This document shows positions 1 through 64,000 of a stretch of DNA of 64,000 nucleotides, in pieces. Location: contig NZ_CP016771.1 of NCBI RefSeq assembly GCF_002288005.1, forward strand, positions 124,001-188,000, given 5' to 3'. The DNA comes from Candidatus Nanopelagicus hibericus (lineage in GTDB: Bacteria; Actinomycetota; Actinomycetes; Nanopelagicales; Nanopelagicaceae). Within the stretch, counting starts at the first letter, position 1. The number at the start of each line of letters is the position of its first letter. The notes beneath the pieces are model-generated. The model did no database searches and was not told the origin of the DNA. It worked only from the letters and a program-made list of their open reading frames with translations. The translations under genes and the position numbers were made by a program.

Positions 1-610
1 CAATTACATCCCAAACACTTTTTTGCCAGAGATAAAAGACAACTGCATCAACTGGCTCACCCTTAGTTGGGGTGTAAACAATCTTTGCCGATTGGATTGG
101 TTTAAAGCCACCGGGTCCAAAGGTCCAGCCAACTTGTTCCTCACTCATTTGCTGCAATTTCATTTGTGGGAATAGATAAAGTGGAAGCTTCATATCAAAT
201 GGAATAAGCCCTAAACCTTGGCTATAAACCACTTTTTTACAATCATCCACCGGTTTATATAAATATCCCTCACCAGATAATTCATCTCCTGATTTAGTTA
301 AGGTGATTTGCCGCTTTGACTCAACCCCTTCAGATTGGAAGGTGAAATCTAGGGTTAATTGATCTGCAGCCAACTTTCCGGTAAAAACACCGTAGGAGCT
401 ATCTTTTTGATAGTTATAAAAAATTAGTTCACCAGTTAACTGATCAGCCCTTGGATCTTTTATTTGCAATAAAGAGCTTGAGTCACCAATAGTTGCGTGG
501 TAGCAGCTTTGTAATGTGGAAGTGCTTGGGAAAAATTGAGGTTGAAACAAACCAAATAAAAATGCAATAATCAAAATTGCAATTGGTATAAAAATATTTC
601 TACGAGCCAA
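1..610 (-). CDS. Membrane-anchored or secreted protein of unknown function (3' end outside window)
   Basis: An open minus-strand frame runs from a TTG at 610 to the window edge without a stop (203 codons seen). The TTG lies 3 bases after the stop of the upstream hemolysin III gene and has an AAAGG ribosome site 7-8 bases before it, so the two genes are co-transcribed. The N-terminus is one hydrophobic helix (about residues 5-21, rich in I, F and L), a signal peptide or membrane anchor; the rest is polar with several beta-like stretches (for example LTLDFTF and RQITLT). I recognise no family. The C-terminus is lost beyond base 1. Confidence 0.6.
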   Translation of the reverse strand, partial: MARRNIFIPIAILIIAFLFGLFQPQFFPSTSTLQSCYHATIGDSSSLLQIKDPRADQLTGELIFYNYQKDSSYGVFTGKLAADQLTLDFTFQSEGVESKRQITLTKSGDELSGEGYLYKPVDDCKKVVYSQGLGLIPFDMKLPLYLFPQMKLQQMSEEQVGWTFGPGGFKPIQSAKIVYTPTKGEPVDAVVFYLWQKSVWDVI

Positions 611-613
611 CTT

Positions 614-1249
614 TTAACCTTTCAAAAATACCGTCAATACCGCAGCAACAAAGTGGCAGATAAAAGCGGCTGCAGTCATTGCGTGAAATAACTCATGAAA
701 GCCAAACCAGTTTATGGAAAAATTTGGTTTTTTAAGCGCGTAAATCACTCCGCCTGCGGAGTATAAAACTCCACCAACTAGAATTAAAACAAAGATTACA
801 ACTCCACCAGATTTTAGAAACTCTGGCATATAAATAACCGCCGCCCATCCAAGTGCAATATATCCAGAGACATATAACCAACGGGGTGCAGATAGCCAAA
901 ATATTCGAAGAAGTGAGCTAAGCAGAGCGCCACCCCAAGCTAGGATTAACAAAATTCTTGCTTGATCAGCCTCTAATAGGTAAATCGCAAATGGTGTGTA
1001 GGTACCGGCAATTAGAATTGAAATATTTGAATGATCAATTCTGCGCCAGATCGCTCGGTTTTTATCACTCCAACCAACCCGGTGATATAAGGCGCTGCAG
1101 GTAAATAAAGTAACTGCGGTTAGAGTGAATATCCCTAAGGTAATTCGCCCACGAAGTTCATCAGCCAAAGTAATAAGGATTAACCCTGCCACCAGGCTGA
1201 TTGGCGACATCACTAAATGGACCACACCTCGCAATTTTGGCTTTCTCAC
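614..1249 (-). CDS. Hemolysin III family (PAQR/YqfA-like) membrane protein
   Basis: A 211-residue polytopic membrane protein starting with GTG at 1249. It carries the hemolysin III/AdipoR signature: an N-terminal HLVMSP segment, the CSALYHR motif after the second helix, the RIDHSNI motif with its histidine, and a C-terminal HELFH...HF cluster. These conserved histidines form a zinc site in the superfamily. About seven hydrophobic helices are visible. Family members are often called hemolysins from a Bacillus cereus protein, but most act as membrane hydrolase-like or stress proteins of uncertain substrate. A TATGGT box ends 6 bases before the GTG, so translation may be leaderless. A short anchored protein follows 3 bases downstream. 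Confidence 0.85.
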   Translation of the reverse strand: MRKPKLRGVVHLVMSPISLVAGLILITLADELRGRITLGIFTLTAVTLFTCSALYHRVGWSDKNRAIWRRIDHSNISILIAGTYTPFAIYLLEADQARILLILAWGGALLSSLLRIFWLSAPRWLYVSGYIALGWAAVIYMPEFLKSGGVVIFVLILVGGVLYSAGGVIYALKKPNFSINWFGFHELFHAMTAAAFICHFVAAVLTVFLKG

Positions 1250-1255
1250 CTATTA

Positions 1256-1261
1256 ACCATA
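1256..1261 (-). promoter_or_regulatory. Candidate leaderless -10 box of the hemolysin III gene
   Basis: Read on the minus strand the box is TATGGT, followed by exactly 6 bases and then GTG. Actinobacterial leaderless mRNAs start at the start codon, with TAnnnT about 7 bases upstream. No clear ribosome site precedes the GTG. The -35 region is unconvincing. Confidence 0.4.
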
Positions 1262-1296
1262 GGCGTGGATTGTGCGACCACTTCGGCGTGTCGTAA

Positions 1297-1311
1297 CCAT
1301 AAGATTTATGG
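1297..1311. promoter_or_regulatory. Inverted repeat CCATAA-GAT-TTATGG between divergent genes
   Basis: A perfect 6-base inverted repeat with a 3-base centre lies in the space between the divergent hemolysin III and rpsL transcription units, 22 bases upstream of the rpsL -35 box. It could be an operator. A related TAACCATA string also occurs at 1254-1261 as a direct repeat. Its function is unknown. Confidence 0.3.
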
Positions 1312-1332
1312 GGTAGGAGTAGAACCACCGTT

Positions 1333-1362
1333 TTGACCGAGGCGGTGGCACTGGGCTACCCT
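1333..1362 (+). promoter_or_regulatory. rpsL operon promoter, TTGACC-N18-TACCCT
   Basis: TTGACC lies at 1333-1338 and TACCCT at 1357-1362, with an 18-base spacer. The same TTGACC-N18-TAnnnT layout is seen before rplM (22709) and the cyclophilin gene (41629). It would start a leader of about 180 bases before rpsL. The 1250-1546 gap holds this promoter, two inverted repeats and no convincing gene. Confidence 0.6.
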
Positions 1363-1446
1363 TCCCGTCCTGCTCTTTTCAACTTAGGAGCTGCACTAAA
1401 ACATGCAATTTCGATTGCATCTTATCTGCAAGGAATGGGCAACACG

Positions 1447-1465
1447 CCCGACCTCGTGGGTCGGG
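1447..1465 (+). other. Perfect 7-bp hairpin in the rpsL leader
   Basis: CCCGACC (1447-1453) and GGTCGGG (1459-1465) flank a 5-base loop. No T-run follows, so it is not a standard terminator. Inside the roughly 180-base leader it may take part in autoregulation (S7 and S12 in other bacteria) or mRNA processing. The role is inferred. Confidence 0.45.
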
Positions 1466-1546
1466 AAAGTGTGGTGATTTGTAAGAAAAAAGTTTGGATA
1501 AATAATTTTAAAAGTTATTTATAACTTCAAGTAACTAGGAGATGTA

Positions 1547-1921
1547 GTGCCAACTATTCAGCAGCTGGTCCGTAAGGGCCGCGCCGAGAAGACAGATAAG
1601 ACGAGCACGCCTGCATTAAAAGGTAGCCCGCAACGTCGTGGCGTTTGCACACGTGTTTACACAACTACACCGAAGAAGCCAAACTCTGCGCTTCGTAAAG
1701 TTGCACGTGTACGTCTAACAAGTGGCATGGAAGTAACTGCATACATTCCTGGTGAAGGTCATAACTTGCAAGAGCATTCAATTGTTTTAGTTCGTGGTGG
1801 ACGTGTTAAAGATCTACCTGGAGTTCGTTACAAAATTGTTCGTGGTTCCCTTGATACCCAAGGTGTTAAAGATCGTAAGCAATCACGCTCTCGTTATGGT
1901 GCAAAGAAGGAGAAGAAGTAA
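1547..1921 (+). CDS. rpsL: 30S ribosomal protein S12
   Basis: A 124-residue S12 of normal length starting with GTG at 1547, preceded by AGGAGA at 1537-1542. It sits at the decoding centre and helps monitor codon-anticodon pairing. The conserved [10 protein letters not shown] block keeps lysine at the site where substitutions give streptomycin resistance in other bacteria, and the second conserved loop near [12 protein letters not shown] is also intact. It is first gene of the str operon, and its TAA overlaps the rpsG ATG by one base. Confidence 0.97.
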
Positions 1922-2391
1922 TGCCACGTAAAGGCCCGGTCGCAAAAGATCCAGTTGTTGCAGATCCTGTATACAGCTCACCTGTGGTTACATCTTTAAT
2001 CAATAAAGTATTAGTGCATGGTAAAAGATCTACCGCCGAAGCCATTGTTTATGGTGCATTGGAAAATTGCCGCACAAAAACAAGTGGTGATCCAGTAATT
2101 GTATTAAAGCGTGCATTAGACAATGTGAAACCAACTGTTGAAGTTCGCTCCCGCCGTGTTGGCGGAGCTACTTATCAAGTACCAGTTGAGGTAAAGCCAG
2201 CTCGGGCATTAGCTCTGGGTCTTCGTTGGATCGTTGATAACTCCAGAGAACGCCGCGAGAAGTCAATGGCAGAGCGATTAGGAAATGAATTAATTGATGC
2301 CAGCAATGGCTTAGGCGCAGCGGTTAAAAAGCGCGAAGACACCCACAAGATGGCTGAAGCAAACAAGGCGTTTGCTCACTATCGCTGGTAA
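1921..2391 (+). CDS. rpsG: 30S ribosomal protein S7
   Basis: A 156-residue S7 that nucleates assembly of the 30S head and touches the E-site tRNA. Recognisable blocks are the N-terminal MPRKGPV, the [19 protein letters not shown] motif and the C-terminal [15 protein letters not shown]. Length equals the bacterial norm. It overlaps the rpsL stop by one base and is followed by fusA after a short spacer that carries the fusA ribosome site. In enterobacteria S7 represses the str operon; here the leader hairpin before rpsL is the only visible candidate target. Confidence 0.97.
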
Positions 2392-2422
2392 TAAAAGAGA
2401 CAACGGAAGGGGAGAGAAGAAA

Positions 2423-4525
2423 ATGTCAGTTGCAACTGCAGTTGATTTAGCCAAGGTTCGAAACATTGGAATCATGGCGCACATCGACGCGGGCAAAACC
2501 ACAACAACTGAGCGAATTCTTTTCTACACCGGAATTAATTACAAAATTGGTGAGGTTCATGAGGGCGCTGCCACTATGGACTGGATGGAACAAGAGCAAG
2601 AGCGTGGAATCACAATTACCTCCGCTGCCACCACATGCCATTGGAAAGATCACATGATTAATATCATTGATACTCCTGGCCACGTAGATTTCACCGTGGA
2701 GGTTGAGCGTTCTCTTCGAGTATTAGATGGCGCAGTTGCAGTATTTGATGGTGTGGCAGGGGTTGAGCCACAATCTGAAACTGTTTGGCGCCAAGCAGAT
2801 CGTTATAACGTTCCTCGTATTTGTTTTGTTAACAAACTAGATCGCACCGGTGCATCCTTTGATCGCTGCGTGGATATGATCAAGTCTCGGCTTAATGCAA
2901 CGCCGCTAGTACTACAAATTCCAATCGGTGTTGAGGGTGATTTCCTAGGTGTGGTTGATTTAATTGCAATGAAGGCACTTGTCTGGCCGGGTGAGACTAA
3001 AAAAGGTGAAGATTATTTAGTAGAAGAGATTCCAGCAAACTTAGCTGAGAAGGCAAAGAAGGCACGCCATGATTTAATTGAAACTTTAGCTGAGTCAGAT
3101 GATGCGGTAATGGAGAAGTACTTAGAGGGTGCAGAATTAACTGAAGAAGAAATCATTGCTGGCATCCGTCGGGCAACTCTTGCTGACAAGGCAACACCGG
3201 TGCTTACCGGCTCAGCATTTAAGAATAAAGGTGTGCAACCAATGTTGGATGCGGTCAATCGTTATCTACCAAGCCCACTTGATATCAAAGCAATTGTTGG
3301 TCATAAACAAGGTGATCCTGCTACCGCCATTGAGCGCCAACCAAACAATAATGAGCCGTTCTCAGCTCTTGCTTTTAAAATTATGCGAGATCCCCATCTA
3401 GGTAAATTGACCTTCGTTCGGATTTACTCCGGCTCACTAACAGCTGGAACTGCAGTACTTAACTCAACTAAAGATAGAAAAGAAAGAATCGGAAAGATTT
3501 ATCAGATGCACGCAAATAAGCGTGAGGAGATGGATTCAGCCGGAGCCGGAATGATTATCGCGGTAATGGGTCTAAAGGACACCACCACCGGTGAAACATT
3601 ATGTGATGTAGATAAGCCAGTAATTTTAGAATCAATGGATTTCCCAGCACCAGTTATTTCAGTAGCAATCGAACCAAAGACCAAGGCAGATCAAGAAAAA
3701 CTTGGCATCGCAATCCAATCTTTAGCAGAGGAAGATCCAACCTTCCATGTGAAATCAGATGAAGAGACAGGCCAGACCATTATTTCTGGAATGGGTGAGC
3801 TGCACTTAGAGATTTTGGTAGATCGCATGAAGCGTGAGTTTAAAGTTGAAGCAAATGTTGGTAAGCCACAGGTTGCATACCGCGAAACACTTCGCAAAAC
3901 AGTTAGCCGTTATGACTACACCCATAAGAAACAATCTGGTGGATCTGGTCAGTTTGCAAAGATTCAAATCTCAGTAGAGCCACTTCCAACTGGTTCTGAA
4001 GAGCCTTATGAATTCGTAAATAAAATTACTGGCGGACGTATTCCAAAGGAGTACATCCCATCTGTTGATGATGGTTGCCAGGAAGCACTCGCTAGTGGAC
4101 CACTTGCTGGTTATCCATTAGTTGATGTGAAAGTAACTCTTCTTGATGGCGCTTATCATGATGTTGACTCATCAGAGCTTGCCTTCAAGATTGCTGGCAT
4201 CGCAGCATTTAAGGAAGCAGCAAAACTTGCTGGTCCAGTTCTGCTAGAGCCAGTTATGTCGGTTGAAGTTATTACCCCTGAAGATTTCATGGGTGATGTC
4301 ATCGGCGACATTAATAGTCGTCGTGGTCAAATCTTGGCCATGGATGAGCGGTCAGGTGCCCGAATCGTTAAGGCACTAGTGCCACTGTCAGAGATGTTCG
4401 GCTACGTCGGAGATCTTCGCAGCAGGACACAAGGTCGCGCGAGCTACAGCATGCAATTTGATTCGTATGCCGAAGTTCCACAAGCGGTATCGAAAGAAAT
4501 CATTGCGAAGGTTCGCGGCGAGTAA
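2423..4525 (+). CDS. fusA: Translation elongation factor G
   Basis: EF-G is the GTPase that moves tRNAs and mRNA through the ribosome. From ATG 2423 it has 700 residues, the usual size. The G1 loop [14 protein letters not shown] lies near residues 18-31, followed by the RGITI switch, DTPGHVDF (G3) and NKLDR (G4); domains II-V follow, including the domain IV loop region and the C-terminal [13 protein letters not shown] block. An in-frame ATG at 2372 would add 17 residues overlapping the end of rpsG. I reject it because an AAGGGGAGA ribosome site precedes 2423 and the protein start [19 protein letters not shown] matches the family. Confidence 0.97.
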
Positions 4526-4586
4526 AACCGCAACGACCAGAGCGAAAATCCGAAATAACTACTAACAGCAAAAACAGGAGGAAAAA

Positions 4587-5780
4587 GTGACAAAGGCGAA
4601 GTTCGAGCGGACCAAACCGCACGTAAACATCGGCACCATTGGTCACATTGACCACGGTAAGACAACTCTTACTGCGGCGATTTCCAAGGTGCTTCATGAC
4701 AAGTTCCCGGATGTAAATCCGCTGATGAATTTTGATCAAATTGATAAGGCGCCAGAAGAGCGTCAACGCGGTATTACTATTTCTATCGCACACATTGAGT
4801 ACCAAACTGAGAAGCGTCACTACGCACACGTTGACTGTCCAGGTCACGCTGACTACATCAAGAACATGATCACTGGTGCAGCACAAATGGATGGCGCAAT
4901 TTTGGTAGTAGCCGCAACTGATGGACCAATGCCACAAACTAAGGAGCACGTACTTCTTGCTCGCCAAGTTGGAGTGCCTTCAATCATTGTTGCGTTAAAC
5001 AAAACTGACATGGTTGATGATGCTGAAATTCTTGAGCTAGTAGAGATGGAAGTTCGTGAACTTCTAAACAAGTACGAGTTCCCAGGAGATACCACTCCAA
5101 TCGTTCGCATCTCAGCGCTTAAAGCACTTGAGGGTGATCAGAAGTGGGTTGATGCATTGCTTGAGTTGATGAATCAAGTTGATAGCTTTATTCCACAACC
5201 AACACGCGAGATTGAAAAACCATTCCTAATGCCAGTAGAAGATGTATTCACTATTACTGGTCGCGGAACTGTTGTTACTGGTCGTATCGAGCGCGGAATT
5301 GTTAAGGTCAACGAAGAGGTTGAAATCGTTGGTATCCGTCTAGATGCCCAAAAGACAATTGTTACTGGTGTTGAAATGTTCCGTAAGTTACTTGATGAGG
5401 GTCAGGCCGGCGAAAACGTTGGTTTACTTCTTCGTGGAACTAAGCGGGAAGATGTTGAGCGTGGTCAGGTTGTTTGTAAGCCTGGATCAATTACACCTCA
5501 CACAGATTTCGAAGCCTCTGCATACATCCTTTCAAAGGATGAGGGTGGTCGTCACACACCATTCTTTAACAACTACCGTCCTCAGTTCTACTTCCGCACA
5601 ACGGATGTAACTGGCGTAGTAACACTGCCATCTGGTACTGAAATGGTTATGCCTGGCGATAACACCGCTATGACTGTAACTCTTATTCAGCCAGTTGCAA
5701 TGGAAGAGGGACTTCGCTTTGCGATCAGAGAAGGTGGCCGCACCGTTGGTGCAGGTCGCGTAACCAAGATCGTCAAGTAA
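4587..5780 (+). CDS. tuf: Translation elongation factor Tu
   Basis: EF-Tu carries aminoacyl-tRNA to the ribosome. It has 397 residues and starts with GTG at 4587 behind AGGAGG. The nucleotide-binding motifs [19 protein letters not shown] and NKTD are all present, followed by domains 2 and 3 with the GRIERG and GGRHTPFF blocks. It is the last str-operon gene. Codon choice is visibly biased (many CGT, GGT and AAC codons), as expected for the most abundant protein. A strong hairpin follows at 5789-5826 before the S10 operon. Confidence 0.97.
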
Positions 5781-5788
5781 AAACAGAA

Positions 5789-5826
5789 TTATTTCTGGGC
5801 TGCTGAAATATGTGGCCCAGAAATAA
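5789..5826 (+). terminator. 12-bp perfect stem-loop between tuf and rpsJ, without a T-run
   Basis: The arms 5789-5800 and 5815-5826 pair perfectly over 12 bases (TTATTTCTGGGC with GCCCAGAAATAA) around a 14-base loop. What follows is CTAAAAG rather than a T-tract. It may be a tail-less terminator or processing site that separates the str and S10 operons, or an S10-operon leader element. Only 32 bases remain between it and rpsJ, too few for a full promoter downstream. Confidence 0.55.
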
Positions 5827-5858
5827 CTAAAAGAAAACTAGTAAAGAAGGAGAGCAAA

Positions 5859-6167
5859 ATGGCCGGACAAAAGATCCGCATTAGGCTTAAGGCGTATGAC
5901 CACGAGGTGATTGATAGTTCAGCGAAAAAAATCGTTGAAACTGTTGAACGCACCGGGGCAACCGTCGCAGGCCCTGTTCCGCTGCCAACTGAGAAAAACA
6001 CTTACTGTGTTATTCGCTCTCCCCATAAATATAAAGATAGCCGCGAGCACTTTGAGATGCGCACCCATAAGCGCCTAATTGACATCATCGATCCAACTCC
6101 AAAAACAGTTGATTCCTTGATGCGTCTTGATTTGCCAGCTGGCGTTGACATTGAGATCAAGCTCTAA
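5859..6167 (+). CDS. rpsJ: 30S ribosomal protein S10
   Basis: A 102-residue S10 of the 30S head, which also binds NusB in antitermination complexes. The start [19 protein letters not shown] and the loop [24 protein letters not shown] are diagnostic. It is preceded by AAGGAG, opens the S10 operon (rpsJ-rplC-rplD-rplW-rplB-rpsS-rplV-rpsC-rplP-rpmC-rpsQ) and lies 32 bases after a strong stem-loop. Confidence 0.97.
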
Positions 6168-6179
6168 GGGAATAAACAA

Positions 6180-6875
6180 ATGACAACTACGCAATCACGC
6201 TCATCTGCCATTAAAGGCATCTTGGGCACAAAGCTGGGTATGACTCAAGTCTTTGATTCCCAAAATAAAATTGTGCCAGTAACTGTTATTCAGGCTGGTC
6301 CTTGTGTGGTTACTCAAATTCGTTCAATTGAAAAAGATGGCTACACCGCTGTGCAACTTGCATTTGGTGCAACTGAGCCAAGAAAAGTTTCTAAGCCACA
6401 AACCGGCCAATTTGCAAAAGCTGGTGTGACACCACGTCGTGAGGTTTGTGAACTTCGAATTTCATCCACTGATGGCTACACCGTAGGTCAAGAATTAAAG
6501 GCAGATGTATTTGCAGCTGGTGAAATTATTGACGCCACCGGTACATCAAAAGGAAAAGGAACCGCTGGTGTTATGAAACGCCATGGTTTCTCTGGCATGG
6601 GTGCATCCCACGGTGTTGATAAGCGTCACCGTATGGGTGGTTCAGTTGGAAATAGAACTACACCAGGAAGAGTATTTAAGGGCAAGCGCATGACTGGCCG
6701 CATGGGTATTGACACCGTCACCACCCAAAATCTTTTAGTGCATTCAGTAGATGCTGAAAACAACAAAATATTAGTTCGCGGTTCAGTTCCTGGCGCAATT
6801 GGTGGCACAGTATTTATTCGCACAGCAGCCAAGATGACTGCAGCAGAGACTGTTAATACAAAGGTTGGTGCCTAA
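6180..6875 (+). CDS. rplC: 50S ribosomal protein L3
   Basis: L3 is an early-assembly protein whose long loop reaches the peptidyl-transferase centre. The protein is 231 residues, with a short Ser/Thr-rich N-terminal extension before the family start [13 protein letters not shown]. The central loop block [16 protein letters not shown] and the [18 protein letters not shown] region are conserved, including the Gln/His-type loop chemistry near the modification site. An AAGGGA ribosome site precedes ATG 6180. The TAA overlaps the rplD ATG by one base. Confidence 0.96.
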
Positions 6876-7552
6876 TGTCATTAAAAATTGAGGTTAAAGA
6901 TATTACTGGTAAGGCAACTGGTTCAATTGATCTGCCAGCAGCAATATTTGATGTGCAGGCGAATGTGCCATTAATTCACCAGGTGGTAGTTGCGCAATTA
7001 GCTGCAGCCAGAGCTGGAACCCATAAGGCTAAAAACCGTGGTGAGGTTTCAGGTGGTGGAAAGAAACCATTTAAGCAAAAAGGAACTGGTCGCGCTCGTC
7101 AGGGTTCAACCCGTTCACCAAACCAACGTCATGGTGGAGTTGCCCATGGTCCAGTCCCTCGTAAGTATGACCAACGCACACCTAAGAAAATGATTGCAGC
7201 AGCCTTAAAAGGTGTGCTCTCTGATCGTCAACGCGCTTCCCGGATTCATGCAGTTAGTGGTTTGGTGGAAGCAACAACTACTAAAGCTGCAATTGCAGCG
7301 GTGCGTCAATTCTCAGATCGCAAGAATTTATTAGTCGTCCTATCACGTAATGAGAATTCAGCCTGGCTATCACTTAGAAATCATGATGAACTTCATTTAA
7401 TTGTGAATGATCAATTAAATGCCTACGATGTTTTAGTTTCTGATGATGTGATTTTTTCTGAAGGTGCCCTTCGTGATTTCATCGCCGGACCTACAACTGG
7501 CAAAGGTGCAACCGCAGTTGCCCGTGAGAGTGAAGTAGGAGTATCAGCATGA
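6875..7552 (+). CDS. rplD: 50S ribosomal protein L4
   Basis: L4 lines the exit tunnel through a long basic loop, seen here as [23 protein letters not shown] and the following [16 protein letters not shown]. It has 225 residues, slightly long through an Ala/Thr-rich C-terminus. In other bacteria L4 is the autogenous repressor of the S10 operon, so the hairpin before rpsJ is a reasonable but untested target. It overlaps rplC by one base and rplW by four. Confidence 0.96.
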
Positions 7553-7842
7553 AAAACTACCGTGATGTATTACTAGCACCAGTGGTCTCGGAGAAGTCAT
7601 ACTCATTGCTAGATGGCAATAAGTACACATTCTTGGTATCACCTGATGCTAATAAGACTGAAATAAAGATTGCAGTAGAAAAAGTATTTAATGTAAAGGT
7701 ATTAAGTGTTAACACCATGAACCGCGAGGGTAAGCGCAAGCGAACCGCTTTAGGTTTTGGAAAACGTAAAGATACCAAGCGGGCAATTGTGCATGTAGCA
7801 GCTGGACAACGAATCGACATCTTTGGAGGACCAGTCTCCTAA
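7549..7842 (+). CDS. rplW: 50S ribosomal protein L23
   Basis: A 97-residue L23, the tunnel-exit protein that docks trigger factor and SRP. The start [18 protein letters not shown] and the [15 protein letters not shown] helix-strand are standard; the extended loop [19 protein letters not shown] contacts 23S rRNA. Its start overlaps the rplD stop by 4 bases, which suggests coupled translation. A small TCTCC/GGAGA inverted repeat overlaps its stop codon. Confidence 0.96.
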
Positions 7843-7879
7843 GGAGATTGGGACTTGAATAGGAATAGGGAGAAGATAA

Positions 7880-8713
7880 ATGGCACTGCGTAATCTGAGG
7901 CCGATCACACCTGGTCAGCGCGGAGCAAGCGTTCCTGATTTTGAAGAGATCACTCGTCAAAAGCCAGAGAAATCTTTGGTCCGTCCGATCAACTCAAAAG
8001 GTGGTCGCAACGCAACTGGACGAGTAACCATGCGCCATCAAGGTGGCGGACACAAACGTGCCTATCGGTTAATAGATTTTATTCGCAACGATAAAGATGG
8101 TGTGCCAGCAAAGGTGGCACAGATTGAATACGATCCAAACCGCACTGCAAATATTGCACTACTTCACTTTGCTGATGGCGAGAAGCGTTACATCATCGCA
8201 CCAGATGGTTTAGTGCAAGGTGCAGCAATTGAGAATGGCCCAGCTGCAGATATTAAGCCAGGAAATAATTTGCCACTTCGTAATATTCCAGTTGGAACCA
8301 TGATTCATGCAATTGAACTTCGCCCAGGTGGGGGAGCAAAGATTGCCCGCTCTGCTGGTTCTGCGGTGCAGTTAGTTGCTAAAGATGGACCGTATGCACA
8401 AATTCGTATGCCATCTGGTGAAATTAGAAATATCGATGTTCGCTGCCGGGCAACTGTTGGCACAGTTGGTAATGCTGAGCAAGTAAATAGAAATTATGGA
8501 AAAGCTGGCCGAATGCGTTGGAAGGGTAAGCGCCCATCGGTTCGCGGTGTGGTTATGAACCCAGTAGATCACCCACATGGTGGTGGTGAGGGTAAAACTT
8601 CTGGTGGTCGCCACCCAGTTTCACCTTGGGGTCTACCTGAAAAGCGCACCCGTAAAAAGAAAGCAAGTGATTCTTTAATTATCCGTCGACGCAAGTCCAA
8701 TAAGAAGAGATAA
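7880..8713 (+). CDS. rplB: 50S ribosomal protein L2
   Basis: L2 is needed for subunit joining and peptidyl transfer. At 277 residues it has normal length. The C-terminal region contains [16 protein letters not shown] with the histidine that corresponds to the functionally important H229 of E. coli L2, and ends in a basic RRRKSNKKR tail. A ribosome site GGGAGAAG precedes the ATG at 7880 after a 37-base gap from rplW. Confidence 0.97.
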
Positions 8714-8727
8714 GGGGGGATCTTAAG

Positions 8728-9015
8728 ATGCCACGCAGTTTAAAGAAGGGTCCTTTCGTTGATCTTCATCTATCTAAAAAGGTAGAGGAACAAAATGCGA
8801 AAAACACTAAAAATGTTATTAAAACTTGGTCACGTCGATCAATGATTACTCCGGACATGATTGGTCACACCATTGCAGTTCATGATGGTCGCAAACATGT
8901 GCCAGTTTTCATTACCGAGGCAATGATCGGTCACAAGCTTGGTGAGTTTTCACCAACTAGAACTTTCAAAGGTCACTCTCGTGCTGATGGAAAGGCGGTG
9001 GTAGTAAGTGAGTAA
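8728..9015 (+). CDS. rpsS: 30S ribosomal protein S19
   Basis: A 95-residue S19 in the 30S head that forms a pair with S13. Blocks [44 protein letters not shown] and [14 protein letters not shown] are diagnostic. It is preceded by an AAGGGGG ribosome site, and its last codons overlap the GTG start of rplV by 8 bases. Confidence 0.97.
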
Positions 9016-9586
9016 TACCGACACCACTACCGCATTAGTTTCTCGCGCAGTACTTCGCGATTTACGTGCCACACCACAAAAAGCTCGTCGAGTTGTGAAT
9101 CTAGTTCGTGGACAACGTGCAGATACCGCACTTAACATGATGAAGTTTGCTAATCAGCCAGAGCTAGGACAAGCGATCTACACATTAATAGCCTCCGCTG
9201 TTTCAAATGCAAAGCAAAAAAATCCATCACTTCGTGATGCATCTGAGCTTTGGGTGGTTGAGGCGCTAGTTGATGAGGGCTTTACGATGAAGCGATATCG
9301 CCCACGTGCACAGGGGCGTGGTTTTGCAATTGATAAAAGGTCATCACAGGTCACCGTGGTGTTATCTGATGATAAGAATCTTCGCACTAATAAAAATTTA
9401 AAAGCTTCTCAGATGCAAAAGCCAAAGGCGAGACGAAAGCCAGCGGTAATTGCAGATAAGCCAGCACCAACAAAGGCAGCTGACTCGTTATCTGAAAAGC
9501 CAGCACCAAAGAAAGCGGCAGCTAAAAAAGCTACCGCTAAAAAAGCACCTGCCAAAAAGGCAGCAACCAAGAGAAAGGCCGAGTAA
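9008..9586 (+). CDS. rplV: 50S ribosomal protein L22 with a long Lys/Ala-rich tail
   Basis: L22 lines the exit tunnel. The core (about residues 1-118) has the family blocks [16 protein letters not shown] and [23 protein letters not shown]. The protein is 192 residues, whereas bacterial L22 is usually 110-130. The extra 70 or so residues form a low-complexity basic tail with repeated K/A/P units such as [10 protein letters not shown] and ending KRKAE, similar in style to histone H1. It starts with GTG at 9008 within the end of rpsS, and rpsC begins at the next base after its stop. Confidence 0.95.
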
Positions 9587-10399
9587 ATGGGTCAAAAGAT
9601 AAATCCACACGGCTTCCGTCTTGGAATTACTACTGATTTTAAATCACGTTGGTATGCCGACAAACTTTACGGTGCCTACGTTAAGGAAGATATTTTAATT
9701 CGTAAATTAATGGCAAAAAAGATGGAGCGAGCTGGCGTATCTAAGATTGAGATCGAGCGCACCCGCGAGAAGGTTCGAATCGATCTATTTACTGCACGTC
9801 CGGGAATTGTGATTGGTCGTCGTGGTCAAGAGGCGGACAAGCTTCGAATTGATCTAGAAAATCTAACCGGCAAGCAGGTGCAGTTAAATATTCTTGAGGT
9901 CAAGAATCCTGAGATTGATGCGCAACTAGTTGCACAAGGAATTGCTGAGCAGTTAGCTGCTCGTGTTTCATTCCGTCGTGCGATGCGAAAAGGAATGCAA
10001 ACTGCATTAAAGGCAGGAGCAGAGGGAATTCGCGTGCAGTGCGGTGGTCGTTTAGGTGGAGCAGAGATGAGCCGTTCTGAGTTTTATCGTGAAGGCAGAG
10101 TTCCACTACACACATTACGTGCTGATATTGATTATGGATTTGCCGAGGCACACACAACATTTGGTCGCTTAGGTGTAAAAGTTTGGATTTATAAGGGTGA
10201 GGTTATTGAATCTCGCGCCGAGCGTGCTGCTGCAGCTCTTGCTGCTGCGAAAGCACCAAAACCAAATCGTTCAACCAGAGCACCGCGGGCACCACGTGGT
10301 GAGGTTAAAACTACAACTGTTGCCGAGCGTGCTGCGGAAGCTGCTGCTGCAGAACAGAGTTCAACTCCAGTAACACCTGATGAGAGCGGAGCTAACTAA
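9587..10399 (+). CDS. rpsC: 30S ribosomal protein S3
   Basis: S3 forms part of the mRNA entry channel helicase. The 270-residue protein starts [22 protein letters not shown] and contains the KH-domain signature [17 protein letters not shown], followed by the C-terminal [32 protein letters not shown] domain. A tail of about 50 residues rich in Ala, Pro and Arg and then acidic is typical of actinobacterial S3. Its stop overlaps the rplP ATG by one base. Confidence 0.97.
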
Positions 10400-10812
10400 T
10401 GTTAATTCCACGTCGAGTTAAGCACCGTAAACAACATCACCCAAAGCGTGCTGGAAAATCTAAGGGTGGAACAGCGGTTTCCTTTGGTGATTATGGTGTG
10501 CAGGCGATGGCGCCAGCATATGTAACAAACCGCCAAATTGAAGCGGCTCGTATTGCTATGACACGTCACATTAAACGTGGTGGAAAAGTTTGGATAAATA
10601 TTTATCCAGATCGTCCATTAACTAAGAAGCCAGCTGAAACTCGTATGGGATCTGGAAAAGGATCTCCAGAGTGGTGGATTGCAAATGTGAAGCCAGGAAG
10701 AGTTATGTTTGAAATTTCAGGTGTGACCGAGGCGGTTGCTACTGAGGCAATGACTCGTGCGATGCACAAATTGCCAATGAAGTGTCGAATTGTTCGCCGA
10801 GAGGAGTTCTAA
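10399..10812 (+). CDS. rplP: 50S ribosomal protein L16
   Basis: A 137-residue L16 near the A-site tRNA elbow. Diagnostic blocks are [24 protein letters not shown], the [21 protein letters not shown] segment and [13 protein letters not shown]. The RMGSGKG loop is the site of arginine hydroxylation in E. coli. The stop TAA shares its last A with the rpmC ATG. Confidence 0.97.
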
Positions 10813-11027
10813 TGTCATCTACAACTGCTGAAACATTACGCGCTAGTTCAACTGATGAGTTGAATGAGAAGCTACGTGAGGCGAAGGAAGAGTTGTTTAA
10901 TCTGCGCTTTCAAGCAGCGACTGGTCAGTTAGAAAACCATGGCCGCTTAACTGCAGTACGTAAAGAGATCGCTCGGATTTACACAATTTTACGTGAACGC
11001 GAACTAGGGATTGGAGTCAGCGCATGA
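10812..11027 (+). CDS. rpmC: 50S ribosomal protein L29
   Basis: A 71-residue L29, a two-helix protein next to L23 at the tunnel exit. The signature [31 protein letters not shown] is clear. The start is ATG 10812 in a TAATG overlap with rplP; an upstream in-frame start at 10782 would add ten residues inside rplP and is unlikely. rpsQ overlaps its end by 4 bases. Confidence 0.95.
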
Positions 11028-11308
11028 GTAAAGAAAAAGCATCAGCTGCTTCAGTAGAGCGCCCTTTCCGTAAGACCCGTGAAGGAATTGTGACTAGTGA
11101 CAAAATGGATAAAACTGTTGTGGTTGCTATTCAAGATCGAGTAAAGCATGGGATGTACAGCAAAGTTTTAACACGCTCTCGTAAATTAAAAGCACATGAT
11201 GAAGGCAATACCGCCGGCATCGGTGATCGCGTTTTAATCATGGAAACTCGTCCACTCTCAGCAACAAAACGCTGGCGTGTGGTTGAGATTCTTGAGAAGG
11301 CTAAGTAA
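11024..11308 (+). CDS. rpsQ: 30S ribosomal protein S17
   Basis: A 94-residue S17 (OB fold) that binds 16S rRNA early in assembly. The block [18 protein letters not shown] and the end [28 protein letters not shown] are diagnostic. The N-terminus has about 14 extra residues. It starts in a 4-base overlap with rpmC. Confidence 0.96.
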
Positions 11309-11317
11309 GGGGCAAAG

Positions 11318-11686
11318 ATGATTCAACAAGAATCGCGACTAGCAGTCGCCGACAACACTGGCGCAAGGGAATTACTTTGCATCAGAGTTCTAGGTGGTTC
11401 ATCTCGTCGCTACGCTGGAATTGGCGACATCATTGTTTGTTCGGTTAAAGATGCGATCCCTGGTGGTCAGGTGAAAAAAGGTGAGGTTGTTAAAGCTGTC
11501 ATCGTTCGCACCGTAAAAGAAAACCGTCGCGCCGATGGTTCATATATTCGCTTTGATGAGAATGCTGCCGTAATTATTAAAGATGATGGTGAGCCACGTG
11601 GAACTCGTATTTTTGGTCCAGTTGCTCGCGAACTTCGGGATAAGAGATTTATGCGAATCATTTCATTAGCTCCGGAGGTGTTATAA
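11318..11686 (+). CDS. rplN: 50S ribosomal protein L14
   Basis: A 122-residue L14 at the subunit interface. It begins [28 protein letters not shown] and ends [12 protein letters not shown], the normal bacterial pattern. It opens the spc cluster (rplN-rplX-rplE-rpsZ-rpsH-rplF-rplR-rpsE-rpmD-rplO-secY), 9 bases after rpsQ and with an AAGGGG ribosome site, so there is no operon break visible here. Confidence 0.97.
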
Positions 11687-11688
11687 AA

Positions 11689-12006
11689 ATGGCAAACATT
11701 CGTAAGGGTGACACCGTGCAGGTAATTGCCGGTAAAGATAAAGGCACAACTGGAACTGTCTTATCAATTGATCGCGTCAAAGAGCGGATTTTAATTGAGG
11801 GCGTTAATCGAGTTAAGCGCCACACAAAGGAGACAACCTCTGATCGTGGTGTAAAAGTTGGCGGAATTACCACAGTTGAATCTGCAATTCATTTATCAAA
11901 TGTGATGTTAGTTGATGGTGAAGGCAAGGCGACTCGAATTGGATCTCGCAAAGATGAAAACGGCAAGAATGTTCGTATCTCTCGCCGTTCTGGAAAGGAT
12001 GCCTAA
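11689..12006 (+). CDS. rplX: 50S ribosomal protein L24
   Basis: A 105-residue L24 with a KOW motif ([22 protein letters not shown]), the assembly initiator that binds the 5' part of 23S rRNA. A GGAGG ribosome site lies inside the end of rplN. Its stop overlaps the rplE ATG by one base. Confidence 0.96.
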
Positions 12007-12563
12007 TGGCTACTGATTTAGCACCACGTCTTAAGGGACGTTATCGCGCTGAGATTGCACCAGCTCTTAAAACCAAGTTTGGTTATAAGAATGTGATGCA
12101 GATTCCTACCCTTTCCAAGGTTGTTGTAAATATGGGTGTTGGCGAGGCTGCTCGGGATTCAAAGATTATTGAGGGTGCTATTCGCGACCTGGCAGTTATC
12201 ACTGGACAGCGTCCACAGGTAACAAGATCTCGTAAATCAATTGCGCAATTTAAATTGCGTGAGAATATGCCAATTGGTGCACACGTCACCTTGCGTAATG
12301 ACCGCATGTGGGAGTTCACCGATCGACTACTTTCAATTGCATTGCCACGTATCCGCGACTTCCGCGGACTTTCACCAAAACAATTTGATGGAAATGGCAA
12401 TTACACCTTTGGCTTAACGGAACAGGTTGTATTCCCAGAGATCGAGCAGGACAAAATCGATCGCACTCGCGGAATGGATATTACTTTCGTAACCACTGCT
12501 AAAACCGATGAAGAGGGAAGAGAGTTGCTTCGTGCACTTGGTTTCCCTTTCCAGGAAAAATAA
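12006..12563 (+). CDS. rplE: 50S ribosomal protein L5
   Basis: L5 (185 residues) binds 5S rRNA and contacts the P-site tRNA. Family blocks: [46 protein letters not shown] and [23 protein letters not shown]. The C-terminus ends [15 protein letters not shown]. It overlaps rplX by one base and is followed by rpsZ with an AAGGAGG ribosome site. Confidence 0.97.
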
Positions 12564-12578
12564 GGAGGGCACCAACAA

Positions 12579-12764
12579 ATGGCAAAAACATCACTAAAGG
12601 TAAGAGCTAGCCGTAAACCAAAGTTTAAGGTTCGCGGTTATACACGTTGCCAACGTTGTGGCCGCGTCCATGCTGTCTATCAAAAATTTGGTATCTGCCG
12701 TATTTGCTTCCGCGAAATGGCACATGCCGGAGAACTACCAGGTATCACCAAGGCGTCTTGGTAA
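12579..12764 (+). CDS. rpsZ: 30S ribosomal protein S14, zinc-binding type Z
   Basis: A 61-residue S14 of the short zinc-binding (C+) class. The motifs CQRC near residue 24 and CRIC near residue 40 give the two CxxC pairs that hold zinc, and the end [10 protein letters not shown] is standard. L36 in this window also keeps its cysteine set, so both proteins are the zinc-dependent forms. It lies between rplE and rpsH, its usual place in Gram-positives. Confidence 0.97.
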
Positions 12765-12795
12765 TACAAAACCAACTATCAACTACGGAGAAGGT

Positions 12796-12810
12796 CCGCT
12801 AAAAAAGCGG
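12796..12810 (+). other. Small hairpin in the rpsZ-rpsH gap
   Basis: CCGCT and AGCGG pair over 5 bases around an AAAAA loop, and flanking GGT/ACC may extend the stem across small internal gaps. There is no T-run. In E. coli S8 binds a hairpin in the spc mRNA to repress the operon; whether this hairpin just before rpsH does the same here is open. Confidence 0.35.
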
Positions 12811-12843
12811 AAACCATTTCGAGAAAGGCCAGAGGCCAAAGTA

Positions 12844-13248
12844 ATGACAATGACAGACCCGATCGCAGACATGCTTGCACGTTTGCGTAACGCTAATTCG
12901 GCGTACCACGAGAAGGTTTCAATTCCTTCATCTTCGGTAAAGGCTCGAATTGCTGAGATATTAAAGCAGGAGGGTTATATTTCTAATTTTCACATTGAAA
13001 ATAATCCAACCGGCTTTGGTAAGACATTAGTTTTAGATCTTAAATTTGGTTCAAACCGTGAGCGATCAATCGCTGGTTTGCGCCGAGTTTCAAAGCCAGG
13101 ACTTCGGGTATATGCAAAATCAACAGGTCTGCCTAAAGTATTAGGTGGCCTTGGTGTTGCAATTATTTCCACATCCTCAGGTTTGCTTACTGATAAGCAA
13201 GCTAACAAACAGGGAGTAGGCGGAGAAGTTCTCGCCTACGTATGGTGA
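12844..13248 (+). CDS. rpsH: 30S ribosomal protein S8
   Basis: S8 binds the central domain of 16S rRNA. From ATG 12844 it has 134 residues, the normal size: [30 protein letters not shown] at the start and [26 protein letters not shown] at the end. An in-frame start at 12658 would overlap rpsZ and add 62 unrelated residues, so it is rejected; AGAGG at 12831-12835 supports 12844. An ATG two codons later is possible. Confidence 0.96.
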
Positions 13249-13252
13249 TCTA

Positions 13253-13792
13253 ATGTCACGTATTGGAAAAATGCCGATTGCAATTCCATCTGGAGTTGAG
13301 ATAAATGTTGCTGGTCAATCAGTTTCAGTTAAGGGACCTAAGGGGAGTTTAACTAAGGTACTTGCTGAGCCAATTACTGCAAAGCAGGAGGGTTCAACTC
13401 TTACTATCTCTCGCCCAGATGAAACACGTTTATCACGTTCACTTCATGGAATGTCTCGCACCTTAGTGGCGAACATGATTGAAGGAGTAACTAAGGGATA
13501 CAGCAAGAAGATAAATATTGTTGGTGTTGGATACAAGGTTGCTGCAAAGGGTAAAAACCTAGAGTTCGCCCTTGGCTACAGCCACCCAATCAACTTTATT
13601 GCCGATGAAGGCATCACTTTCAAAATTGACTCACCAACTGAAATCACAGTAGTTGGTATCGATAAGCAATTAGTTGGTGAGACCACAGCAAAGATTCAAA
13701 AGCTTCGCAAGGTTGATCCTTATAAAGGTAAGGGTCTACATCTTGAGGGTGCTTATATTCGCCGCAAGCAAGGAAAGACAGGTAAAAAATAA
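13253..13792 (+). CDS. rplF: 50S ribosomal protein L6
   Basis: A 179-residue L6 with two tandem domains of the same fold, located near the sarcin-ricin loop. The start [17 protein letters not shown] and the C-terminal motif [24 protein letters not shown] are diagnostic. It starts 4 bases after rpsH and its stop overlaps the rplR ATG by one base. Confidence 0.97.
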
Positions 13793-14169
13793 TGACTATC
13801 GGTTCTAAGGTTGTTAAGGGTTCAGCTACTAAAGCGCGAATCCGCCGTCACTTCCGTCTGCGCAAACGTGTTTCTGGTACATCAACTCGTCCACGGTTAG
13901 TTGTTTCTCGATCTGCCCGCCATTTATTTGTGCAGGTTGTTGATGACACTACCTCTACTACTTTGGCATCTGCCTCCACTATGGAGAAGGAGCTACGTAA
14001 CTTTGCTGGTGATAAAACTGCAAAGGCAAAGCAGATTGGTGAATTAATTGCCAAGCGGGCAAAAGAAAAAGGAGTTTCTACTGTGGTATTTGATCGCGGT
14101 GGCAATAAGTATCACGGCCGAGTTGCAGCAGTTGCAACAAGTGCTCGTGCAAACGGATTGGAGTTCTAA
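13792..14169 (+). CDS. rplR: 50S ribosomal protein L18
   Basis: A 125-residue L18 that binds 5S rRNA. The block [37 protein letters not shown] and the end [28 protein letters not shown] are typical. It is coupled to rplF and rpsE through one-base stop/start overlaps. Confidence 0.97.
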
Positions 14170-14792
14170 TGGCCGCGAATACAACCCCTACCACTGGTAG
14201 TCGCTCCGAGAAGCCAAAGGGCGGACGCGAAAAACGCGAACGTCGTGATGGTGATTTCCAAAAGGAAAAATCTCCATATACCGAGCGGGTAGTTTTCATT
14301 AACCGTGTTGCCAAAGTTGTTAAAGGTGGACGTCGTTTCTCCTTTACTGCATTGGTTGTCGTAGGCGATGGCAAAGGCATGGTTGGTGTTGGTTATGGCA
14401 AGGCAAAAGAGGTGCCACAAGCTATTGCGAAAGCGGTAGAAGATGGCAAAAAGAATTTCTTTAAAGTGCCACTATTAAATGGAACGATTCCACATCCAGT
14501 ACAGGGTGAAAAAGCTGCCGGAGTAATTTTGCTTCGTCCAGCATCTCCAGGAACTGGTGTGATTGCTGGTGGTCCAGTTCGCGCCGTACTTGAGTGTGCT
14601 GGTATTACCGATGTGCTTACTAAATCTTTGGGTTCAGGAAATCCAATTAATATGGTGCACGCCACCGCTGCGGCATTAAAGATGTTGGAAAACCCAACTG
14701 CAATTGCAGCTCGCCGTGGACGTCCACTTGAGGATGTTGCCCCTGCCGCTTTGACTCGCTTAATTGCCGAGCAAGTAAAGGTTGGTGCCTAA
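14169..14792 (+). CDS. rpsE: 30S ribosomal protein S5
   Basis: S5 takes part in mRNA unwinding and decoding accuracy. The 207-residue protein has an extra basic N-terminus of about 30 residues (Gly, Arg, Glu, Lys) before the double-stranded RNA-binding domain, which begins [32 protein letters not shown]. The C-terminal domain with [32 protein letters not shown] is intact. The N-terminal extension is common in actinobacterial S5. One-base overlap with rpmD. Confidence 0.97.
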
Positions 14793-14974
14793 TGAAAAGA
14801 TTAAAAGTCACACAAATTAGATCTAAGGTTGGAAATCCTCCTGATCAGCGCGACACACTTCGTTCACTTGGTTTAAAACGAATTGGTGATGTAGTTGTAA
14901 AGGAAGATCGTCCAGAGATTCGTGGCATGGTTTACGCCGTGCGTCACTTAATTGCAGTTGAGGAGGTTGAATAA
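14792..14974 (+). CDS. rpmD: 50S ribosomal protein L30
   Basis: A 60-residue L30: [33 protein letters not shown] followed by the normal [20 protein letters not shown] end. It is translationally linked to rpsE (TAATG) and followed 2 bases later by rplO. Confidence 0.96.
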
Positions 14975-14976
14975 CA

Positions 14977-15417
14977 ATGGTGCTCAAGATTCATCATTTA
15001 CGTCCAGCACCTGGTGCTAAAACAGCTAAGACTCGTAAGGGTCGCGGTGAGGCATCAAAGGGAAAGACTGCTGGTCGTGGTGGTAAAGGAACGCGTGCTC
15101 GTAACGTAGTTCGTGCTGGATTTGAAGGCGGTCAATTGCCATTAGTTATGCGCTTGCCAAAACTTCGCGGATTTAAAAATCCAGAAAGAATTGAGTATCA
15201 GGCGGTAAATATTTCAACAATTAACTCACTTTATCCAAAAGGTGGGGATGTCACAGTTGATGATTTAGTTAAAAAAGGTGCAGCTCGGATGGGTCATCCA
15301 GTAAAGGTGCTTGGTAATGGTGAGATATCAGTGAAGGTAACTGTTTTAGCTCATGCATTCTCTAGCTCTGCTACTGAAAAGATCACCGCAGCTGGTGGAA
15401 CTGCAAAAACACTTTAA
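14977..15417 (+). CDS. rplO: 50S ribosomal protein L15
   Basis: A 146-residue L15, an early assembly protein deep in the 50S. It shows [42 protein letters not shown], the Gly/Arg-rich N-terminal extension, and the globular [18 protein letters not shown] domain. GAGG lies before the ATG in the end of rpmD. secY follows after a 29-base gap. Confidence 0.97.
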
Positions 15418-15446
15418 TACTTAAATTTAGATAGAAGGGAGATATC

Positions 15447-16742
15447 TTGTTATCAGCATTTGCCAAGGCGTTTAAAACCCCTGATCTTCGCGTCAAGATT
15501 TTCTTCACCCTAGCTATCATGGCGTTGTTCAGATTAGGTTCAGTAATTCCAACTCCTGGTGTCTCTTATGTGAATGTGCAGGAGTGCCTAAAGACTGCAA
15601 ACACCGGTGGATTATTTGGCTTGATTAACCTATTTAGTGGTGGCGCATTGTTACAACTAAGCGTATTTGCTCTTGGCATCATGCCTTACATCACCAGCTC
15701 GATCATCGTTCAATTATTAACAGTTGTTATTCCTAGATTTGAAGCATTAAAGAAGGAAGGCCAATCAGGAACTGCCAAATTAACCCAATACACCCGTTAC
15801 CTAACAATTGGTTTGGCTATTTTGCAATCCACCGGCTTAGTTGCAGTTGCACAAATTGAGGGTCGAATTTTTCCAAACTGTGCTCTACCAATTATTCCTG
15901 ACACATCATGGCAGCGAATTATCACCATGATTGCAGTAATGACCGCCGGAACATCAGTAATTATGTGGTTGGGTGAGTTGATTACCGATCGTGGTGTTGG
16001 AAACGGTATGTCTATTTTGATTTTCACCTCAATTGCTGCAACATTCCCAGGTCAACTTTGGTCAATCAGATTACAAAAAGGCTGGTTCGCATTCCTATTT
16101 ATTATGGCAGTTGGCGTACTTATTGTTGCTGCGGTGGTATTTGTGGAGCAAGCACAACGACGAATTCCAGTTCAGTATGCCAAGCGTCAAGTAGGTCGTC
16201 AGCAATATGGTGGAACTAGCACCTATATTCCAATCAAGGTTAACCAATCTGGTGTTATCCCAGTTATTTTTGCATCCTCCCTGCTTTATATTCCATCGTT
16301 GATTGTGAACTTCAGCGGCAGCCAAGCAGGCTGGGCTATTTGGGTATCAAAAAATCTTGTAAATGGCGATAACTACTTTTACATCGCACTATATGCGTTA
16401 TTGATTGTTTTCTTCACCTACTTTTATGTAGCGATCACATTTAACCCAGATGAGGTATCTGACAACATGAAAAAGTACGGTGGCTTTATTCCAGGAATCA
16501 GAGCTGGCAGACCAACCTCTGAATACCTGCAATATGTATTATCAAGAATTACCGCCCCTGGCGCCCTATACCTTTCTATCGTTGCGGTTATTCCATTTAT
16601 TGCATTGATTCTTTTCCAAGCTTCACAAAACTTTCCATTTGGTGGCACCTCAATTTTGATTGTTGTTGGCGTTGGCTTGGATACTGCCAAGCAGATTGAA
16701 TCTCAATTACAACAACGCTCTTATGAGGGGTTCTTGCGCTAA
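15447..16742 (+). CDS. secY: Protein translocase subunit SecY
   Basis: SecY is the pore of the general protein export channel. The 431-residue protein has about ten hydrophobic segments, the plug region after TM1, and the conserved NPDEVSDNMKKYGGFIPGIRAG cytoplasmic loop and C-terminal QSYEGFL-like end (QRSYEGFLR). It starts with TTG at 15447, placed by an AAGGGAG ribosome site; no ATG gives a full first helix. It ends in a one-base overlap with adk. Confidence 0.96.
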   Translation: MLSAFAKAFKTPDLRVKIFFTLAIMALFRLGSVIPTPGVSYVNVQECLKTANTGGLFGLINLFSGGALLQLSVFALGIMPYITSSIIVQLLTVVIPRFEALKKEGQSGTAKLTQYTRYLTIGLAILQSTGLVAVAQIEGRIFPNCALPIIPDTSWQRIITMIAVMTAGTSVIMWLGELITDRGVGNGMSILIFTSIAATFPGQLWSIRLQKGWFAFLFIMAVGVLIVAAVVFVEQAQRRIPVQYAKRQVGRQQYGGTSTYIPIKVNQSGVIPVIFASSLLYIPSLIVNFSGSQAGWAIWVSKNLVNGDNYFYIALYALLIVFFTYFYVAITFNPDEVSDNMKKYGGFIPGIRAGRPTSEYLQYVLSRITAPGALYLSIVAVIPFIALILFQASQNFPFGGTSILIVVGVGLDTAKQIESQLQQRSYEGFLR

Positions 16743-17386
16743 TGCGATTAATCCTGGTTGGACCACCAGGTGCTGGTAAAGGAACACAAGCAGTTCACTT
16801 AGCTGCTCACTACCAAATTCCACACATTTCTACTGGTGATATTTTTCGTGCTAATTTGAAAAACGGCACTGAACTTGGCAAACAAGCACAATCATTTATG
16901 GATCGCGGAGAATTAGTACCAGATTCAGTGACAAATGAAATGGTGAAAGATCGCCTTGGTAATCCAGATGCTGCCAAAGGGTTTTTATTAGATGGCTTTC
17001 CACGCAACACCAATCAAGCACAAGTACTTGATCAAATTTTGGTAGAGAAAAAAATGCCACTTGATGCGGCGTTAGAATTAAAAATTGATCATGCGGAAAT
17101 TATTAAGCGACTATCAGGTCGTAGAACCTGCCGTGGTTGCGGTGCATCCTCACATGTTGAGTTTGAAAAACCAAAGGTTGCAGGAGTATGTGATAAATGT
17201 GGTGGCCAGTTATATCAACGTGAAGATGACAAAGAAGAGGTCTTAAACCGAAGATTAGAAATTTATGCCCAACAAACTGAACCAATTATCAGCTTTTATA
17301 ATTCAAAGGGATTACTTAAAAATATTTCAGCAGTAGGTAGCGTGGAAACAATTACTAAAGCTGCCATATCAGCGCTAGGTAAGTAA
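16742..17386 (+). CDS. adk: Adenylate kinase
   Basis: Adk converts AMP and ATP to two ADP. The 214-residue long-form enzyme has the P-loop GPPGAGKGTQ at residues 7-16, DGFPRN in the AMP-binding region, and a lid with a Cys4 zinc site (CRGC near residue 130 and CDKC near residue 151). The zinc lid is usual in Gram-positive Adk. It sits in the conserved secY-adk-map-infA order and overlaps the secY stop by one base. Confidence 0.97.
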   Translation: MRLILVGPPGAGKGTQAVHLAAHYQIPHISTGDIFRANLKNGTELGKQAQSFMDRGELVPDSVTNEMVKDRLGNPDAAKGFLLDGFPRNTNQAQVLDQILVEKKMPLDAALELKIDHAEIIKRLSGRRTCRGCGASSHVEFEKPKVAGVCDKCGGQLYQREDDKEEVLNRRLEIYAQQTEPIISFYNSKGLLKNISAVGSVETITKAAISALGK

Positions 17387-17387
17387 A

Positions 17388-18197
17388 ATGGCAATTGAGA
17401 TAAAAAATCTCACCCAATTAAAATCCATGCGAAAAGCTGGTCTAGTGGTGGCTGATACTTTAAAACTGATTAAACAATCAACACAAATTGGCATGACTAC
17501 TTTAGATTTAAATGAGATTGCGATTGCAAATCTTGCCAAACATGGTGCTACCTCATCATTTTTGGGGTATCACGGATTTCCAGCAGTTATTTGTGCATCC
17601 GTTAATGAAGAGGTAGTTCACGGAATTCCTAACAAAAGAAAACTAGTATCTGGTGATCTATTATCAATTGATTTTGGGGCAATCATTGAAGGCTGGCATG
17701 GTGATGCTGCGATCTCATTTGGCCTCGGTGAGATTGATTCGGCAGATCAGAAGTTAATGGATGTATGTGAGCAATCTTTATGGCGTGGTATTGCAGCTGG
17801 AAAATGTGGTGGCAAGTTAACGGATATATCTGCTGCGGTTGAAGGTTATATAAACTCGCAAGGTAAGTATGGAATCTTGCGCGAGTATGGTGGCCATGGA
17901 ATTGGTAGTGCGATGCATCAAGAGCCACATATATTAAATTTTGGTCCCGCTGGTAATGGACCAGAGTTGGTTGTGGGAATGGCACTTGCAATTGAGCCAA
18001 TGATCACCCGAGGCAATGAGCGCACCAAAGTTTTAAGTGATGATTGGACCGTGGTTTCACAAGATTCATCAAAAGGTGCTCACTTCGAACACACCTACAC
18101 AATCGCACCAGATGGCAAAGTATTTGTATTAACCGCATCAGATGGCGGCGCCAGTGAGCTAGCTAAATTAGGTGTTGAAATCTCTGATTTGCTCTGA
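17388..18197 (+). CDS. map: Methionine aminopeptidase, type I
   Basis: Removes the N-terminal methionine from new proteins. The five metal ligands of the pita-bread fold are visible: Asp in DFGAIIEGW and in HGDAAISF, His in GGHGIGSAMHQEP, Glu in ALAIEPM and Glu in FEHT. At 269 residues it has the normal length. It begins 1 base after adk. The following 131-base gap to infA holds C5 and G5 runs and a TAAACT box but no promoter I trust. Confidence 0.96.
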   Translation: MAIEIKNLTQLKSMRKAGLVVADTLKLIKQSTQIGMTTLDLNEIAIANLAKHGATSSFLGYHGFPAVICASVNEEVVHGIPNKRKLVSGDLLSIDFGAIIEGWHGDAAISFGLGEIDSADQKLMDVCEQSLWRGIAAGKCGGKLTDISAAVEGYINSQGKYGILREYGGHGIGSAMHQEPHILNFGPAGNGPELVVGMALAIEPMITRGNERTKVLSDDWTVVSQDSSKGAHFEHTYTIAPDGKVFVLTASDGGASELAKLGVEISDLL

Positions 18198-18328
18198 TTG
18201 CCCCCAGATTTTCCCGCATAGATTGGTAGGGGGATTAGCGGATTTTCTTTTTCTACCCCCACCTCCTAAACTATCCCTCCTGCCTCGCAAGGGGTAAACC
18301 TGATTTAGAACAGATAAGTAGGTATCGC

Positions 18329-18550
18329 TTGGCCAAGAAAGACGGTGCAATTGAGATCGAAGGCACCGTTGCTGAAGCACTACCGAACGCAATGTTCCGA
18401 GTTGAGTTAACAAATGGGCACAAAGTTTTAGCACATATCAGTGGAAAGATGCGACAGAACTACATTCGCATTTTGCCGGCAGATAAAGTGATTGTAGAAC
18501 TTAGTCCATACGATCTCACCAGAGGTCGAATTATTTATCGTTACAAATAA
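18329..18550 (+). CDS. infA: Translation initiation factor IF-1
   Basis: IF-1 blocks the A site during initiation. The 73-residue OB-fold protein reads [30 protein letters not shown] and ends [17 protein letters not shown], the complete family pattern. The start is TTG at 18329, with AGG at 18320-18322 as a weak ribosome site. It precedes rpmJ, as in most bacteria. Confidence 0.96.
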
Positions 18551-18586
18551 ATAATTATTTAAACTGAAGTTGTGTGAAAGGTGATC

Positions 18587-18700
18587 GTGAAGGTCAAACC
18601 TAGCGTTAAGAAGATTTGCGACAAATGCAAAGTCATTCGTCGTAATGGCCGGGTAATGATTATTTGCGAAAACCTACGTCACAAACAACGACAGGGTTAA
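18587..18700 (+). CDS. rpmJ: 50S ribosomal protein L36
   Basis: A 37-residue L36 starting with GTG at 18587, 5 bases after an AAAGG ribosome site (18577-18581). The protein begins [20 protein letters not shown] and ends RHKQRQG. Zinc ligands C11, C14, C27 and H32 are present, so this is the zinc-binding form. It lies in the conserved infA-rpmJ-rpsM position. Confidence 0.96.
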
Positions 18701-18721
18701 TTAAAAAAACGCGTGATGCGA

Positions 18722-18790
18722 CTTAATTAAGGTAAAACTTAATTAAGACCCTCAGTCCGAAAGGCTGAGGCCAGATAAGAAATTATCTGG
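18722..18790 (+). ncRNA. Structured leader of the rpsM operon: three consecutive hairpins
   Basis: Three stems stand side by side in the 135-base rpmJ-rpsM gap. The first pairs two copies of the palindrome CTTAATTAAG (18722-18731 and 18738-18747). The second, 18750-18770, pairs CCTCAG-CC with GG-CTGAGG, with one bulged T and a GAAA tetraloop. The third, 18771-18790, pairs CCAGATAA with TTATCTGG around another GAAA loop. No T-run follows. In other bacteria S4 represses this operon through a leader RNA; that role here is inferred. Confidence 0.6.
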
Positions 18791-18835
18791 GTGCATTGCG
18801 AAGGACCTTTCGGATATTAGAAACAGGTAAGTGAT

Positions 18836-19213
18836 ATGGCACGTCTTGTTGGTGTAGACCTTCCTCGCGAAAAGCGGGTTGAAGTCGCACTTACTTATAT
18901 TTTTGGAATGGGGTTAACTCGTTCGCAAGCAACACTTGCAGCAACTGGTATTTCACCAGATACTCGAGTCAAAGATCTACAAGAGCCAGATTTGGCAAAG
19001 CTTCGTGAATTCATTGAAGCAAACTACAAAATTGAGGGTGACCTGCGCCGTGAAGTTGCAAGCAATATTCGCCGCAAGGTTGATATTCAAAGCTATCAAG
19101 GCTCAAGACACCGTAAAGGATTGCCAGTACGCGGACAAAGAACTCATACAAATGCCCGTACTCGCAAAGGCCCACGTGTTGCAATCGCTGGTAAGAAAGT
19201 TGAGGCCAAGTAA
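18836..19213 (+). CDS. rpsM: 30S ribosomal protein S13
   Basis: A 125-residue S13 of the 30S head, which contacts tRNA and forms intersubunit bridges. Blocks [26 protein letters not shown] and [30 protein letters not shown] are diagnostic. It is first gene of the alpha operon rpsM-rpsK-rpsD-rpoA-rplQ, behind a highly structured leader. One-base overlap with rpsK. Confidence 0.97.
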
Positions 19214-19647
19214 TGGCTACTGAGAAAACTAAACCAGCAAAAGAGGCTGCTGCAAAGCCAGCACCAAAGAAAATTAAAGCGCGTAAGAAGGATAAGAAAA
19301 ATGTTGCCTTCGGTCACGCCTATATCAAGAGCACATTTAATAACACCATTGTTTCAATCACCGATCCAGCAGGTTCGGTAATTGCTTGGTCATCATCTGG
19401 CCAAGTTGGATTTAAAGGTTCTCGTAAATCAACTCCATTCGCTGCGCAAATGGCTGCTGAAGCTGCTGCTCGCAAAGCACAGGAGCATGGTTTAAAAAAG
19501 GTAGATGTATTTGTTAAGGGACCTGGCTCTGGCCGGGAAACTGCAATCCGTTCATTACAAGCAGCCGGTCTTGAGGTTGGAGCCATCGCAGATGTAACTC
19601 CAGCACCACACAACGGTTGCCGTCCACGTAAACCACGTCGAGTATAA
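19213..19647 (+). CDS. rpsK: 30S ribosomal protein S11
   Basis: S11 lines the platform near the E site. The 144-residue protein has a basic N-terminal extension rich in Lys, Ala and Pro (first 25 residues) and then the standard [50 protein letters not shown] core and the C-terminal [13 protein letters not shown]. One-base overlap with rpsM; rpsD follows after 16 bases with AAGGGAG. Confidence 0.97.
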
Positions 19648-19663
19648 GGAAAGGGAGAAAACT

Positions 19664-20290
19664 ATGGCTCGCTATACCGGTGCTGATTGCAAAAGATGCC
19701 GTCGCGAAAAAGTAAAGCTCTTCCTTAAGGGCTCCAAGTGCGATGGACCAAAATGTCCAATTGAGTCACGTCCATATCCACCAGGACAACACGGCCGTGC
19801 TCGTTCAAAAGATTCTGAGTACTTACTACAGATGCGTGAGAAGCAGAAGTGCGCACGTATTTATGGAATTCTGGAAAGACAGTTCCGTGGTTACTACGAA
19901 GAGGCAAACCGTCTGCAAGGTAAGACTGGTGAGAATCTTTTAGTACTACTTGAAACCAGATTAGACAATGTTGTCTTCCGCGCTGGCTTTGCTAAGAGCC
20001 GTGATATGGCACGCCAACTTGTGCGCCATGGTCACTTCTTAGTCAATGGCAAAAGCGTAAATATCCCATCCTTCCAAGTAACACCAATGGACATAATTGA
20101 TGTTGTACCAGCCTCACTTGATACCACACCATTTATTGTTGCCAGCGCCGAGCTTGGTGAGAAAACAGTTCCAGCATGGATGGAGGTTGTGGGCTCCAAG
20201 ATGAGAATCCTGGTGCACGCAGTTCCCACCCGCCCAATTATTGATACTCAGGTACAAGAGCAACTAATCGTTGAGCTTTACTCCAAGTAA
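19664..20290 (+). CDS. rpsD: 30S ribosomal protein S4
   Basis: S4 (208 residues) starts 30S assembly and is the usual autogenous repressor of this operon. The N-terminus has the zinc-type cysteines CKRCRR and CDGPKC, followed by YPPGQHGRAR and the S4-domain RLDNVVFRAGFAKSRDMARQLVRHGHFLVNGKSVNIPS. A 102-base gap with its own hairpin separates it from rpoA. Confidence 0.97.
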   Translation: MARYTGADCKRCRREKVKLFLKGSKCDGPKCPIESRPYPPGQHGRARSKDSEYLLQMREKQKCARIYGILERQFRGYYEEANRLQGKTGENLLVLLETRLDNVVFRAGFAKSRDMARQLVRHGHFLVNGKSVNIPSFQVTPMDIIDVVPASLDTTPFIVASAELGEKTVPAWMEVVGSKMRILVHAVPTRPIIDTQVQEQLIVELYSK

Positions 20291-20347
20291 TCAAGTTGTT
20301 TAAGCAGTACAGATTTACCGCAGTAAAAACTAAATAGCAGTCCAACC

Positions 20348-20371
20348 GGAAGATCAAATAGAGGGTCTTCC
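20348..20371 (+). other. Hairpin in the rpsD-rpoA gap, next to the rpoA ribosome site
   Basis: GGAAGATC (20348-20355) pairs with GGTCTTCC (20364-20371), seven Watson-Crick pairs and one G-U, around an 8-base loop. It ends 9 bases before the GGAGG of rpoA and has no T-run, so it could tune rpoA translation or mark mRNA processing within the operon. Confidence 0.45.
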
Positions 20372-20392
20372 AGAACTTACGGAGGAATAAAA

Positions 20393-21406
20393 GTGCTAAT
20401 TGCACAACGCCCAATCCTCACTGAGGAAGTAGTAAGCGATTACCGTTCACGGTTCATCATCGAGCCGCTGGAGCCAGGTTTTGGCTATACCCTTGGTAAT
20501 TCAATTCGTCGCACATTGCTATCTTCAATTCCAGGAGCAGCTGTTACTGGGATCAGAGTTAATAATGCGTTGCATGAGTTCACAGCATTAGAAGGTGTGA
20601 AAGAGGATCTCACTGAGATCGTTTTAAACATCAAAAACCTAGTCTTATCCTCAGATAATGATGAACCATCACTACTTTACATCCGTAAAAATGGTGAGGG
20701 AATTGTTACTGGTGCAGATGTAGCAGCTCCAGCCGGTGTGCAGGTGCACAACCCAGAGCTTCACATTGCCACTTTAAACTCAAAGGCAAAGTTTGAGATT
20801 GAGTTAACTGTTGAGCGCGGCCGTGGTTACATCACTGCGGTACAAAATAAGCAAGCAGGAGGAGAGATTGGCCGGATTCCGGTTGATTCAATTTACTCAC
20901 CAGTTTTGCGTGTTACCTACAAAGTTGAGGCAACTCGTGTTGAACAGCGCACCGACTTTGATCGATTAGTTGTAGATGTTGAGACCAAGCGATCAATGAA
21001 GCCAGCTGATGCCATGGCATCTGCCGGAAAAACTCTAGTTGAGTTGTTTGGACTTGCCCGCGAACTTAATGCAAATGCTGAAGGTATTGAGATGGGACCT
21101 TCCATTCAAGATGCAGCACTTGCTGCAGATATGGCGCTACCAATTGAAGATCTTGATCTGACAGTCCGTTCTTATAACTGCTTAAAGCGTGAAGGTATTC
21201 ACACAGTTGGTGAATTACTCGCTCGCTCGGAGGCAGATCTGATGGATATTCGTAACTTCGGTTCCAAATCAATTGATGAGGTTAAGGCGAAATTACAATC
21301 AATGGGAATGCAACTTAAAGATAGCCCAGCAGGGTTTGATTTAACAAAGCATGCCAACTATGGCAGCTCTGTTGATGATGAACTTGTTGATGCGGATGAG
21401 GTCTAG
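20393..21406 (+). CDS. rpoA: RNA polymerase alpha subunit
   Basis: The 337-residue alpha subunit dimerises through its N-terminal domain ([28 protein letters not shown]) to start RNA polymerase assembly. Its C-terminal domain (about residues 250-315, [44 protein letters not shown]) binds UP elements and activators. It starts with GTG at 20393 behind GGAGG. rplQ follows 8 bases after its stop. Confidence 0.97.
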
Positions 21407-21414
21407 GAGAGAAG

Positions 21415-21819
21415 ATGCCAAAACCAAGTAAAGGCCCACGCCTAGGTAGCGGACCAGCACATGAGAAATTATTGCTGGGCACACTTGCTGCGCAACTTTT
21501 TGAAAAAGGAAAGTTGACTACAACTGAAGCAAAAGCAAAACGCCTTCGCCCGTTAGCTGAGCGATTAATTACTCATGCTAAAAAAGGTGATCTGCCAGCA
21601 CGTCGTCGAGTAATGGCAAGAATCTCCAACAAATCTGTAGTACATACTTTGTTTACAGATATTGCCAAAAGATTTGAATCTCGTGATGGTGGCTACACCC
21701 GTATTACCAAAATCGGTCCGCGCAAAGGTGATAACGCACCAATGGCAGTGATTGAAATGGTTGAAGCGGGTGCACCGGCTAAAAAAGTTGCTAAAAAAGC
21801 TGCAGCGAAAGCTGAGTAA
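21415..21819 (+). CDS. rplQ: 50S ribosomal protein L17
   Basis: L17 (134 residues) sits near the tunnel exit. It begins [51 protein letters not shown] and ends in a basic [15 protein letters not shown] tail, shorter than but similar to the L22 tail in this window. It is the last alpha-operon gene; its terminator appears to lie inside the start of truA. Confidence 0.97.
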
Positions 21820-21839
21820 TAGCGCAACTAAATAAGATT

Positions 21840-22676
21840 ATGACTAAACCCACTCTTGAAGTTGAGAGTGGGTTTTCTCGTTTAAGGATTGATTTATCCT
21901 ATGACGGCAGCGATTTTTCTGGTTGGGCCAAGCAGCCAGGACTTCGAACCATCCAAGAAGAGATTGAAACCGCACTTTCAACAATTACTAGAACCCAAGT
22001 TGCCACAATTGTTGCGGGTCGAACCGATGCGGGTGTGCATGCAAAACATCAGGTGCTTCACCTTGATTTACCAGCTGAGATTGAGATTGAAAATCTAGCA
22101 TTTCGATTAAATCAGATTTTAAAAAAGGATATCAGGATTTTGTCTGTCATTAAAGCGCCTCAGTATTTTCATGCCAGATTCGGCGCAACCTCAAGGAGTT
22201 ATCAATACAAAATTACTGACGGCGGCCAAGTCACCGCACCACTTGATCGATATGACAGCGCCGAGTGGTTTAGAGCATTAGATATTGGGTTAATGAATCA
22301 AGCTTGCCAATCAATAGTAGGTGAGCATGATTTCTTTACTTTTTGTAAGCATCGTCAAGGGATGAGTACGGTGAAAAATTTGATCAAATTTGATTGGCAG
22401 CGAGATGAAAAGGGTGTGGTGGTTGGATTAATCCAGGCCAACTCTTTTGGTTATAACATGGTGAGAAATTTAGTCGGTGCTGCAGTTTGTGTTGGCGAAG
22501 GTAGATTTGAAGTTGGCTGGCTTCGAAAAATCCTAGATGAGAAGGAAAGAGTGTCAGATAGTTATGTTTTTCCAGCAAAGGGATTGACACTTCTTTCAAT
22601 CCAATATCCACCAGCTGAGCAATATTTAGCCACATACAACCAATATTTCACCCTACAAGATGCAGCTGAGGAGTAG
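21840..22676 (+). CDS. truA: tRNA pseudouridine(38-40) synthase TruA
   Basis: TruA makes pseudouridine at tRNA positions 38-40. The 278-residue protein has LSYDGSDFSGWAKQPGLRTIQEEIE near the start and the catalytic aspartate in VAGRTDAGVHA (about residue 63), followed by FHARFGATSRSYQYKI. The only in-frame start before the conserved region is ATG 21840, which gives about 14 residues of extra N-terminus; no Shine-Dalgarno is visible. Those first codons form an 11-bp terminator-like hairpin, so expression must involve read-through or an internal start. Confidence 0.93.
   Translation: MTKPTLEVESGFSRLRIDLSYDGSDFSGWAKQPGLRTIQEEIETALSTITRTQVATIVAGRTDAGVHAKHQVLHLDLPAEIEIENLAFRLNQILKKDIRILSVIKAPQYFHARFGATSRSYQYKITDGGQVTAPLDRYDSAEWFRALDIGLMNQACQSIVGEHDFFTFCKHRQGMSTVKNLIKFDWQRDEKGVVVGLIQANSFGYNMVRNLVGAAVCVGEGRFEVGWLRKILDEKERVSDSYVFPAKGLTLLSIQYPPAEQYLATYNQYFTLQDAAEE
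21846..21878 (+). terminator. Intrinsic terminator of the alpha operon inside truA codons 3-13
   Basis: AAACCCACTCT (21846-21856) pairs perfectly with AGAGTGGGTTT (21865-21875) around an 8-base loop, ending in TTTTCT. This is a typical rho-independent form, though the T-run is short. It overlaps the truA reading frame, since truA starts at 21840 and has no later start codon before its conserved domain. Confidence 0.65.
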
Positions 22677-22708
22677 GGCTGGTTTTTAAGCGGGGGGTTT
22701 TTCTAGTT

Positions 22709-22738
22709 TTGACCCCAAGCGGTATCAGCAGGTAATCT
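22709..22738 (+). promoter_or_regulatory. rplM-rpsI promoter, TTGACC-N18-TAATCT
   Basis: TTGACC at 22709-22714 and TAATCT at 22733-22738 with an 18-base spacer. The -35 hexamer and spacing equal those of the rpsL promoter. The start point would fall near 22745, giving a leader of about 50 bases. Confidence 0.65.
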
Positions 22739-22765
22739 TGCGCCTCTGGAAATGACCCGCTTGGG
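22714..22765. promoter_or_regulatory. 9-base inverted repeat straddling the rplM promoter
   Basis: CCCAAGCGG at 22714-22722 and CCGCTTGGG at 22757-22765 are perfect inverted copies. The left copy lies at the start of the promoter spacer and the right copy in the early transcribed leader. A full RNA hairpin cannot form from this promoter, so DNA binding by a dimeric or looping regulator is possible. Confidence 0.35.
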
Positions 22766-22796
22766 ACAATCCTTATCTTAAGAAAGGCAGATGCTT

Positions 22797-23252
22797 GTGC
22801 GCACTTTTACACCAAAGGCAAGTGAGATTACCCGTACTTGGTATCTCATCGATGCTCAAGATGTAGTGCTCGGACGTCTTGCCACACACGCTGCCAATAT
22901 TTTGTACGGAAAACACAAACCAACTTTTGCCCCTCATATGGATATGGGCGATTTTGTAATTATTATTAATGCTGAAAAAGTAGTTTTGACTGGATCTAAG
23001 AACACACAAAAAGTTGCTCACCAACACTCTGGTTATCCAGGTGGATTGACCTCAACTGTTTACGCTGATTTGTTTGAAAAGTTTCCAACCCGTGCGGTTG
23101 AAAAAGCAATTAAGGGCATGCTACCTAAGAACAGTATCGGCAGATCAGCTGCTACTAAATTGAAGGTTTATGCTGGCAGTGAGCACCCACATGCTGCTCA
23201 AAATCCAAAGGTATTTGAGTTCAATCAAGTTTCTCAAATAAACAAGAAGTAA
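22797..23252 (+). CDS. rplM: 50S ribosomal protein L13
   Basis: L13 is an early 50S assembly protein. From GTG 22797 it has 151 residues and reads [28 protein letters not shown], matching the family start. An ATG two codons earlier (22791) is only 3 bases from the AAAGG ribosome site, while the GTG is 9 bases away, so I prefer the GTG; both are possible. The [23 protein letters not shown] block is standard. rpsI follows, as in nearly all bacteria. Confidence 0.95.
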
Positions 23253-23262
23253 TAGGGGAGCA

Positions 23263-23745
23263 ATGTCTAACGAGATTGATGACACAACTGATGAGGCAAC
23301 ACCAAGCTCATACAGCTCTAGCACACCTGCAGCTGCAACAAATCGCAAAGCTATAACCGCACCTGGTGGAGGCGTAGGTCGTCGTAAGGAAGCAGTTGCC
23401 AGAGTTCGCTTAGTGCCAGGATCTGGTCGCTGGGTTGTTAATGGCAAGCCACTTGAGGTTTATTTCCCAAACAAGGTTCACCAACAATCTGTTGCCGAGC
23501 CATTTAAGATTGTCGGCGCCGAAGGAACTTATGATGTTTTTGCCCGTATTAATGGCGGTGGTACATCAGGACAAGCTGGCGCACTTCGATTAGGTGTTGC
23601 CCGCGCACTTAATGCAATTGATGTTGATGCAAACCGACCAACACTTAAGAAAGCTGGCTTCTTAACTCGGGATGCACGTGTTATTGAGCGCAAGAAGTAT
23701 GGTCTGAAAAAGGCTCGTAAGCGCTCTCAATACAGCAAGCGCTAA
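23263..23745 (+). CDS. rpsI: 30S ribosomal protein S9
   Basis: S9 (160 residues) has a C-terminal tail that reaches the P-site tRNA, here ending [12 protein letters not shown] with the conserved terminal arginine-containing motif. The core starts near [32 protein letters not shown]. An acidic, Ser/Thr-rich N-terminal extension of about 35 residues precedes it, as in many actinobacteria. It forms a two-gene unit with rplM. Confidence 0.96.
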
Positions 23746-23768
23746 TCTCTTAGCTGCTTAAATAAATT

Positions 23769-25109
23769 ATGGCCCTCTTCGGCACCGATGGTGTGCGAGG
23801 CGTTGCCAATGTTGATCTCACTGCAGAGTTAGCAGTTGATTTAGCAATTGCCGCCGCTCATGTTTTAGGTGAGATTGGTGCATTCGCAGGACATCGGCCA
23901 AAAGCAATTGTTGGTCAAGACTCTCGTGCATCTGGTGATTTTCTAGAGGCAGCAGTTGTAGCGGGCTTAACTAGCGCTGGTGTTGATGTTTATCGTGTCG
24001 GTGTATTACCAACACCGGCGGTGGCATTTTTAGTAAAAGAAAGTAATGCTGATCTTGGCGTAATGATTAGCGCCTCTCATAACCCAATGCCAGATAATGG
24101 AATTAAATTTTTTGCTAAGGGCGGGGATAAATTAGCTGATCAAGTTGAGGCACAGATTGAAGCAAGATTGGGTGAGCCGTGGGATAGGCCAACTGGTTTA
24201 AATGTTGGCAGGATTATCTTTGATGAAGAGGCAAAAAATCGTTACTTAAAGTACTTGCTCTCTACCCTGGATACAAAATTAGCTGGTATTAAAGTAATTG
24301 TTGATTGCGCCAATGGCGCAGCCTCCACCGTAGCACCAATTGCATATGAAAAAGCCGGCGCAACAGTTTCGGCAATATCTGCCACTCCAACTGGCTGGAA
24401 TATTAATGAGAATTGTGGCTCTACTCATTTGGAAAATTTAATTAATGAGGTAAAAAGAACAGGCGCAGATCTAGGAGTTGCCCATGATGGTGATGCTGAT
24501 AGATGCTTGTTAGTAGCAAAAAATGGTGAGGTAGTAGATGGTGACCAGATATTAAATATTCTTGCCCACTCCTTTTTAGCGCAAGGTAAGTTAAGTAAAA
24601 AAGCGGTAGTTGGCACCGTCATGAGTAATTTAGGCTTTATTAAATCAATGGAATCTGCCGGAATTAAGTTTGAAAAAACCGCAGTAGGTGATCGATATGT
24701 ACTGGAAAAGATGTTAGAAAATGATTACACCCTTGGCGGTGAGCAATCTGGCCATGTAATTATGCGCCAATTTTCAAACACTGGTGATGGCTTACTAACT
24801 GCGTTGCAAGTTATGCAGGTGATGGTGAATTCAAAGAAATCACTCGAAGAGTTAGCAAACTCCATGCAAAAATTTCCACAAGTATTAATCAATGTTAAGG
24901 ATGTAGCAAAAGAAAAATTCACATCCTCAGTCAAAATTAAGGAAGGGATTCTAGAATCAGAGAAGCAATTATCAGGTGTAGGCAGAGTCTTGGTAAGAGC
25001 ATCTGGAACTGAATCTTTGATTCGAGTAATGGTTGAAGCAAATGAATTGGATTTGGCTCAAAAGATCGCAGAATCATTGGCTGCCCTAGTAAGATTAGAG
25101 CTTAAGTAG
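23769..25109 (+). CDS. glmM: Phosphoglucosamine mutase
   Basis: GlmM turns glucosamine-6-phosphate into glucosamine-1-phosphate for UDP-GlcNAc and peptidoglycan. The 446-residue protein has the start FGTDGVRGVAN, the phosphoserine loop MISASHNPMPDNGIKFF (catalytic Ser near residue 102), the metal loop HDGDADRC and the C-terminal RASGTESLIRVMVEA phosphate-binding loop. It lies right before glmS, which supplies its substrate. Confidence 0.97.
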   Translation: MALFGTDGVRGVANVDLTAELAVDLAIAAAHVLGEIGAFAGHRPKAIVGQDSRASGDFLEAAVVAGLTSAGVDVYRVGVLPTPAVAFLVKESNADLGVMISASHNPMPDNGIKFFAKGGDKLADQVEAQIEARLGEPWDRPTGLNVGRIIFDEEAKNRYLKYLLSTLDTKLAGIKVIVDCANGAASTVAPIAYEKAGATVSAISATPTGWNINENCGSTHLENLINEVKRTGADLGVAHDGDADRCLLVAKNGEVVDGDQILNILAHSFLAQGKLSKKAVVGTVMSNLGFIKSMESAGIKFEKTAVGDRYVLEKMLENDYTLGGEQSGHVIMRQFSNTGDGLLTALQVMQVMVNSKKSLEELANSMQKFPQVLINVKDVAKEKFTSSVKIKEGILESEKQLSGVGRVLVRASGTESLIRVMVEANELDLAQKIAESLAALVRLELK

Positions 25110-25126
25110 TCAAAGGAGTTTTATAA

Positions 25127-26932
25127 ATGTGCGGCATAGTTGGCTACACCGGAAACAACTCCGCACTCTCGCCAGTTATTGAGGGACTTAGAAAGCTTGA
25201 GTATCGGGGATACGACTCAGCTGGCATCGCTCTGCCAATTGCAATTGGTAAGCCGCTATTTATTGAAAAGCGTGCTGGTAAATTAAAAAAGTTAGAGGAT
25301 GCGTTAGCGAAAACCCCAGATGCAAAAAGTGGAATTGGCCATACTAGGTGGGCAACTCATGGTGGCCCAACTGATACTAATGCTCACCCACATCTTGATA
25401 ATGAGGGTAAGTTAGCTTTGATACATAATGGAATTATTGAAAATTATGTTCAATTAAGATCGCAGCTTGAAAAACGTGGTCATAAGTTTAAATCTGAAAC
25501 CGATACTGAATCTGTGGTGCATCTTTTAAGTGATGCCAGAAAAGAAAATAATGGTGATTTGGCGGCAGCGATGCGTCAGGTTTGCCAGCAATTAAAGGGC
25601 TCCTTTACTTTACTTGCGATTCATTCAGATAATCCATCTCATATTGTCGGCGCAAGAAGAAACTCACCATTAGTAGTTGGTGTTGGCAATGGTGAAAATT
25701 TCTTAGCCTCAGATGTTGCTGCCTTTATTGCGCACACTAAAACCGCATTAGAGCTGGGCCAAGATGAGGTAGTTGAGATAACCCCGACCTCAGTGGTGGT
25801 AACAAATTTGTCAGGTCAGGTGGTCAAACCTAATCAGTTTGAGATCTCTTGGGATGCAAAAGCTGCAGAGCGCGGTGGGTTCTCCCACTTTATGTTGAAA
25901 GAGATATATGAACAGCCAAAAGCGATTGCAGATACTTTACTTGGCCGCTTAGATGGGCTTGATGTAAAGATTAAGTTTAAAAAGTTTGAAAAAATTGTAA
26001 TCATCGCCTGTGGCACTGCTTATAACGCTGGCTTAGTTGGCAAATATGCAATTGAAAAATGGGGGCAGATCCCAGTAGATGTTGAGTTGGCATCGGAGTA
26101 TCGATACCGGGAGCCAAGCTTGGATAAAAAAACTTTAGTAATTCCAATCTCACAATCAGGTGAGACTATGGATACCTTGATGGCGCTGCGATATGCAAAA
26201 TCAATGGGTGCAACTATATTCTCAGTTTGCAACACCAATGGCTCAACAATTGGTCGAGAATCAGATGCCGTTCTCTATACCCACGCTGGACCAGAGATTG
26301 CAGTGGCTTCAACAAAAGCCTTTGCCACTCAGCTAATTGCAATGTATTTAATTGGCCTAGAAATTGGTCGCCAGTTAGAGCATTTAAATAGCAAAAAATG
26401 TAAAGAGATTATTAAAGAGCTTACTCAGCTACCAGCAAAGGTTGAACAGGTATTAGAGACAGTTGAACCACTTCGAGAGTTAACTAGAAAGTTTAAGTCA
26501 GCAGATTCAGTCCTATTTTTAGGTAGGTACACCGGCTACCCAACTGTTTTAGAGGGAGCACTTAAATTAAAAGAGTTGGCATATATGCATGCTGAAGGCT
26601 TTGCAGGTGGTGAATTAAAACATGGACCAATTGCACTTATTGATAATGGCACCCCAGTGGTAGCGATCATGCCAACTAAAGATTCAGTATTAGCAGGCAA
26701 GATGGCAAGTAATATTCAAGAGGTTAAAGCGAGAGGCGCGGTAGTAATTGCAATTAGTGAAGATGAATTTGCTGGCGCAGATCATTTAATCCGTATTCCA
26801 AAAGTTGATCCACTATTACAACCAGTGTTAGCGGTAGTTCCACTACAGGTCATTGCCTATGAAATGGCGGTAGCTCGTGGCAACGATGTTGATCAGCCCA
26901 GAAATTTGGCAAAATCAGTAACAGTTGAGTAA
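25127..26932 (+). CDS. glmS: Glutamine-fructose-6-phosphate aminotransferase (isomerizing)
   Basis: GlmS makes glucosamine-6-phosphate from fructose-6-phosphate and glutamine, the entry step to amino sugars. The 601-residue enzyme has the N-terminal glutaminase nucleophile Cys2 (MCGIVGYTG), the GHTRWATHG loop and two SIS sugar-isomerase domains (CGTAYNAGLVGKYA; PISQSGETMDT; ALKLKELAYMHAEGF). The end DQPRNLAKSVTVE is intact. An AAGGAG ribosome site precedes ATG 25127. Together with glmM and alr it forms a cell-wall precursor cluster. Confidence 0.97.
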   Translation: MCGIVGYTGNNSALSPVIEGLRKLEYRGYDSAGIALPIAIGKPLFIEKRAGKLKKLEDALAKTPDAKSGIGHTRWATHGGPTDTNAHPHLDNEGKLALIHNGIIENYVQLRSQLEKRGHKFKSETDTESVVHLLSDARKENNGDLAAAMRQVCQQLKGSFTLLAIHSDNPSHIVGARRNSPLVVGVGNGENFLASDVAAFIAHTKTALELGQDEVVEITPTSVVVTNLSGQVVKPNQFEISWDAKAAERGGFSHFMLKEIYEQPKAIADTLLGRLDGLDVKIKFKKFEKIVIIACGTAYNAGLVGKYAIEKWGQIPVDVELASEYRYREPSLDKKTLVIPISQSGETMDTLMALRYAKSMGATIFSVCNTNGSTIGRESDAVLYTHAGPEIAVASTKAFATQLIAMYLIGLEIGRQLEHLNSKKCKEIIKELTQLPAKVEQVLETVEPLRELTRKFKSADSVLFLGRYTGYPTVLEGALKLKELAYMHAEGFAGGELKHGPIALIDNGTPVVAIMPTKDSVLAGKMASNIQEVKARGAVVIAISEDEFAGADHLIRIPKVDPLLQPVLAVVPLQVIAYEMAVARGNDVDQPRNLAKSVTVE

Positions 26933-26936
26933 GTAA

Positions 26937-27602
26937 ATGCCAGAACACAGAAGAAAGCAGATGAACTCTGCACTGAAGTTGACGCTTCTATTTCTCTCCG
27001 GCTATGGCTTTATCACCCAGCAGGTAGTAGCTAACACTTGGATAAGAAGATTAGATGAGAAGATCCTAGAACGAGACTTTTTAAGGGTTACACCGGAGAA
27101 CACTCCATTACTTGTGCAATTAATTGATGATTTAGGACTTAGGAGTGTCACATCAATAATACTAATCATCACCGCAATACTTATCAGCAGAAGATTTAAA
27201 TCATGGCGGCCAATTAATCTTTCAATTCTTGCGTTGCTACTACTGAACTTAACAGTAGGCGCTTCTAAATTACTTTTTGGTAGAACTAAACCCAGCACTG
27301 GTTTTGATTTGTTTTTCACAGATAGTGGACTGTCATATCCCAGTGGCCACGCTGCCAACGCAGTTTTAACTTGGGGGATGTTTGCTTATTTGATCTTTCG
27401 CTACTCCCATAAACAACCATTTGAAGGATTGCGATTAACCTATTTTGTCATCATTATAAATATCGCGGTATGCCTAGCCTCGCTATATCGAAATACTCAC
27501 TGGTTTTCAGATTTACTGGGTGGATTATTTATCGGCTCAGCATTATTAGTGGCAACCATTGCACTTGATCGCTCAATTACCTCAACTCGTCAGCCCTCAT
27601 AA
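26937..27602 (+). CDS. PAP2-family membrane phosphatase
   Basis: A 221-residue membrane protein with five or six hydrophobic segments. The three parts of the acid phosphatase signature are present: KLLFGRTKP (near residues 117-125), PSGH (near 137) and SLYRNTHWFSDLLGG (near 181), with the catalytic histidines. Such enzymes dephosphorylate lipid phosphates, for example undecaprenyl diphosphate or phosphatidate; next to glmM-glmS-alr, recycling of the cell-wall lipid carrier is plausible but not shown. ATG 26961, behind AGAAAG, is an alternative start that removes eight charged residues. Confidence 0.85.
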   Translation: MPEHRRKQMNSALKLTLLFLSGYGFITQQVVANTWIRRLDEKILERDFLRVTPENTPLLVQLIDDLGLRSVTSIILIITAILISRRFKSWRPINLSILALLLLNLTVGASKLLFGRTKPSTGFDLFFTDSGLSYPSGHAANAVLTWGMFAYLIFRYSHKQPFEGLRLTYFVIIINIAVCLASLYRNTHWFSDLLGGLFIGSALLVATIALDRSITSTRQPS

Positions 27603-27610
27603 AACACAGG

Positions 27611-27616
27611 TAGGCT
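27611..27616 (+). promoter_or_regulatory. Candidate leaderless -10 box of alr
   Basis: TAGGCT is followed by 7 bases and then the alr ATG at 27624. There is no purine-rich ribosome site at the usual distance. The layout fits actinobacterial leaderless promoters; the -35 is weak. Confidence 0.4.
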
Positions 27617-27623
27617 TTCTATT

Positions 27624-28742
27624 ATGAGTCGTGCTCGGGCTGAGATAGATCTTTCAGCGATTGCAGATAACTTAAAATTTATTAAAAGTAAAAGCACGGC
27701 CCAGGTGCTGGCGGTAGTAAAAGCCGATGCATATGGCCACGGACTACTTCCAGTAGCAATCGCCGCCCAGGCAGCTGGCGCAGATTGGTTGGGCACAGCT
27801 TTGCTAGAGGAAGCAATAACACTTCGCAATGGCGGAATCACCAAACCAATTCTTGCTTGGCTAACTCCACCCGGTGAGGATTTTAAAACTGCGATCAAGT
27901 TAGATATTGATCTTTCAATCTCATCAATTGAGGTGCTATCTGAAATATTAACTGCCGGGCAATCCTTAAATAAAAAGCCAAGAGTTCATATTGAAGTTGA
28001 TACTGGCATGAGTCGTGGCGGTGTGGCAGAGGATTGGAAACAATTTTTTTCTGAGATTGCAAAGGTGGTAGAGAAAATTGAGGTTGTTGGTATCTGGTCC
28101 CATTTCGCCAGGGCTGATGAGCCAGGTGAGAAAATGAATGAAGAACAAATAGCACTCTTTTCAAACCGAGTCGATGATTTAAGTAAGGTAGGAATTTCTC
28201 CTAAGTATCTACATATCGCAAACTCTGCCGCTGCTCTTACCAACAAATCATCACACAAAAATATTATTCGCTGGGGTATTGGGCTTTATGGCCTATCACC
28301 AGATGTTAATAATTTAGGTGATTCAAAATCACTCACTCTGCATCCTGCTATGAGATTGTATGCAAAATTACAATTAGTTAAATCGGTTAAGGCTGGCGTC
28401 ACTGTTGGATATGGCGCAACTGCAAAGACAAAAGTTGATACCAAACTAGGTGTAGTTACCTTAGGTTACGCAGATGGCATACCTCGAAATGCTAGTAATC
28501 TGGCTGGAGTTTTTGTAGCTGGTAGCCGTGCACCATTAATTGGCAGAGTTTCGATGGATCAATTTGTAGTTGATCTTGGTATTGATTCCTTAGCAAAAAC
28601 TGGTGATGAAGTGATTGTTTTTGGTGATGGCAGTAAGGGTGAGTACACAATTGATGAGTGGGCTAAGGCTTGCGGAACAATTAATTATGAGATTGTTACC
28701 CGAATCGGTTCTCGTGTGCCTAGAATCTACCCTCGTGAGTAA
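27624..28742 (+). CDS. alr: Alanine racemase
   Basis: A PLP enzyme that interconverts L- and D-alanine for peptidoglycan. The PLP lysine lies in VVKADAYGHG (near residue 36), and the second catalytic residue, Tyr, is in AGVTVGYGATAK (near residue 264). DTGMSRGG and the C-terminal beta domain with GRVSMDQFVVDLG are conserved. The length of 372 is normal. Its end overlaps the GTG of the next gene, an ABC ATPase, by 8 bases, so alr and the importer cassette are probably one transcript. Confidence 0.96.
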   Translation: MSRARAEIDLSAIADNLKFIKSKSTAQVLAVVKADAYGHGLLPVAIAAQAAGADWLGTALLEEAITLRNGGITKPILAWLTPPGEDFKTAIKLDIDLSISSIEVLSEILTAGQSLNKKPRVHIEVDTGMSRGGVAEDWKQFFSEIAKVVEKIEVVGIWSHFARADEPGEKMNEEQIALFSNRVDDLSKVGISPKYLHIANSAAALTNKSSHKNIIRWGIGLYGLSPDVNNLGDSKSLTLHPAMRLYAKLQLVKSVKAGVTVGYGATAKTKVDTKLGVVTLGYADGIPRNASNLAGVFVAGSRAPLIGRVSMDQFVVDLGIDSLAKTGDEVIVFGDGSKGEYTIDEWAKACGTINYEIVTRIGSRVPRIYPRE

Positions 28743-29496
28743 CGAAAATCTGCTTTCAATAAAAGCACTCTCAGTTTCTTTTGGTGGGCTCAAAGCATTA
28801 ACAAATGTAAATCTAGAACTAAATCAAAATGAGGTAGTCGGCTTAATTGGCCCAAATGGTGCTGGTAAGACCACATTGTTTAACGCACTTTCTGGCTTAG
28901 TAGATGTTGAATCTGGATCACTTTTGATAAATGGTAAATCACATAAATGGCCAAAGCCGCATCAATTAGTTGATCTGGGAATCTCGCGCACATTGCAAGG
29001 AGTGGGCTTATTTCCAGAGTTAACAGTTTTAGAGAATGTAATGGTTGGTGATAATAAAAATGCACGAAGTGGTTTGATCTCATCGGCGCTGGGTTTAAGT
29101 GGAAGGGATGAGGCAAAGCTAAAGCAGCGGGCAATGAGCGCACTTGAGCGGGTTTATGCCTCCGGTATTGCCGATCAAAGAGCGGATTCTCTGCCATATC
29201 CAGTGACTAAGCGGGTAGCTATTGCCCGAGCCTTAGTTTCTGAGCCAAAAATACTTTTACTTGATGAGCCTGCTGGTGGCATGGGAGCGCAGGATATTGA
29301 GTGGATGAACTCACTTATCCATAATCTTGCTAGCCAATGCTCAATTATTTTAGTTGAACACCATATGGATGTGGTGATGAGTGTTTGTGATCGACTTTGT
29401 GTACTTAATTTTGGCGAAGTAATTGCATCTGGTGAGGTTGAAACTGTCCGCCAAGATCCTGCGGTAGTTGCTGCATACCTGGGGGTGAACAATTGA
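28735..29496 (+). CDS. Branched-chain amino acid-type ABC transporter ATPase (LivG-like)
   Basis: A 253-residue ATPase of the LivG class. It starts with GTG at 28735 inside the end of alr; an in-frame start at 28615 would add 40 residues read from alr in another frame. Walker A is GPNGAGKTT (residues 39-47), Walker B ILLLDEP (173-179) and the H-loop ILVEHHMD. The ABC signature, normally LSYGxQ in this family, reads LPYPVTKR (153-160) and so lacks the usual Ser, Gly and Gln. It pairs with the LivF-like ATPase that starts 4 bases before its stop. Confidence 0.9.
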   Translation: MSNENLLSIKALSVSFGGLKALTNVNLELNQNEVVGLIGPNGAGKTTLFNALSGLVDVESGSLLINGKSHKWPKPHQLVDLGISRTLQGVGLFPELTVLENVMVGDNKNARSGLISSALGLSGRDEAKLKQRAMSALERVYASGIADQRADSLPYPVTKRVAIARALVSEPKILLLDEPAGGMGAQDIEWMNSLIHNLASQCSIILVEHHMDVVMSVCDRLCVLNFGEVIASGEVETVRQDPAVVAAYLGVNN

Positions 29497-30203
29497 GCCT
29501 AGTAGTTAGCAATTTAACAATTGATCATGGTGCGATCAGAGCAATAAATAATGTCTCATTTACAGTGCCGCAAGGCCAACTGGCTGCAATTATTGGATCA
29601 AATGGTGCTGGTAAAACTACTTTGCTGCGCACCTTATCTGGATTAAAAGAAGCAGCTTCAGGGAATGCGAGTTGGAATGGTATCTCGATTTTAGGCACTC
29701 GCCCTGAGGATTTAGCCCGATCTGGCATCATGCATGTATCGGATGGCAAATCAGTAATTGCTGAGTTGACGGTTAAAGAAAATTTAGCTTTGCCTGGAAT
29801 ATGGCGCAAAGATAAGAAGGATGTTGCAGCTGCCACAAACGAAGCAATTGAATTGTTTCCTATTTTAGGTCAACGATTATCACAATCTGCTGGCGCCTTA
29901 TCCGGCGGTGAGCGGCAAATGTTGGCTATTGGCAGAGCTTTAATTGCTCGACCAAAGCTGTTGTTATTAGATGAACCATCCCTCGGGCTTGCGCCATTGA
30001 TTGTGGAACAAATCTTTCAAACTATTAAATCTTTAGTAAAAAAGATGAATCTGACTGTTGTTTTGGTTGAACAAAATGCCATGGGCGCACTAAAGATCGC
30101 TGATGAAGGAGTTGTTCTAAACCTAGGGACAGTAGTAGCGGTTGATTCGGCGGAAAAACTTCTTAATGATCCGGCAGTGCGCGCTGCCTATTTGGGGTTT
30201 TAA
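29493..30203 (+). CDS. Branched-chain amino acid-type ABC transporter ATPase (LivF-like)
   Basis: A 236-residue ATPase of the LivF class, starting with TTG at 29493 in a 4-base overlap with the first ATPase. Walker A GSNGAGKTT (about residues 37-45), a canonical LSGGERQ signature, Walker B LLLLDEPSLGLAP and the H-loop VVLVEQN are all intact, in contrast to the degenerate signature of its partner. The heterodimer would then have only one normal signature. The C-terminal PAVRAAYLGF end is typical of LivF. Confidence 0.93.
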   Translation: MSLVVSNLTIDHGAIRAINNVSFTVPQGQLAAIIGSNGAGKTTLLRTLSGLKEAASGNASWNGISILGTRPEDLARSGIMHVSDGKSVIAELTVKENLALPGIWRKDKKDVAAATNEAIELFPILGQRLSQSAGALSGGERQMLAIGRALIARPKLLLLDEPSLGLAPLIVEQIFQTIKSLVKKMNLTVVLVEQNAMGALKIADEGVVLNLGTVVAVDSAEKLLNDPAVRAAYLGF

Positions 30204-30204
30204 C

Positions 30205-31101
30205 ATGACACAATTTATTACTGCGGTCCTAACATCTTTATCATCTGGTGCTATTTACGCACTGATGTCATTGGCATTGGTTTTGGTATGGCGCTCAACT
30301 AGGGTAATTAACTTTGCCCAAGCTGGCCAAGCAGTGTTAACAACCTATATTGGATACACAGTCATTCAGCGCACCGGCTCTTATTGGCTGGCATTAGTTG
30401 TGGCAGTTGTAAGTGGTGCGATTATTGGCGCAGTAATTGATAGATTTTTTATGCGGCCTATCTTCAAACGGATTAAATCTGGTCCAATTGTAATGATCGC
30501 ACCAGTTGTTGCCACCTTAGGTCTGCTTGGAATAATTCAAGCAATAATTGGATTTATCTGGGGCTTAACCAATCAATCCATTGAAGCGCCAGTTTCGACT
30601 GGTGGATTTAAAGTTATGGGCACAGTTATTGCTTTCAGCCAATTTAACCTACTGGTATTAATTTTTGTTGCACTAGCTATGTTGCTGCTAACTATTTTGT
30701 TCCAAAAAACTGATATCGGATTGGCATTAAGGGCCTCTGCTTATTCACCGGAGATAGCGAAATTATCTGGAATAAAAGTTGATTCAGTTAGAACTCTTGG
30801 TTGGGCAATAGCTGGTGCGTCGGGCGGTCTGGCCGGGATGCTTTATATTCCAGGATACTTTTTATTTCCAAATGCGATGGATTTGTTACTGGTCTTTGGA
30901 TTTGTTGCTGCAGTGATTGGTGGATTGGAAAGTCTATTTGGTGCAGTAGTAGGAGCAATGATTCTAGGTTTTGCAATCAATTTTGCTACAACATATATCA
31001 GCGCTAAATTGTTTTTCCCAACCGCTTTTATTGTTTTAGTTACAGTGCTGTTGATAAAACCAGCTGGTTTGTTTGGATCAAAAAAGAGCAGGAGTGCTTA
31101 A
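30205..31101 (+). CDS. Branched-chain amino acid-type ABC transporter permease (LivH-like)
   Basis: A 298-residue permease with about eight hydrophobic segments. The start MTQFITAVLTSLSSGAIYALMSLALVLVWRSTRVINFAQAG is the LivH pattern. ATG 30205 lies 1 base after the stop of the LivF-like gene; an upstream in-frame start at 30142 would overlap that gene and is rejected. The segment ALRASAYSPEIAKLSGI matches the ATPase-coupling (EAA-like) loop of the family. Confidence 0.94.
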   Translation: MTQFITAVLTSLSSGAIYALMSLALVLVWRSTRVINFAQAGQAVLTTYIGYTVIQRTGSYWLALVVAVVSGAIIGAVIDRFFMRPIFKRIKSGPIVMIAPVVATLGLLGIIQAIIGFIWGLTNQSIEAPVSTGGFKVMGTVIAFSQFNLLVLIFVALAMLLLTILFQKTDIGLALRASAYSPEIAKLSGIKVDSVRTLGWAIAGASGGLAGMLYIPGYFLFPNAMDLLLVFGFVAAVIGGLESLFGAVVGAMILGFAINFATTYISAKLFFPTAFIVLVTVLLIKPAGLFGSKKSRSA

Positions 31102-32082
31102 TTGATAAAAACAACACCGACTAAGAAGCGTTTATTACTATTTGTATTATTTGGCTGGATCTTGTTAATAGCTAGCGATCGGGTGGGCGATCTTGAGTTG
31201 TATCAGGCTTCATTTGTCGCCACATATGCCTTAGCAATTACTTCAATTATTTTATTGACTGGATATAGTGGGCAGTTGTCACTTGGCCAAAGCGCATTGA
31301 TGGCGGTGGGTGCTTATGCAGGGGCGTTAAGTATTTTTAACGCCGGATTACATCCAGCATTAGGTTTATTTATCTCCGCCTTAGTTGCTGGAGTATTTGG
31401 TTTGTTACTGGGTTTGATCGTTGCCCGATTAAGTGGTCCTTACTTGGCTGGCACCACACTTGCACTAGCAATTTCATTACCAACTCTGGCTAATCAATTT
31501 CCAATCTTGGGAGCAGAGGAAGGAATAGTTTTTGATGTTGGGCCATCTCCAGTTAGGTTTGGTGAAGAGTTTTCGCAGTACAAATGGTTTTTTTGGATAA
31601 GTGCACTTGCCTCATTAATCATGGTTTGGTTGATTGCTAACCTGCTTTCAGCTCGAATGGGTAGAACTTTTAGGGCAATGCGCGATAATCCAGTCGCTGC
31701 TTCCTTAGTTGGCATAAATGTTGGACAGTTAAAGGTCACAGCTTTTGCTATCAGTTCGGGGGTGGCCGGTCTTTCTGGGGGTTTGCTGGTAATGCTGATC
31801 AGCGGGGTCTCACCCAGCGCTTTCCCGCTCAGCCTCTCCTTTTCTATCCTCACCGGGGCGGTTGTTACTGGCTTGTACAACCTAAAGGGTGTCATTCTTG
31901 GCGGGTTGGTGCTGGTGGCTATACCTGAAATCGCCGATTCGTTAGTATCTAGTATTGGAGGTTCGGAAGGGTATCTGACCGCTTTGCCTGGATTCTTGGT
32001 GAGTGCGCTGCTGATCTTGGCGGTGGTATTTACGCCAAATGGTCCAGGGCACTTAATAAAGGGGCACCATAAGAAAAAGTAG
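31102..32082 (+). CDS. Branched-chain amino acid-type ABC transporter permease (LivM-like)
   Basis: A 326-residue permease starting with TTG at 31102, immediately after the LivH-like stop and behind an AGGAG site. LLTGYSGQLSLGQSALMAVGAYAGA is the LivM signature and FRAMRDNPVAASLVGINV is the coupling loop. About nine membrane segments are visible. The part around 31740-31910 is much richer in G and C than its surroundings (about 65% in 31801-31860 by hand count) and uses CCC, CTC and GGG codons that are scarce elsewhere. Confidence 0.94.
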   Translation: MIKTTPTKKRLLLFVLFGWILLIASDRVGDLELYQASFVATYALAITSIILLTGYSGQLSLGQSALMAVGAYAGALSIFNAGLHPALGLFISALVAGVFGLLLGLIVARLSGPYLAGTTLALAISLPTLANQFPILGAEEGIVFDVGPSPVRFGEEFSQYKWFFWISALASLIMVWLIANLLSARMGRTFRAMRDNPVAASLVGINVGQLKVTAFAISSGVAGLSGGLLVMLISGVSPSAFPLSLSFSILTGAVVTGLYNLKGVILGGLVLVAIPEIADSLVSSIGGSEGYLTALPGFLVSALLILAVVFTPNGPGHLIKGHHKKK

Positions 32083-32114
32083 TTTTAAACGTAAAAACCT
32101 AGGGAAGGAAATAA

Positions 32115-33425
32115 ATGATCAGAAATAAAAGCATGAAGCGAGCAAGTCTTGCTTCAGCGGTAATTGCTGCAGCGGCAATGGTGCTTAGCACCCTGCCAGC
32201 TCAAGCGGCTGAACCGGGAGTTAGCGCAACTGAGATCAAGTTGGGAATTTCATCCCCACTGACAGGCTCAGCTGGACTTTCATATGGAAAGGTTCCAGGA
32301 GCGATGAAGGCGTACTTCAATTACATCAACGCAAATGGCGGTGTATATGGTCGAAAGATCACACTAGTTAGCCGCGACGATAAGTACTTACCTACACTGG
32401 CTGCAACTCAAACCACCAATTTAGTATTAAAGGACAAGGTATTTGCTCTAGTAGGGGCACTAGGAACTGCTACACACTCAAAGGCTTACAAAGCAGCAGC
32501 GTTAGCTAAGAACAATGTTCCTGATCTATTTATTAACACTGGATACAGTGGATTCACTGACCAGACTAAGTATCCAACAACATTTATGGTGCTACCAACC
32601 TATGCAATGGAAGCAAAAGTAATTGCTAAAGCAATTAAAGATAACTTTGCCGGTCAAGCAACATTTCTATTGGCACAAGATGATGAGTTTGGTACCGATG
32701 GTGTTGCAGGCTTCAAAGCTGCCGGACATACATTCTCAGCCGCTCCAATTCTTTACCCACAAAGTTCTATGACAGCAGCTCGCGCTGAAGCAGCATTAAC
32801 AGCACTAGGTGCAACACCAGGAAAGCCAGTAGTTGTTCTATTTGGAACAACAGATGTAACTGCAACAATCCTTAAGGCAGCTGAGAAGTTAGCCCTTACT
32901 ACCAAGTTCACTTGGTATGCCGGATCTGTTGGTGCGGACGCAAATACATTACTTGCACTAGGTGTTAAGCCAGCCACAATTGATGGCGTTGTTTCTGCCA
33001 GCTTTATGCCAGATGCTAAAGATCTAACTGATCCTTATGTTAAGCAATTTGCTGATATCAATGCCAAGTACAACAAGGGAATTTCCTTTGATAACTACGT
33101 ACTTGCAGCGATGAACTCTGCAATGCTAACTGTGCAAGCACTACGTGCTGCTGGTAAGGATTTAACTCGCGCAGGCGTTATTTCTGCAATTGAAAACAAG
33201 GGAGCTAAGTTTGCTAGCGCAGGTTTAGTACCACTTGGATACTCACCAACTAGCCGAATCGGTTACAACGGTTACTGGGTAGCACAATTAAATGCCAAGG
33301 GTGAGGCAAAGCCTTACGGTGGCAAATTAGTTATCTACACAACTGATTCCGGTGCTGGCGCAGTATCAGTATCAACATTTGTTCGTCCAACAATGCCTAA
33401 GAATGGGATACCAACAAACTCATGA
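32115..33425 (+). CDS. ABC transporter substrate-binding protein, type 1 periplasmic fold (LivK-like)
   Basis: A 436-residue secreted binding protein. A signal peptide with LPAQAA at the likely cleavage site (about residue 35) precedes the LivK-like start VSATEIKLGISSPLTGSAG; there is no lipobox cysteine. Blocks such as YINANGGVYGRKITLVSRDDKY and KVFALVGALGTATHSKA match the Peripla_BP_6 family, whose ligands include branched-chain amino acids, amides, urea and aromatic acids. The ligand cannot be read from sequence. Its stop overlaps the ATG of a secreted hydrolase (ATGA), so the two are translationally coupled. Confidence 0.92.
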   Translation: MIRNKSMKRASLASAVIAAAAMVLSTLPAQAAEPGVSATEIKLGISSPLTGSAGLSYGKVPGAMKAYFNYINANGGVYGRKITLVSRDDKYLPTLAATQTTNLVLKDKVFALVGALGTATHSKAYKAAALAKNNVPDLFINTGYSGFTDQTKYPTTFMVLPTYAMEAKVIAKAIKDNFAGQATFLLAQDDEFGTDGVAGFKAAGHTFSAAPILYPQSSMTAARAEAALTALGATPGKPVVVLFGTTDVTATILKAAEKLALTTKFTWYAGSVGADANTLLALGVKPATIDGVVSASFMPDAKDLTDPYVKQFADINAKYNKGISFDNYVLAAMNSAMLTVQALRAAGKDLTRAGVISAIENKGAKFASAGLVPLGYSPTSRIGYNGYWVAQLNAKGEAKPYGGKLVIYTTDSGAGAVSVSTFVRPTMPKNGIPTNS

Positions 33426-35041
33426 AAAATCTAAAACTAACTAAGGGTCTAGTTGCCCTAACCTCTGCTGCATTAGTTGCGGTATTTACAGTTGCCATAC
33501 CAACAGTTGCTCGTGCTGATGAGGCATGCACCAATACAACTGTGCTATCTGGTGCAAAGGCTGTTACTGTTGAAAAATGCAATGGCACTGATGAGAACAA
33601 GTCCAAGTATGAAATCATGATGCCAGAAAAATTCAATGGCACACTTATGGTTTACGGACATGGCATTCGTTACAACGTAAACCTGCCAGCGATTCCAGTA
33701 GTTGCGCCAAAGGGTTCACTAATTGATTACTCTGCTTCTGTCTCACCATCTGAAGAGGTAACAGCTGCACTTCTAGCGCAAGGTTTTGCGTTAGCTGGCG
33801 TGGGTGTTCAGGTGCAAGGGTGGAACTACGAGGAAGAGGCTGAAGCGATGCTTCAGTTGATTGTGATCGCCCGTGATAAGTACCCAAAGGTAAGCAAGGT
33901 TGTTGCTTGGGGCAACTCACTCGGCGGATTGGCCGCACAAGTACTTAATGAGCGTATGCCTGGAGCTATTGATGCTGCCGCACCAATGTGTATTTCAGAC
34001 TCTGCGCAAGCTGAAATTACTATGGCTGGTGATTTCCTATGGGGAATGAAGACATTCTTTAATCCTGCAATTAAGGGAACAAATTACTCAGCAGGTCAAG
34101 CAGGTTATGTAGAGATGCTTACAGATCTAGGAACTGTCCTAACAACTCTGGGCGCACTTTCTGCAGCAATTTCTGCTGACCCAGTAACACCAAAATGGCC
34201 TGCTACTGCGCCTGCATCTACTGCTGCACTTCAAGTGCTTCCTGTCCGCAGCGCAATCTTGATGCTCGGCTTGATCGCTGGAATTTCAACGCAGTCAAAT
34301 ACTTATGATGCATCCTCTGGTCCAGTTGGACCACTTGAGACCTCATTCGGCTTGGCAATTAGCCCAGCACTTGCAGTTCTTGAGAATGGTGCACAAGCTG
34401 CGATCCTTGCGGTAATTGCTAATTACGACATGGAGATTCGCTACGGCGGCGTGGTATTTGATAACTCAAAGACTGATTATGCAAAACGTCTTGGTGATGA
34501 TGGCCTTACATACAGAGCTGCCCTGACTGGGCAAAGTGGAATTACTGGAATGCTTACTTACCTAAGCCCTCTAAATCCTGCCGCTCCTCGCGTCACAGCA
34601 AATGCTGCAGCCGTGGCAAAGATGAACAGTCAGTATCAAATTCAAGGCAACATTGAAGTTCCAACTATTCAAATTGCTGCAACCGCTGATCACATCACCC
34701 CACCAGGAGCTGCTCAGTACTTGATCGATCAGTACGAAGCATCTGTTGCTAATGGCGTGTCAAAGTCAGGCAAACTTCTAACAATCTGGAATAAGCCTGC
34801 CGATGAGTACACTGAGTTTAGTTCTGCTGGAGCACCAATTACTCCAACTGTAATTACAAATGGAACTAATCACTGCAACTACACAACTAGCCAGATCTTG
34901 GCAGTTGCAAAGCTTGCAGCATCTGCAGCAAAAACAGGCAAGTTACCTTCTAGTTCAGCTGTGAAGGCTGCAATTAAGAATGAGCCAAACTTGTTTGTTA
35001 ATCCGAACTTCACGCCACCACTGCTGAAGTTTCGTCAATAA
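33422..35041 (+). CDS. Secreted alpha/beta hydrolase, importer-linked, unknown substrate
   Basis: A 539-residue exported protein. The signal peptide (residues 1-32, cleavage near ARA-DEA) precedes a hydrolase with the oxyanion motif YGHG (78-81) and the nucleophile elbow GNSLGG (S166). D423 (in ATADHITPP) and H484 (in GTNHC) are good candidates for the rest of the triad. It is much longer than a typical 300-residue hydrolase because of a helical, Ala-rich insert. It overlaps the binding-protein gene by 4 bases, so it probably releases the ligand outside the cell for import by the same system. The substrate is unknown. Confidence 0.8.
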   Translation: MKNLKLTKGLVALTSAALVAVFTVAIPTVARADEACTNTTVLSGAKAVTVEKCNGTDENKSKYEIMMPEKFNGTLMVYGHGIRYNVNLPAIPVVAPKGSLIDYSASVSPSEEVTAALLAQGFALAGVGVQVQGWNYEEEAEAMLQLIVIARDKYPKVSKVVAWGNSLGGLAAQVLNERMPGAIDAAAPMCISDSAQAEITMAGDFLWGMKTFFNPAIKGTNYSAGQAGYVEMLTDLGTVLTTLGALSAAISADPVTPKWPATAPASTAALQVLPVRSAILMLGLIAGISTQSNTYDASSGPVGPLETSFGLAISPALAVLENGAQAAILAVIANYDMEIRYGGVVFDNSKTDYAKRLGDDGLTYRAALTGQSGITGMLTYLSPLNPAAPRVTANAAAVAKMNSQYQIQGNIEVPTIQIAATADHITPPGAAQYLIDQYEASVANGVSKSGKLLTIWNKPADEYTEFSSAGAPITPTVITNGTNHCNYTTSQILAVAKLAASAAKTGKLPSSSAVKAAIKNEPNLFVNPNFTPPLLKFRQ

Positions 35042-35058
35042 GTAAGTAAGTAATTAAG

Positions 35059-35090
35059 CGGGCCTCTAGGAAACTAGGGGCCCGTTTTCA
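35059..35090 (+). terminator. Strong intrinsic terminator after the importer-hydrolase cassette
   Basis: The arms 35059-35069 and 35074-35084 pair over 11 bases (one G-U) with a GAAA tetraloop, followed by TTTTCATT. It closes the alr-importer-hydrolase unit before tsaE. Confidence 0.85.
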
Positions 35091-35112
35091 TTCTCTATAA
35101 ACTAAGCCCCTG

Positions 35113-35556
35113 ATGAAAATTCAAATTGATTCACCTCACCAGATGTTTGAGTTGGGTGAAAAAATTGGCCACCAACTAAAACCATCAGATGTGGTCGTAT
35201 TAAATGGCGAGCTGGGTGCGGGTAAGACGGTATTAACCCAAGGAATTGCTTCAGCTTTCAAAATACTTGGCGTCACCTCACCCACATTTGTCATCAGTCG
35301 AATTCATAAAGGAAATCCAAATTTTATTCATATCGATGCTTATCGATTATTGGGCTCTGATCCCAGCAATTTTGCAGATTTAGATTTTGAAGGATACCTA
35401 GCCAGTAGCGTATTTGTGATTGAGTGGGGCAAGGATTTTGTCGCAACCCTTACCGATCAATACTTAGAGATCAATATCCTTCGCGGTGAAAAAGATGATC
35501 AACGTCAGGTGGAGTTTGTAACGGTCGGAGATCGTTGGGAAAACTTCAAGTTATGA
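35113..35556 (+). CDS. tsaE: tRNA threonylcarbamoyladenosine biosynthesis ATPase TsaE
   Basis: TsaE is the ATPase that turns over the TsaB-TsaD complex in making t6A37 on ANN-decoding tRNAs. The 147-residue protein has the P-loop LNGELGAGKTVLTQGIA (near residue 32), the SPTFVISR block and HIDAYRL. A TAAACT box 9 bases before the ATG may start a nearly leaderless message. The next gene overlaps by 4 bases. Confidence 0.95.
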   Translation: MKIQIDSPHQMFELGEKIGHQLKPSDVVVLNGELGAGKTVLTQGIASAFKILGVTSPTFVISRIHKGNPNFIHIDAYRLLGSDPSNFADLDFEGYLASSVFVIEWGKDFVATLTDQYLEINILRGEKDDQRQVEFVTVGDRWENFKL

Positions 35557-36551
35557 ACAATGTATTAGCGATTGATACCTCAACTTCAAAAACTTCTGTC
35601 GCACTAATTTGTGATGGCAAAGTTGTATTTAATAAATCCCACAATGATTCACTTGCTCATGGTGAAGTACTACCAAAGCTAGTCTCAAAAGTGATTGCAC
35701 TAAATAACAAAATAGATTTAGTTGTTGTTGGTATGGGTCCTGGTCCATTTACTGGCCTAAGAGTTGGCATAGCTTTTGCGCAAAGTTTTGCACTAGCAGC
35801 TGAAATAGATTGGGTCGGAGTTTGCTCACTTGATGCGATGGCTGCTGGTATTAAAGAGAGTGAGTTTATTGTTTCAACCGATGCCAGACGTAAAGAGAGA
35901 TTTTGGGCAAGATATAAAGAGGGAGTTAGAATTACTGATCCGGCAGTTAGTAAGGCAAGTGAATTAGAAAAGTTTGGTCTTCCGATATTCAATGAGGGTG
36001 ATTACTTTCCAGATCCAGTTGCTTTGGCCAAGATTGCATTAACTTCAAAATCAGTTGAGCAACCAATTTATATTAGAAAACCAGATGCTTATCCATTGCC
36101 GCAGGGCGTGAAGTTTCGCCCAATGACCTCACTTGATTTAGTCCCTGCAATTGCAATTGAGAAAGAGGTATATGGAAAAACAGCTTGGAGTGCTGACCAA
36201 TTTAGATCCGAGTTTGCCAAGGCACCAAAAACTGCGCAGTACCTAGCAGCTGAGTACGAGGGACAATTAATTGCCTACGCTGGCGTCTTTTATGTGGCAG
36301 ATGTAGCTGATATTCACACATTAACTGTGGTGGCAGATCACCGCCGAAAAGGTATTGGCCGAGAGCTGTTAAAGAGATTACTTGATTGGGCCAGAGTTAA
36401 AAAAGCACCGGCCATAATGCTTGAGATGAGATTAGGCAATGATGCCGCCCGCCCTTTATATGAATCCTTTGGATTTGTAGAGATTTCTAAACGCGAGAAT
36501 TACTACGGACCAGGATTAACTGCAGTTGTAATGCGTAAGGAGCTTAAGTAA
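35553..36551 (+). CDS. TsaB-RimI fusion: t6A synthesis subunit joined to an N-acetyltransferase
   Basis: A 332-residue protein made of two enzymes. Residues 1-182 are TsaB (start [18 protein letters not shown], then [20 protein letters not shown], end [10 protein letters not shown]), the inactive ASKHA partner of TsaD. Residues 186-330 are a RimI-type GNAT domain ([20 protein letters not shown], acetyl-CoA loop [12 protein letters not shown] at about 262-273, ending [16 protein letters not shown]), which acetylates the N-terminal alanine of S18 in E. coli. In most actinobacteria tsaB and rimI are separate neighbours. The start is ATG 35553 in an ATGA overlap with tsaE. No stop or frameshift lies between the parts. 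Confidence 0.93.
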
Positions 36552-37576
36552 TGGCGCTAGTACTTGGAATCGAAACCTCCTGTGATGAAACCGCAGTTGG
36601 CATAGTTGATGGGCGAAAATTACTAGCAAATGTAATCTCATCAAGTGTTGAACAGCATGTCAGGTTTGGTGGTGTGGTTCCTGAGGTTGCCAGCCGTGCT
36701 CACCTGGAAGCGATGCAGCAGGTAATTAAACAAGCCCTAAAGGATGCAGGTGTTTCAATCAAGGATATCGATGCGATTGCCGTAACCGCCGGCCCAGGTT
36801 TAATTGGTGCATTACTAGTTGGGGTAAGCAGCGCCTCTGGCTTAGCTCTTGCCTTAGGCAAACCATTATATGGCGTAAATCATTTATCTGCTCATATTGC
36901 AGTTGATCAATTAGATAATGATAAGAGAATTATACCAACAATTGCTTTATTAGTTAGTGGTGGTCACTCCTCAATTCTAAAAGTGAATAATCTGGCAAAA
37001 GATGTTCAAGTTTTAGGTGCAACAATTGATGATGCAGCAGGTGAAGCATTTGACAAGATTGCCAGAATCATGGGGTTAGGTTTTCCAGGTGGGCCACTAA
37101 TTGATAAGCAATCTAAAGATGGTGACTTGCACCATGTTAATTTCCCACGTGGTTTAACCTCAGCTGCTGATTTGGATAAGCATCAATATAATTTTTCATT
37201 TTCAGGTTTAAAAACAGCGGTAGCAAGATATATTGAGAAGACTCCAAATTATAAAAAGAGTGATCTTGCCGCCTCTTTTCAAGAAGCAGTTGTTGACGTG
37301 TTGCTGATTAAATCATTAGCTGCCTGCAAAGAAAGTGGCATTGATAATTTAATTATTGCAGGAGGAGTCGCTGCCAACAGCAGGCTGCGAGAGCTGGCAA
37401 AGCAACGGTGTGAGAAAGCCAAAATCCACCTTTCAATTCCCCCAGTTGGGCTTTGTACCGACAATGGCGCGATGGTGGCCGCCCTTGGTAGCCTGGCTAT
37501 AACCGAGGGTGTAAAGCCCTCTGAGATAGGCGTAGCAGCTGATTCAGCCGCCTCAATTGCCCAAGTAATCTGGTAA
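36551..37576 (+). CDS. tsaD: tRNA threonylcarbamoyltransferase TsaD
   Basis: TsaD transfers the threonylcarbamoyl group to A37 of tRNA. The 341-residue ASKHA protein starts [18 protein letters not shown]; the metal-binding histidines lie in HLSAHIA (about residues 111-115), followed by LLVSGGHSS and the C-terminal [12 protein letters not shown]. It overlaps the tsaB-rimI stop by one base and completes the tsaE-tsaB-tsaD set. Confidence 0.97.
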
Positions 37577-37588
37577 TCAGCGCTTAAT

Positions 37589-37617
37589 TTGCACTGATAC
37601 CGCCCGCCCTTTAAAGT
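37589..37617 (+). promoter_or_regulatory. groESL promoter, TTGCAC-N17-TAAAGT
   Basis: TTGCAC at 37589-37594 and TAAAGT at 37612-37617 with a 17-base spacer. A CIRCE operator begins 5 bases after the -10 box, at the expected start point. Together they fit a housekeeping-sigma promoter blocked by HrcA. Confidence 0.6.
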
Positions 37618-37622
37618 TGGCT

Positions 37623-37649
37623 TTAGCACTCTAAGCCCCCGTGTGCTAA
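37623..37649. promoter_or_regulatory. CIRCE operator (HrcA site) upstream of groES
   Basis: TTAGCACTC (37623-37631), 9 bases, then GTGTGCTAA (37641-37649). The consensus is TTAGCACTC-N9-GAGTGCTAA, so there is a single mismatch (T for A) in the right arm. HrcA binding here represses groESL until heat or unfolded-protein stress. Confidence 0.92.
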
Positions 37650-37704
37650 TTAATCTACGGGGTACTTCAGAGGGTAATACCGAATCTAAGAAGGAGAAAC
37701 CAGG

Positions 37705-39638
<1,934 letters not shown>

Positions 39639-39680
39639 ATAAAGTAAATTAACTTACGAGGCCTTGTTCTCAAAGTAGTT

Positions 39681-39695
39681 TTAATCGATTAACAT
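39681..39695 (+). promoter_or_regulatory. 12-base palindrome overlapping a leaderless -10 box before the ROK kinase
   Basis: TTAATCGATTAA (39681-39692) is a perfect palindrome with a central CG, as in many LacI-type operators. It overlaps TAACAT (39690-39695), which ends 6 bases before the GTG start at 39702. No ribosome site is visible. This suggests a leaderless, possibly repressed, promoter. Confidence 0.35.
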
Positions 39696-39701
39696 CAATC
39701 G

Positions 39702-40454
39702 GTGAAACTTACAACGCTAACCGTTGATTGCGGTGGCACTGGGATCAAGGCCTCAGTACTTGATAAGAGCGGCAAAGTATTAATAGATTTTCCCTATCTA
39801 AAAACTCCATATCCACTATCACCTGCTAAATTAATAAAAATTATTGAAAATTTCATCGCAGCTGATAGCAGAATTAAGCGAGTTACAGTTGGTCTGCCAG
39901 GGATGATCAGAGATGGAAAAATTATTGTTATTCCGCACTATATAAATAGGAGCGGTCCCAGGAGTGCGGTTGATCAACAACTAAAAAAGGCTTGGTATGG
40001 CTTTGATATGCAGGCAGGACTTGCGAAAAAATTAAGGCTGCCAACCTTGGTTTTAAATGATGCTGAGGTGCATGCTGCAGCAGTTATTACCAAAGTTGGA
40101 TTAGAGACGGTACTTACCTTTGGCACCGGTTTGGGAAGTGCAATATTTAATGATGGCAAATTAGCCCCACATCTTGAAATTTCACACGCCACGATTCGGT
40201 ACGGTAAATCAATCGATGCTTGGATTGGTGAGATATCTCGCCGGCGGATGGGAAATCAGCTTTGGTCAAGGCGAGTAAAAACCTTAATCGAGGAGTTATA
40301 TCCAATGATTATTTGGGATAAGTTATATATCGGAGGTGGCAACTCATCAAAGATAAGTAAATCTGCTTTAAAAAGTTTTGATTATAAGGTGAAGATCATT
40401 CCAAACTCAGCTGGGGTTGCAGGTGGGGTTAAAGCCTGGGATTTGTTGACCTGA
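39702..40454 (+). CDS. ROK-family sugar kinase, polyphosphate-glucokinase-like
   Basis: A 250-residue kinase of the short actinobacterial polyphosphate/ATP glucokinase type. The phosphate loop TVDCGGTGIKASVLD lies at residues 7-21, the catalytic Asp in VLNDAEVHA (about residue 120), and LTFGTGLGSAIFNDG is the second phosphate motif. It would phosphorylate glucose using polyphosphate or ATP. The third residue of DCGGTG (usually I) is changed to Cys. No zinc-site CNXCGXXGC motif of other ROK proteins is seen, in line with this subgroup. Start GTG 39702. Confidence 0.85.
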   Translation: MKLTTLTVDCGGTGIKASVLDKSGKVLIDFPYLKTPYPLSPAKLIKIIENFIAADSRIKRVTVGLPGMIRDGKIIVIPHYINRSGPRSAVDQQLKKAWYGFDMQAGLAKKLRLPTLVLNDAEVHAAAVITKVGLETVLTFGTGLGSAIFNDGKLAPHLEISHATIRYGKSIDAWIGEISRRRMGNQLWSRRVKTLIEELYPMIIWDKLYIGGGNSSKISKSALKSFDYKVKIIPNSAGVAGGVKAWDLLT

Positions 40455-40475
40455 ATTTCATCAGATAAGTACCAA
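40446..40475 (+). promoter_or_regulatory. Candidate guaB3 promoter, TTGACC-N18-TACCAA
   Basis: TTGACC at 40446-40451 overlaps the stop of the ROK kinase, and TACCAA lies 18 bases later; the last base departs from TAnnnT. A TAAGGT box (40480-40485) ending 7 bases before the ATG is an alternative leaderless -10. Confidence 0.35.
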
Positions 40476-40492
40476 CAGATAAGGTTAGGGAT

Positions 40493-41602
40493 ATGTCCGA
40501 TATTGAATTAGGTCCTGGCAAACGTGCGCGGGCAGCGTACTCATTTGATGATATTGCAATAGTTCCATCTAGACGAACTCGAGATCCAGAGGAAGTTTCT
40601 ATCACTTGGCAGATTGATGCATATAAATTTGATTTACCATTTATGGCAGCACCAATGGACTCGGTTGTTTCACCAGCAACTGCAATTGAGATTGGTAAAG
40701 CAGGTGGCGTAGGAGTTTTAAATTTAGAAGGAATTTGGACAAGGTATGAAGATGCCGATAAACAATTATCTGAAATGGCTAAACTCTCTGAAGAGAGTGC
40801 AATTAAAAAAATGCAGGAGATATACGCTGCGCCAATTCAACCAACTTTAATAAAAGAGCGGATAGCACAAATCCGGGCAGCAGGAGTAGTGGTTGCAGGC
40901 GCACTTTCACCACAGCGGACTGCGCAATTTCATAAAGCTGTGCTTGACGCTGGGGTAGATATATTTGTAATTCGTGGCACCACAGTTTCAGCTGAACATG
41001 TCTCAGACAAAACTGCTCCCTTAAACCTAAAGAAATTTATTTATGAATTAGATGTGCCAGTAATTGTTGGCGGTTGCGCTACTGCGCAAGGTGCGCAGCA
41101 TTTGATGAGGTCAGGAGCTGCTGGTGTACTAGTTGGTTTTGGTGGCGGTTCGGCACACACCACTAAGAAAGTTTTAGGAATATCAGTACCAATGGCCTCA
41201 GCAGTTGCTGAGGTGGCATCAGCACGTCGAGATTATTTAGAGGAATCTGGCGGCAGATATGTGCATGTAATTGCTGATGGTTCAGTTGGGTCTAGTGGTG
41301 AGATTGCAAAAGCAATTGCATGTGGCGCAGATGCGGTAATGATGGGTTCACCACTTGCAAAGGCGGCTGAAGCACCTGGTAGAGGTTGGCACTGGGGATT
41401 AGAGGCACACCATGGCCAACTTCCACGTGGCAATCGGGTGCAAGTTGGAAGCGTCGGCAGCTTGGCGCAGGTGTTAACTGGACCATCTCACACATCCGAT
41501 GGATCGATGAATCTATTTGGCGCACTGCGCAGATCGATGGCAACTTGTGGTTACTCAGATCTGAAGGAGTTCCAACGGGTAGAGGTAATTGTTCAATCTT
41601 AA
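40493..41602 (+). CDS. guaB3: GuaB3-family IMP dehydrogenase-related protein
   Basis: A 369-residue TIM-barrel protein of the IMPDH/GMP reductase superfamily, of the GuaB3 type found in actinobacteria and cyanobacteria. The start YSFDDIAIVPSRRTRDPEEVS and the PFMAAPMDSVVSP block are typical. It lacks the CBS pair of true IMPDH. At the active-site loop, where IMPDH has GSxCTT, it reads GSAHTT with H222 in place of the catalytic cysteine. The true reaction therefore cannot be assumed. The usual neighbour guaB is not beside it. Confidence 0.9.
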   Translation: MSDIELGPGKRARAAYSFDDIAIVPSRRTRDPEEVSITWQIDAYKFDLPFMAAPMDSVVSPATAIEIGKAGGVGVLNLEGIWTRYEDADKQLSEMAKLSEESAIKKMQEIYAAPIQPTLIKERIAQIRAAGVVVAGALSPQRTAQFHKAVLDAGVDIFVIRGTTVSAEHVSDKTAPLNLKKFIYELDVPVIVGGCATAQGAQHLMRSGAAGVLVGFGGGSAHTTKKVLGISVPMASAVAEVASARRDYLEESGGRYVHVIADGSVGSSGEIAKAIACGADAVMMGSPLAKAAEAPGRGWHWGLEAHHGQLPRGNRVQVGSVGSLAQVLTGPSHTSDGSMNLFGALRRSMATCGYSDLKEFQRVEVIVQS

Positions 41603-41628
41603 TTGCTACCTGTGAAATCACTTAAAGT

Positions 41629-41658
41629 TTGACCTTAAATCAGATAAATTCATACATT
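41629..41658 (+). promoter_or_regulatory. Cyclophilin gene promoter, TTGACC-N18-TACATT
   Basis: TTGACC at 41629-41634 and TACATT at 41653-41658 with an 18-base spacer, the third copy of this layout in the window. A second box, TACAAT (41684-41689), ends 6 bases before the ATG and could give a leaderless transcript, which would fit the lack of a ribosome site. Confidence 0.5.
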
Positions 41659-41695
41659 TTTTCCTTTAAGTAAAATACTCGATTACAATTATCAA

Positions 41696-42352
41696 ATGCA
41701 AAAAATAACAAAGCCAATTACTTTCTTTGTAACACTTGTTATTTTATTTGCATTACCTCCAGTTTCAGCAAATGCAGCGCCACACAAATCAGCTGAGGTG
41801 AAGTGTAAGAAAACTAATGCCAAGGGACAGCCGGCAAAGAATATAACTCCACCTGAGGTTAAAGGTCCATTTAAGAATAAGACCTTAACCTTGACTACCA
41901 ATTGTGGTGAGATTGTGATTGCAGCAGATGGTAAAAATGCACCAATTACCGTAATCGCTTTGTCAGCATTGGCAAATAGTGGTTTTTTCAACAAAACCAT
42001 TTGCCACCGTTTGGTAACCGATGGAATTTATGTATTGCAGTGCGGGGATCCAACCGGAACTGGGATGGGTGGTCCAAACTTTAGCTATCGGGATGAGAAT
42101 TTACCGCTGCCAACCTTAGAAAATTACCCTGCTGGAATTGTGGCGATGGCTAACTCTGGACCAAATACCAACGGTAGCCAGTTTTTTATTGTTTACGAAG
42201 ATACTTCGATGGATCCAAATTACACGATCTGGGGCAAGGTCATTAAAGGACTTGATATTGTTAAAGCAATTGCCAAAGAGGGTGTTATTAATGGAACAAG
42301 TGATGGGATGCCTAAACAAACCATTGCAATTGAAAAGGTAAGAGTTCGTTAA
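41696..42352 (+). CDS. Secreted cyclophilin-type peptidyl-prolyl isomerase
   Basis: A 218-residue protein with an N-terminal signal peptide (to about residue 28, SANAAP) and a cyclophilin domain: FFNKTICHRLVTDGIYVLQCGDPTGTGMGGPNFSYRDEN, then VAMANSGPNTNGSQFFIVYEDTSMDPNYTIWGKV. The HRL, GDPTGTG and SQFFI blocks are the catalytic core, although the usual arginine-phenylalanine pair (HRV..F) is partly changed (HRLVTDGIYVLQ). It would help fold exported proteins. It ends in a 4-base convergent overlap with the next, minus-strand gene. Confidence 0.9.
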   Translation: MQKITKPITFFVTLVILFALPPVSANAAPHKSAEVKCKKTNAKGQPAKNITPPEVKGPFKNKTLTLTTNCGEIVIAADGKNAPITVIALSALANSGFFNKTICHRLVTDGIYVLQCGDPTGTGMGGPNFSYRDENLPLPTLENYPAGIVAMANSGPNTNGSQFFIVYEDTSMDPNYTIWGKVIKGLDIVKAIAKEGVINGTSDGMPKQTIAIEKVRVR

Positions 42353-43086
42353 TTAGTATTTACAATCTTAAATACCTCTGCGACCGATCCTGCCGGTAAA
42401 TTGTTAGCTTGAGCGTTTTTCTCGCCCCACTCCCGTACCATTTTTTCTAAGTTTTCATTATGGGCAGTTTGGCTCACATGGCTGTGAAGTGCTTTCATTT
42501 TCAGATCAAATGTTGAAGTGATATCAACAAAGTGATCTGGATTTGTACTAGACATAACCCAAACCTCTTTTACTCGCCAAGGTTGTAAACCTTCATCCTT
42601 TAATAAATCCTCAAAGGCAAAAGGATTTCTAGCATCGGGGTAAACCGCTTGAATTGCTGCCTCACCTGCCGCTAAATGATCTGGGTGAGAGGCACCAATT
42701 CGCTCCCAATTGCGCTCTGGAGATTGAATAACCATGCGGTCAGGTTTGGTAATACGTATTTGGCGCACAATATCTTTGCGCAATGCAATTGTTGGTTCTA
42801 ACCAACCATCACGGTAATTTAAAAAAGTAATATCACTTACACCAACCGCTTTTCCTGCTTCACGTTGCTCATGTTGGCGAATCTTTGGCATTTCCTCCCG
42901 TGGCACAGTCGGATCTTCACCACCTTGATCTCCGTTGGTGGCAATGCAGTAGGAGACTTTAATTCCTTTGGCACTCCAAAGCGCAGTAGTTCCAGCTGCA
43001 CCAAAGTCACAATCATCTGGGTGAGCAACTACCACTAATACTCGCTCGATCTCACTATCATTTAATGGCTCCATCATTGCCAACAT
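42349..43086 (-). CDS. PIG-L family deacetylase (Mca/MshB-like)
   Basis: A 245-residue zinc hydrolase of the LmbE/PIG-L family. The metal motif VVVAHPDDCDFGAAGT and the second histidine motif ASHPDHLAAGEAA are both present. In actinobacteria this family includes the mycothiol enzymes MshB and Mca; which one, or another N-acetyl-sugar deacetylase, cannot be decided here. It starts at ATG 43086 behind GAGG; an ATG at 43074 is possible. The gene is divergent from pcrA (46 bases) and convergent with the cyclophilin gene. Confidence 0.85.
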   Translation of the reverse strand: MLAMMEPLNDSEIERVLVVVAHPDDCDFGAAGTTALWSAKGIKVSYCIATNGDQGGEDPTVPREEMPKIRQHEQREAGKAVGVSDITFLNYRDGWLEPTIALRKDIVRQIRITKPDRMVIQSPERNWERIGASHPDHLAAGEAAIQAVYPDARNPFAFEDLLKDEGLQPWRVKEVWVMSSTNPDHFVDITSTFDLKMKALHSHVSQTAHNENLEKMVREWGEKNAQANNLPAGSVAEVFKIVNTN

Positions 43087-43119
43087 TACCTCAGCAATTA
43101 CCTATGTCTCACCGAGGGA

Positions 43120-43125
43120 TAGACT
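43120..43125 (+). promoter_or_regulatory. Candidate leaderless -10 box of pcrA
   Basis: TAGACT is followed by 7 bases and the ATG at 43133. The nearest purine run (GAGGG, 43114-43118) is too far from the start for ribosome binding. The -35 is weak. Confidence 0.4.
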
Positions 43126-43132
43126 TACCAAT

Positions 43133-45346
43133 ATGTCTGCGCTTACCGATGGTCTAAATCCTCAACAATTAGCAGCGGTTAAGCACTCTGGATCACCATT
43201 ATTAGTTGTTGCTGGTGCGGGCTCTGGTAAAACGCGAGTATTAACCAGACGAGTGGCTTATTTATTAGCAGAGCGCAATGTTGCACCATATGAGGTATTA
43301 GCCATTACCTTCACTAATAAAGCAGCTGGTGAGATGAAGGAGCGGGTTGCGCAATTAGTTGGTGATCGAGCAAAGATGATGTGGGTATCAACCTTTCACT
43401 CAGCCTGCGTTCGAATTTTGCGCAGGGAGGCTGCATTACTTGGATATTCAAACTCATTTACAATCTATGATCAAAGTGATTCATTAAGACTAGTCACCTT
43501 AGTAATGCGAGATCTAAATCTTGACGCCAAACGGTATGCACCAAGAGCGGTAGCAGCACTAATCTCCCAAGCAAAAAATGAGTTACTGGGCCCGGCTGAT
43601 TATCTAAATCAGAGCAAAGATCACTTCCAGGAGATTGTTGCCCAAGTTTTTGCCATTTATCAAAAGCGATTATCAGCTGCTAACTCTATGGATTTTGATG
43701 ATCTGATTGCTAAAACAGTTGAGGTGATGCAGCGATTTCCTGAGTGCCGGGCGAAGTATCGATCACGCTTTAAACATATCTTGGTAGATGAGTATCAGGA
43801 CACAAATCATGCCCAGTATGTATTAATCAAAGAGTTAGTTGGCAGTGAGCAAGAGGGTTTCCCGCCAGCAGAGCTTTGTGTTGTGGGAGATGCTGATCAA
43901 TCGATCTACGCTTTTCGTGGAGCTAATATTCGCAATATTTTGCAGTTTGAAGCTGATTACCCAAATGCTAAAACTATTTTATTAGAGCAAAATTATCGAT
44001 CTACCCAAAACATCTTAAATGCAGCTAACTCCGTGATTGCCAACAATGAGGGACGAAAAGAGAAGAATTTATGGTCTGAGGCTGGCGCTGGTGAGTTGAT
44101 TACTGGATATGTGGCAGAAAGTGAACATGATGAGGCGGATTTTGTTGTTCAGCAAATCCGTAAACTACAAGACTCTGGTAAATCTAATCCTGGAGATACC
44201 GCTATTTTTTATCGAACCAATGCGCAATCTCGGGTATTTGAAGAGGTATTTATGCGAGTAGCTATTCCCTACAAAGTAGTTGGCGGGGTGAGGTTTTATG
44301 AGCGAAAAGAGATTAAGGATTTCCTGGCATACCTGCGAGTGATAGTTAATCCAAATGATGAAGTATCAATGCGCAGAATCATTAACACTCCTAAACGAGG
44401 TATTGGTGATCGGGCGTTAGATCAATTAGATCTATACGCTCAAGCAAATAACATCAGCTTTTGGCAAGCGCTAACTGAGGTCGAGAAAAACTCAGATATC
44501 GCACCAAGATCTGCTGCCTCACTAGTTGAATTTGTTAAATTCATTCAATCCCTACAAACTTTAGTAGAGGCAAAAACTCGGCCTTCAGTAATTGCGCAAG
44601 CAACCCTTGAACAATCTGGTTTGTTAGCTGAGTTATCGCAGAGTAATGACCCACAAGATGAGGTAAGGATTGAAAACTTAGAGGAGTTAGTTGCAGTGGC
44701 CACTGAGTATGAAGAGGGTGAGGTAGATGAAGGTGAAGAGATTTCTTTAGTTGGCTTCTTAGAGGATGTCTCACTTGTTGCAGATGCTGATCAAATTCCA
44801 GAGGGAGAGGATCATGGTGGTGTTGTAACTATGATGACACTGCACACCGCTAAAGGCTTAGAGTTTCCAACTGTTTTCTTAACTGGAATGGAAGAGGGAA
44901 TTTTCCCCCACTCTAGAACTCTTGGTGATCCAGATGAATTGCAAGAGGAGCGCCGGCTTGCCTACGTTGGCCTGACCAGAGCTAGGCAGAATTTATTTAT
45001 CACCAGGGCTGAGTATCGATCCTCTTGGGGAGCGCCAAATTACAACCCGGCTTCAAGATTTTTAAGTGAAATTCCAGACTCGGTAATTGAATGGAACCAA
45101 AGCGCAGAGAGATTTTCACCGATGAAAACTTCAATAAAAAGATCATTCATTCCATCTAAAGCAACCGGCAAGATCAGCAATACGATGAAGCTTGAGGTTG
45201 GTGAGCGAGTTTCCCACGACACCTTTGGATTAGGAACAGTGGTTGCCGTTACTGGTGAGGCAGATCGCGCTGAGGCAACTATTAATTTTGGCTCATTTGG
45301 TGAGAAGCGACTACTGCTTCGTTATGCACCAGTTGAGAAATTATAA
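43133..45346 (+). CDS. pcrA: ATP-dependent DNA helicase PcrA/UvrD
   Basis: A superfamily 1A 3'-5' helicase used in repair and replication restart. The 737 residues carry motif I GAGSGKTRVLTRR (near residue 28), Ia ITFTNKAAGEMK, II VDEYQDTN, III VVGDADQSIYAFRGA, IV EQNYRS, V TLHTAKGLEFPTVFLTGMEEGIFPH and VI EERRLAYVGLTRA. The C-terminal GERVSHDTFGLGTVVAVTG is the RNA-polymerase-binding Tudor-like domain of PcrA. It precedes sucCD as in other actinobacteria. Confidence 0.96.
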   Translation: MSALTDGLNPQQLAAVKHSGSPLLVVAGAGSGKTRVLTRRVAYLLAERNVAPYEVLAITFTNKAAGEMKERVAQLVGDRAKMMWVSTFHSACVRILRREAALLGYSNSFTIYDQSDSLRLVTLVMRDLNLDAKRYAPRAVAALISQAKNELLGPADYLNQSKDHFQEIVAQVFAIYQKRLSAANSMDFDDLIAKTVEVMQRFPECRAKYRSRFKHILVDEYQDTNHAQYVLIKELVGSEQEGFPPAELCVVGDADQSIYAFRGANIRNILQFEADYPNAKTILLEQNYRSTQNILNAANSVIANNEGRKEKNLWSEAGAGELITGYVAESEHDEADFVVQQIRKLQDSGKSNPGDTAIFYRTNAQSRVFEEVFMRVAIPYKVVGGVRFYERKEIKDFLAYLRVIVNPNDEVSMRRIINTPKRGIGDRALDQLDLYAQANNISFWQALTEVEKNSDIAPRSAASLVEFVKFIQSLQTLVEAKTRPSVIAQATLEQSGLLAELSQSNDPQDEVRIENLEELVAVATEYEEGEVDEGEEISLVGFLEDVSLVADADQIPEGEDHGGVVTMMTLHTAKGLEFPTVFLTGMEEGIFPHSRTLGDPDELQEERRLAYVGLTRARQNLFITRAEYRSSWGAPNYNPASRFLSEIPDSVIEWNQSAERFSPMKTSIKRSFIPSKATGKISNTMKLEVGERVSHDTFGLGTVVAVTGEADRAEATINFGSFGEKRLLLRYAPVEKL

Positions 45347-45409
45347 ATTTATTGAATAAAACAATAGTATTACCACTAGGGCGGGCAGTAATTTGATCGG
45401 GGATAATTA

Positions 45410-46570
45410 GTGGATCTTTTCGAGTATCAAGCACGCGATCTTTTCGAATCACATCAAATACCAGTGTTAGCTGGCGCGGTGGCAACCACCCCAGAGCAAG
45501 CTTATGAAGCGGCAACAAAAATGGGTGGCAAGGTTGTGGTTAAGGCGCAGGTAAAAGTAGGCGGTCGAGGTAAAGCAGGTGGAGTCAAACTTGCTGAAAA
45601 CGCCAATGATGCAAAAGAAAAAGCCAAAGCTATTTTAGGAATGGATATTAAAGGCCACACTGTAAACAAAGTAATGATTGCCCAAGCAGCCCCAATTGCG
45701 TCTGAGTACTACTTAGCAATTTTATTAGATCGTGCTAATCGAAACTTTTTAGTGATGGCTTCCGTTGCTGGTGGTATGGAGATTGAAGAGGTTGCTCATA
45801 AGACGCCCGAAAAATTAGCCAAGGTTGGAATAAATCCAAATATTGGAATCGATAAGGTGAAAGCATTAGAGATTGTTAAAAGTGGTCAATTTCCAAGTGA
45901 TATTGCTGATCAGGTGGCAGATGTTTTAATCAAGTTATGGCAGGCATTTGTGAAAGAGGATGCAACTTTGATGGAGATAAATCCATTAGTAAAAACTGCG
46001 GATGGGAAAATTATTGCGTTAGATGGCAAGGTGACATTGGATGAGAATGCTGGCTTTAGACATCCAAACCATGAAGAGCTAGTTGATCATGCAGCCACAA
46101 ATCCTTTAGAAAAGCTGGCAAAAGAAAAAGATTTAAATTATGTAAAACTAGAGGGCCAGGTTGGAATAATTGGCAATGGCGCAGGCTTAGTGATGAGCAC
46201 ACTAGATGTTGTGGCTTATGCCGGTGAGAAATATGGCGTTAAGCCAGCAAACTTCTTAGATATTGGTGGTGGCGCATCTGCTGAGGTAATGGCTAATGGC
46301 TTGTCTATTATCTTGGGTGATAGCGATGTTAAAAGTGTTTTTGTAAATGTCTTTGGTGGCATCACCTCATGTGATGCGGTGGCAACTGGAATTGTGCAGG
46401 CGCTAGAGATGCTGGGGAGTAAGGCGACAAAACCCATAGTTGTAAGGCTTGATGGTAATAATGTTGAAGCAGGCCGGAAGATTTTAAATGATGCAAATCA
46501 TCCATTGATACAACAGTTAGAAACTATGGATGGCGCAGCAGCAAATGCGGCAGAGTTGGCAGGCAAATAA
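45410..46570 (+). CDS. sucC: Succinyl-CoA ligase (ADP-forming) beta subunit
   Basis: SucC, with SucD, converts succinyl-CoA to succinate with phosphorylation of a nucleotide in the TCA cycle. The 386-residue protein begins [19 protein letters not shown], has the ATP-grasp block [20 protein letters not shown] and the [17 protein letters not shown] region. It starts with GTG 45410 with GGGGAT as ribosome site. One-base overlap with sucD. Confidence 0.97.
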
Positions 46571-47451
46571 TGGCTATCTTTGTAAACGAAAATACCAAAG
46601 TTATTGTGCAGGGAATGACTGGCTCTGAGGGAACTAAACACACAAAACGGATGCTTAAAGCTGGCACAAAAATTGTGGCAGGTGTTACACCAGGTAAAGG
46701 TGGGCAACGGGTTGATATGGATGGGGTAGAGCTACCAATTTTTAATACAGTTGCTGAGGCAATATCTGCAACTGGCGCAAACGCATCAGTTGTATTTGTG
46801 CCACCAAAATTTGCAAAGGCTGCAGTAATTGATGCAGTTGATGCCGCAATTGCCTTAGTAGTTGTAATTACTGAAGGAATTCCAGTTCATGATGTGGCTG
46901 CTTTTTATGCTTACGCAGTAAGCAAAGGTAAGACGCAAATTCTTGGTCCAAACTGTCCAGGAATTATTACCCCAGGTAAAGCAAATCTTGGAATTATCCC
47001 AGCTGATATCACAGGTCCAGGCAAGATTGGATTAGTTTCAAAATCTGGAACTTTGACCTATCAAATGATGTTTGAGTTAAGAGATTTTGGATTTACTACC
47101 GCAGTTGGAATTGGTGGTGATCCAATAATTGGTACCACTCATATTGATTGCTTACGTGCTTTCCAAGATGATCCAGAGACAAAAGCAATTGTGATGATTG
47201 GTGAAATTGGTGGCGATGCTGAGGAGAGAGCCGCGCAATTTATAAAGGAGTATGTAACAAAGCCAGTAGTTGGTTATGTCGCCGGTTTTACCGCCCCAGA
47301 AGGTAAAACGATGGGACATGCTGGCGCAATAGTCTCTGGATCATCTGGAACTGCCGCGGCTAAAAAAGAAGCATTAGAGGCTGTCGGTGTTGCGGTTGGT
47401 AAAACACCAAGTGAAACCGCTAACTTGATGCGCAAGATATTGAATGGATAA
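46570..47451 (+). CDS. sucD: Succinyl-CoA ligase (ADP-forming) alpha subunit
   Basis: SucD (293 residues) binds CoA and carries the phosphohistidine. [18 protein letters not shown] is the N-terminal CoA site, [19 protein letters not shown] is conserved, and the active histidine is in [12 protein letters not shown] (about residue 246). It is coupled to sucC by a one-base overlap. Confidence 0.97.
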
Positions 47452-47469
47452 ATCGCAGATAGGAAAATA

Positions 47470-48561
47470 ATGGTTGCGCGTGTTGTTTGGGTAACACTGC
47501 AACAAGTAATCAGGTCAATACTAATAATCTTATTTCCACTAGCTTTTATTACATTATTTGCCTGGGCAACAGCTGGCAGTACCTACGGGTCAACAGCTGA
47601 TCCAATGCGTGCAGCTGTTTGGTTATGGTTGGGCTCACATCTGACCCCATTTCACATAACAAGTAATGAAATAACCGGATACCTTTCTTATTTACCAGTC
47701 GGAGCAGTGATTCTGCCCTGGTTATCAATTCGTGTGGGCTATCGCAGGGTAGTTGAGGTGATCGGAAATAAAAAAGTCAGCCGGGCATACTTTATTTTGT
47801 CCTATATTTTTATTTACAGTTTATTGGGATTGATCGCTTCAAACTCACAGGTATCCATTAATTGGAGCCGTGGAGTAATCACATTAGTCATCCTTTTGTT
47901 GTTAGCAACCACAAGTGTAAAAGCTGAGCAGCTGACTAAGTTGCCATGGCAGATGTTTTTGCTGATGCTGGGCATTGCCGGCTTGATTTATTCCATCTGC
48001 CTAGCAATGAACTTTGGAACTGCCAAGAATCTTACGATTGTGATTCAACCAGGGATATTTGGTGGAGTCCTACTACTGTTATTACAGATCTTGTATTTGC
48101 CAAACATATTTTTTGCAACATTAAGTTATATCTTGGGCGCTGGGTTTTCTTTGGGAAGTGCCACCCAAATTACCCCCTTTATATTTGATTTACGCGAGAT
48201 ACCGGCAATACCTTTACTAGCAGCGCTGCCAACAGGTCAAAGCCCATGGCTTGCTATGGCCACCATCATGTTGACGATCTACGCGTGGATTAACTTAAAT
48301 CAAATCAAACAATTGGAATTAGATGTAAAAAGTAAGCGACAAATTTATATTAGATTTTTTGTCACATCTATTCTAGGAGCTGCAGCATTAGCATTTGTTA
48401 CATCAGGTTCATTGATCTCTGCCAATATGTCACCGGTTGGGGTTAATCCTCTACATATCAGCGCGGTAGTTGCTGCGCATCTTTTACTAGTCCTACTTCT
48501 GATTCAACTTCTTCCTAAATTGTTTAACAAAAAAGCTAAGCAAGGTAGGCTGGATATATGA
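47470..48561 (+). CDS. DUF6350 polytopic membrane protein
   Basis: A 363-residue membrane protein with about nine or ten hydrophobic segments and very few charged loops. Actinobacteria keep a DUF6350 (PerM-like) gene right after sucCD, and both the position and the topology fit; the N-terminal part with WLWLGSHLTPF is typical. Its function is unknown, with suggested links to the cell envelope and division. In many relatives purN and purH follow it; here folD starts in a 4-base overlap instead. Confidence 0.75.
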   Translation: MVARVVWVTLQQVIRSILIILFPLAFITLFAWATAGSTYGSTADPMRAAVWLWLGSHLTPFHITSNEITGYLSYLPVGAVILPWLSIRVGYRRVVEVIGNKKVSRAYFILSYIFIYSLLGLIASNSQVSINWSRGVITLVILLLLATTSVKAEQLTKLPWQMFLLMLGIAGLIYSICLAMNFGTAKNLTIVIQPGIFGGVLLLLLQILYLPNIFFATLSYILGAGFSLGSATQITPFIFDLREIPAIPLLAALPTGQSPWLAMATIMLTIYAWINLNQIKQLELDVKSKRQIYIRFFVTSILGAAALAFVTSGSLISANMSPVGVNPLHISAVVAAHLLLVLLLIQLLPKLFNKKAKQGRLDI

Positions 48562-49391
48562 GCGCAGTGATTATGGATGGCAAGATGTTGGCTGCCCGAT
48601 TAAAAGCTGATATCACTGAACAGGTGCGCAAATTAAGTAAAAAACCTGGGCTTGGCACCATTCTGGTTGGTGAAGACCCAGGCTCAAAAGCTTATGTAGA
48701 AGGTAAGCACAAAGATTGCGCTGAAGTTGGAATTAATTCAATAAAAATAAATCTTCCAGCAACTGCTAAAACTGCCGATGTTTTAAAAGCGGTTAGTGAT
48801 CTAAATCAAAATCCGGAGTGTTCTGGATTTATTGTGCAACTACCACTACCAGATGGGGTTAATACCGAGGAGGTATTACTAGCAATAGATCCAAAAAAAG
48901 ACGCTGATGGTCTGCATCCAATAAATCTTGGAATGTTAGTTTTAGGCAAAAATACCGTTGTTCCTTGCACACCAAAAGCAATTTTAGATCTACTGACTGA
49001 ATACAAAATTAAGTTATCGGGTATGAAAGTTTTGATTATCGGACGTGGCACAACTGTTGGTCGCCCGCTTTCAATACTTCTTTCACAAAAACCAATAAAT
49101 GCCACAGTAACTCTTGCTCACTCTGCCACCACAAATCTATTGGAGTTGTTAAAAGAGGCAGATGTGGTGATTGCTGCCCTTGGATCCGCACATTTCATAA
49201 AGCCAGCAATGGTCAAAAAAGGTGCGACCTTAGTAGATGTGGGTATTACTCGAACATCACAAGGACTCTTGGGTGATATTGATCCAGCAGTTTCACAGAT
49301 CTGCTCCTTCCTAGCGCCAATGCCAGGTGGGGTTGGACCGATGACTAGGGCAATCTTGTTGAGCAATGTTGTTGAGTTAGCAAAACAATGA
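48558..49391 (+). CDS. folD: Methylenetetrahydrofolate dehydrogenase / cyclohydrolase
   Basis: FolD interconverts 5,10-methylene-THF and 10-formyl-THF, supplying one-carbon units for purines and initiator tRNA. The 277-residue protein has the catalytic lysine block AYVEGKHKDCAEVGI, GFIVQLPLP and the NADP-binding GRGTTVGRPLSILL, ending PMPGGVGPMTRAIL. It overlaps the DUF6350 gene and the next gene by 4 bases each. Confidence 0.97.
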   Translation: MSAVIMDGKMLAARLKADITEQVRKLSKKPGLGTILVGEDPGSKAYVEGKHKDCAEVGINSIKINLPATAKTADVLKAVSDLNQNPECSGFIVQLPLPDGVNTEEVLLAIDPKKDADGLHPINLGMLVLGKNTVVPCTPKAILDLLTEYKIKLSGMKVLIIGRGTTVGRPLSILLSQKPINATVTLAHSATTNLLELLKEADVVIAALGSAHFIKPAMVKKGATLVDVGITRTSQGLLGDIDPAVSQICSFLAPMPGGVGPMTRAILLSNVVELAKQ

Positions 49392-49633
49392 AGAAAAGTT
49401 TTTCGCTAGATCAGATCAGAAATTTCTCCCTAATTTTCGTAGTAATCGGAGTAATCATTGGAATAACTGGTGCGGTGCGTACAGGATCAGTACTTCTATC
49501 ACTTTCTGCTTCTGCTTTTATCATAACTAGGTATTCACAGCAAAAAGTGAAGCGAAACATTGAACTAATTTTGCCGCTACTGATCTGCATCTCATTGTTT
49601 GGATTGGCGCTTTCACTGCCCAATGCCAGGTAG
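49388..49633 (+). CDS. DUF3017 small membrane protein
   Basis: An 81-residue protein with two or three hydrophobic helices (about residues 10-28, 33-47 and 58-76). A DUF3017 protein of this size follows folD in many actinobacteria. Its start overlaps the folD stop by 4 bases, and mdh follows after 66 bases. No function is known. Confidence 0.75.
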   Translation: MKKSFSLDQIRNFSLIFVVIGVIIGITGAVRTGSVLLSLSASAFIITRYSQQKVKRNIELILPLLICISLFGLALSLPNAR

Positions 49634-49699
49634 GAAGATGCGGATTTAGTTGATTGGAGATAAATCAGTAATATTGGAGGTCGGTGGTGAAGGGATCAA

Positions 49700-50656
49700 A
49701 TGAGTAGATCTGGAAAAGTAACAGTTGTTGGAGCCGGGTTTTATGGATCAACTACCGCATTGAGATTAGCTGAATACGATGTTTTTGAAACAGTAGTTCT
49801 GACCGACATTGTAGAAGGAAAACCAGAGGGCTTAGCTTTAGATATAAATCAATCAAGATCAATTGAAAATTTTGAAACAAAAGTAATTGGCGCAACCACC
49901 ACTGCAGATGGCGGTGGTTATGAAAAGAGTGCAAATTCAGATGTGGTAGTTATTACTGCAGGCTTGCCGCGCAAACCCGGTATGAGTCGAATGGATTTGA
50001 TTGGAGTCAATGCGGGGATTGTCCGTGGAGTGGCAGAAAATATTGCTAAACACTCACCAAATGCAGTGATAATCGTAGTTTCTAATCCGTTAGATGAAAT
50101 GACTGCGCTGGCTCAAATTGCCACCAAGTTTTCATACAACAAGGTTATGGGACAAGCTGGAATGTTAGATACTGCAAGATTTACTAATTTTGTTGCAGAA
50201 AAATGTGGAGTTGCAATCTCAGCTGTTAAAACTTTAACCCTGGGATCACACGGTGAAACTATGGTGCCGGTGCCAAGCCGGTGCACAGTTAATGGGAAAC
50301 CACTTTCTGAAGTTTTATCAGCAGATGAGATTAAAGATCTAGTGGATCGAACTAGAAATGGTGGAGCAGAGATTGTGGCATTATTAAAAACTGGCTCCGC
50401 TTACTACGCACCATCTGCCGCCGCTGCTCGAATGGCAAAGGCGGTAATCACAAATTCAAATGAGGTAATGCCAGTTTGTGCTTGGGTTGATGGTGAGTAT
50501 GGGATCTCTGGCGTGTATCTAGGAGTTGAGGCTCAAATCGGTAAGCAAGGGGTGTCAAAAGTAGTTGAGAGCAATTTAACTGCAGAGGAGCTGACATCAT
50601 TAAAAGCAGCAGCGGAGGCGGTACGTACAAAACAAGCAGATGTTAAAAATCTATAA
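49700..50656 (+). CDS. mdh: Malate dehydrogenase (LDH-like type)
   Basis: Oxidises malate to oxaloacetate with NAD. The 318-residue protein has the Rossmann motif VVGAGFYGSTTA, the substrate loop GLPRKPGMSRMDLIGVN whose Arg fits malate rather than lactate, VSNPLDEM and the catalytic histidine in LGSHGETMVPV. The LDH-like MDH type is less common in actinobacteria, which often have the other MDH family. AAGGGAT precedes ATG 49700; icd follows after 10 bases. Confidence 0.94.
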   Translation: MSRSGKVTVVGAGFYGSTTALRLAEYDVFETVVLTDIVEGKPEGLALDINQSRSIENFETKVIGATTTADGGGYEKSANSDVVVITAGLPRKPGMSRMDLIGVNAGIVRGVAENIAKHSPNAVIIVVSNPLDEMTALAQIATKFSYNKVMGQAGMLDTARFTNFVAEKCGVAISAVKTLTLGSHGETMVPVPSRCTVNGKPLSEVLSADEIKDLVDRTRNGGAEIVALLKTGSAYYAPSAAAARMAKAVITNSNEVMPVCAWVDGEYGISGVYLGVEAQIGKQGVSKVVESNLTAEELTSLKAAAEAVRTKQADVKNL

Positions 50657-50666
50657 GGTGAAATGA

Positions 50667-51887
50667 GTGAGTATGAATAAAATCAAAGTTGTCGGAACTG
50701 TTGTTGAATTAGATGGTGATGAGATGACTCGAATCATCTGGCAGTTCATTAAAGACTCATTGATCCTGCCTTATTTGGATGTAAACCTCGAGTATTACGA
50801 CCTGGGTATTGAATACCGCGACAAAACTGATGATCAAGTAACTATTGATTCTGCTCATGCAATTCAAAAGCATGGTGTGGGAGTTAAGTGCGCAACTATC
50901 ACTCCAGATGAGGCTCGAGTAAAAGAGTTTAATTTAAAGAAGATGTGGAAGTCACCAAACGGAACTGTTCGCAATATCTTAGGTGGAGTTATTTTCCGTG
51001 AGCCAATTATTATAAAAAATGTTCCACGTTTGATTCCGCACTGGACCAAGCCAATTGTGATTGGTCGTCATGCATTTGGTGATCAATACCGAGCCACAGA
51101 TTTTAGAGTGCCAGGTGCTGGAAAGTTAACCGTTACCTTCACCCCGGAGGATGGCTCAAAGCCGATGGAGTTTAATGTCTTTGATTTTCCATCATCAGGG
51201 GTGGCAATGGCGATGTATAACCTTGATGATTCAATTCGAGATTTTGCCAGAGCCTCATTTAATTACGGCCTTATAAGAAAGTATCCAGTCTTTCTCTCCA
51301 CAAAAAATACAATTCTTAAGGCTTACGATGGTCGCTTTAAAGATATTTTTGCTGAGGTTTTTGAAAAAGAGTTTAAGGCAGAGTTTGCTAAAAATAACTT
51401 AGAGTATGACCATCGTTTAATTGATGACATGGTCGCCACCTCACTTCGTTGGGAGGGCGGATATATCTGGGCTTGTAAGAATTATGATGGTGATGTTCAA
51501 TCTGACACCGTTGCTCAAGGTTATGGCTCACTTGGATTGATGACCTCAGTGTTGCTATCACCCGACGGTAAGACGGTGGAGGCAGAGGCAGCACATGGCA
51601 CGGTTACTCGCCATTACCGTGATCACCAAGCTGGTAAACCAACCTCGACCAATCCAATCGCCTCCATCTTTGCATGGACACAAGGTTTATCTCATCGCGC
51701 AAAATTAGATAACACGCCAAAGGTTGAGCAATTTGCAAAAACTTTAGAGAAAGTATGTATTCAAACAGTTGAAAGTGGCAAAATGACTAAAGATCTTGCG
51801 CTATTAATTAGCAAGGATGCCCCGTGGCTTAACACCCAAGAATTTTTAGTTGCAATTGATGATAATTTAAAGAAGGCTATGGCGTAG
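50667..51887 (+). CDS. icd: NADP-dependent isocitrate dehydrogenase
   Basis: Converts isocitrate to 2-oxoglutarate. The 406-residue protein is of the dimeric, eukaryote-like type [21 protein letters not shown] at the start, [13 protein letters not shown] as substrate loop, and [29 protein letters not shown] near the NADP site. GTG 50667 is chosen because AAGG lies 8 bases upstream; an ATG two codons later is possible. A strong terminator follows. Confidence 0.96.
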
Positions 51888-51897
51888 AGCCTTAAAT

Positions 51898-51930
51898 AAA
51901 AAACCCCACCTAAATTAAGTGGGGTTTTTT
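51898..51930. terminator. Bidirectional intrinsic terminator between icd and the orphan ABC ATPase
   Basis: AAAAAACCCCAC (51898-51909) pairs perfectly with GTGGGGTTTTTT (51919-51930) around a 9-base loop. The A-run and T-run make it work on both strands, matching the convergent genes on each side. Confidence 0.93.
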
Positions 51931-51939
51931 AATTTGTAA

Positions 51940-53022
51940 TTAATTTAAGCGTTTGCCTGTCCCAGCATCAAATAAGTGAACCACATCAGGATTTACACCT
52001 ACAGTAACTGTTTGACCTGGCTTTGGCGGACTCTTTGGATCCCAGCGAATAATTACCTGACCAAGCTCCTCACTGGTATTAGCAAACTTAAGTGATTTAT
52101 CAACTGGCTTGCCATAAACAAATGCATCGGCGCCTAACTCTTCAACCACCTCAACTGCAACCTCAAAACCGGTAGCAGCAGGGGTGAAGCCCTCTGGCCT
52201 AATACCAACTGTGACAGATGAGCTTGCAGATGATGGGACAGCAACGCCAAGATTTCCTAGCATCGCTTTGCCACCAGATACTGGCGCAGTCAATAGATTC
52301 ATTGCAGGTGAGCCAATAAATCCAGCCACAAAAGCATTTTGTGGTTTTTCATAAAGATTTCTTGGAGTATCAACCTGTTGTAGTAAGCCATCCTTTAATA
52401 CTGCAACTCGATCACCCATTGTCATCGCTTCCACTTGATCGTGGGTGACATAAACAGTGGTGATACCAAGTCTGCGTTGTAGGGCAGCAATTTGTGTTCT
52501 AGTTGCTACTCGAAGCTTTGCATCCAGGTTTGATAATGGTTCATCCATCAAGAAAACCTGTGGCTCTCGCACAATCGCTCTGCCCATTGCAACTCGCTGG
52601 CGTTGACCACCTGATAATGCTTTTGGTTTGCGATCTAAGTAATCCTCTAAATCTAATAACTTTGCTGCATCTTTTACTCGACGCTCACGCTCTTCCTTGG
52701 CTACGCCAGCAATCTTTAATGCAAATCCCATATTTTCAGCAACTGACATATGTGGGTAGAGGGCGTAGGACTGAAAGACCATTGCAATATCACGATCCTT
52801 TGGTGCCACATTTGTTACATCTTTATCACCGATTCGAATTGATCCAGTATCTATTTCCTCTAGACCAGCCAACATGCGTAGTGAGGTTGACTTACCGCAA
52901 CCAGATGGTCCAACTAATACTAGAAACTCACCATCATTTACAGTCAGATCTAGTTTGTCTACCGCAGGTTTAGTTGTGCCGGGATAGATTCGTGATGCTT
53001 GTGAGAATACAACTGATGCCAT
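51940..53022 (-). CDS. Orphan sugar-type ABC transporter ATPase (UgpC/MsiK-like)
   Basis: A 360-residue ATPase of the CUT1 carbohydrate class. Walker A GPSGCGKST, the Q-loop FQSYALYPHM, signature LSGGQRQRVAMGRAI, Walker B VFLMDEPLSNLDAKLR and the H-loop VTHDQVEAM are intact. The C-terminal TOBE/OB region (from about residue 240, GSPAMNLL) is present. ATG 53022 has an AAGGAG site; the frame runs on upstream for 125 codons without family similarity. No permease or binding protein is adjacent, so it probably serves several sugar importers, like MsiK. A palindrome and a GC hairpin lie in its 5' region. Confidence 0.93.
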   Translation of the reverse strand: MASVVFSQASRIYPGTTKPAVDKLDLTVNDGEFLVLVGPSGCGKSTSLRMLAGLEEIDTGSIRIGDKDVTNVAPKDRDIAMVFQSYALYPHMSVAENMGFALKIAGVAKEERERRVKDAAKLLDLEDYLDRKPKALSGGQRQRVAMGRAIVREPQVFLMDEPLSNLDAKLRVATRTQIAALQRRLGITTVYVTHDQVEAMTMGDRVAVLKDGLLQQVDTPRNLYEKPQNAFVAGFIGSPAMNLLTAPVSGGKAMLGNLGVAVPSSASSSVTVGIRPEGFTPAATGFEVAVEVVEELGADAFVYGKPVDKSLKFANTSEELGQVIIRWDPKSPPKPGQTVTVGVNPDVVHLFDAGTGKRLN

Positions 53023-53041
53023 GATTAATAACTCCTTCTTC

Positions 53042-53059
53042 CGGGCAGGTACGCGCCCG
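53042..53059 (-). other. Hairpin in the 5' region of the orphan ABC ATPase gene
   Basis: CGGGC and GCCCG pair around an 8-base loop, about 5 bases upstream of the AAGGAG ribosome site on the minus strand. It could affect mRNA stability or initiation; there is no T-run. Confidence 0.3.
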
Positions 53060-53078
53060 ACGATCCGTTGGATGAAGG

Positions 53079-53094
53079 TCTCACGGTTGTGAGA
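53079..53094. promoter_or_regulatory. Palindromic operator candidate TCTCAC-GGTT-GTGAGA
   Basis: A perfect 6-base inverted repeat with a 4-base centre, 57 bases before the start of the orphan ATPase and 100 bases before the CNNM gene on the other strand. The size and symmetry suit a dimeric repressor (GntR, LacI or ROK type). Confidence 0.4.
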
Positions 53095-53194
53095 GTTGGC
53101 AAAGGCTACGACAGAATGGGTAAAAAAGGGAAGGGCGAGGTGCAAATTACGCCTGCCGGCTGAGATCCCAGCGCAACTAGATATCATTAGAGAT

Positions 53195-54484
53195 ATGGCT
53201 GATGGTGCTTTAATAAGTATCGCAATCGTTTTGGGCCTAATTGCCTTGGGTGGAATCTTTGTTGCCGCCGAGATTGCTCTGATATCTCTGCGAGAGTCCC
53301 AGGTAAAGCAGCTTGCCAGTAAAGGCAAGCGTGGGGTGCGGGTAGCAAAATTAACCTCAAACCCAAATCGCTTCCTTGCTGCAGTCCAGGTTGGCATAAC
53401 GCTCTGCGGTTTTCTATCAGCCGCCTTTGGTGCTGATCAATTAGGTACTTATGTCATACCTGCTTTAGAACGGGCTGGTTTTTCAGAGCAGGCGAGTGAG
53501 ATTTTATCAATTGTTGGCATCACCTTAGTAATTGTTTATATCTCCTTAGTTTTTGGTGAACTAGTTCCAAAGCGACTGGCATTATTTAAGACTGAGAAAA
53601 TTGCACTCGCTACCGCTGCAATTATTGATCGAGTTGCCATTATTTTTAAGCCAGTCATTTGGCTACTTTCTCATTCAACTGATTTGATTGTAAGAATATT
53701 TGGAATTACTGCGCAAACTCAGCGAAGTAAAATCTCAGATGTGGAGTTAATGGAGCTAGTTAGCGGTCATACTGACTTGAGCACTGAAGAGCGGGAGATT
53801 GTGGAGGAGGTATTTAACACCTCTGATCGACTTATTCATGAGGTAATGGTTCCAAGAACTGAGGTTGATTTTCTTGATGCCTCATTGTCAATCTCAGAGG
53901 CTCGAAAAGTGGCGGCTGAGTTAGCCCACTCACGCTATCCAGTTGTCCGCGGAAGCAGCGATGAGATTATTGGATTTCTACATGTGCGAGATTTACTCAA
54001 CCCAAAATTAGATGATGCCCAAATTACAATAATGGAGATCATTCGAAATGTAATTTTTCTTCCTGGCACAAAAGGGGTATTACCCGCCTTAACTGAGATG
54101 CGAAGTAAGCGACAACATATTGCAATTGTGCTTGATGAGTATGGTGGAACTGATGGCATCATCACCTTAGAAAACCTAGTGGAGTGCTTAATTGGTGAGA
54201 TTCATGATGAGTATGACGGCCATGAGGGTGAGCCAAAACCCGAACAACGCACAGGAGATATTGAGATTGATGGCTTAATCTCACTTGAGGATCTACAGGA
54301 TTTAGCTGGCATAACCTTGCCGGAGGGTCCCTATGAAACGGTGAGCGGATTTATCATGAATTATTTAGGACGGATTGCCCAGGTTGGTGATGTGGTTCGA
54401 ATTAATGGCGCACGCTTTACAATTACCAGCATGACTGGCAAACGTGCAGGCCAAATATTACTTTCCAAAGAAGTGCGCAAATAA
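53195..54484 (+). CDS. CNNM/CorC-like transporter with CBS domains
   Basis: A 429-residue protein with a DUF21/CNNM membrane domain (four hydrophobic segments up to about residue 185), then a pair of CBS domains ([24 protein letters not shown] and [45 protein letters not shown]) and the CorC_HlyC C-terminal domain ([20 protein letters not shown] to the end). Relatives move Mg2+, Co2+ or Na+ and are often misnamed hemolysins. ATG 53195 opens the first helix; a TATCAT box ends 7 bases before it. An in-frame start at 53096 would add 33 polar residues and is unlikely. One-base overlap with trpS. Confidence 0.9.
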
Positions 54485-55488
54485 TGAGTAAAAAACGGGT
54501 CCTATCAGGTATCCAGCCAACCCATGATTCATTTCATCTGGGAAATTATTTAGGCGCACTGAAACAATGGGTTGAGTTCCAAAAAGACAGTGATGCTTTT
54601 TACTGCGTAGTAGATCTTCACGCCCTTACAGTTGAGACCGATCCCAAGTTGTTAGAAAAGCGCACTCTGTTATCGGTTGCGCAATTACTGGCAATTGGCC
54701 TAGATCCAAAACAGTGCACATTATTTATTCAGTCGCATGTACCAGCACACAATCAACTGGCATGGGTGTTGGAGTGCATTACTGGTTTTGGTGAAGCTGG
54801 GCGAATGACACAATTTAAAGATAAGTCGCAAAAAGGTGGCACAGATAGAACCAATGTTGGTCTGTTTACTTATCCAATCCTGCAAGCCGCAGATATTTTG
54901 TTATACCAAGCAGATTTTGTGCCAGTGGGCGAGGATCAACGGCAGCACATTGAATTAACTAGGGATTTAGGACAGCGATTTAATAATAAATACCATGAAG
55001 TATTCACGATTCCAGCACCACAGATCATTAAATCGTTAGCAAAAATAAATGATTTGCAAGATCCAAATGCCAAAATGAGCAAATCTGCATCATCAATGGC
55101 AGGAGTAATTGAGTTGCTAGATTCATCTGATGCAATAATCAAGAAATTCAAATCAAGTGTTACCGATGCGGGTAAAGAGATTAAATTTGATGAACAAGGT
55201 AAGCCAGGTATTTCAAATCTATTGACCATCGCATCGGCACTATCTGGAAAAACCATCAAAGATTTAGAAAATGAGTACGCTGGCAAAGGATATGGTGATT
55301 TTAAAGTTCAAGTAGCTGAAATTGCAGTTGAGGTAATAAATCCAATCCGAATACGGACGCAAGAGTTAATGGCTGATAAAGCTGCATTGTTACAACTTTT
55401 AAAAGATGGCGCAGATAAAGCCAACCAAGTAGCGAGTAAGACACTAGCCGATGTCTATACCGCCTTAGGTCTGATCAAAAATGGCTAG
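54484..55488 (+). CDS. trpS: Tryptophanyl-tRNA synthetase
   Basis: A class I synthetase of 334 residues. The HIGH-type signature reads [13 protein letters not shown] (near residue 13) and the KMSKS motif is AKMSKSAS (near residue 196). DLHALTV and [16 protein letters not shown] are standard for bacterial TrpRS. It starts in a TAATG overlap with the CNNM gene, and its end overlaps the next gene by 8 bases. Confidence 0.97.
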
Positions 55489-56485
55489 GCGTTTTGCTTA
55501 TCTGCTCCTTACGCTTTTATTTTCTGCAACCTTATTAGCACCAAATACCAATGCTGCCACACCAAAAAAGATTGCAATTGCATATGATGTTGGTGGCCGG
55601 GGTGATAACGGGAGTAATGATTTAGCAGCTGCAGGTCTTGAAAGAGCTATCAAAAAACATAAGCTATCTCGCTTAGATATTAGAGAGCAGATCACTGACG
55701 GCACATTGGGTGATCGAATCACCAGAGTGAGGTTTTTAGCACGAAATAAGTATCAATTAATTATCTGTGTTGGATCAGGATACGCCGACACCGTCCGACG
55801 GATTTCAAATGAGTTTCCAAACACTCAATTTGCAATTATTGATGATGAATCAGTTGCCATGACCAATGTTTCAAATCTCTCGTTTGCAACAAATGAAGGA
55901 GTTTATCTGGCAGGAGCAGCACTTGCCTTGGTCAGCAAGAGTGGAAAAATAGGATTTATTGGTGATAAATCTGAAGCCTCATCTGAAAGAAACTTAGCAA
56001 TATTTACTAAAGGTGCCATAGCAGCTAATGCCAAGGTGACTGTAAGTAGCAAGTTGGTAGATACGCAGGCAACCAGTGAGGTCAGGACTTTGGTTAGTGA
56101 TGGCGTTGACCAGATTTTTACTAATTGGTTTAGATCAGATGAAGTAATCTCAACTGGTGCCTCCTTTAACAGTGGTAGTAAGCGGGTATTAATCTCGGGG
56201 ATCTTGCCGGATCAATACTTCTTAAACTTTTCTGCAGGAAAAAAGAATCAGTATTTAACGGTAAGAAAACGGTTTGATCTTGCGGTCGAGCAGATAATTG
56301 CAGCTGAATTAGCTGATAAAAATATGCTAGAAATATTGGATTCAAAACAAGGCATATACGGCCATCGCTACAACCTTAAAGATGGTGGAGTATCTGTGAG
56401 GTTGGTCAGTGGTGCGGCATTTGGGGCAAAGATCAGCAAAATATCCAATGATTTGAAGGCAGGGCGAGTAAAAAACCTTTCTTAA
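55481..56485 (+). CDS. BMP-family substrate-binding protein, first copy
   Basis: A 334-residue exported protein with a signal peptide ending NTNA-ATPKK (near residue 26) and no lipobox. The BMP/PnrA fold is seen in [53 protein letters not shown] and the [24 protein letters not shown] block. This family binds nucleosides or purines. It overlaps trpS by 8 bases, while the second copy downstream has its own leader. The two are only distantly similar, so they may bind different ligands. Confidence 0.87.
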
Positions 56486-56510
56486 ATTTCCAACAGCGCC
56501 TAAAACTTTA

Positions 56511-56528
56511 AACTCTCTAGTTAGAGTT
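56511..56528. promoter_or_regulatory. Inverted repeat AACTCT-CTAGTT-AGAGTT
   Basis: A perfect 6-base inverted repeat after the first BMP gene. Its right arm touches the candidate -35 box of the nucleoside operon, so it could be an operator; as RNA it could also end the upstream transcript, although no T-run follows. Confidence 0.35.
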
Positions 56529-56555
56529 GAAGTAATTCTAAAGAAATCGTAATCA
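56527..56555 (+). promoter_or_regulatory. Candidate promoter of the nucleoside-uptake operon, TTGAAG-N17-TAATCA
   Basis: TTGAAG at 56527-56532 and TAATCA at 56550-56555. The start point near 56562 would give a leader of about 90 bases before the second BMP gene. The -10 departs from TAnnnT at the last base, so this is a moderate match. Confidence 0.35.
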
Positions 56556-56573
56556 ACGCCATCTCAGCACATG

Positions 56574-56633
56574 TCGGTGAGCCACTGCCATCACCGATAA
56601 GGTCAGCCTACAACTTACCCATATTTCTTGGGT
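56574..56633 (+). ncRNA. Structured leader of the nucleoside-uptake operon
   Basis: TCGGTGA (56574-56580) and TCACCGA (56591-56597) form a perfect 7-bp stem with a 10-base loop. A second small stem, ACCCA/TGGGT (56617-56621 and 56629-56633), lies before the ribosome site, and CTTGGG is repeated just before GGGAGG, so two pairings are possible. It does not match any riboswitch consensus I know. Confidence 0.4.
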
Positions 56634-56653
56634 CCTAGTCCTTGGGAGGGATT

Positions 56654-57706
56654 TTGAAAAAATCATATAAATTAGTCGTGGCTATCGCAGCCGCATCATT
56701 AATGGCCACAATGGCTGTTACACCGGCAGCAAATGCTGCAACAAAGCAGAAAGTTTGCGTTGCGCTGGATACTGGTGGAATCAATGATAAGTCATTCAAC
56801 CAATTATCTTATTTGGGAGCTACCACATCAGTTAAAAAGGGTTATGCATCCTCTGCTGAGTACTTGCCTGCAGCATCTCCTGCTGATTACGGCCCAAATT
56901 TAAAGAAGTTTGTTGATAAGAAATGTACATACATTATTGGTGTTGGCTTTGCATTAGGTGATGCCATTATCGCATCCGCAGAAGCAAATCCAACAGTGAA
57001 GTATGCAATCGTGGATGATGCTGGTCTTAAGAATTTCACAACACCAATAGCTAACCTTAAGGGCATTACATTCAAGACAAATGAAAACTCCTTTCTTGCT
57101 GGATATCTAGCAGCTGGCTATTCAAAGACTGGCGTTGTTGCTACCTACGGCGGTATGCCATTCCCAACAGTAACTATCTTCATGGATGGGTTTGCTAAGG
57201 GAGTTGAGTATTACAATGATGTTAAAGGAAAGTCAGTAAAGGTTCTTGGTTGGGATCCTGCCAAGCCAAGTGCTGGCACAATGGTTGGAGATTTCTCAAG
57301 CACCAACAAAGCACTTTCAATCTCACAAAACTTTGAGTTACAGGGTGCGGATGTAATCTTCCCTGTTGCTGGAAGCCTTGGAGTAACAACAGCTGAAAAC
57401 AGTGTGAAGTCCAAGAAATCCGTAACTATCGGTGTTGACGCTGACTTCAATTTAACTGCACCAAAAGTTAAGAGCGCAATTTTAATCTCAGTGCTTAAGG
57501 GATTAAATGAGGCCGTTCAAGCATCTGTCAAAGAAGCTTACGATGGCAAATACTCTAACAAGCAGTATGTTGGAACATTAAAGAACAAAGGCGTTGGATT
57601 ATCACCTTTGTACGCACCATTTACTAAGTCGATCCCTAAGTCTCTACAAACAGAGCTTAAGGATCTACAAGCTAACGTAGCAAGCGGATATATTCCTGTT
57701 AGCTAA
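56654..57706 (+). CDS. BMP-family nucleoside-binding protein, second copy
   Basis: A 350-residue exported binding protein. I place the start at TTG 56654 because GGGAGG lies at 56644-56649; an in-frame TTG at 56642 would put the ribosome site inside the gene. The signal peptide ends near AANA-ATKQK. VCVALDTGGINDKSFNQLSYLGA and YIIGVGFALGDAIIASAEANPTVKYAIVDD are BMP-family blocks. It lies directly before the matching ATPase, permeases and salvage enzymes, so nucleosides are the likely ligands. A strong terminator follows, allowing more binding protein than transporter. Confidence 0.93.
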   Translation: MKKSYKLVVAIAAASLMATMAVTPAANAATKQKVCVALDTGGINDKSFNQLSYLGATTSVKKGYASSAEYLPAASPADYGPNLKKFVDKKCTYIIGVGFALGDAIIASAEANPTVKYAIVDDAGLKNFTTPIANLKGITFKTNENSFLAGYLAAGYSKTGVVATYGGMPFPTVTIFMDGFAKGVEYYNDVKGKSVKVLGWDPAKPSAGTMVGDFSSTNKALSISQNFELQGADVIFPVAGSLGVTTAENSVKSKKSVTIGVDADFNLTAPKVKSAILISVLKGLNEAVQASVKEAYDGKYSNKQYVGTLKNKGVGLSPLYAPFTKSIPKSLQTELKDLQANVASGYIPVS

Positions 57707-57740
57707 TTGATCGACTATTTGTTGACCAATTAGTAAGATT

Positions 57741-57780
57741 ACTGGGTGAGTTAAGAAATTAACTCACCCAGTTTTATTTT
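57741..57780 (+). terminator. 14-bp GAAA-loop terminator between the binding protein and its ATPase
   Basis: The arms 57741-57754 and 57759-57772 pair perfectly around a GAAA tetraloop, followed by TTTATTTT. It lies 21 bases before the ATPase start. A partial terminator at this spot is a common way to make binding protein in excess over membrane components. Confidence 0.9.
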
Positions 57781-57793
57781 AGGTGAGGAAACA

Positions 57794-59287
57794 ATGTCTT
57801 TGGAATTGAAGGGAATAACCAAGAAATTTGGTTCCTTAATTGCCAATGATTCAATAAATCTAAAGGTTGCAAAGGGTGAAATCCATGCAATTTTAGGCGA
57901 AAATGGTGCCGGCAAATCAACCTTAATGAATGTTGTTTATGGCTTAACCCAAGCAGATAGTGGAAGCATTTGGGTAGATGGCAGTGAGGTAAAAATTTCT
58001 GAACCCTCAGATGCATTAAATGTTGGAATAGGTATGGTCCATCAACATTTTATGTTGGTTCCAGTGTTTACTGTCGCAGAGAATATTGTTTTAGGCCATG
58101 AAGTGTCTAAACGAGGAATATTGTCACTAGCAGAAGCTAGAATGAGAATTGAACAGATTGCGGCAGAGTTTAAATTTGAAGTTGATCCAGATGAATTGAT
58201 TGAAAATCTCCCGGTTGGTGTGCAACAAAGAGTCGAAATCATAAGAGCGTTAATGTATGACGCAAAAGTCTTAATTCTAGATGAGCCCACAGCTGTATTA
58301 ACGCCCCAAGAAACCGATGAGTTGCTCAACATAATGAGAACACTAAAATCTAAAGGTACTTCGATCATTTTTATTACACACAAATTGCGTGAGGTAAAGG
58401 AAGTAGCAGATCAAATTACAATTATCCGACTTGGTAAAGTTGTAGGTACAGCTAAGCCAAACGCGAGTCAAGAAGAGCTTGCAAATTTAATGGTTGGTCG
58501 CCCAGTGGATTTAACACCTAATGTAATCAAATCAAAAACGGGGGAAACCACCCTAAAAATTGCAAATTTGAGTGTTCTTAACCCAACAGGGCGGACTATT
58601 GTAAAGAATATTTCATTGGAGGTTAAGGCGGGAGAGATTTTGGCTATTGCTGGAGTGCAGGGCAATGGTCAGAGTGAGTTGGTAAGAGCAATAATGAATT
58701 TGGAAGAGAACGTGACTGGTTCAATAAAAATTCTTGGTGAAGAGTTAGTTGGTAAGTCGGTGCACCAAACTATCCATTCAGGGGTGGCTTATATTCCAGA
58801 ATCAAGAGAGTTAGATGGCCTGGTGGGAACATTTTCGATAGCTGAGAATTTAGTTTTAGATACCCACGGTTTGGCCCCTTTTTCAAAGGTTGGCCAACTA
58901 TCTGCGAATAGAATCAGTGATAATGCGACAAAACTAAAAGATGAATTTGATATCAGAGCTCAAAGTATTTATGACACAGCAAATTCTTTGTCGGGCGGAA
59001 ATAAACAAAAAGTTGTGTTGGCACGAGAACTTTCACGACAGGTAAAAGTAGTTGTGGCATGCCAGCCTACGCGAGGTCTAGATGTTGGATCGATTGAGTT
59101 TGTTCACGAAAGACTTCTAGCTGAGCGTAATTCTGGACGCGCTGTTTTACTAATAAGTACAGAATTAGATGAAGTAGCCGCCCTGGCTGATCGAATTGCG
59201 GTTATTTATCGTGGAGAAATCCTAGGGATTGTGAATTCAGATGTGTCACGAGAAAAATTGGGTTTAATGATGGCGGGTGTAAAATAA
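57794..59287 (+). CDS. Nucleoside ABC importer ATPase, two fused ABC domains
   Basis: A 497-residue tandem ATPase of the RbsA/YufO (NupA) class. Domain 1 has a full Walker A GENGAGKST (about residues 35-43) and Walker B VLILDEPTAVLTPQE, with a degenerate signature LPVGVQQRVE. Domain 2 has a changed Walker A (GVQGNGQSE) and a normal signature LSGGNKQKVVLAREL. This split of active parts is usual in the family. GGTGAGGAAAC before ATG 57794 acts as ribosome site. With the two permeases it forms the transporter core. Confidence 0.94.
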   Translation: MSLELKGITKKFGSLIANDSINLKVAKGEIHAILGENGAGKSTLMNVVYGLTQADSGSIWVDGSEVKISEPSDALNVGIGMVHQHFMLVPVFTVAENIVLGHEVSKRGILSLAEARMRIEQIAAEFKFEVDPDELIENLPVGVQQRVEIIRALMYDAKVLILDEPTAVLTPQETDELLNIMRTLKSKGTSIIFITHKLREVKEVADQITIIRLGKVVGTAKPNASQEELANLMVGRPVDLTPNVIKSKTGETTLKIANLSVLNPTGRTIVKNISLEVKAGEILAIAGVQGNGQSELVRAIMNLEENVTGSIKILGEELVGKSVHQTIHSGVAYIPESRELDGLVGTFSIAENLVLDTHGLAPFSKVGQLSANRISDNATKLKDEFDIRAQSIYDTANSLSGGNKQKVVLARELSRQVKVVVACQPTRGLDVGSIEFVHERLLAERNSGRAVLLISTELDEVAALADRIAVIYRGEILGIVNSDVSREKLGLMMAGVK

Positions 59288-59288
59288 A

Positions 59289-60458
59289 ATGAGATTTACT
59301 CAATATGTGAAGAAGAATGTTTTACTACCATTTTTTGCGTTTATTTTTGCTTTTTTCATTGGTGGTCTAGTGATAGTTTTTTCGGACACTGAAGTAATGA
59401 GTAATTTAAATTCTCCAAGAAAATTTATAATCTCAGCATTATCTAAAATTGGAAACTCTTATTTGGCGGTTTTCCAAGGATCTATTTTCGATATTAACTT
59501 GGCAAGAGGAGAATCTTTTTTTAAAGGATTTTATCCACTTTCAGAAACTGTAGTCACAGCAACACCATTGATTTTGACTGGCTTAGCTGTTACGTTAGCG
59601 TTTAGATCTGGGCTATTTAATATTGGTGCCCAAGGACAGTTTATTTTTGGAGCAATCGGTGCATCATATGTTGGATTTCATTTCGATTTGCCGCCAGTAA
59701 TTCATCCCATAGCTGCAATATCTGCTGGAGTTCTTTTAGCTGGAATATATGGTGGCATCGTGGGTCTACTTAAAGCAAAAACTGGCGCACATGAAGTGAT
59801 CGTCACTATCATGTTGAATTATATTGCTGGGTTTTTTATTTTATGGATTCTAAAAACAAGTGCTTTTCTGAGGCCTGGTCGAATTGACCCACTAGCGCCA
59901 GAGGTAAATCCTAATTCAAGGCTTTCTAAATTTTTGGGTGAGGATTTACGAATCCATGTTGGCATATTTGTTGCGCTGGCTGCTGCATTTTTTGTTTGGT
60001 GGCTGTTAAAGAAGAGCACGCTTGGATTTAAGTTTCGCGCAGTTGGGGCAAATGCAAATGCAGCAAAATCGGCAGGCATATCTATAGCGTTTGTTACTAC
60101 CTCAACTATGGTTTTATGTGGTGCACTTGCTGGATTAGGTGGTGCGGTTCATGTGCTTGGCACTGAGTATGCACTAACCAATAACATAGGTGGATCACTT
60201 GGTTTTGATGCAATCACAGTGGCACTACTCGGTGGTGCGGCTCCTTTAGGTACGGTAATAGCTGCATTTCTTTTTGCAGCACTTCGCACGGGTGGAATCA
60301 CCTTGCAATCGAACACTGGAACTCCAGCTGAGATTATTCAAGTGATCCAGGCTTTAATAGTTTTATTCATTGCAGCTCCAGCCCTGATTAAAGGGATTTT
60401 CCGGTTAAAGCAATCAACAGCCGATAAAACTCTTACCGCAAAGGGTTGGAACGGATAA
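59289..60458 (+). CDS. Nucleoside ABC importer permease 1
   Basis: A 389-residue permease of the BPD_transp_2 type with about ten hydrophobic segments. TGLAVTLAFRSGLFNIGAQGQFIFGAIGA and GANANAAKSAGIS (the coupling loop) are typical of BMP-linked nucleoside permeases. It begins 1 base after the ATPase and overlaps the second permease by one base. Codon use around its first 80 residues is AT-rich (many TTT and ATT), usual for membrane segments here. Confidence 0.93.
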   Translation: MRFTQYVKKNVLLPFFAFIFAFFIGGLVIVFSDTEVMSNLNSPRKFIISALSKIGNSYLAVFQGSIFDINLARGESFFKGFYPLSETVVTATPLILTGLAVTLAFRSGLFNIGAQGQFIFGAIGASYVGFHFDLPPVIHPIAAISAGVLLAGIYGGIVGLLKAKTGAHEVIVTIMLNYIAGFFILWILKTSAFLRPGRIDPLAPEVNPNSRLSKFLGEDLRIHVGIFVALAAAFFVWWLLKKSTLGFKFRAVGANANAAKSAGISIAFVTTSTMVLCGALAGLGGAVHVLGTEYALTNNIGGSLGFDAITVALLGGAAPLGTVIAAFLFAALRTGGITLQSNTGTPAEIIQVIQALIVLFIAAPALIKGIFRLKQSTADKTLTAKGWNG

Positions 60459-61714
60459 TGACGAATTTAACTGCACAAGCGCGCCGCCAAGTTCGGGGCT
60501 TAATAACTATGGGAGTAATAACACTTTTTTCATTTTATACTTTTTATTTCAACTCAGATAAAACAGAACCTATAACTTTTGGCTTTATTGTTGGCAATGA
60601 ATGGGCATTGCTAAAAGAATGGGTAGTAGCTTCAAAAACTGGTGCCGGAATTTTTATAATCTGCTCGACTTTTGGCATACTAATTGGGTATCTAGAGTTT
60701 AAAGCAAAGCGCACATTAACTTTTTCTAGTTTAATATTTGGTTTTGGCTTTGTAATGTCATTTTTATGTTGGGCTGCTAGTGGAAAATTTATTCCTTTCA
60801 CCGGTTTGTTGCAGGGCTCTCTAATGCTTTCGATACCACTAATTTTTGGATCTATGTCTGGCTTGCTTTGTGAAAAATCTGGGGTTATAAATATTGCTAT
60901 CGAAGGACAATTATTAGCTGCAGCTTTTGTTTCTGGAATTGTGGCCAGCCTGACGCAGAGCACAATCTGGGGTCTAGTTGCTGCACCATTTGCCGGTGCG
61001 CTTATTTCACTTTTATTAGCAATTTTTGCAATTAAATATGCTGTTGACCAAGTTATTATTGGATTCGTTATAAATGTGTTAGTCATCGGTTTTACTGGAT
61101 TTATTTATTCTGAGCTGCTAGTCGAATATGAAGACAAATGGAATAGTGGCCCAAGTTTTGCAAGCATTGAAATACCACTACTATCAAAAATACCTATTAT
61201 TGGACCTGTTCTGTTTAATCAGACAATAATCGTTTATTTTATGTACATCATTGTTATTGCAATTCAAATCGCCTTGTTCAAAAGTAAATGGGGACTAAGA
61301 ACTCGCGCAGTTGGCGAAATGCCAGTCGCAGCTGATTCTGTGGGAATTAATGTCAATAAATTGAGATTTTTTAATGTGATGCTGGCTGGGTTCGTTGCAG
61401 GAATTGGCGGTGCATACTTCACGATTGGGTCTGTTGGCAGCTTTACAAAACAGATGACAGCGGGCGCAGGCTTCATCGCTCTCGCTGGATTGATTTTTGG
61501 AAAGTGGTCTCCGCGCGGAGCTGTAATTGCGGCGTTATTCTTTGGCTTTGCCGATAATCTGCAAGGCACCTTAACAATTATTGGCCTTGCGATTCCTTCA
61601 GAATTTATGTTGATGGTTCCCTATATAGCAACAATAATTGCAGTATCAGGCGTAGTTGGGCGAGTCAGAGCGCCAGCGGCTGATGGAATTCCATATTCGC
61701 GCGGTAATAAATAG
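60458..61714 (+). CDS. Nucleoside ABC importer permease 2
   Basis: A 418-residue permease with about eleven hydrophobic segments; it is longer at the N-terminus than permease 1. SGLLCEKSGVINIAIEGQLLAAAFVSG and the coupling loop AVGEMPVAADSVGINV are family hallmarks. I choose ATG 60458 in the TAATG overlap; an in-frame TTG at 60446 is possible but has no room for its ribosome site. cdd follows after 25 bases with GGAG. Confidence 0.93.
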   Translation: MTNLTAQARRQVRGLITMGVITLFSFYTFYFNSDKTEPITFGFIVGNEWALLKEWVVASKTGAGIFIICSTFGILIGYLEFKAKRTLTFSSLIFGFGFVMSFLCWAASGKFIPFTGLLQGSLMLSIPLIFGSMSGLLCEKSGVINIAIEGQLLAAAFVSGIVASLTQSTIWGLVAAPFAGALISLLLAIFAIKYAVDQVIIGFVINVLVIGFTGFIYSELLVEYEDKWNSGPSFASIEIPLLSKIPIIGPVLFNQTIIVYFMYIIVIAIQIALFKSKWGLRTRAVGEMPVAADSVGINVNKLRFFNVMLAGFVAGIGGAYFTIGSVGSFTKQMTAGAGFIALAGLIFGKWSPRGAVIAALFFGFADNLQGTLTIIGLAIPSEFMLMVPYIATIIAVSGVVGRVRAPAADGIPYSRGNK

Positions 61715-61739
61715 TTAATTTTCGTAGGAGAATTACCCT

Positions 61740-62126
61740 ATGGAAATTAACTGGGAAAAACTCCATCTATCAGCAAAAGAGGTTATGGAAAAAGCCTATG
61801 CTCCGTATTCAAATTTTAAAGTTGGTGCAGCAGGTTTAGTTTCAGACGGTCGAGTTGTTGTTGGTTGTAATAGTGAAAATGCAAGTTATGGCGTTGGTCT
61901 TTGTGCTGAGTGTGGTCTGGTTTCATCTTTAACTGCAACTGGTGGTGGGCGCTTGATTGCAGTTGTTTGTGTTGATGGCAATGGAGAGTACCTATCTCCT
62001 TGTGGCCGATGTCGACAACTACTTTTTGAACATGGCGGAAATGAAATGTTATTCATGACTCCAGAGGGTCCAAAACCGATGTCGTACTTACTTCCATGGG
62101 GGTTTGGTCCAGAGGATCTTAAATGA
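61740..62126 (+). CDS. cdd: Cytidine deaminase
   Basis: Deaminates cytidine and deoxycytidine to uridine and deoxyuridine. The 128-residue protein has the zinc-site motifs CAECGLVSS (with the catalytic Glu of CAE) and PCGRCRQLL, and the SENASYG substrate loop. It is the small tetrameric type. It is placed directly after the nucleoside importer and overlaps deoA by 4 bases, so imported cytidine is processed at once. Confidence 0.96.
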   Translation: MEINWEKLHLSAKEVMEKAYAPYSNFKVGAAGLVSDGRVVVGCNSENASYGVGLCAECGLVSSLTATGGGRLIAVVCVDGNGEYLSPCGRCRQLLFEHGGNEMLFMTPEGPKPMSYLLPWGFGPEDLK

Positions 62127-63418
62127 GTGAAAGATTTGCCGCAGTTGAGATTATCTCAGCAAAGCGAGACAAACTTGAGTTAAGTAATGAGCAAATCGAG
62201 TGGACAGTCGATGCCTACACTCGAGGTGTAGTAGCTGATGAACAAATGTCTTCTTTATTAATGGCGATATTGCTAAACGGAATGAATGATCGCGAAATTT
62301 CTAAATGGACCGATGCCATGATTGCCAGTGGTGAAAAAATGAATTGGTCGATGCTTGACCGACTAACAGTTGATAAACACTCAACTGGTGGAGTTGGCGA
62401 TAAAATCACACTACCACTTGCACCTTTGGTTGCTGCCTGTGGTGCTGCGGTGCCGCAATTATCAGGTAGAGGATTAGGACATACTGGGGGCACTTTAGAC
62501 AAGTTGGAATCGATTAAAGGTTGGAAAGCAAATCTCTCCAATACAGAAATGTTAAAAGTAATACAAGAATGTGGCGCAGTTATATGTGCTGCTGGCGCAG
62601 GACTGGCACCAGCTGATAAAAAACTTTACGCCCTGCGTGATGTAACTGGAACTGTGGAAGCAATTCCATTGATTGCTTCATCAATTATGAGTAAGAAAAT
62701 TGCTGAGGGAACAAGTGCATTGGTGCTTGATGTAAAAACTGGTTCCGGGGCGTTTATGAGTGACCCGAAGAATTCAGCCCTACTTGCAAGAACAATGGTT
62801 AATTTGGGTAATGCAGCAGGTGTTAAAACTCGGGCACTTGTTACCGCCATGGATGTCCCCCTTGGTTTGACGGTAGGAAACGCATTAGAAATAAGAGAAA
62901 CCCTCGAAGTTTTAGCAGGTGGTGGGCCCAGTGATGTTGTGGAGCTAACACTTTTACTTGCAAATGAGATGCTTGACGCAGTTGGAATTAAGCCAAAGGT
63001 TTCACCAGCAGATGCACTTAAAAATGGAATGGCAATGGATGTTTGGCGCAAGATGATTTCTGCTCAAGGTGGGGACAACGATGCTGCCCTTGCAGTGGCA
63101 AGAGAGAAGACTGAAATTAAAGCCACTGCATCTGGAAAGTTATTGAGTATGGATGCCAAAAAGATTGGCGTTGCAGCATGGCGATTAGGTGCAGGTAGGC
63201 AAAAACAAGGTGAGGCCGTGCAGGCTGGAGCTGGAATTGAAATTCATGCAAAGCCAGGTGATTTAGTAGTTAAGGATCAAACTATTCTTACATTGCATAC
63301 TGATGAATCTAATCGATTTGATCGAGCTGTCGAAGCACTTACCGGTAGTTTTTCTATCGGTGGTAAAGATGAAGTGGTTCAGCGATTACCATTAGTAATT
63401 GAAAGAATTGAGGGGTAA
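62123..63418 (+). CDS. deoA: Thymidine / pyrimidine-nucleoside phosphorylase
   Basis: Splits thymidine, deoxyuridine and perhaps uridine with phosphate into base and sugar-1-phosphate. The 431-residue protein shows DRLTVDKHSTGGVGDKITLPLAPLVAA (phosphate site), SGRGLGHTGGTLDKLESI and DVKTGSGAFM. Whether it prefers thymidine or also uridine cannot be decided by sight. It takes the products of cdd next door; add begins at the base after its stop. Confidence 0.94.
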   Translation: MSERFAAVEIISAKRDKLELSNEQIEWTVDAYTRGVVADEQMSSLLMAILLNGMNDREISKWTDAMIASGEKMNWSMLDRLTVDKHSTGGVGDKITLPLAPLVAACGAAVPQLSGRGLGHTGGTLDKLESIKGWKANLSNTEMLKVIQECGAVICAAGAGLAPADKKLYALRDVTGTVEAIPLIASSIMSKKIAEGTSALVLDVKTGSGAFMSDPKNSALLARTMVNLGNAAGVKTRALVTAMDVPLGLTVGNALEIRETLEVLAGGGPSDVVELTLLLANEMLDAVGIKPKVSPADALKNGMAMDVWRKMISAQGGDNDAALAVAREKTEIKATASGKLLSMDAKKIGVAAWRLGAGRQKQGEAVQAGAGIEIHAKPGDLVVKDQTILTLHTDESNRFDRAVEALTGSFSIGGKDEVVQRLPLVIERIEG

Positions 63419-64000
63419 GTGTCTTTAACCAACACACCAACAGTTGATCAAATTAAACGGGTGCCTAAAGCGCTACTTCATGATCATTTAGATGGTGGAT
63501 TGCGTCCAGAAACAATTATTGAAATTGCAAACAAAATTGGCTATAAAAAATTACCAACCGATGATCCTAAAAAGCTAGCAGATTGGTTTGAAGAGTCCTG
63601 TAATTCCCACTCTCTAGTTCGCTATCTTGAGACCTTCGCTCACACTATTGCAGTAATGCAAAGTAAGGATGCGATAATCCAAGTTGCTCGAGAGTGCGCA
63701 ATAGATTTGGCAAGAGATGGTGTGGTTTATGCAGAGGTACGAGGAGCACCGGAGTTATTTACAGAGCAAGGATTGAGCTTAGATCAGGTAATAGATGCAA
63801 CTAATGAGGGATATAAGCAAGGAGTGGCTGAGGCTGCGAAAGAGGGTAACAAAATAAGAGTCGAGTCATTACTTTGTGGCATGCGCCAAAACAATAGATC
63901 ACAAGAGGTTGCGCAGGCTGCCGTTAAATACCGCAACAAAGGAGTGGTTGGTTTTGATATTGCAGGTCCTGAGGATGGGTATCCACCAACTAATCAATTA
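63419..64000 (+). CDS. add: Adenosine deaminase (3' end outside window)
   Basis: An open frame of 194 codons runs from GTG 63419 to the window edge with no stop. The N-terminal zinc motif HDHLDGGLRP (residues 21-30), the W-F-E region and YLETFAHTIAVMQS match bacterial adenosine deaminase, and VYAEVRGAPELF fits the second strand. The metal-binding residues of the C-terminal half lie outside. It starts at the base after the deoA stop, the last visible step of the import-and-salvage locus: adenosine to inosine. Confidence 0.93.
   Translation, partial: MSLTNTPTVDQIKRVPKALLHDHLDGGLRPETIIEIANKIGYKKLPTDDPKKLADWFEESCNSHSLVRYLETFAHTIAVMQSKDAIIQVARECAIDLARDGVVYAEVRGAPELFTEQGLSLDQVIDATNEGYKQGVAEAAKEGNKIRVESLLCGMRQNNRSQEVAQAAVKYRNKGVVGFDIAGPEDGYPPTNQL

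What the first reader, a model, noticed from the sequence alone, without database searches (positions are those of the whole stretch)
21840..21878. Terminator of the rpsM-rplQ operon lies within the first codons of truA
An 11-bp perfect stem with an 8-base loop and TTTTCT sits at 21846-21878, while the truA ATG is at 21840 and no other start codon exists in frame before the conserved domain. truA also lacks a visible ribosome site. The same bases therefore act as a terminator and as a coding N-terminus, so TruA level would depend on read-through or a leaderless start.
Basis: partly seen in the sequence, partly recalled or inferred. Interest (0 to 1): 0.55.

Follow-up and report, generated by a model that had tools for sequence, protein, structure and literature searches.

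The report
Transcription stop signal inside truA start
In a large group of freshwater bacteria, and in many of their soil relatives, the RNA hairpin that appears to stop transcription of a ribosomal-protein operon also spells the first amino acids of the next gene, truA, so evolution has kept one stretch of DNA working as a stop sign and as protein code.

Summary
At 21846-21875 a 12-bp hairpin with a U-rich tail starts 6 nt after the truA ATG (21840), 20 nt after the rplQ stop. In all 94 Nanopelagicales loci examined (17 genera) a start codon stands just 5' of, or at the foot of, a hairpin that lies in the truA coding frame. The stem covaries. Its codons fold far better than synonymous recodings (50 of 7200 equal it; neighbouring truA windows behave as chance). 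The codons behind it are biased to U (CGT in 92 of 94 against 15% background). truA has no Shine-Dalgarno (2 of 82, against 54 of 59 for rplQ), no leaderless -10, and no promoter-like site in 150 nt (0 of 94; rplM control 39 of 94). The hairpin reaches other Actinomycetia families (30 of 89 sampled loci), where CGT marks it too (16 of 30 against 2 of 59). Best reading: a real operon terminator embedded in truA. truA is expressed by read-through and initiated by ribosomes coming off rplQ, whose presence excludes the hairpin. Leaderless expression is disfavoured. Termination and coupling in vivo are inferred, not shown.

The parts
21415..21819 (+). rplQ (ribosomal protein L17), last gene of the rpsM-rpsK-rpsD-rpoA-rplQ operon; stop TAA 21817-21819
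   Evidence: Pfam PF01196; names of the other operon genes read from sequence, recalled
21820..21839 (+). 20-nt spacer between the rplQ stop and the truA ATG; no Shine-Dalgarno, no -10 at leaderless spacing
21840..22676 (+). truA (tRNA pseudouridine synthase A), 278 aa; the N-terminal MTKPTLEVESGFSR is encoded by the hairpin and its tail
21840..21842 (+). truA start ATG; predicted to pair with 21879-21881 in the extended stem (AUGA 21840-21843 with UCGU 21878-21881)
   Evidence: 71-nt fold; AUG mostly paired in 67 of 78 relatives
21846..21857 (+). 5' arm of the terminator hairpin
   Evidence: covariation
21858..21863 (+). loop (sequence varies among relatives)
21864..21875 (+). 3' arm of the terminator hairpin
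   Evidence: covariation
21873..21883 (+). U-rich tail TTTTCTCGTTT; includes the conserved CGT codon 21879-21881; expected RNA 3' ends about 21878-21882 (inferred)
21690..21839 (+). 150 nt upstream of truA in which no promoter-like site is found in this genome or its relatives

Best explanation
The hairpin and U-tail are the intrinsic terminator of the alpha (rpsM-rplQ) operon, and the terminator lies inside the first 14 codons of truA. Most transcripts stop at about 21878-21882 (inferred). A minority read on and are the main source of truA mRNA, since no promoter is visible. truA has no ribosome site of its own; its AUG, 20 nt after the rplQ stop, is used by ribosomes that have just finished rplQ (reinitiation, or unfolding by the terminating ribosome; inferred). 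A ribosome on that AUG covers the 5' arm (+7 to +18), so initiating truA and folding the terminator exclude each other. Once the hairpin has formed, it also holds the AUG in its foot, so a stopped transcript, which would carry a start and 13-14 codons but no stop codon, is hard to initiate on. Shown here by comparison: the hairpin, the tail bias, the open frame, the fixed start position, and the absence of SD and promoter. Inferred: termination efficiency, coupling, exclusion in vivo.
For: Same anatomy in all 94 Nanopelagicales loci, start ATG 89, GTG 4, TTG 1. Synonymous recoding: hairpin codons z -5.24, 50 of 7200 recodings as stable; five other truA windows z between -0.10 and 0.14. Covariation: 96.0% of cells paired, 6 of 15 pairs with double changes, 27 such cells against a shuffled mean of 2.6; structures slid by 1-3 columns give 33-57% paired. 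Within-genus codon identity given the same residue is 0.84-0.88 in hairpin codons against 0.33-0.61 in the truA windows behind them. U-tail: T in codons -27..-15 z 9.4, 0 of 300 recodings; CGT at -21 in 92 of 94 against 267 of 1823 background Arg codons; the same CGT in other families mostly where the hairpin adjoins it, 16 of 30 against 2 of 59, p 8e-8. Streptomyces griseus Term-seq ends carry a GC stem, 'CGT' and T-rich sequence (PMC8914203, section read). No SD, 2 of 82, against rplQ 54 of 59. No promoter, 0 of 94 against 39 of 94. Ribosomes can prevent terminator hairpins (PMC12548453, passages).
Against: No transcript ends, expression data or protein N-terminus were available. In several genera the U-tail is interrupted (TTTCGTCG), and GC-rich families have almost none, so termination may be weak there. 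PMC12548453 (passages) says coupling falls off over distance increases under 20 nt; here the distance is 9-63 nt, median 24, and structure just 3' of the stop codon tends to reduce coupling. Streptomyces keeps the hairpin intergenic with an SD-led start behind it, and 37 of 89 sampled class loci have no strong hairpin, so the arrangement is dispensable in the class. 17 of 94 Nanopelagicales loci have another in-frame ATG/GTG/TTG; those inside RLRxDL would remove the first strand, but they are not formally excluded. In genus g2, 40 of 600 recodings were as stable.
Confidence: 0.6

Rival explanations
1. Passive leaky terminator: the hairpin is an ordinary terminator with some read-through, and the overlap with truA is a harmless by-product of a short intergenic region. 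Ribosomes play no part in whether it folds.
For: Streptomyces has the hairpin between the genes with truA starting behind it, so the terminator does not need the overlap. Internal terminators that lower downstream expression in ribosomal-protein operons are known (PMC10450193, abstract).
Against: The start stays at the hairpin foot, without SD, across 17 genera. The overlap also occurs in large genomes of other families, for example a 6.2-Mb member of f4 (G298, L248), so compaction alone does not explain it.
Confidence: 0.24
2. RNA-level element that is not a terminator: the hairpin represses truA translation, protects the 3' end or is a processing site.
For: The AUG is predicted mostly paired in 67 of 78 loci; U-poor tails in GC-rich families; Term-seq papers note stable structures at processed ends (PMC8914203, section).
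Against: Codon bias to U directly behind the stem in Nanopelagicales, and the CGT mark that occurs with the hairpin in other families, are terminator-like and not needed for a simple blocking hairpin.
Confidence: 0.1
3. truA has its own promoter inside or just behind rplQ and is leaderless or has a short leader.
For: No SD, and leaderless genes are common in actinobacteria (recalled).
Against: TANNNT at leaderless spacing is below shuffled expectation, 8 of 82 against 13.0; -35/-10 pairs 0 of 94 upstream, while the rplM leader control gives 39 of 94. rplQ 3' codons show no clear excess conservation in the four genera tested.
Confidence: 0.05
4. Chance or protein-level motif: PTLxxESGF is conserved as peptide and the palindrome follows from it.
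For: The residues are conserved within the order.
Against: Synonymous recoding breaks the fold; residues change in step with the stem between genera; in the wider class sample the residues differ while a hairpin stays.
Confidence: 0.01

Closest known systems
Intrinsic (Rho-independent) terminator
   Same: GC-rich stem, short loop, U-rich tail, at the end of a ribosomal-protein operon
   Different: Stem and tail are codons 3-14 of the next gene and stay in frame with its start
Partial terminators inside ribosomal-protein operons (E. coli rplL-rpoB attenuator and rpsU-dnaG T1, recalled; archaeal RP-RNAP operons, PMC10450193 abstract)
   Same: Would lower a house-keeping gene behind abundant ribosomal-protein mRNA by leaky termination
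   Different: Those I recall lie between genes; here the terminator includes the downstream start region
Bifunctional terminator that also sequesters a ribosome site (proposed in PMC2965389, passages read, which says no case had been shown by 2010)
   Same: One hairpin would act on transcription and on translation start
   Different: Here it lies downstream of the start codon, in coding sequence, at the end of another operon, and is conserved across an order
Translationally coupled gene pairs (review PMC12548453, passages read)
   Same: Short distance, no own SD, structure over the start of the second gene
   Different: The structure is also a terminator, so coupling would act on mRNA synthesis too
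L17 downstream element (Rfam; seen only as a term, content recalled)
   Same: RNA structure downstream of rplQ
   Different: Not among the Rfam matches of this region at E up to 5; recalled as a Lactobacillales element

Membership tests
Intrinsic terminator | Stable GC-rich hairpin beyond chance | tested here: met
   -17.3 kcal/mol, 1 of 200 shuffles; covariation
Intrinsic terminator | U-rich tract directly after the stem | tested here: met
   TTTTCTCGTTT in the window; U bias against synonymous recoding z 9.4; weak in several genera and in GC-rich families
Intrinsic terminator | Transcript 3' ends at the tail, factor-independent termination | not testable with these tools
   needs Term-seq or in vitro transcription
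Translationally coupled gene pair | Short or overlapping stop-start distance | tested here: inconclusive
   20 nt here, 9-63 nt in relatives; in other families often GTGA or CTGA in frame near the rplQ stop
Translationally coupled gene pair | Second gene lacks an independent ribosome site | tested here: met
   SD in 2 of 82 unique upstream regions, rplQ 54 of 59
Translationally coupled gene pair | Expression of the second gene depends on translation of the first | not testable with these tools
   needs a reporter
Leaderless gene | -10 element 5-9 nt before the start codon | tested here: not met
   TANNNT 8 of 82 against 13.0 in shuffles
Known Rfam cis-regulatory family | Match at or above gathering score | tested here: not met
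   best local matches far below their gathering scores

The most novel reading that the evidence does not exclude
The element is a ribosome-gated valve: the operon terminator is opened when a ribosome leaving rplQ occupies the truA start, so truA mRNA is made in proportion to close transcription-translation coupling. When no ribosome is there, the same hairpin stops RNA polymerase and then seals the orphan start codon of the truncated, stop-less transcript, avoiding non-stop translation and tmRNA rescue. The valve would be class-wide in Actinomycetia, with the TruA N-terminal tail existing mainly because it must encode a terminator.
Probability: 0.3. Interest if true: 0.8.

Novelty: new variant of a known kind. 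Interest (0 to 1): 0.6.

Why it matters
It is a clear natural case, kept across an order and recurring in its class, of one sequence selected at once as terminator and as protein start. It turns a hypothesis in print since 2010 (terminator hairpins that also control translation start) into a locus that can be tested. It also links ribosome supply to a tRNA-modifying enzyme, and predicts ribosomal-protein transcripts that end within a started, stop-less reading frame.

Tried and rejected
Rfam families: none fits. TruA autoregulation through a tRNA-anticodon-like hairpin: dropped, because loop and stem sequences change freely and GC-rich versions lack a U at the expected place (reasoning only). 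AUG pairing as the reason for the conserved CGT: not sufficient, because CGT is kept where the ATG is at -57 instead of -60 (for example L116, L118, L119, L122) and in GC-rich families without that ATG; a U-tail explains both. Compaction of a small genome: not sufficient, because large-genome families show the overlap too. Generic repeat or multicopy element: single copy. Paper searches gave no report of a terminator in the truA start; the library lacks most subscription journals. Rows dropped: L097 (contig ends inside truA) and L265 (no N-terminus) before all counts; 10 of 94 loci with another stem register before alignment A1, leaving 84, of which 73 unique; L002-L006 were not counted with the 94; 2 of 40 phylum loci without motif. 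The N-terminal-hairpin class was selected by hairpin strength, so its recoding z (-3.01) is partly by construction. Of 219 Nanopelagicales genomes with a match (296 searched), 95 loci were taken.

Full report
What is there. The window is G000:C1:124001-188000 of a 1.22-Mb genome; the nearest named records are Nanopelagicaceae and 'Ca. Planktophila' entries. rplQ ends at 21819. After 20 nt comes the truA ATG (21840), and 6 nt into the gene a perfect inverted repeat, 21846-21875, followed by TCTCGTTT. RNAfold gives 12 bp and a 6-nt loop, -17.3 kcal/mol, z -4.07, 1 of 200 shuffles as good; in a 71-nt fold the AUG itself pairs with the CGU 3' of the stem. The pattern is single-copy in the genome. 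In the 64-kb window a stricter scan lists four other strong sense-strand hairpins with a T-rich tail just behind a gene (35056, 51897 on both strands, 57741); none of these overlaps the start of a following gene.

Conservation in the order. A TruA search of 296 Nanopelagicales genomes matched 219. I took 95 loci; one is cut off inside truA and was dropped. All 94 have a hairpin between the rplQ stop and the YDG motif of TruA, with a start codon (ATG 89, GTG 4, TTG 1) just 5' of it or at its foot. By the stem score, 89 of 94 reach 25; the five lower ones are the four g14 loci, with a 12-nt loop, and L171. In 77 of 94 this is the only in-frame ATG/GTG/TTG since the last stop, and in 77 of 94 an in-frame stop separates rplQ from that start. 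Stem sequence changes between genera with both arms: CCCACTCTC/GAGAGTGGG in most, CCCGTCC/GGACGGG in g6 and g9, GAGCCCGCC/GGCGGGCTC in g5, ACGAGCCCG/CGGGCTCGT in g7.

RNA-level selection. On 73 unique sequences in one register (10 of 94 loci in other registers were set aside) 96.0% of cells are paired, 6 of 15 pairs show double changes, and 27 cells have a double change against a shuffled mean of 2.6; slid structures drop to 33-57% paired. RNAalifold by itself predicts 9 of these pairs, 5 with double changes. Against synonymous recodings the hairpin codons have z -5.24 (50 of 7200 recodings as stable); five further truA windows give z between -0.10 and 0.14. In the separate run by genus most of the recodings that were as stable fall in g2 (40 of 600), 2 in the other genera. 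Within genera, codons with the same residue are identical in 0.84-0.88 of comparisons in the hairpin and 0.33-0.61 in the truA windows behind it.

Tail. T content of the four codons after the GGG of the stem is z 9.4 above synonymous expectation (30 unique segments, 0 of 300 recodings). Another window, codons +3..+15, is z -6.3 below, which I do not explain. Codon -21 is CGT in 92 of 94, although CGT is 267 of 1823 Arg codons in the same genes. This is not only pairing with the AUG: loci with the ATG at -57 keep CGT, and in other families CGT at -21 is found in 16 of 30 loci with the hairpin next to it and 2 of 59 without (Fisher p 8e-8, without correction for relatedness; 11 of 22 families). 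Streptomyces griseus Term-seq ends were reported to have a GC stem, 'CGT' and T-rich sequence (PMC8914203, section 22 read). I take stem plus tail as a terminator.

How truA is expressed. An SD-like match lies before 2 of 82 unique truA starts but 54 of 59 rplQ starts. TANNNT at leaderless distance occurs in 8 of 82, below the shuffled 13.0. A -35/-10 pair is found in 0 of 94 regions of 150 nt before truA, in 39 of 94 after the truA stop (rplM leader, positive control) and in 3 of 94 inside truA; the consensus scan also finds none on the + strand within rpoA-rplQ. So the visible source of truA mRNA is the alpha operon read through its terminator, and the visible source of ribosomes is rplQ, 9-63 nt upstream, median 24. 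This step is inferred. A review states that terminating ribosomes can prevent terminator hairpins and that translation can unfold structure over a coupled start, but also that coupling declines with distance increases under 20 nt and with structure just behind the stop (PMC12548453, passages).

Geometry (inference from coordinates). The AUG is +1, the 5' arm +7 to +18, and the expected RNA end about +39 to +43. A ribosome with the AUG in its P site would cover the 5' arm, so initiation and hairpin exclude each other. A stopped transcript contains the AUG and 13-14 codons without a stop codon. The hairpin holds the AUG in its foot (unpaired probability below 0.5 in 67 of 78 loci with ATG at -60) and could keep ribosomes from starting on such RNA; the CGU partner lies at the expected RNA end, so in a stopped transcript this lower helix may be incomplete.

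Beyond the order. Of 393 class genomes searched (390 matched) I analysed 89 loci outside the order (90 fetched; L265 has no N-terminus). A strong hairpin lies in the truA N-terminal region in 30 (22 family codes), further upstream in 22, and none is found in 37. Among the 30, 13 have an ATG/GTG/TTG 5' of or at the 5' foot of the hairpin; 6 have none there but a GTG at -24, at or just behind its 3' foot; 3 have only others; and 8 have none within 100 nt, of which 7 have an in-frame CTGA near the end of rplQ. Streptomyces keeps the hairpin between the genes with an SD-led GTG behind it. Outside the class 3 of 38 loci have such a hairpin, and 24 of 38 have a start at -24 or -27 (counted by me from its table). 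So a TruA start right at the domain looks older, and the terminator-encoding tail looks like an Actinomycetia feature (inference, no tree built).

Known or new. Terminators, leaky terminators in ribosomal-protein operons and translational coupling are known. A terminator that also controls a ribosome site was proposed in 2010 with no case shown by then (PMC2965389, passages). I found no report of a terminator within the truA start (open-access library only). I rate it a new variant of a known kind. The dual coding is well supported; the ribosome-gated valve is a hypothesis with direct tests.

Noticed in passing
22674-22790: Between truA and rplM a promoter-like TTGACC...TAATCT and a conserved leader (GGAAATGACCC...GGGACAATCC) with an inverted repeat CCCAAGCGG/CCGCTTGGG in this genome; most of it is kept in the six genus members printed. 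Possible L13-operon leader.
   Followed up: partly
L199, L219, L224, L228, L229, L235, L249 (truA N-terminal frame): In seven of 30 class loci with the hairpin, truA has no in-frame ATG/GTG/TTG within 100 nt before the domain but an in-frame CTGA near the end of rplQ: possible CUG starts overlapping the rplQ stop.
   Followed up: partly
L182, L192, L247, L254, L257, L262 (-24): In these GC-rich loci the best start candidate is a GTG at or just behind the 3' foot of the hairpin, with SD-like G-rich sequence inside the 3' arm: start and SD might both be sequestered.
   Followed up: no
21903-21914 and relatives (+3..+15 behind YDG): T content is far below synonymous expectation (z -6.3) right behind the Tyr codon of YDG; unexplained.
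   Followed up: no
51897-51931: A 35-nt near-perfect palindrome with T-runs on both strands between convergent genes: bidirectional terminator.
   Followed up: no
53026-53085 (- strand): msiK RNA motif (RF01747, 57.5 bits, gathering 33), the only Rfam match in the window.
   Followed up: no
   Followed up: no
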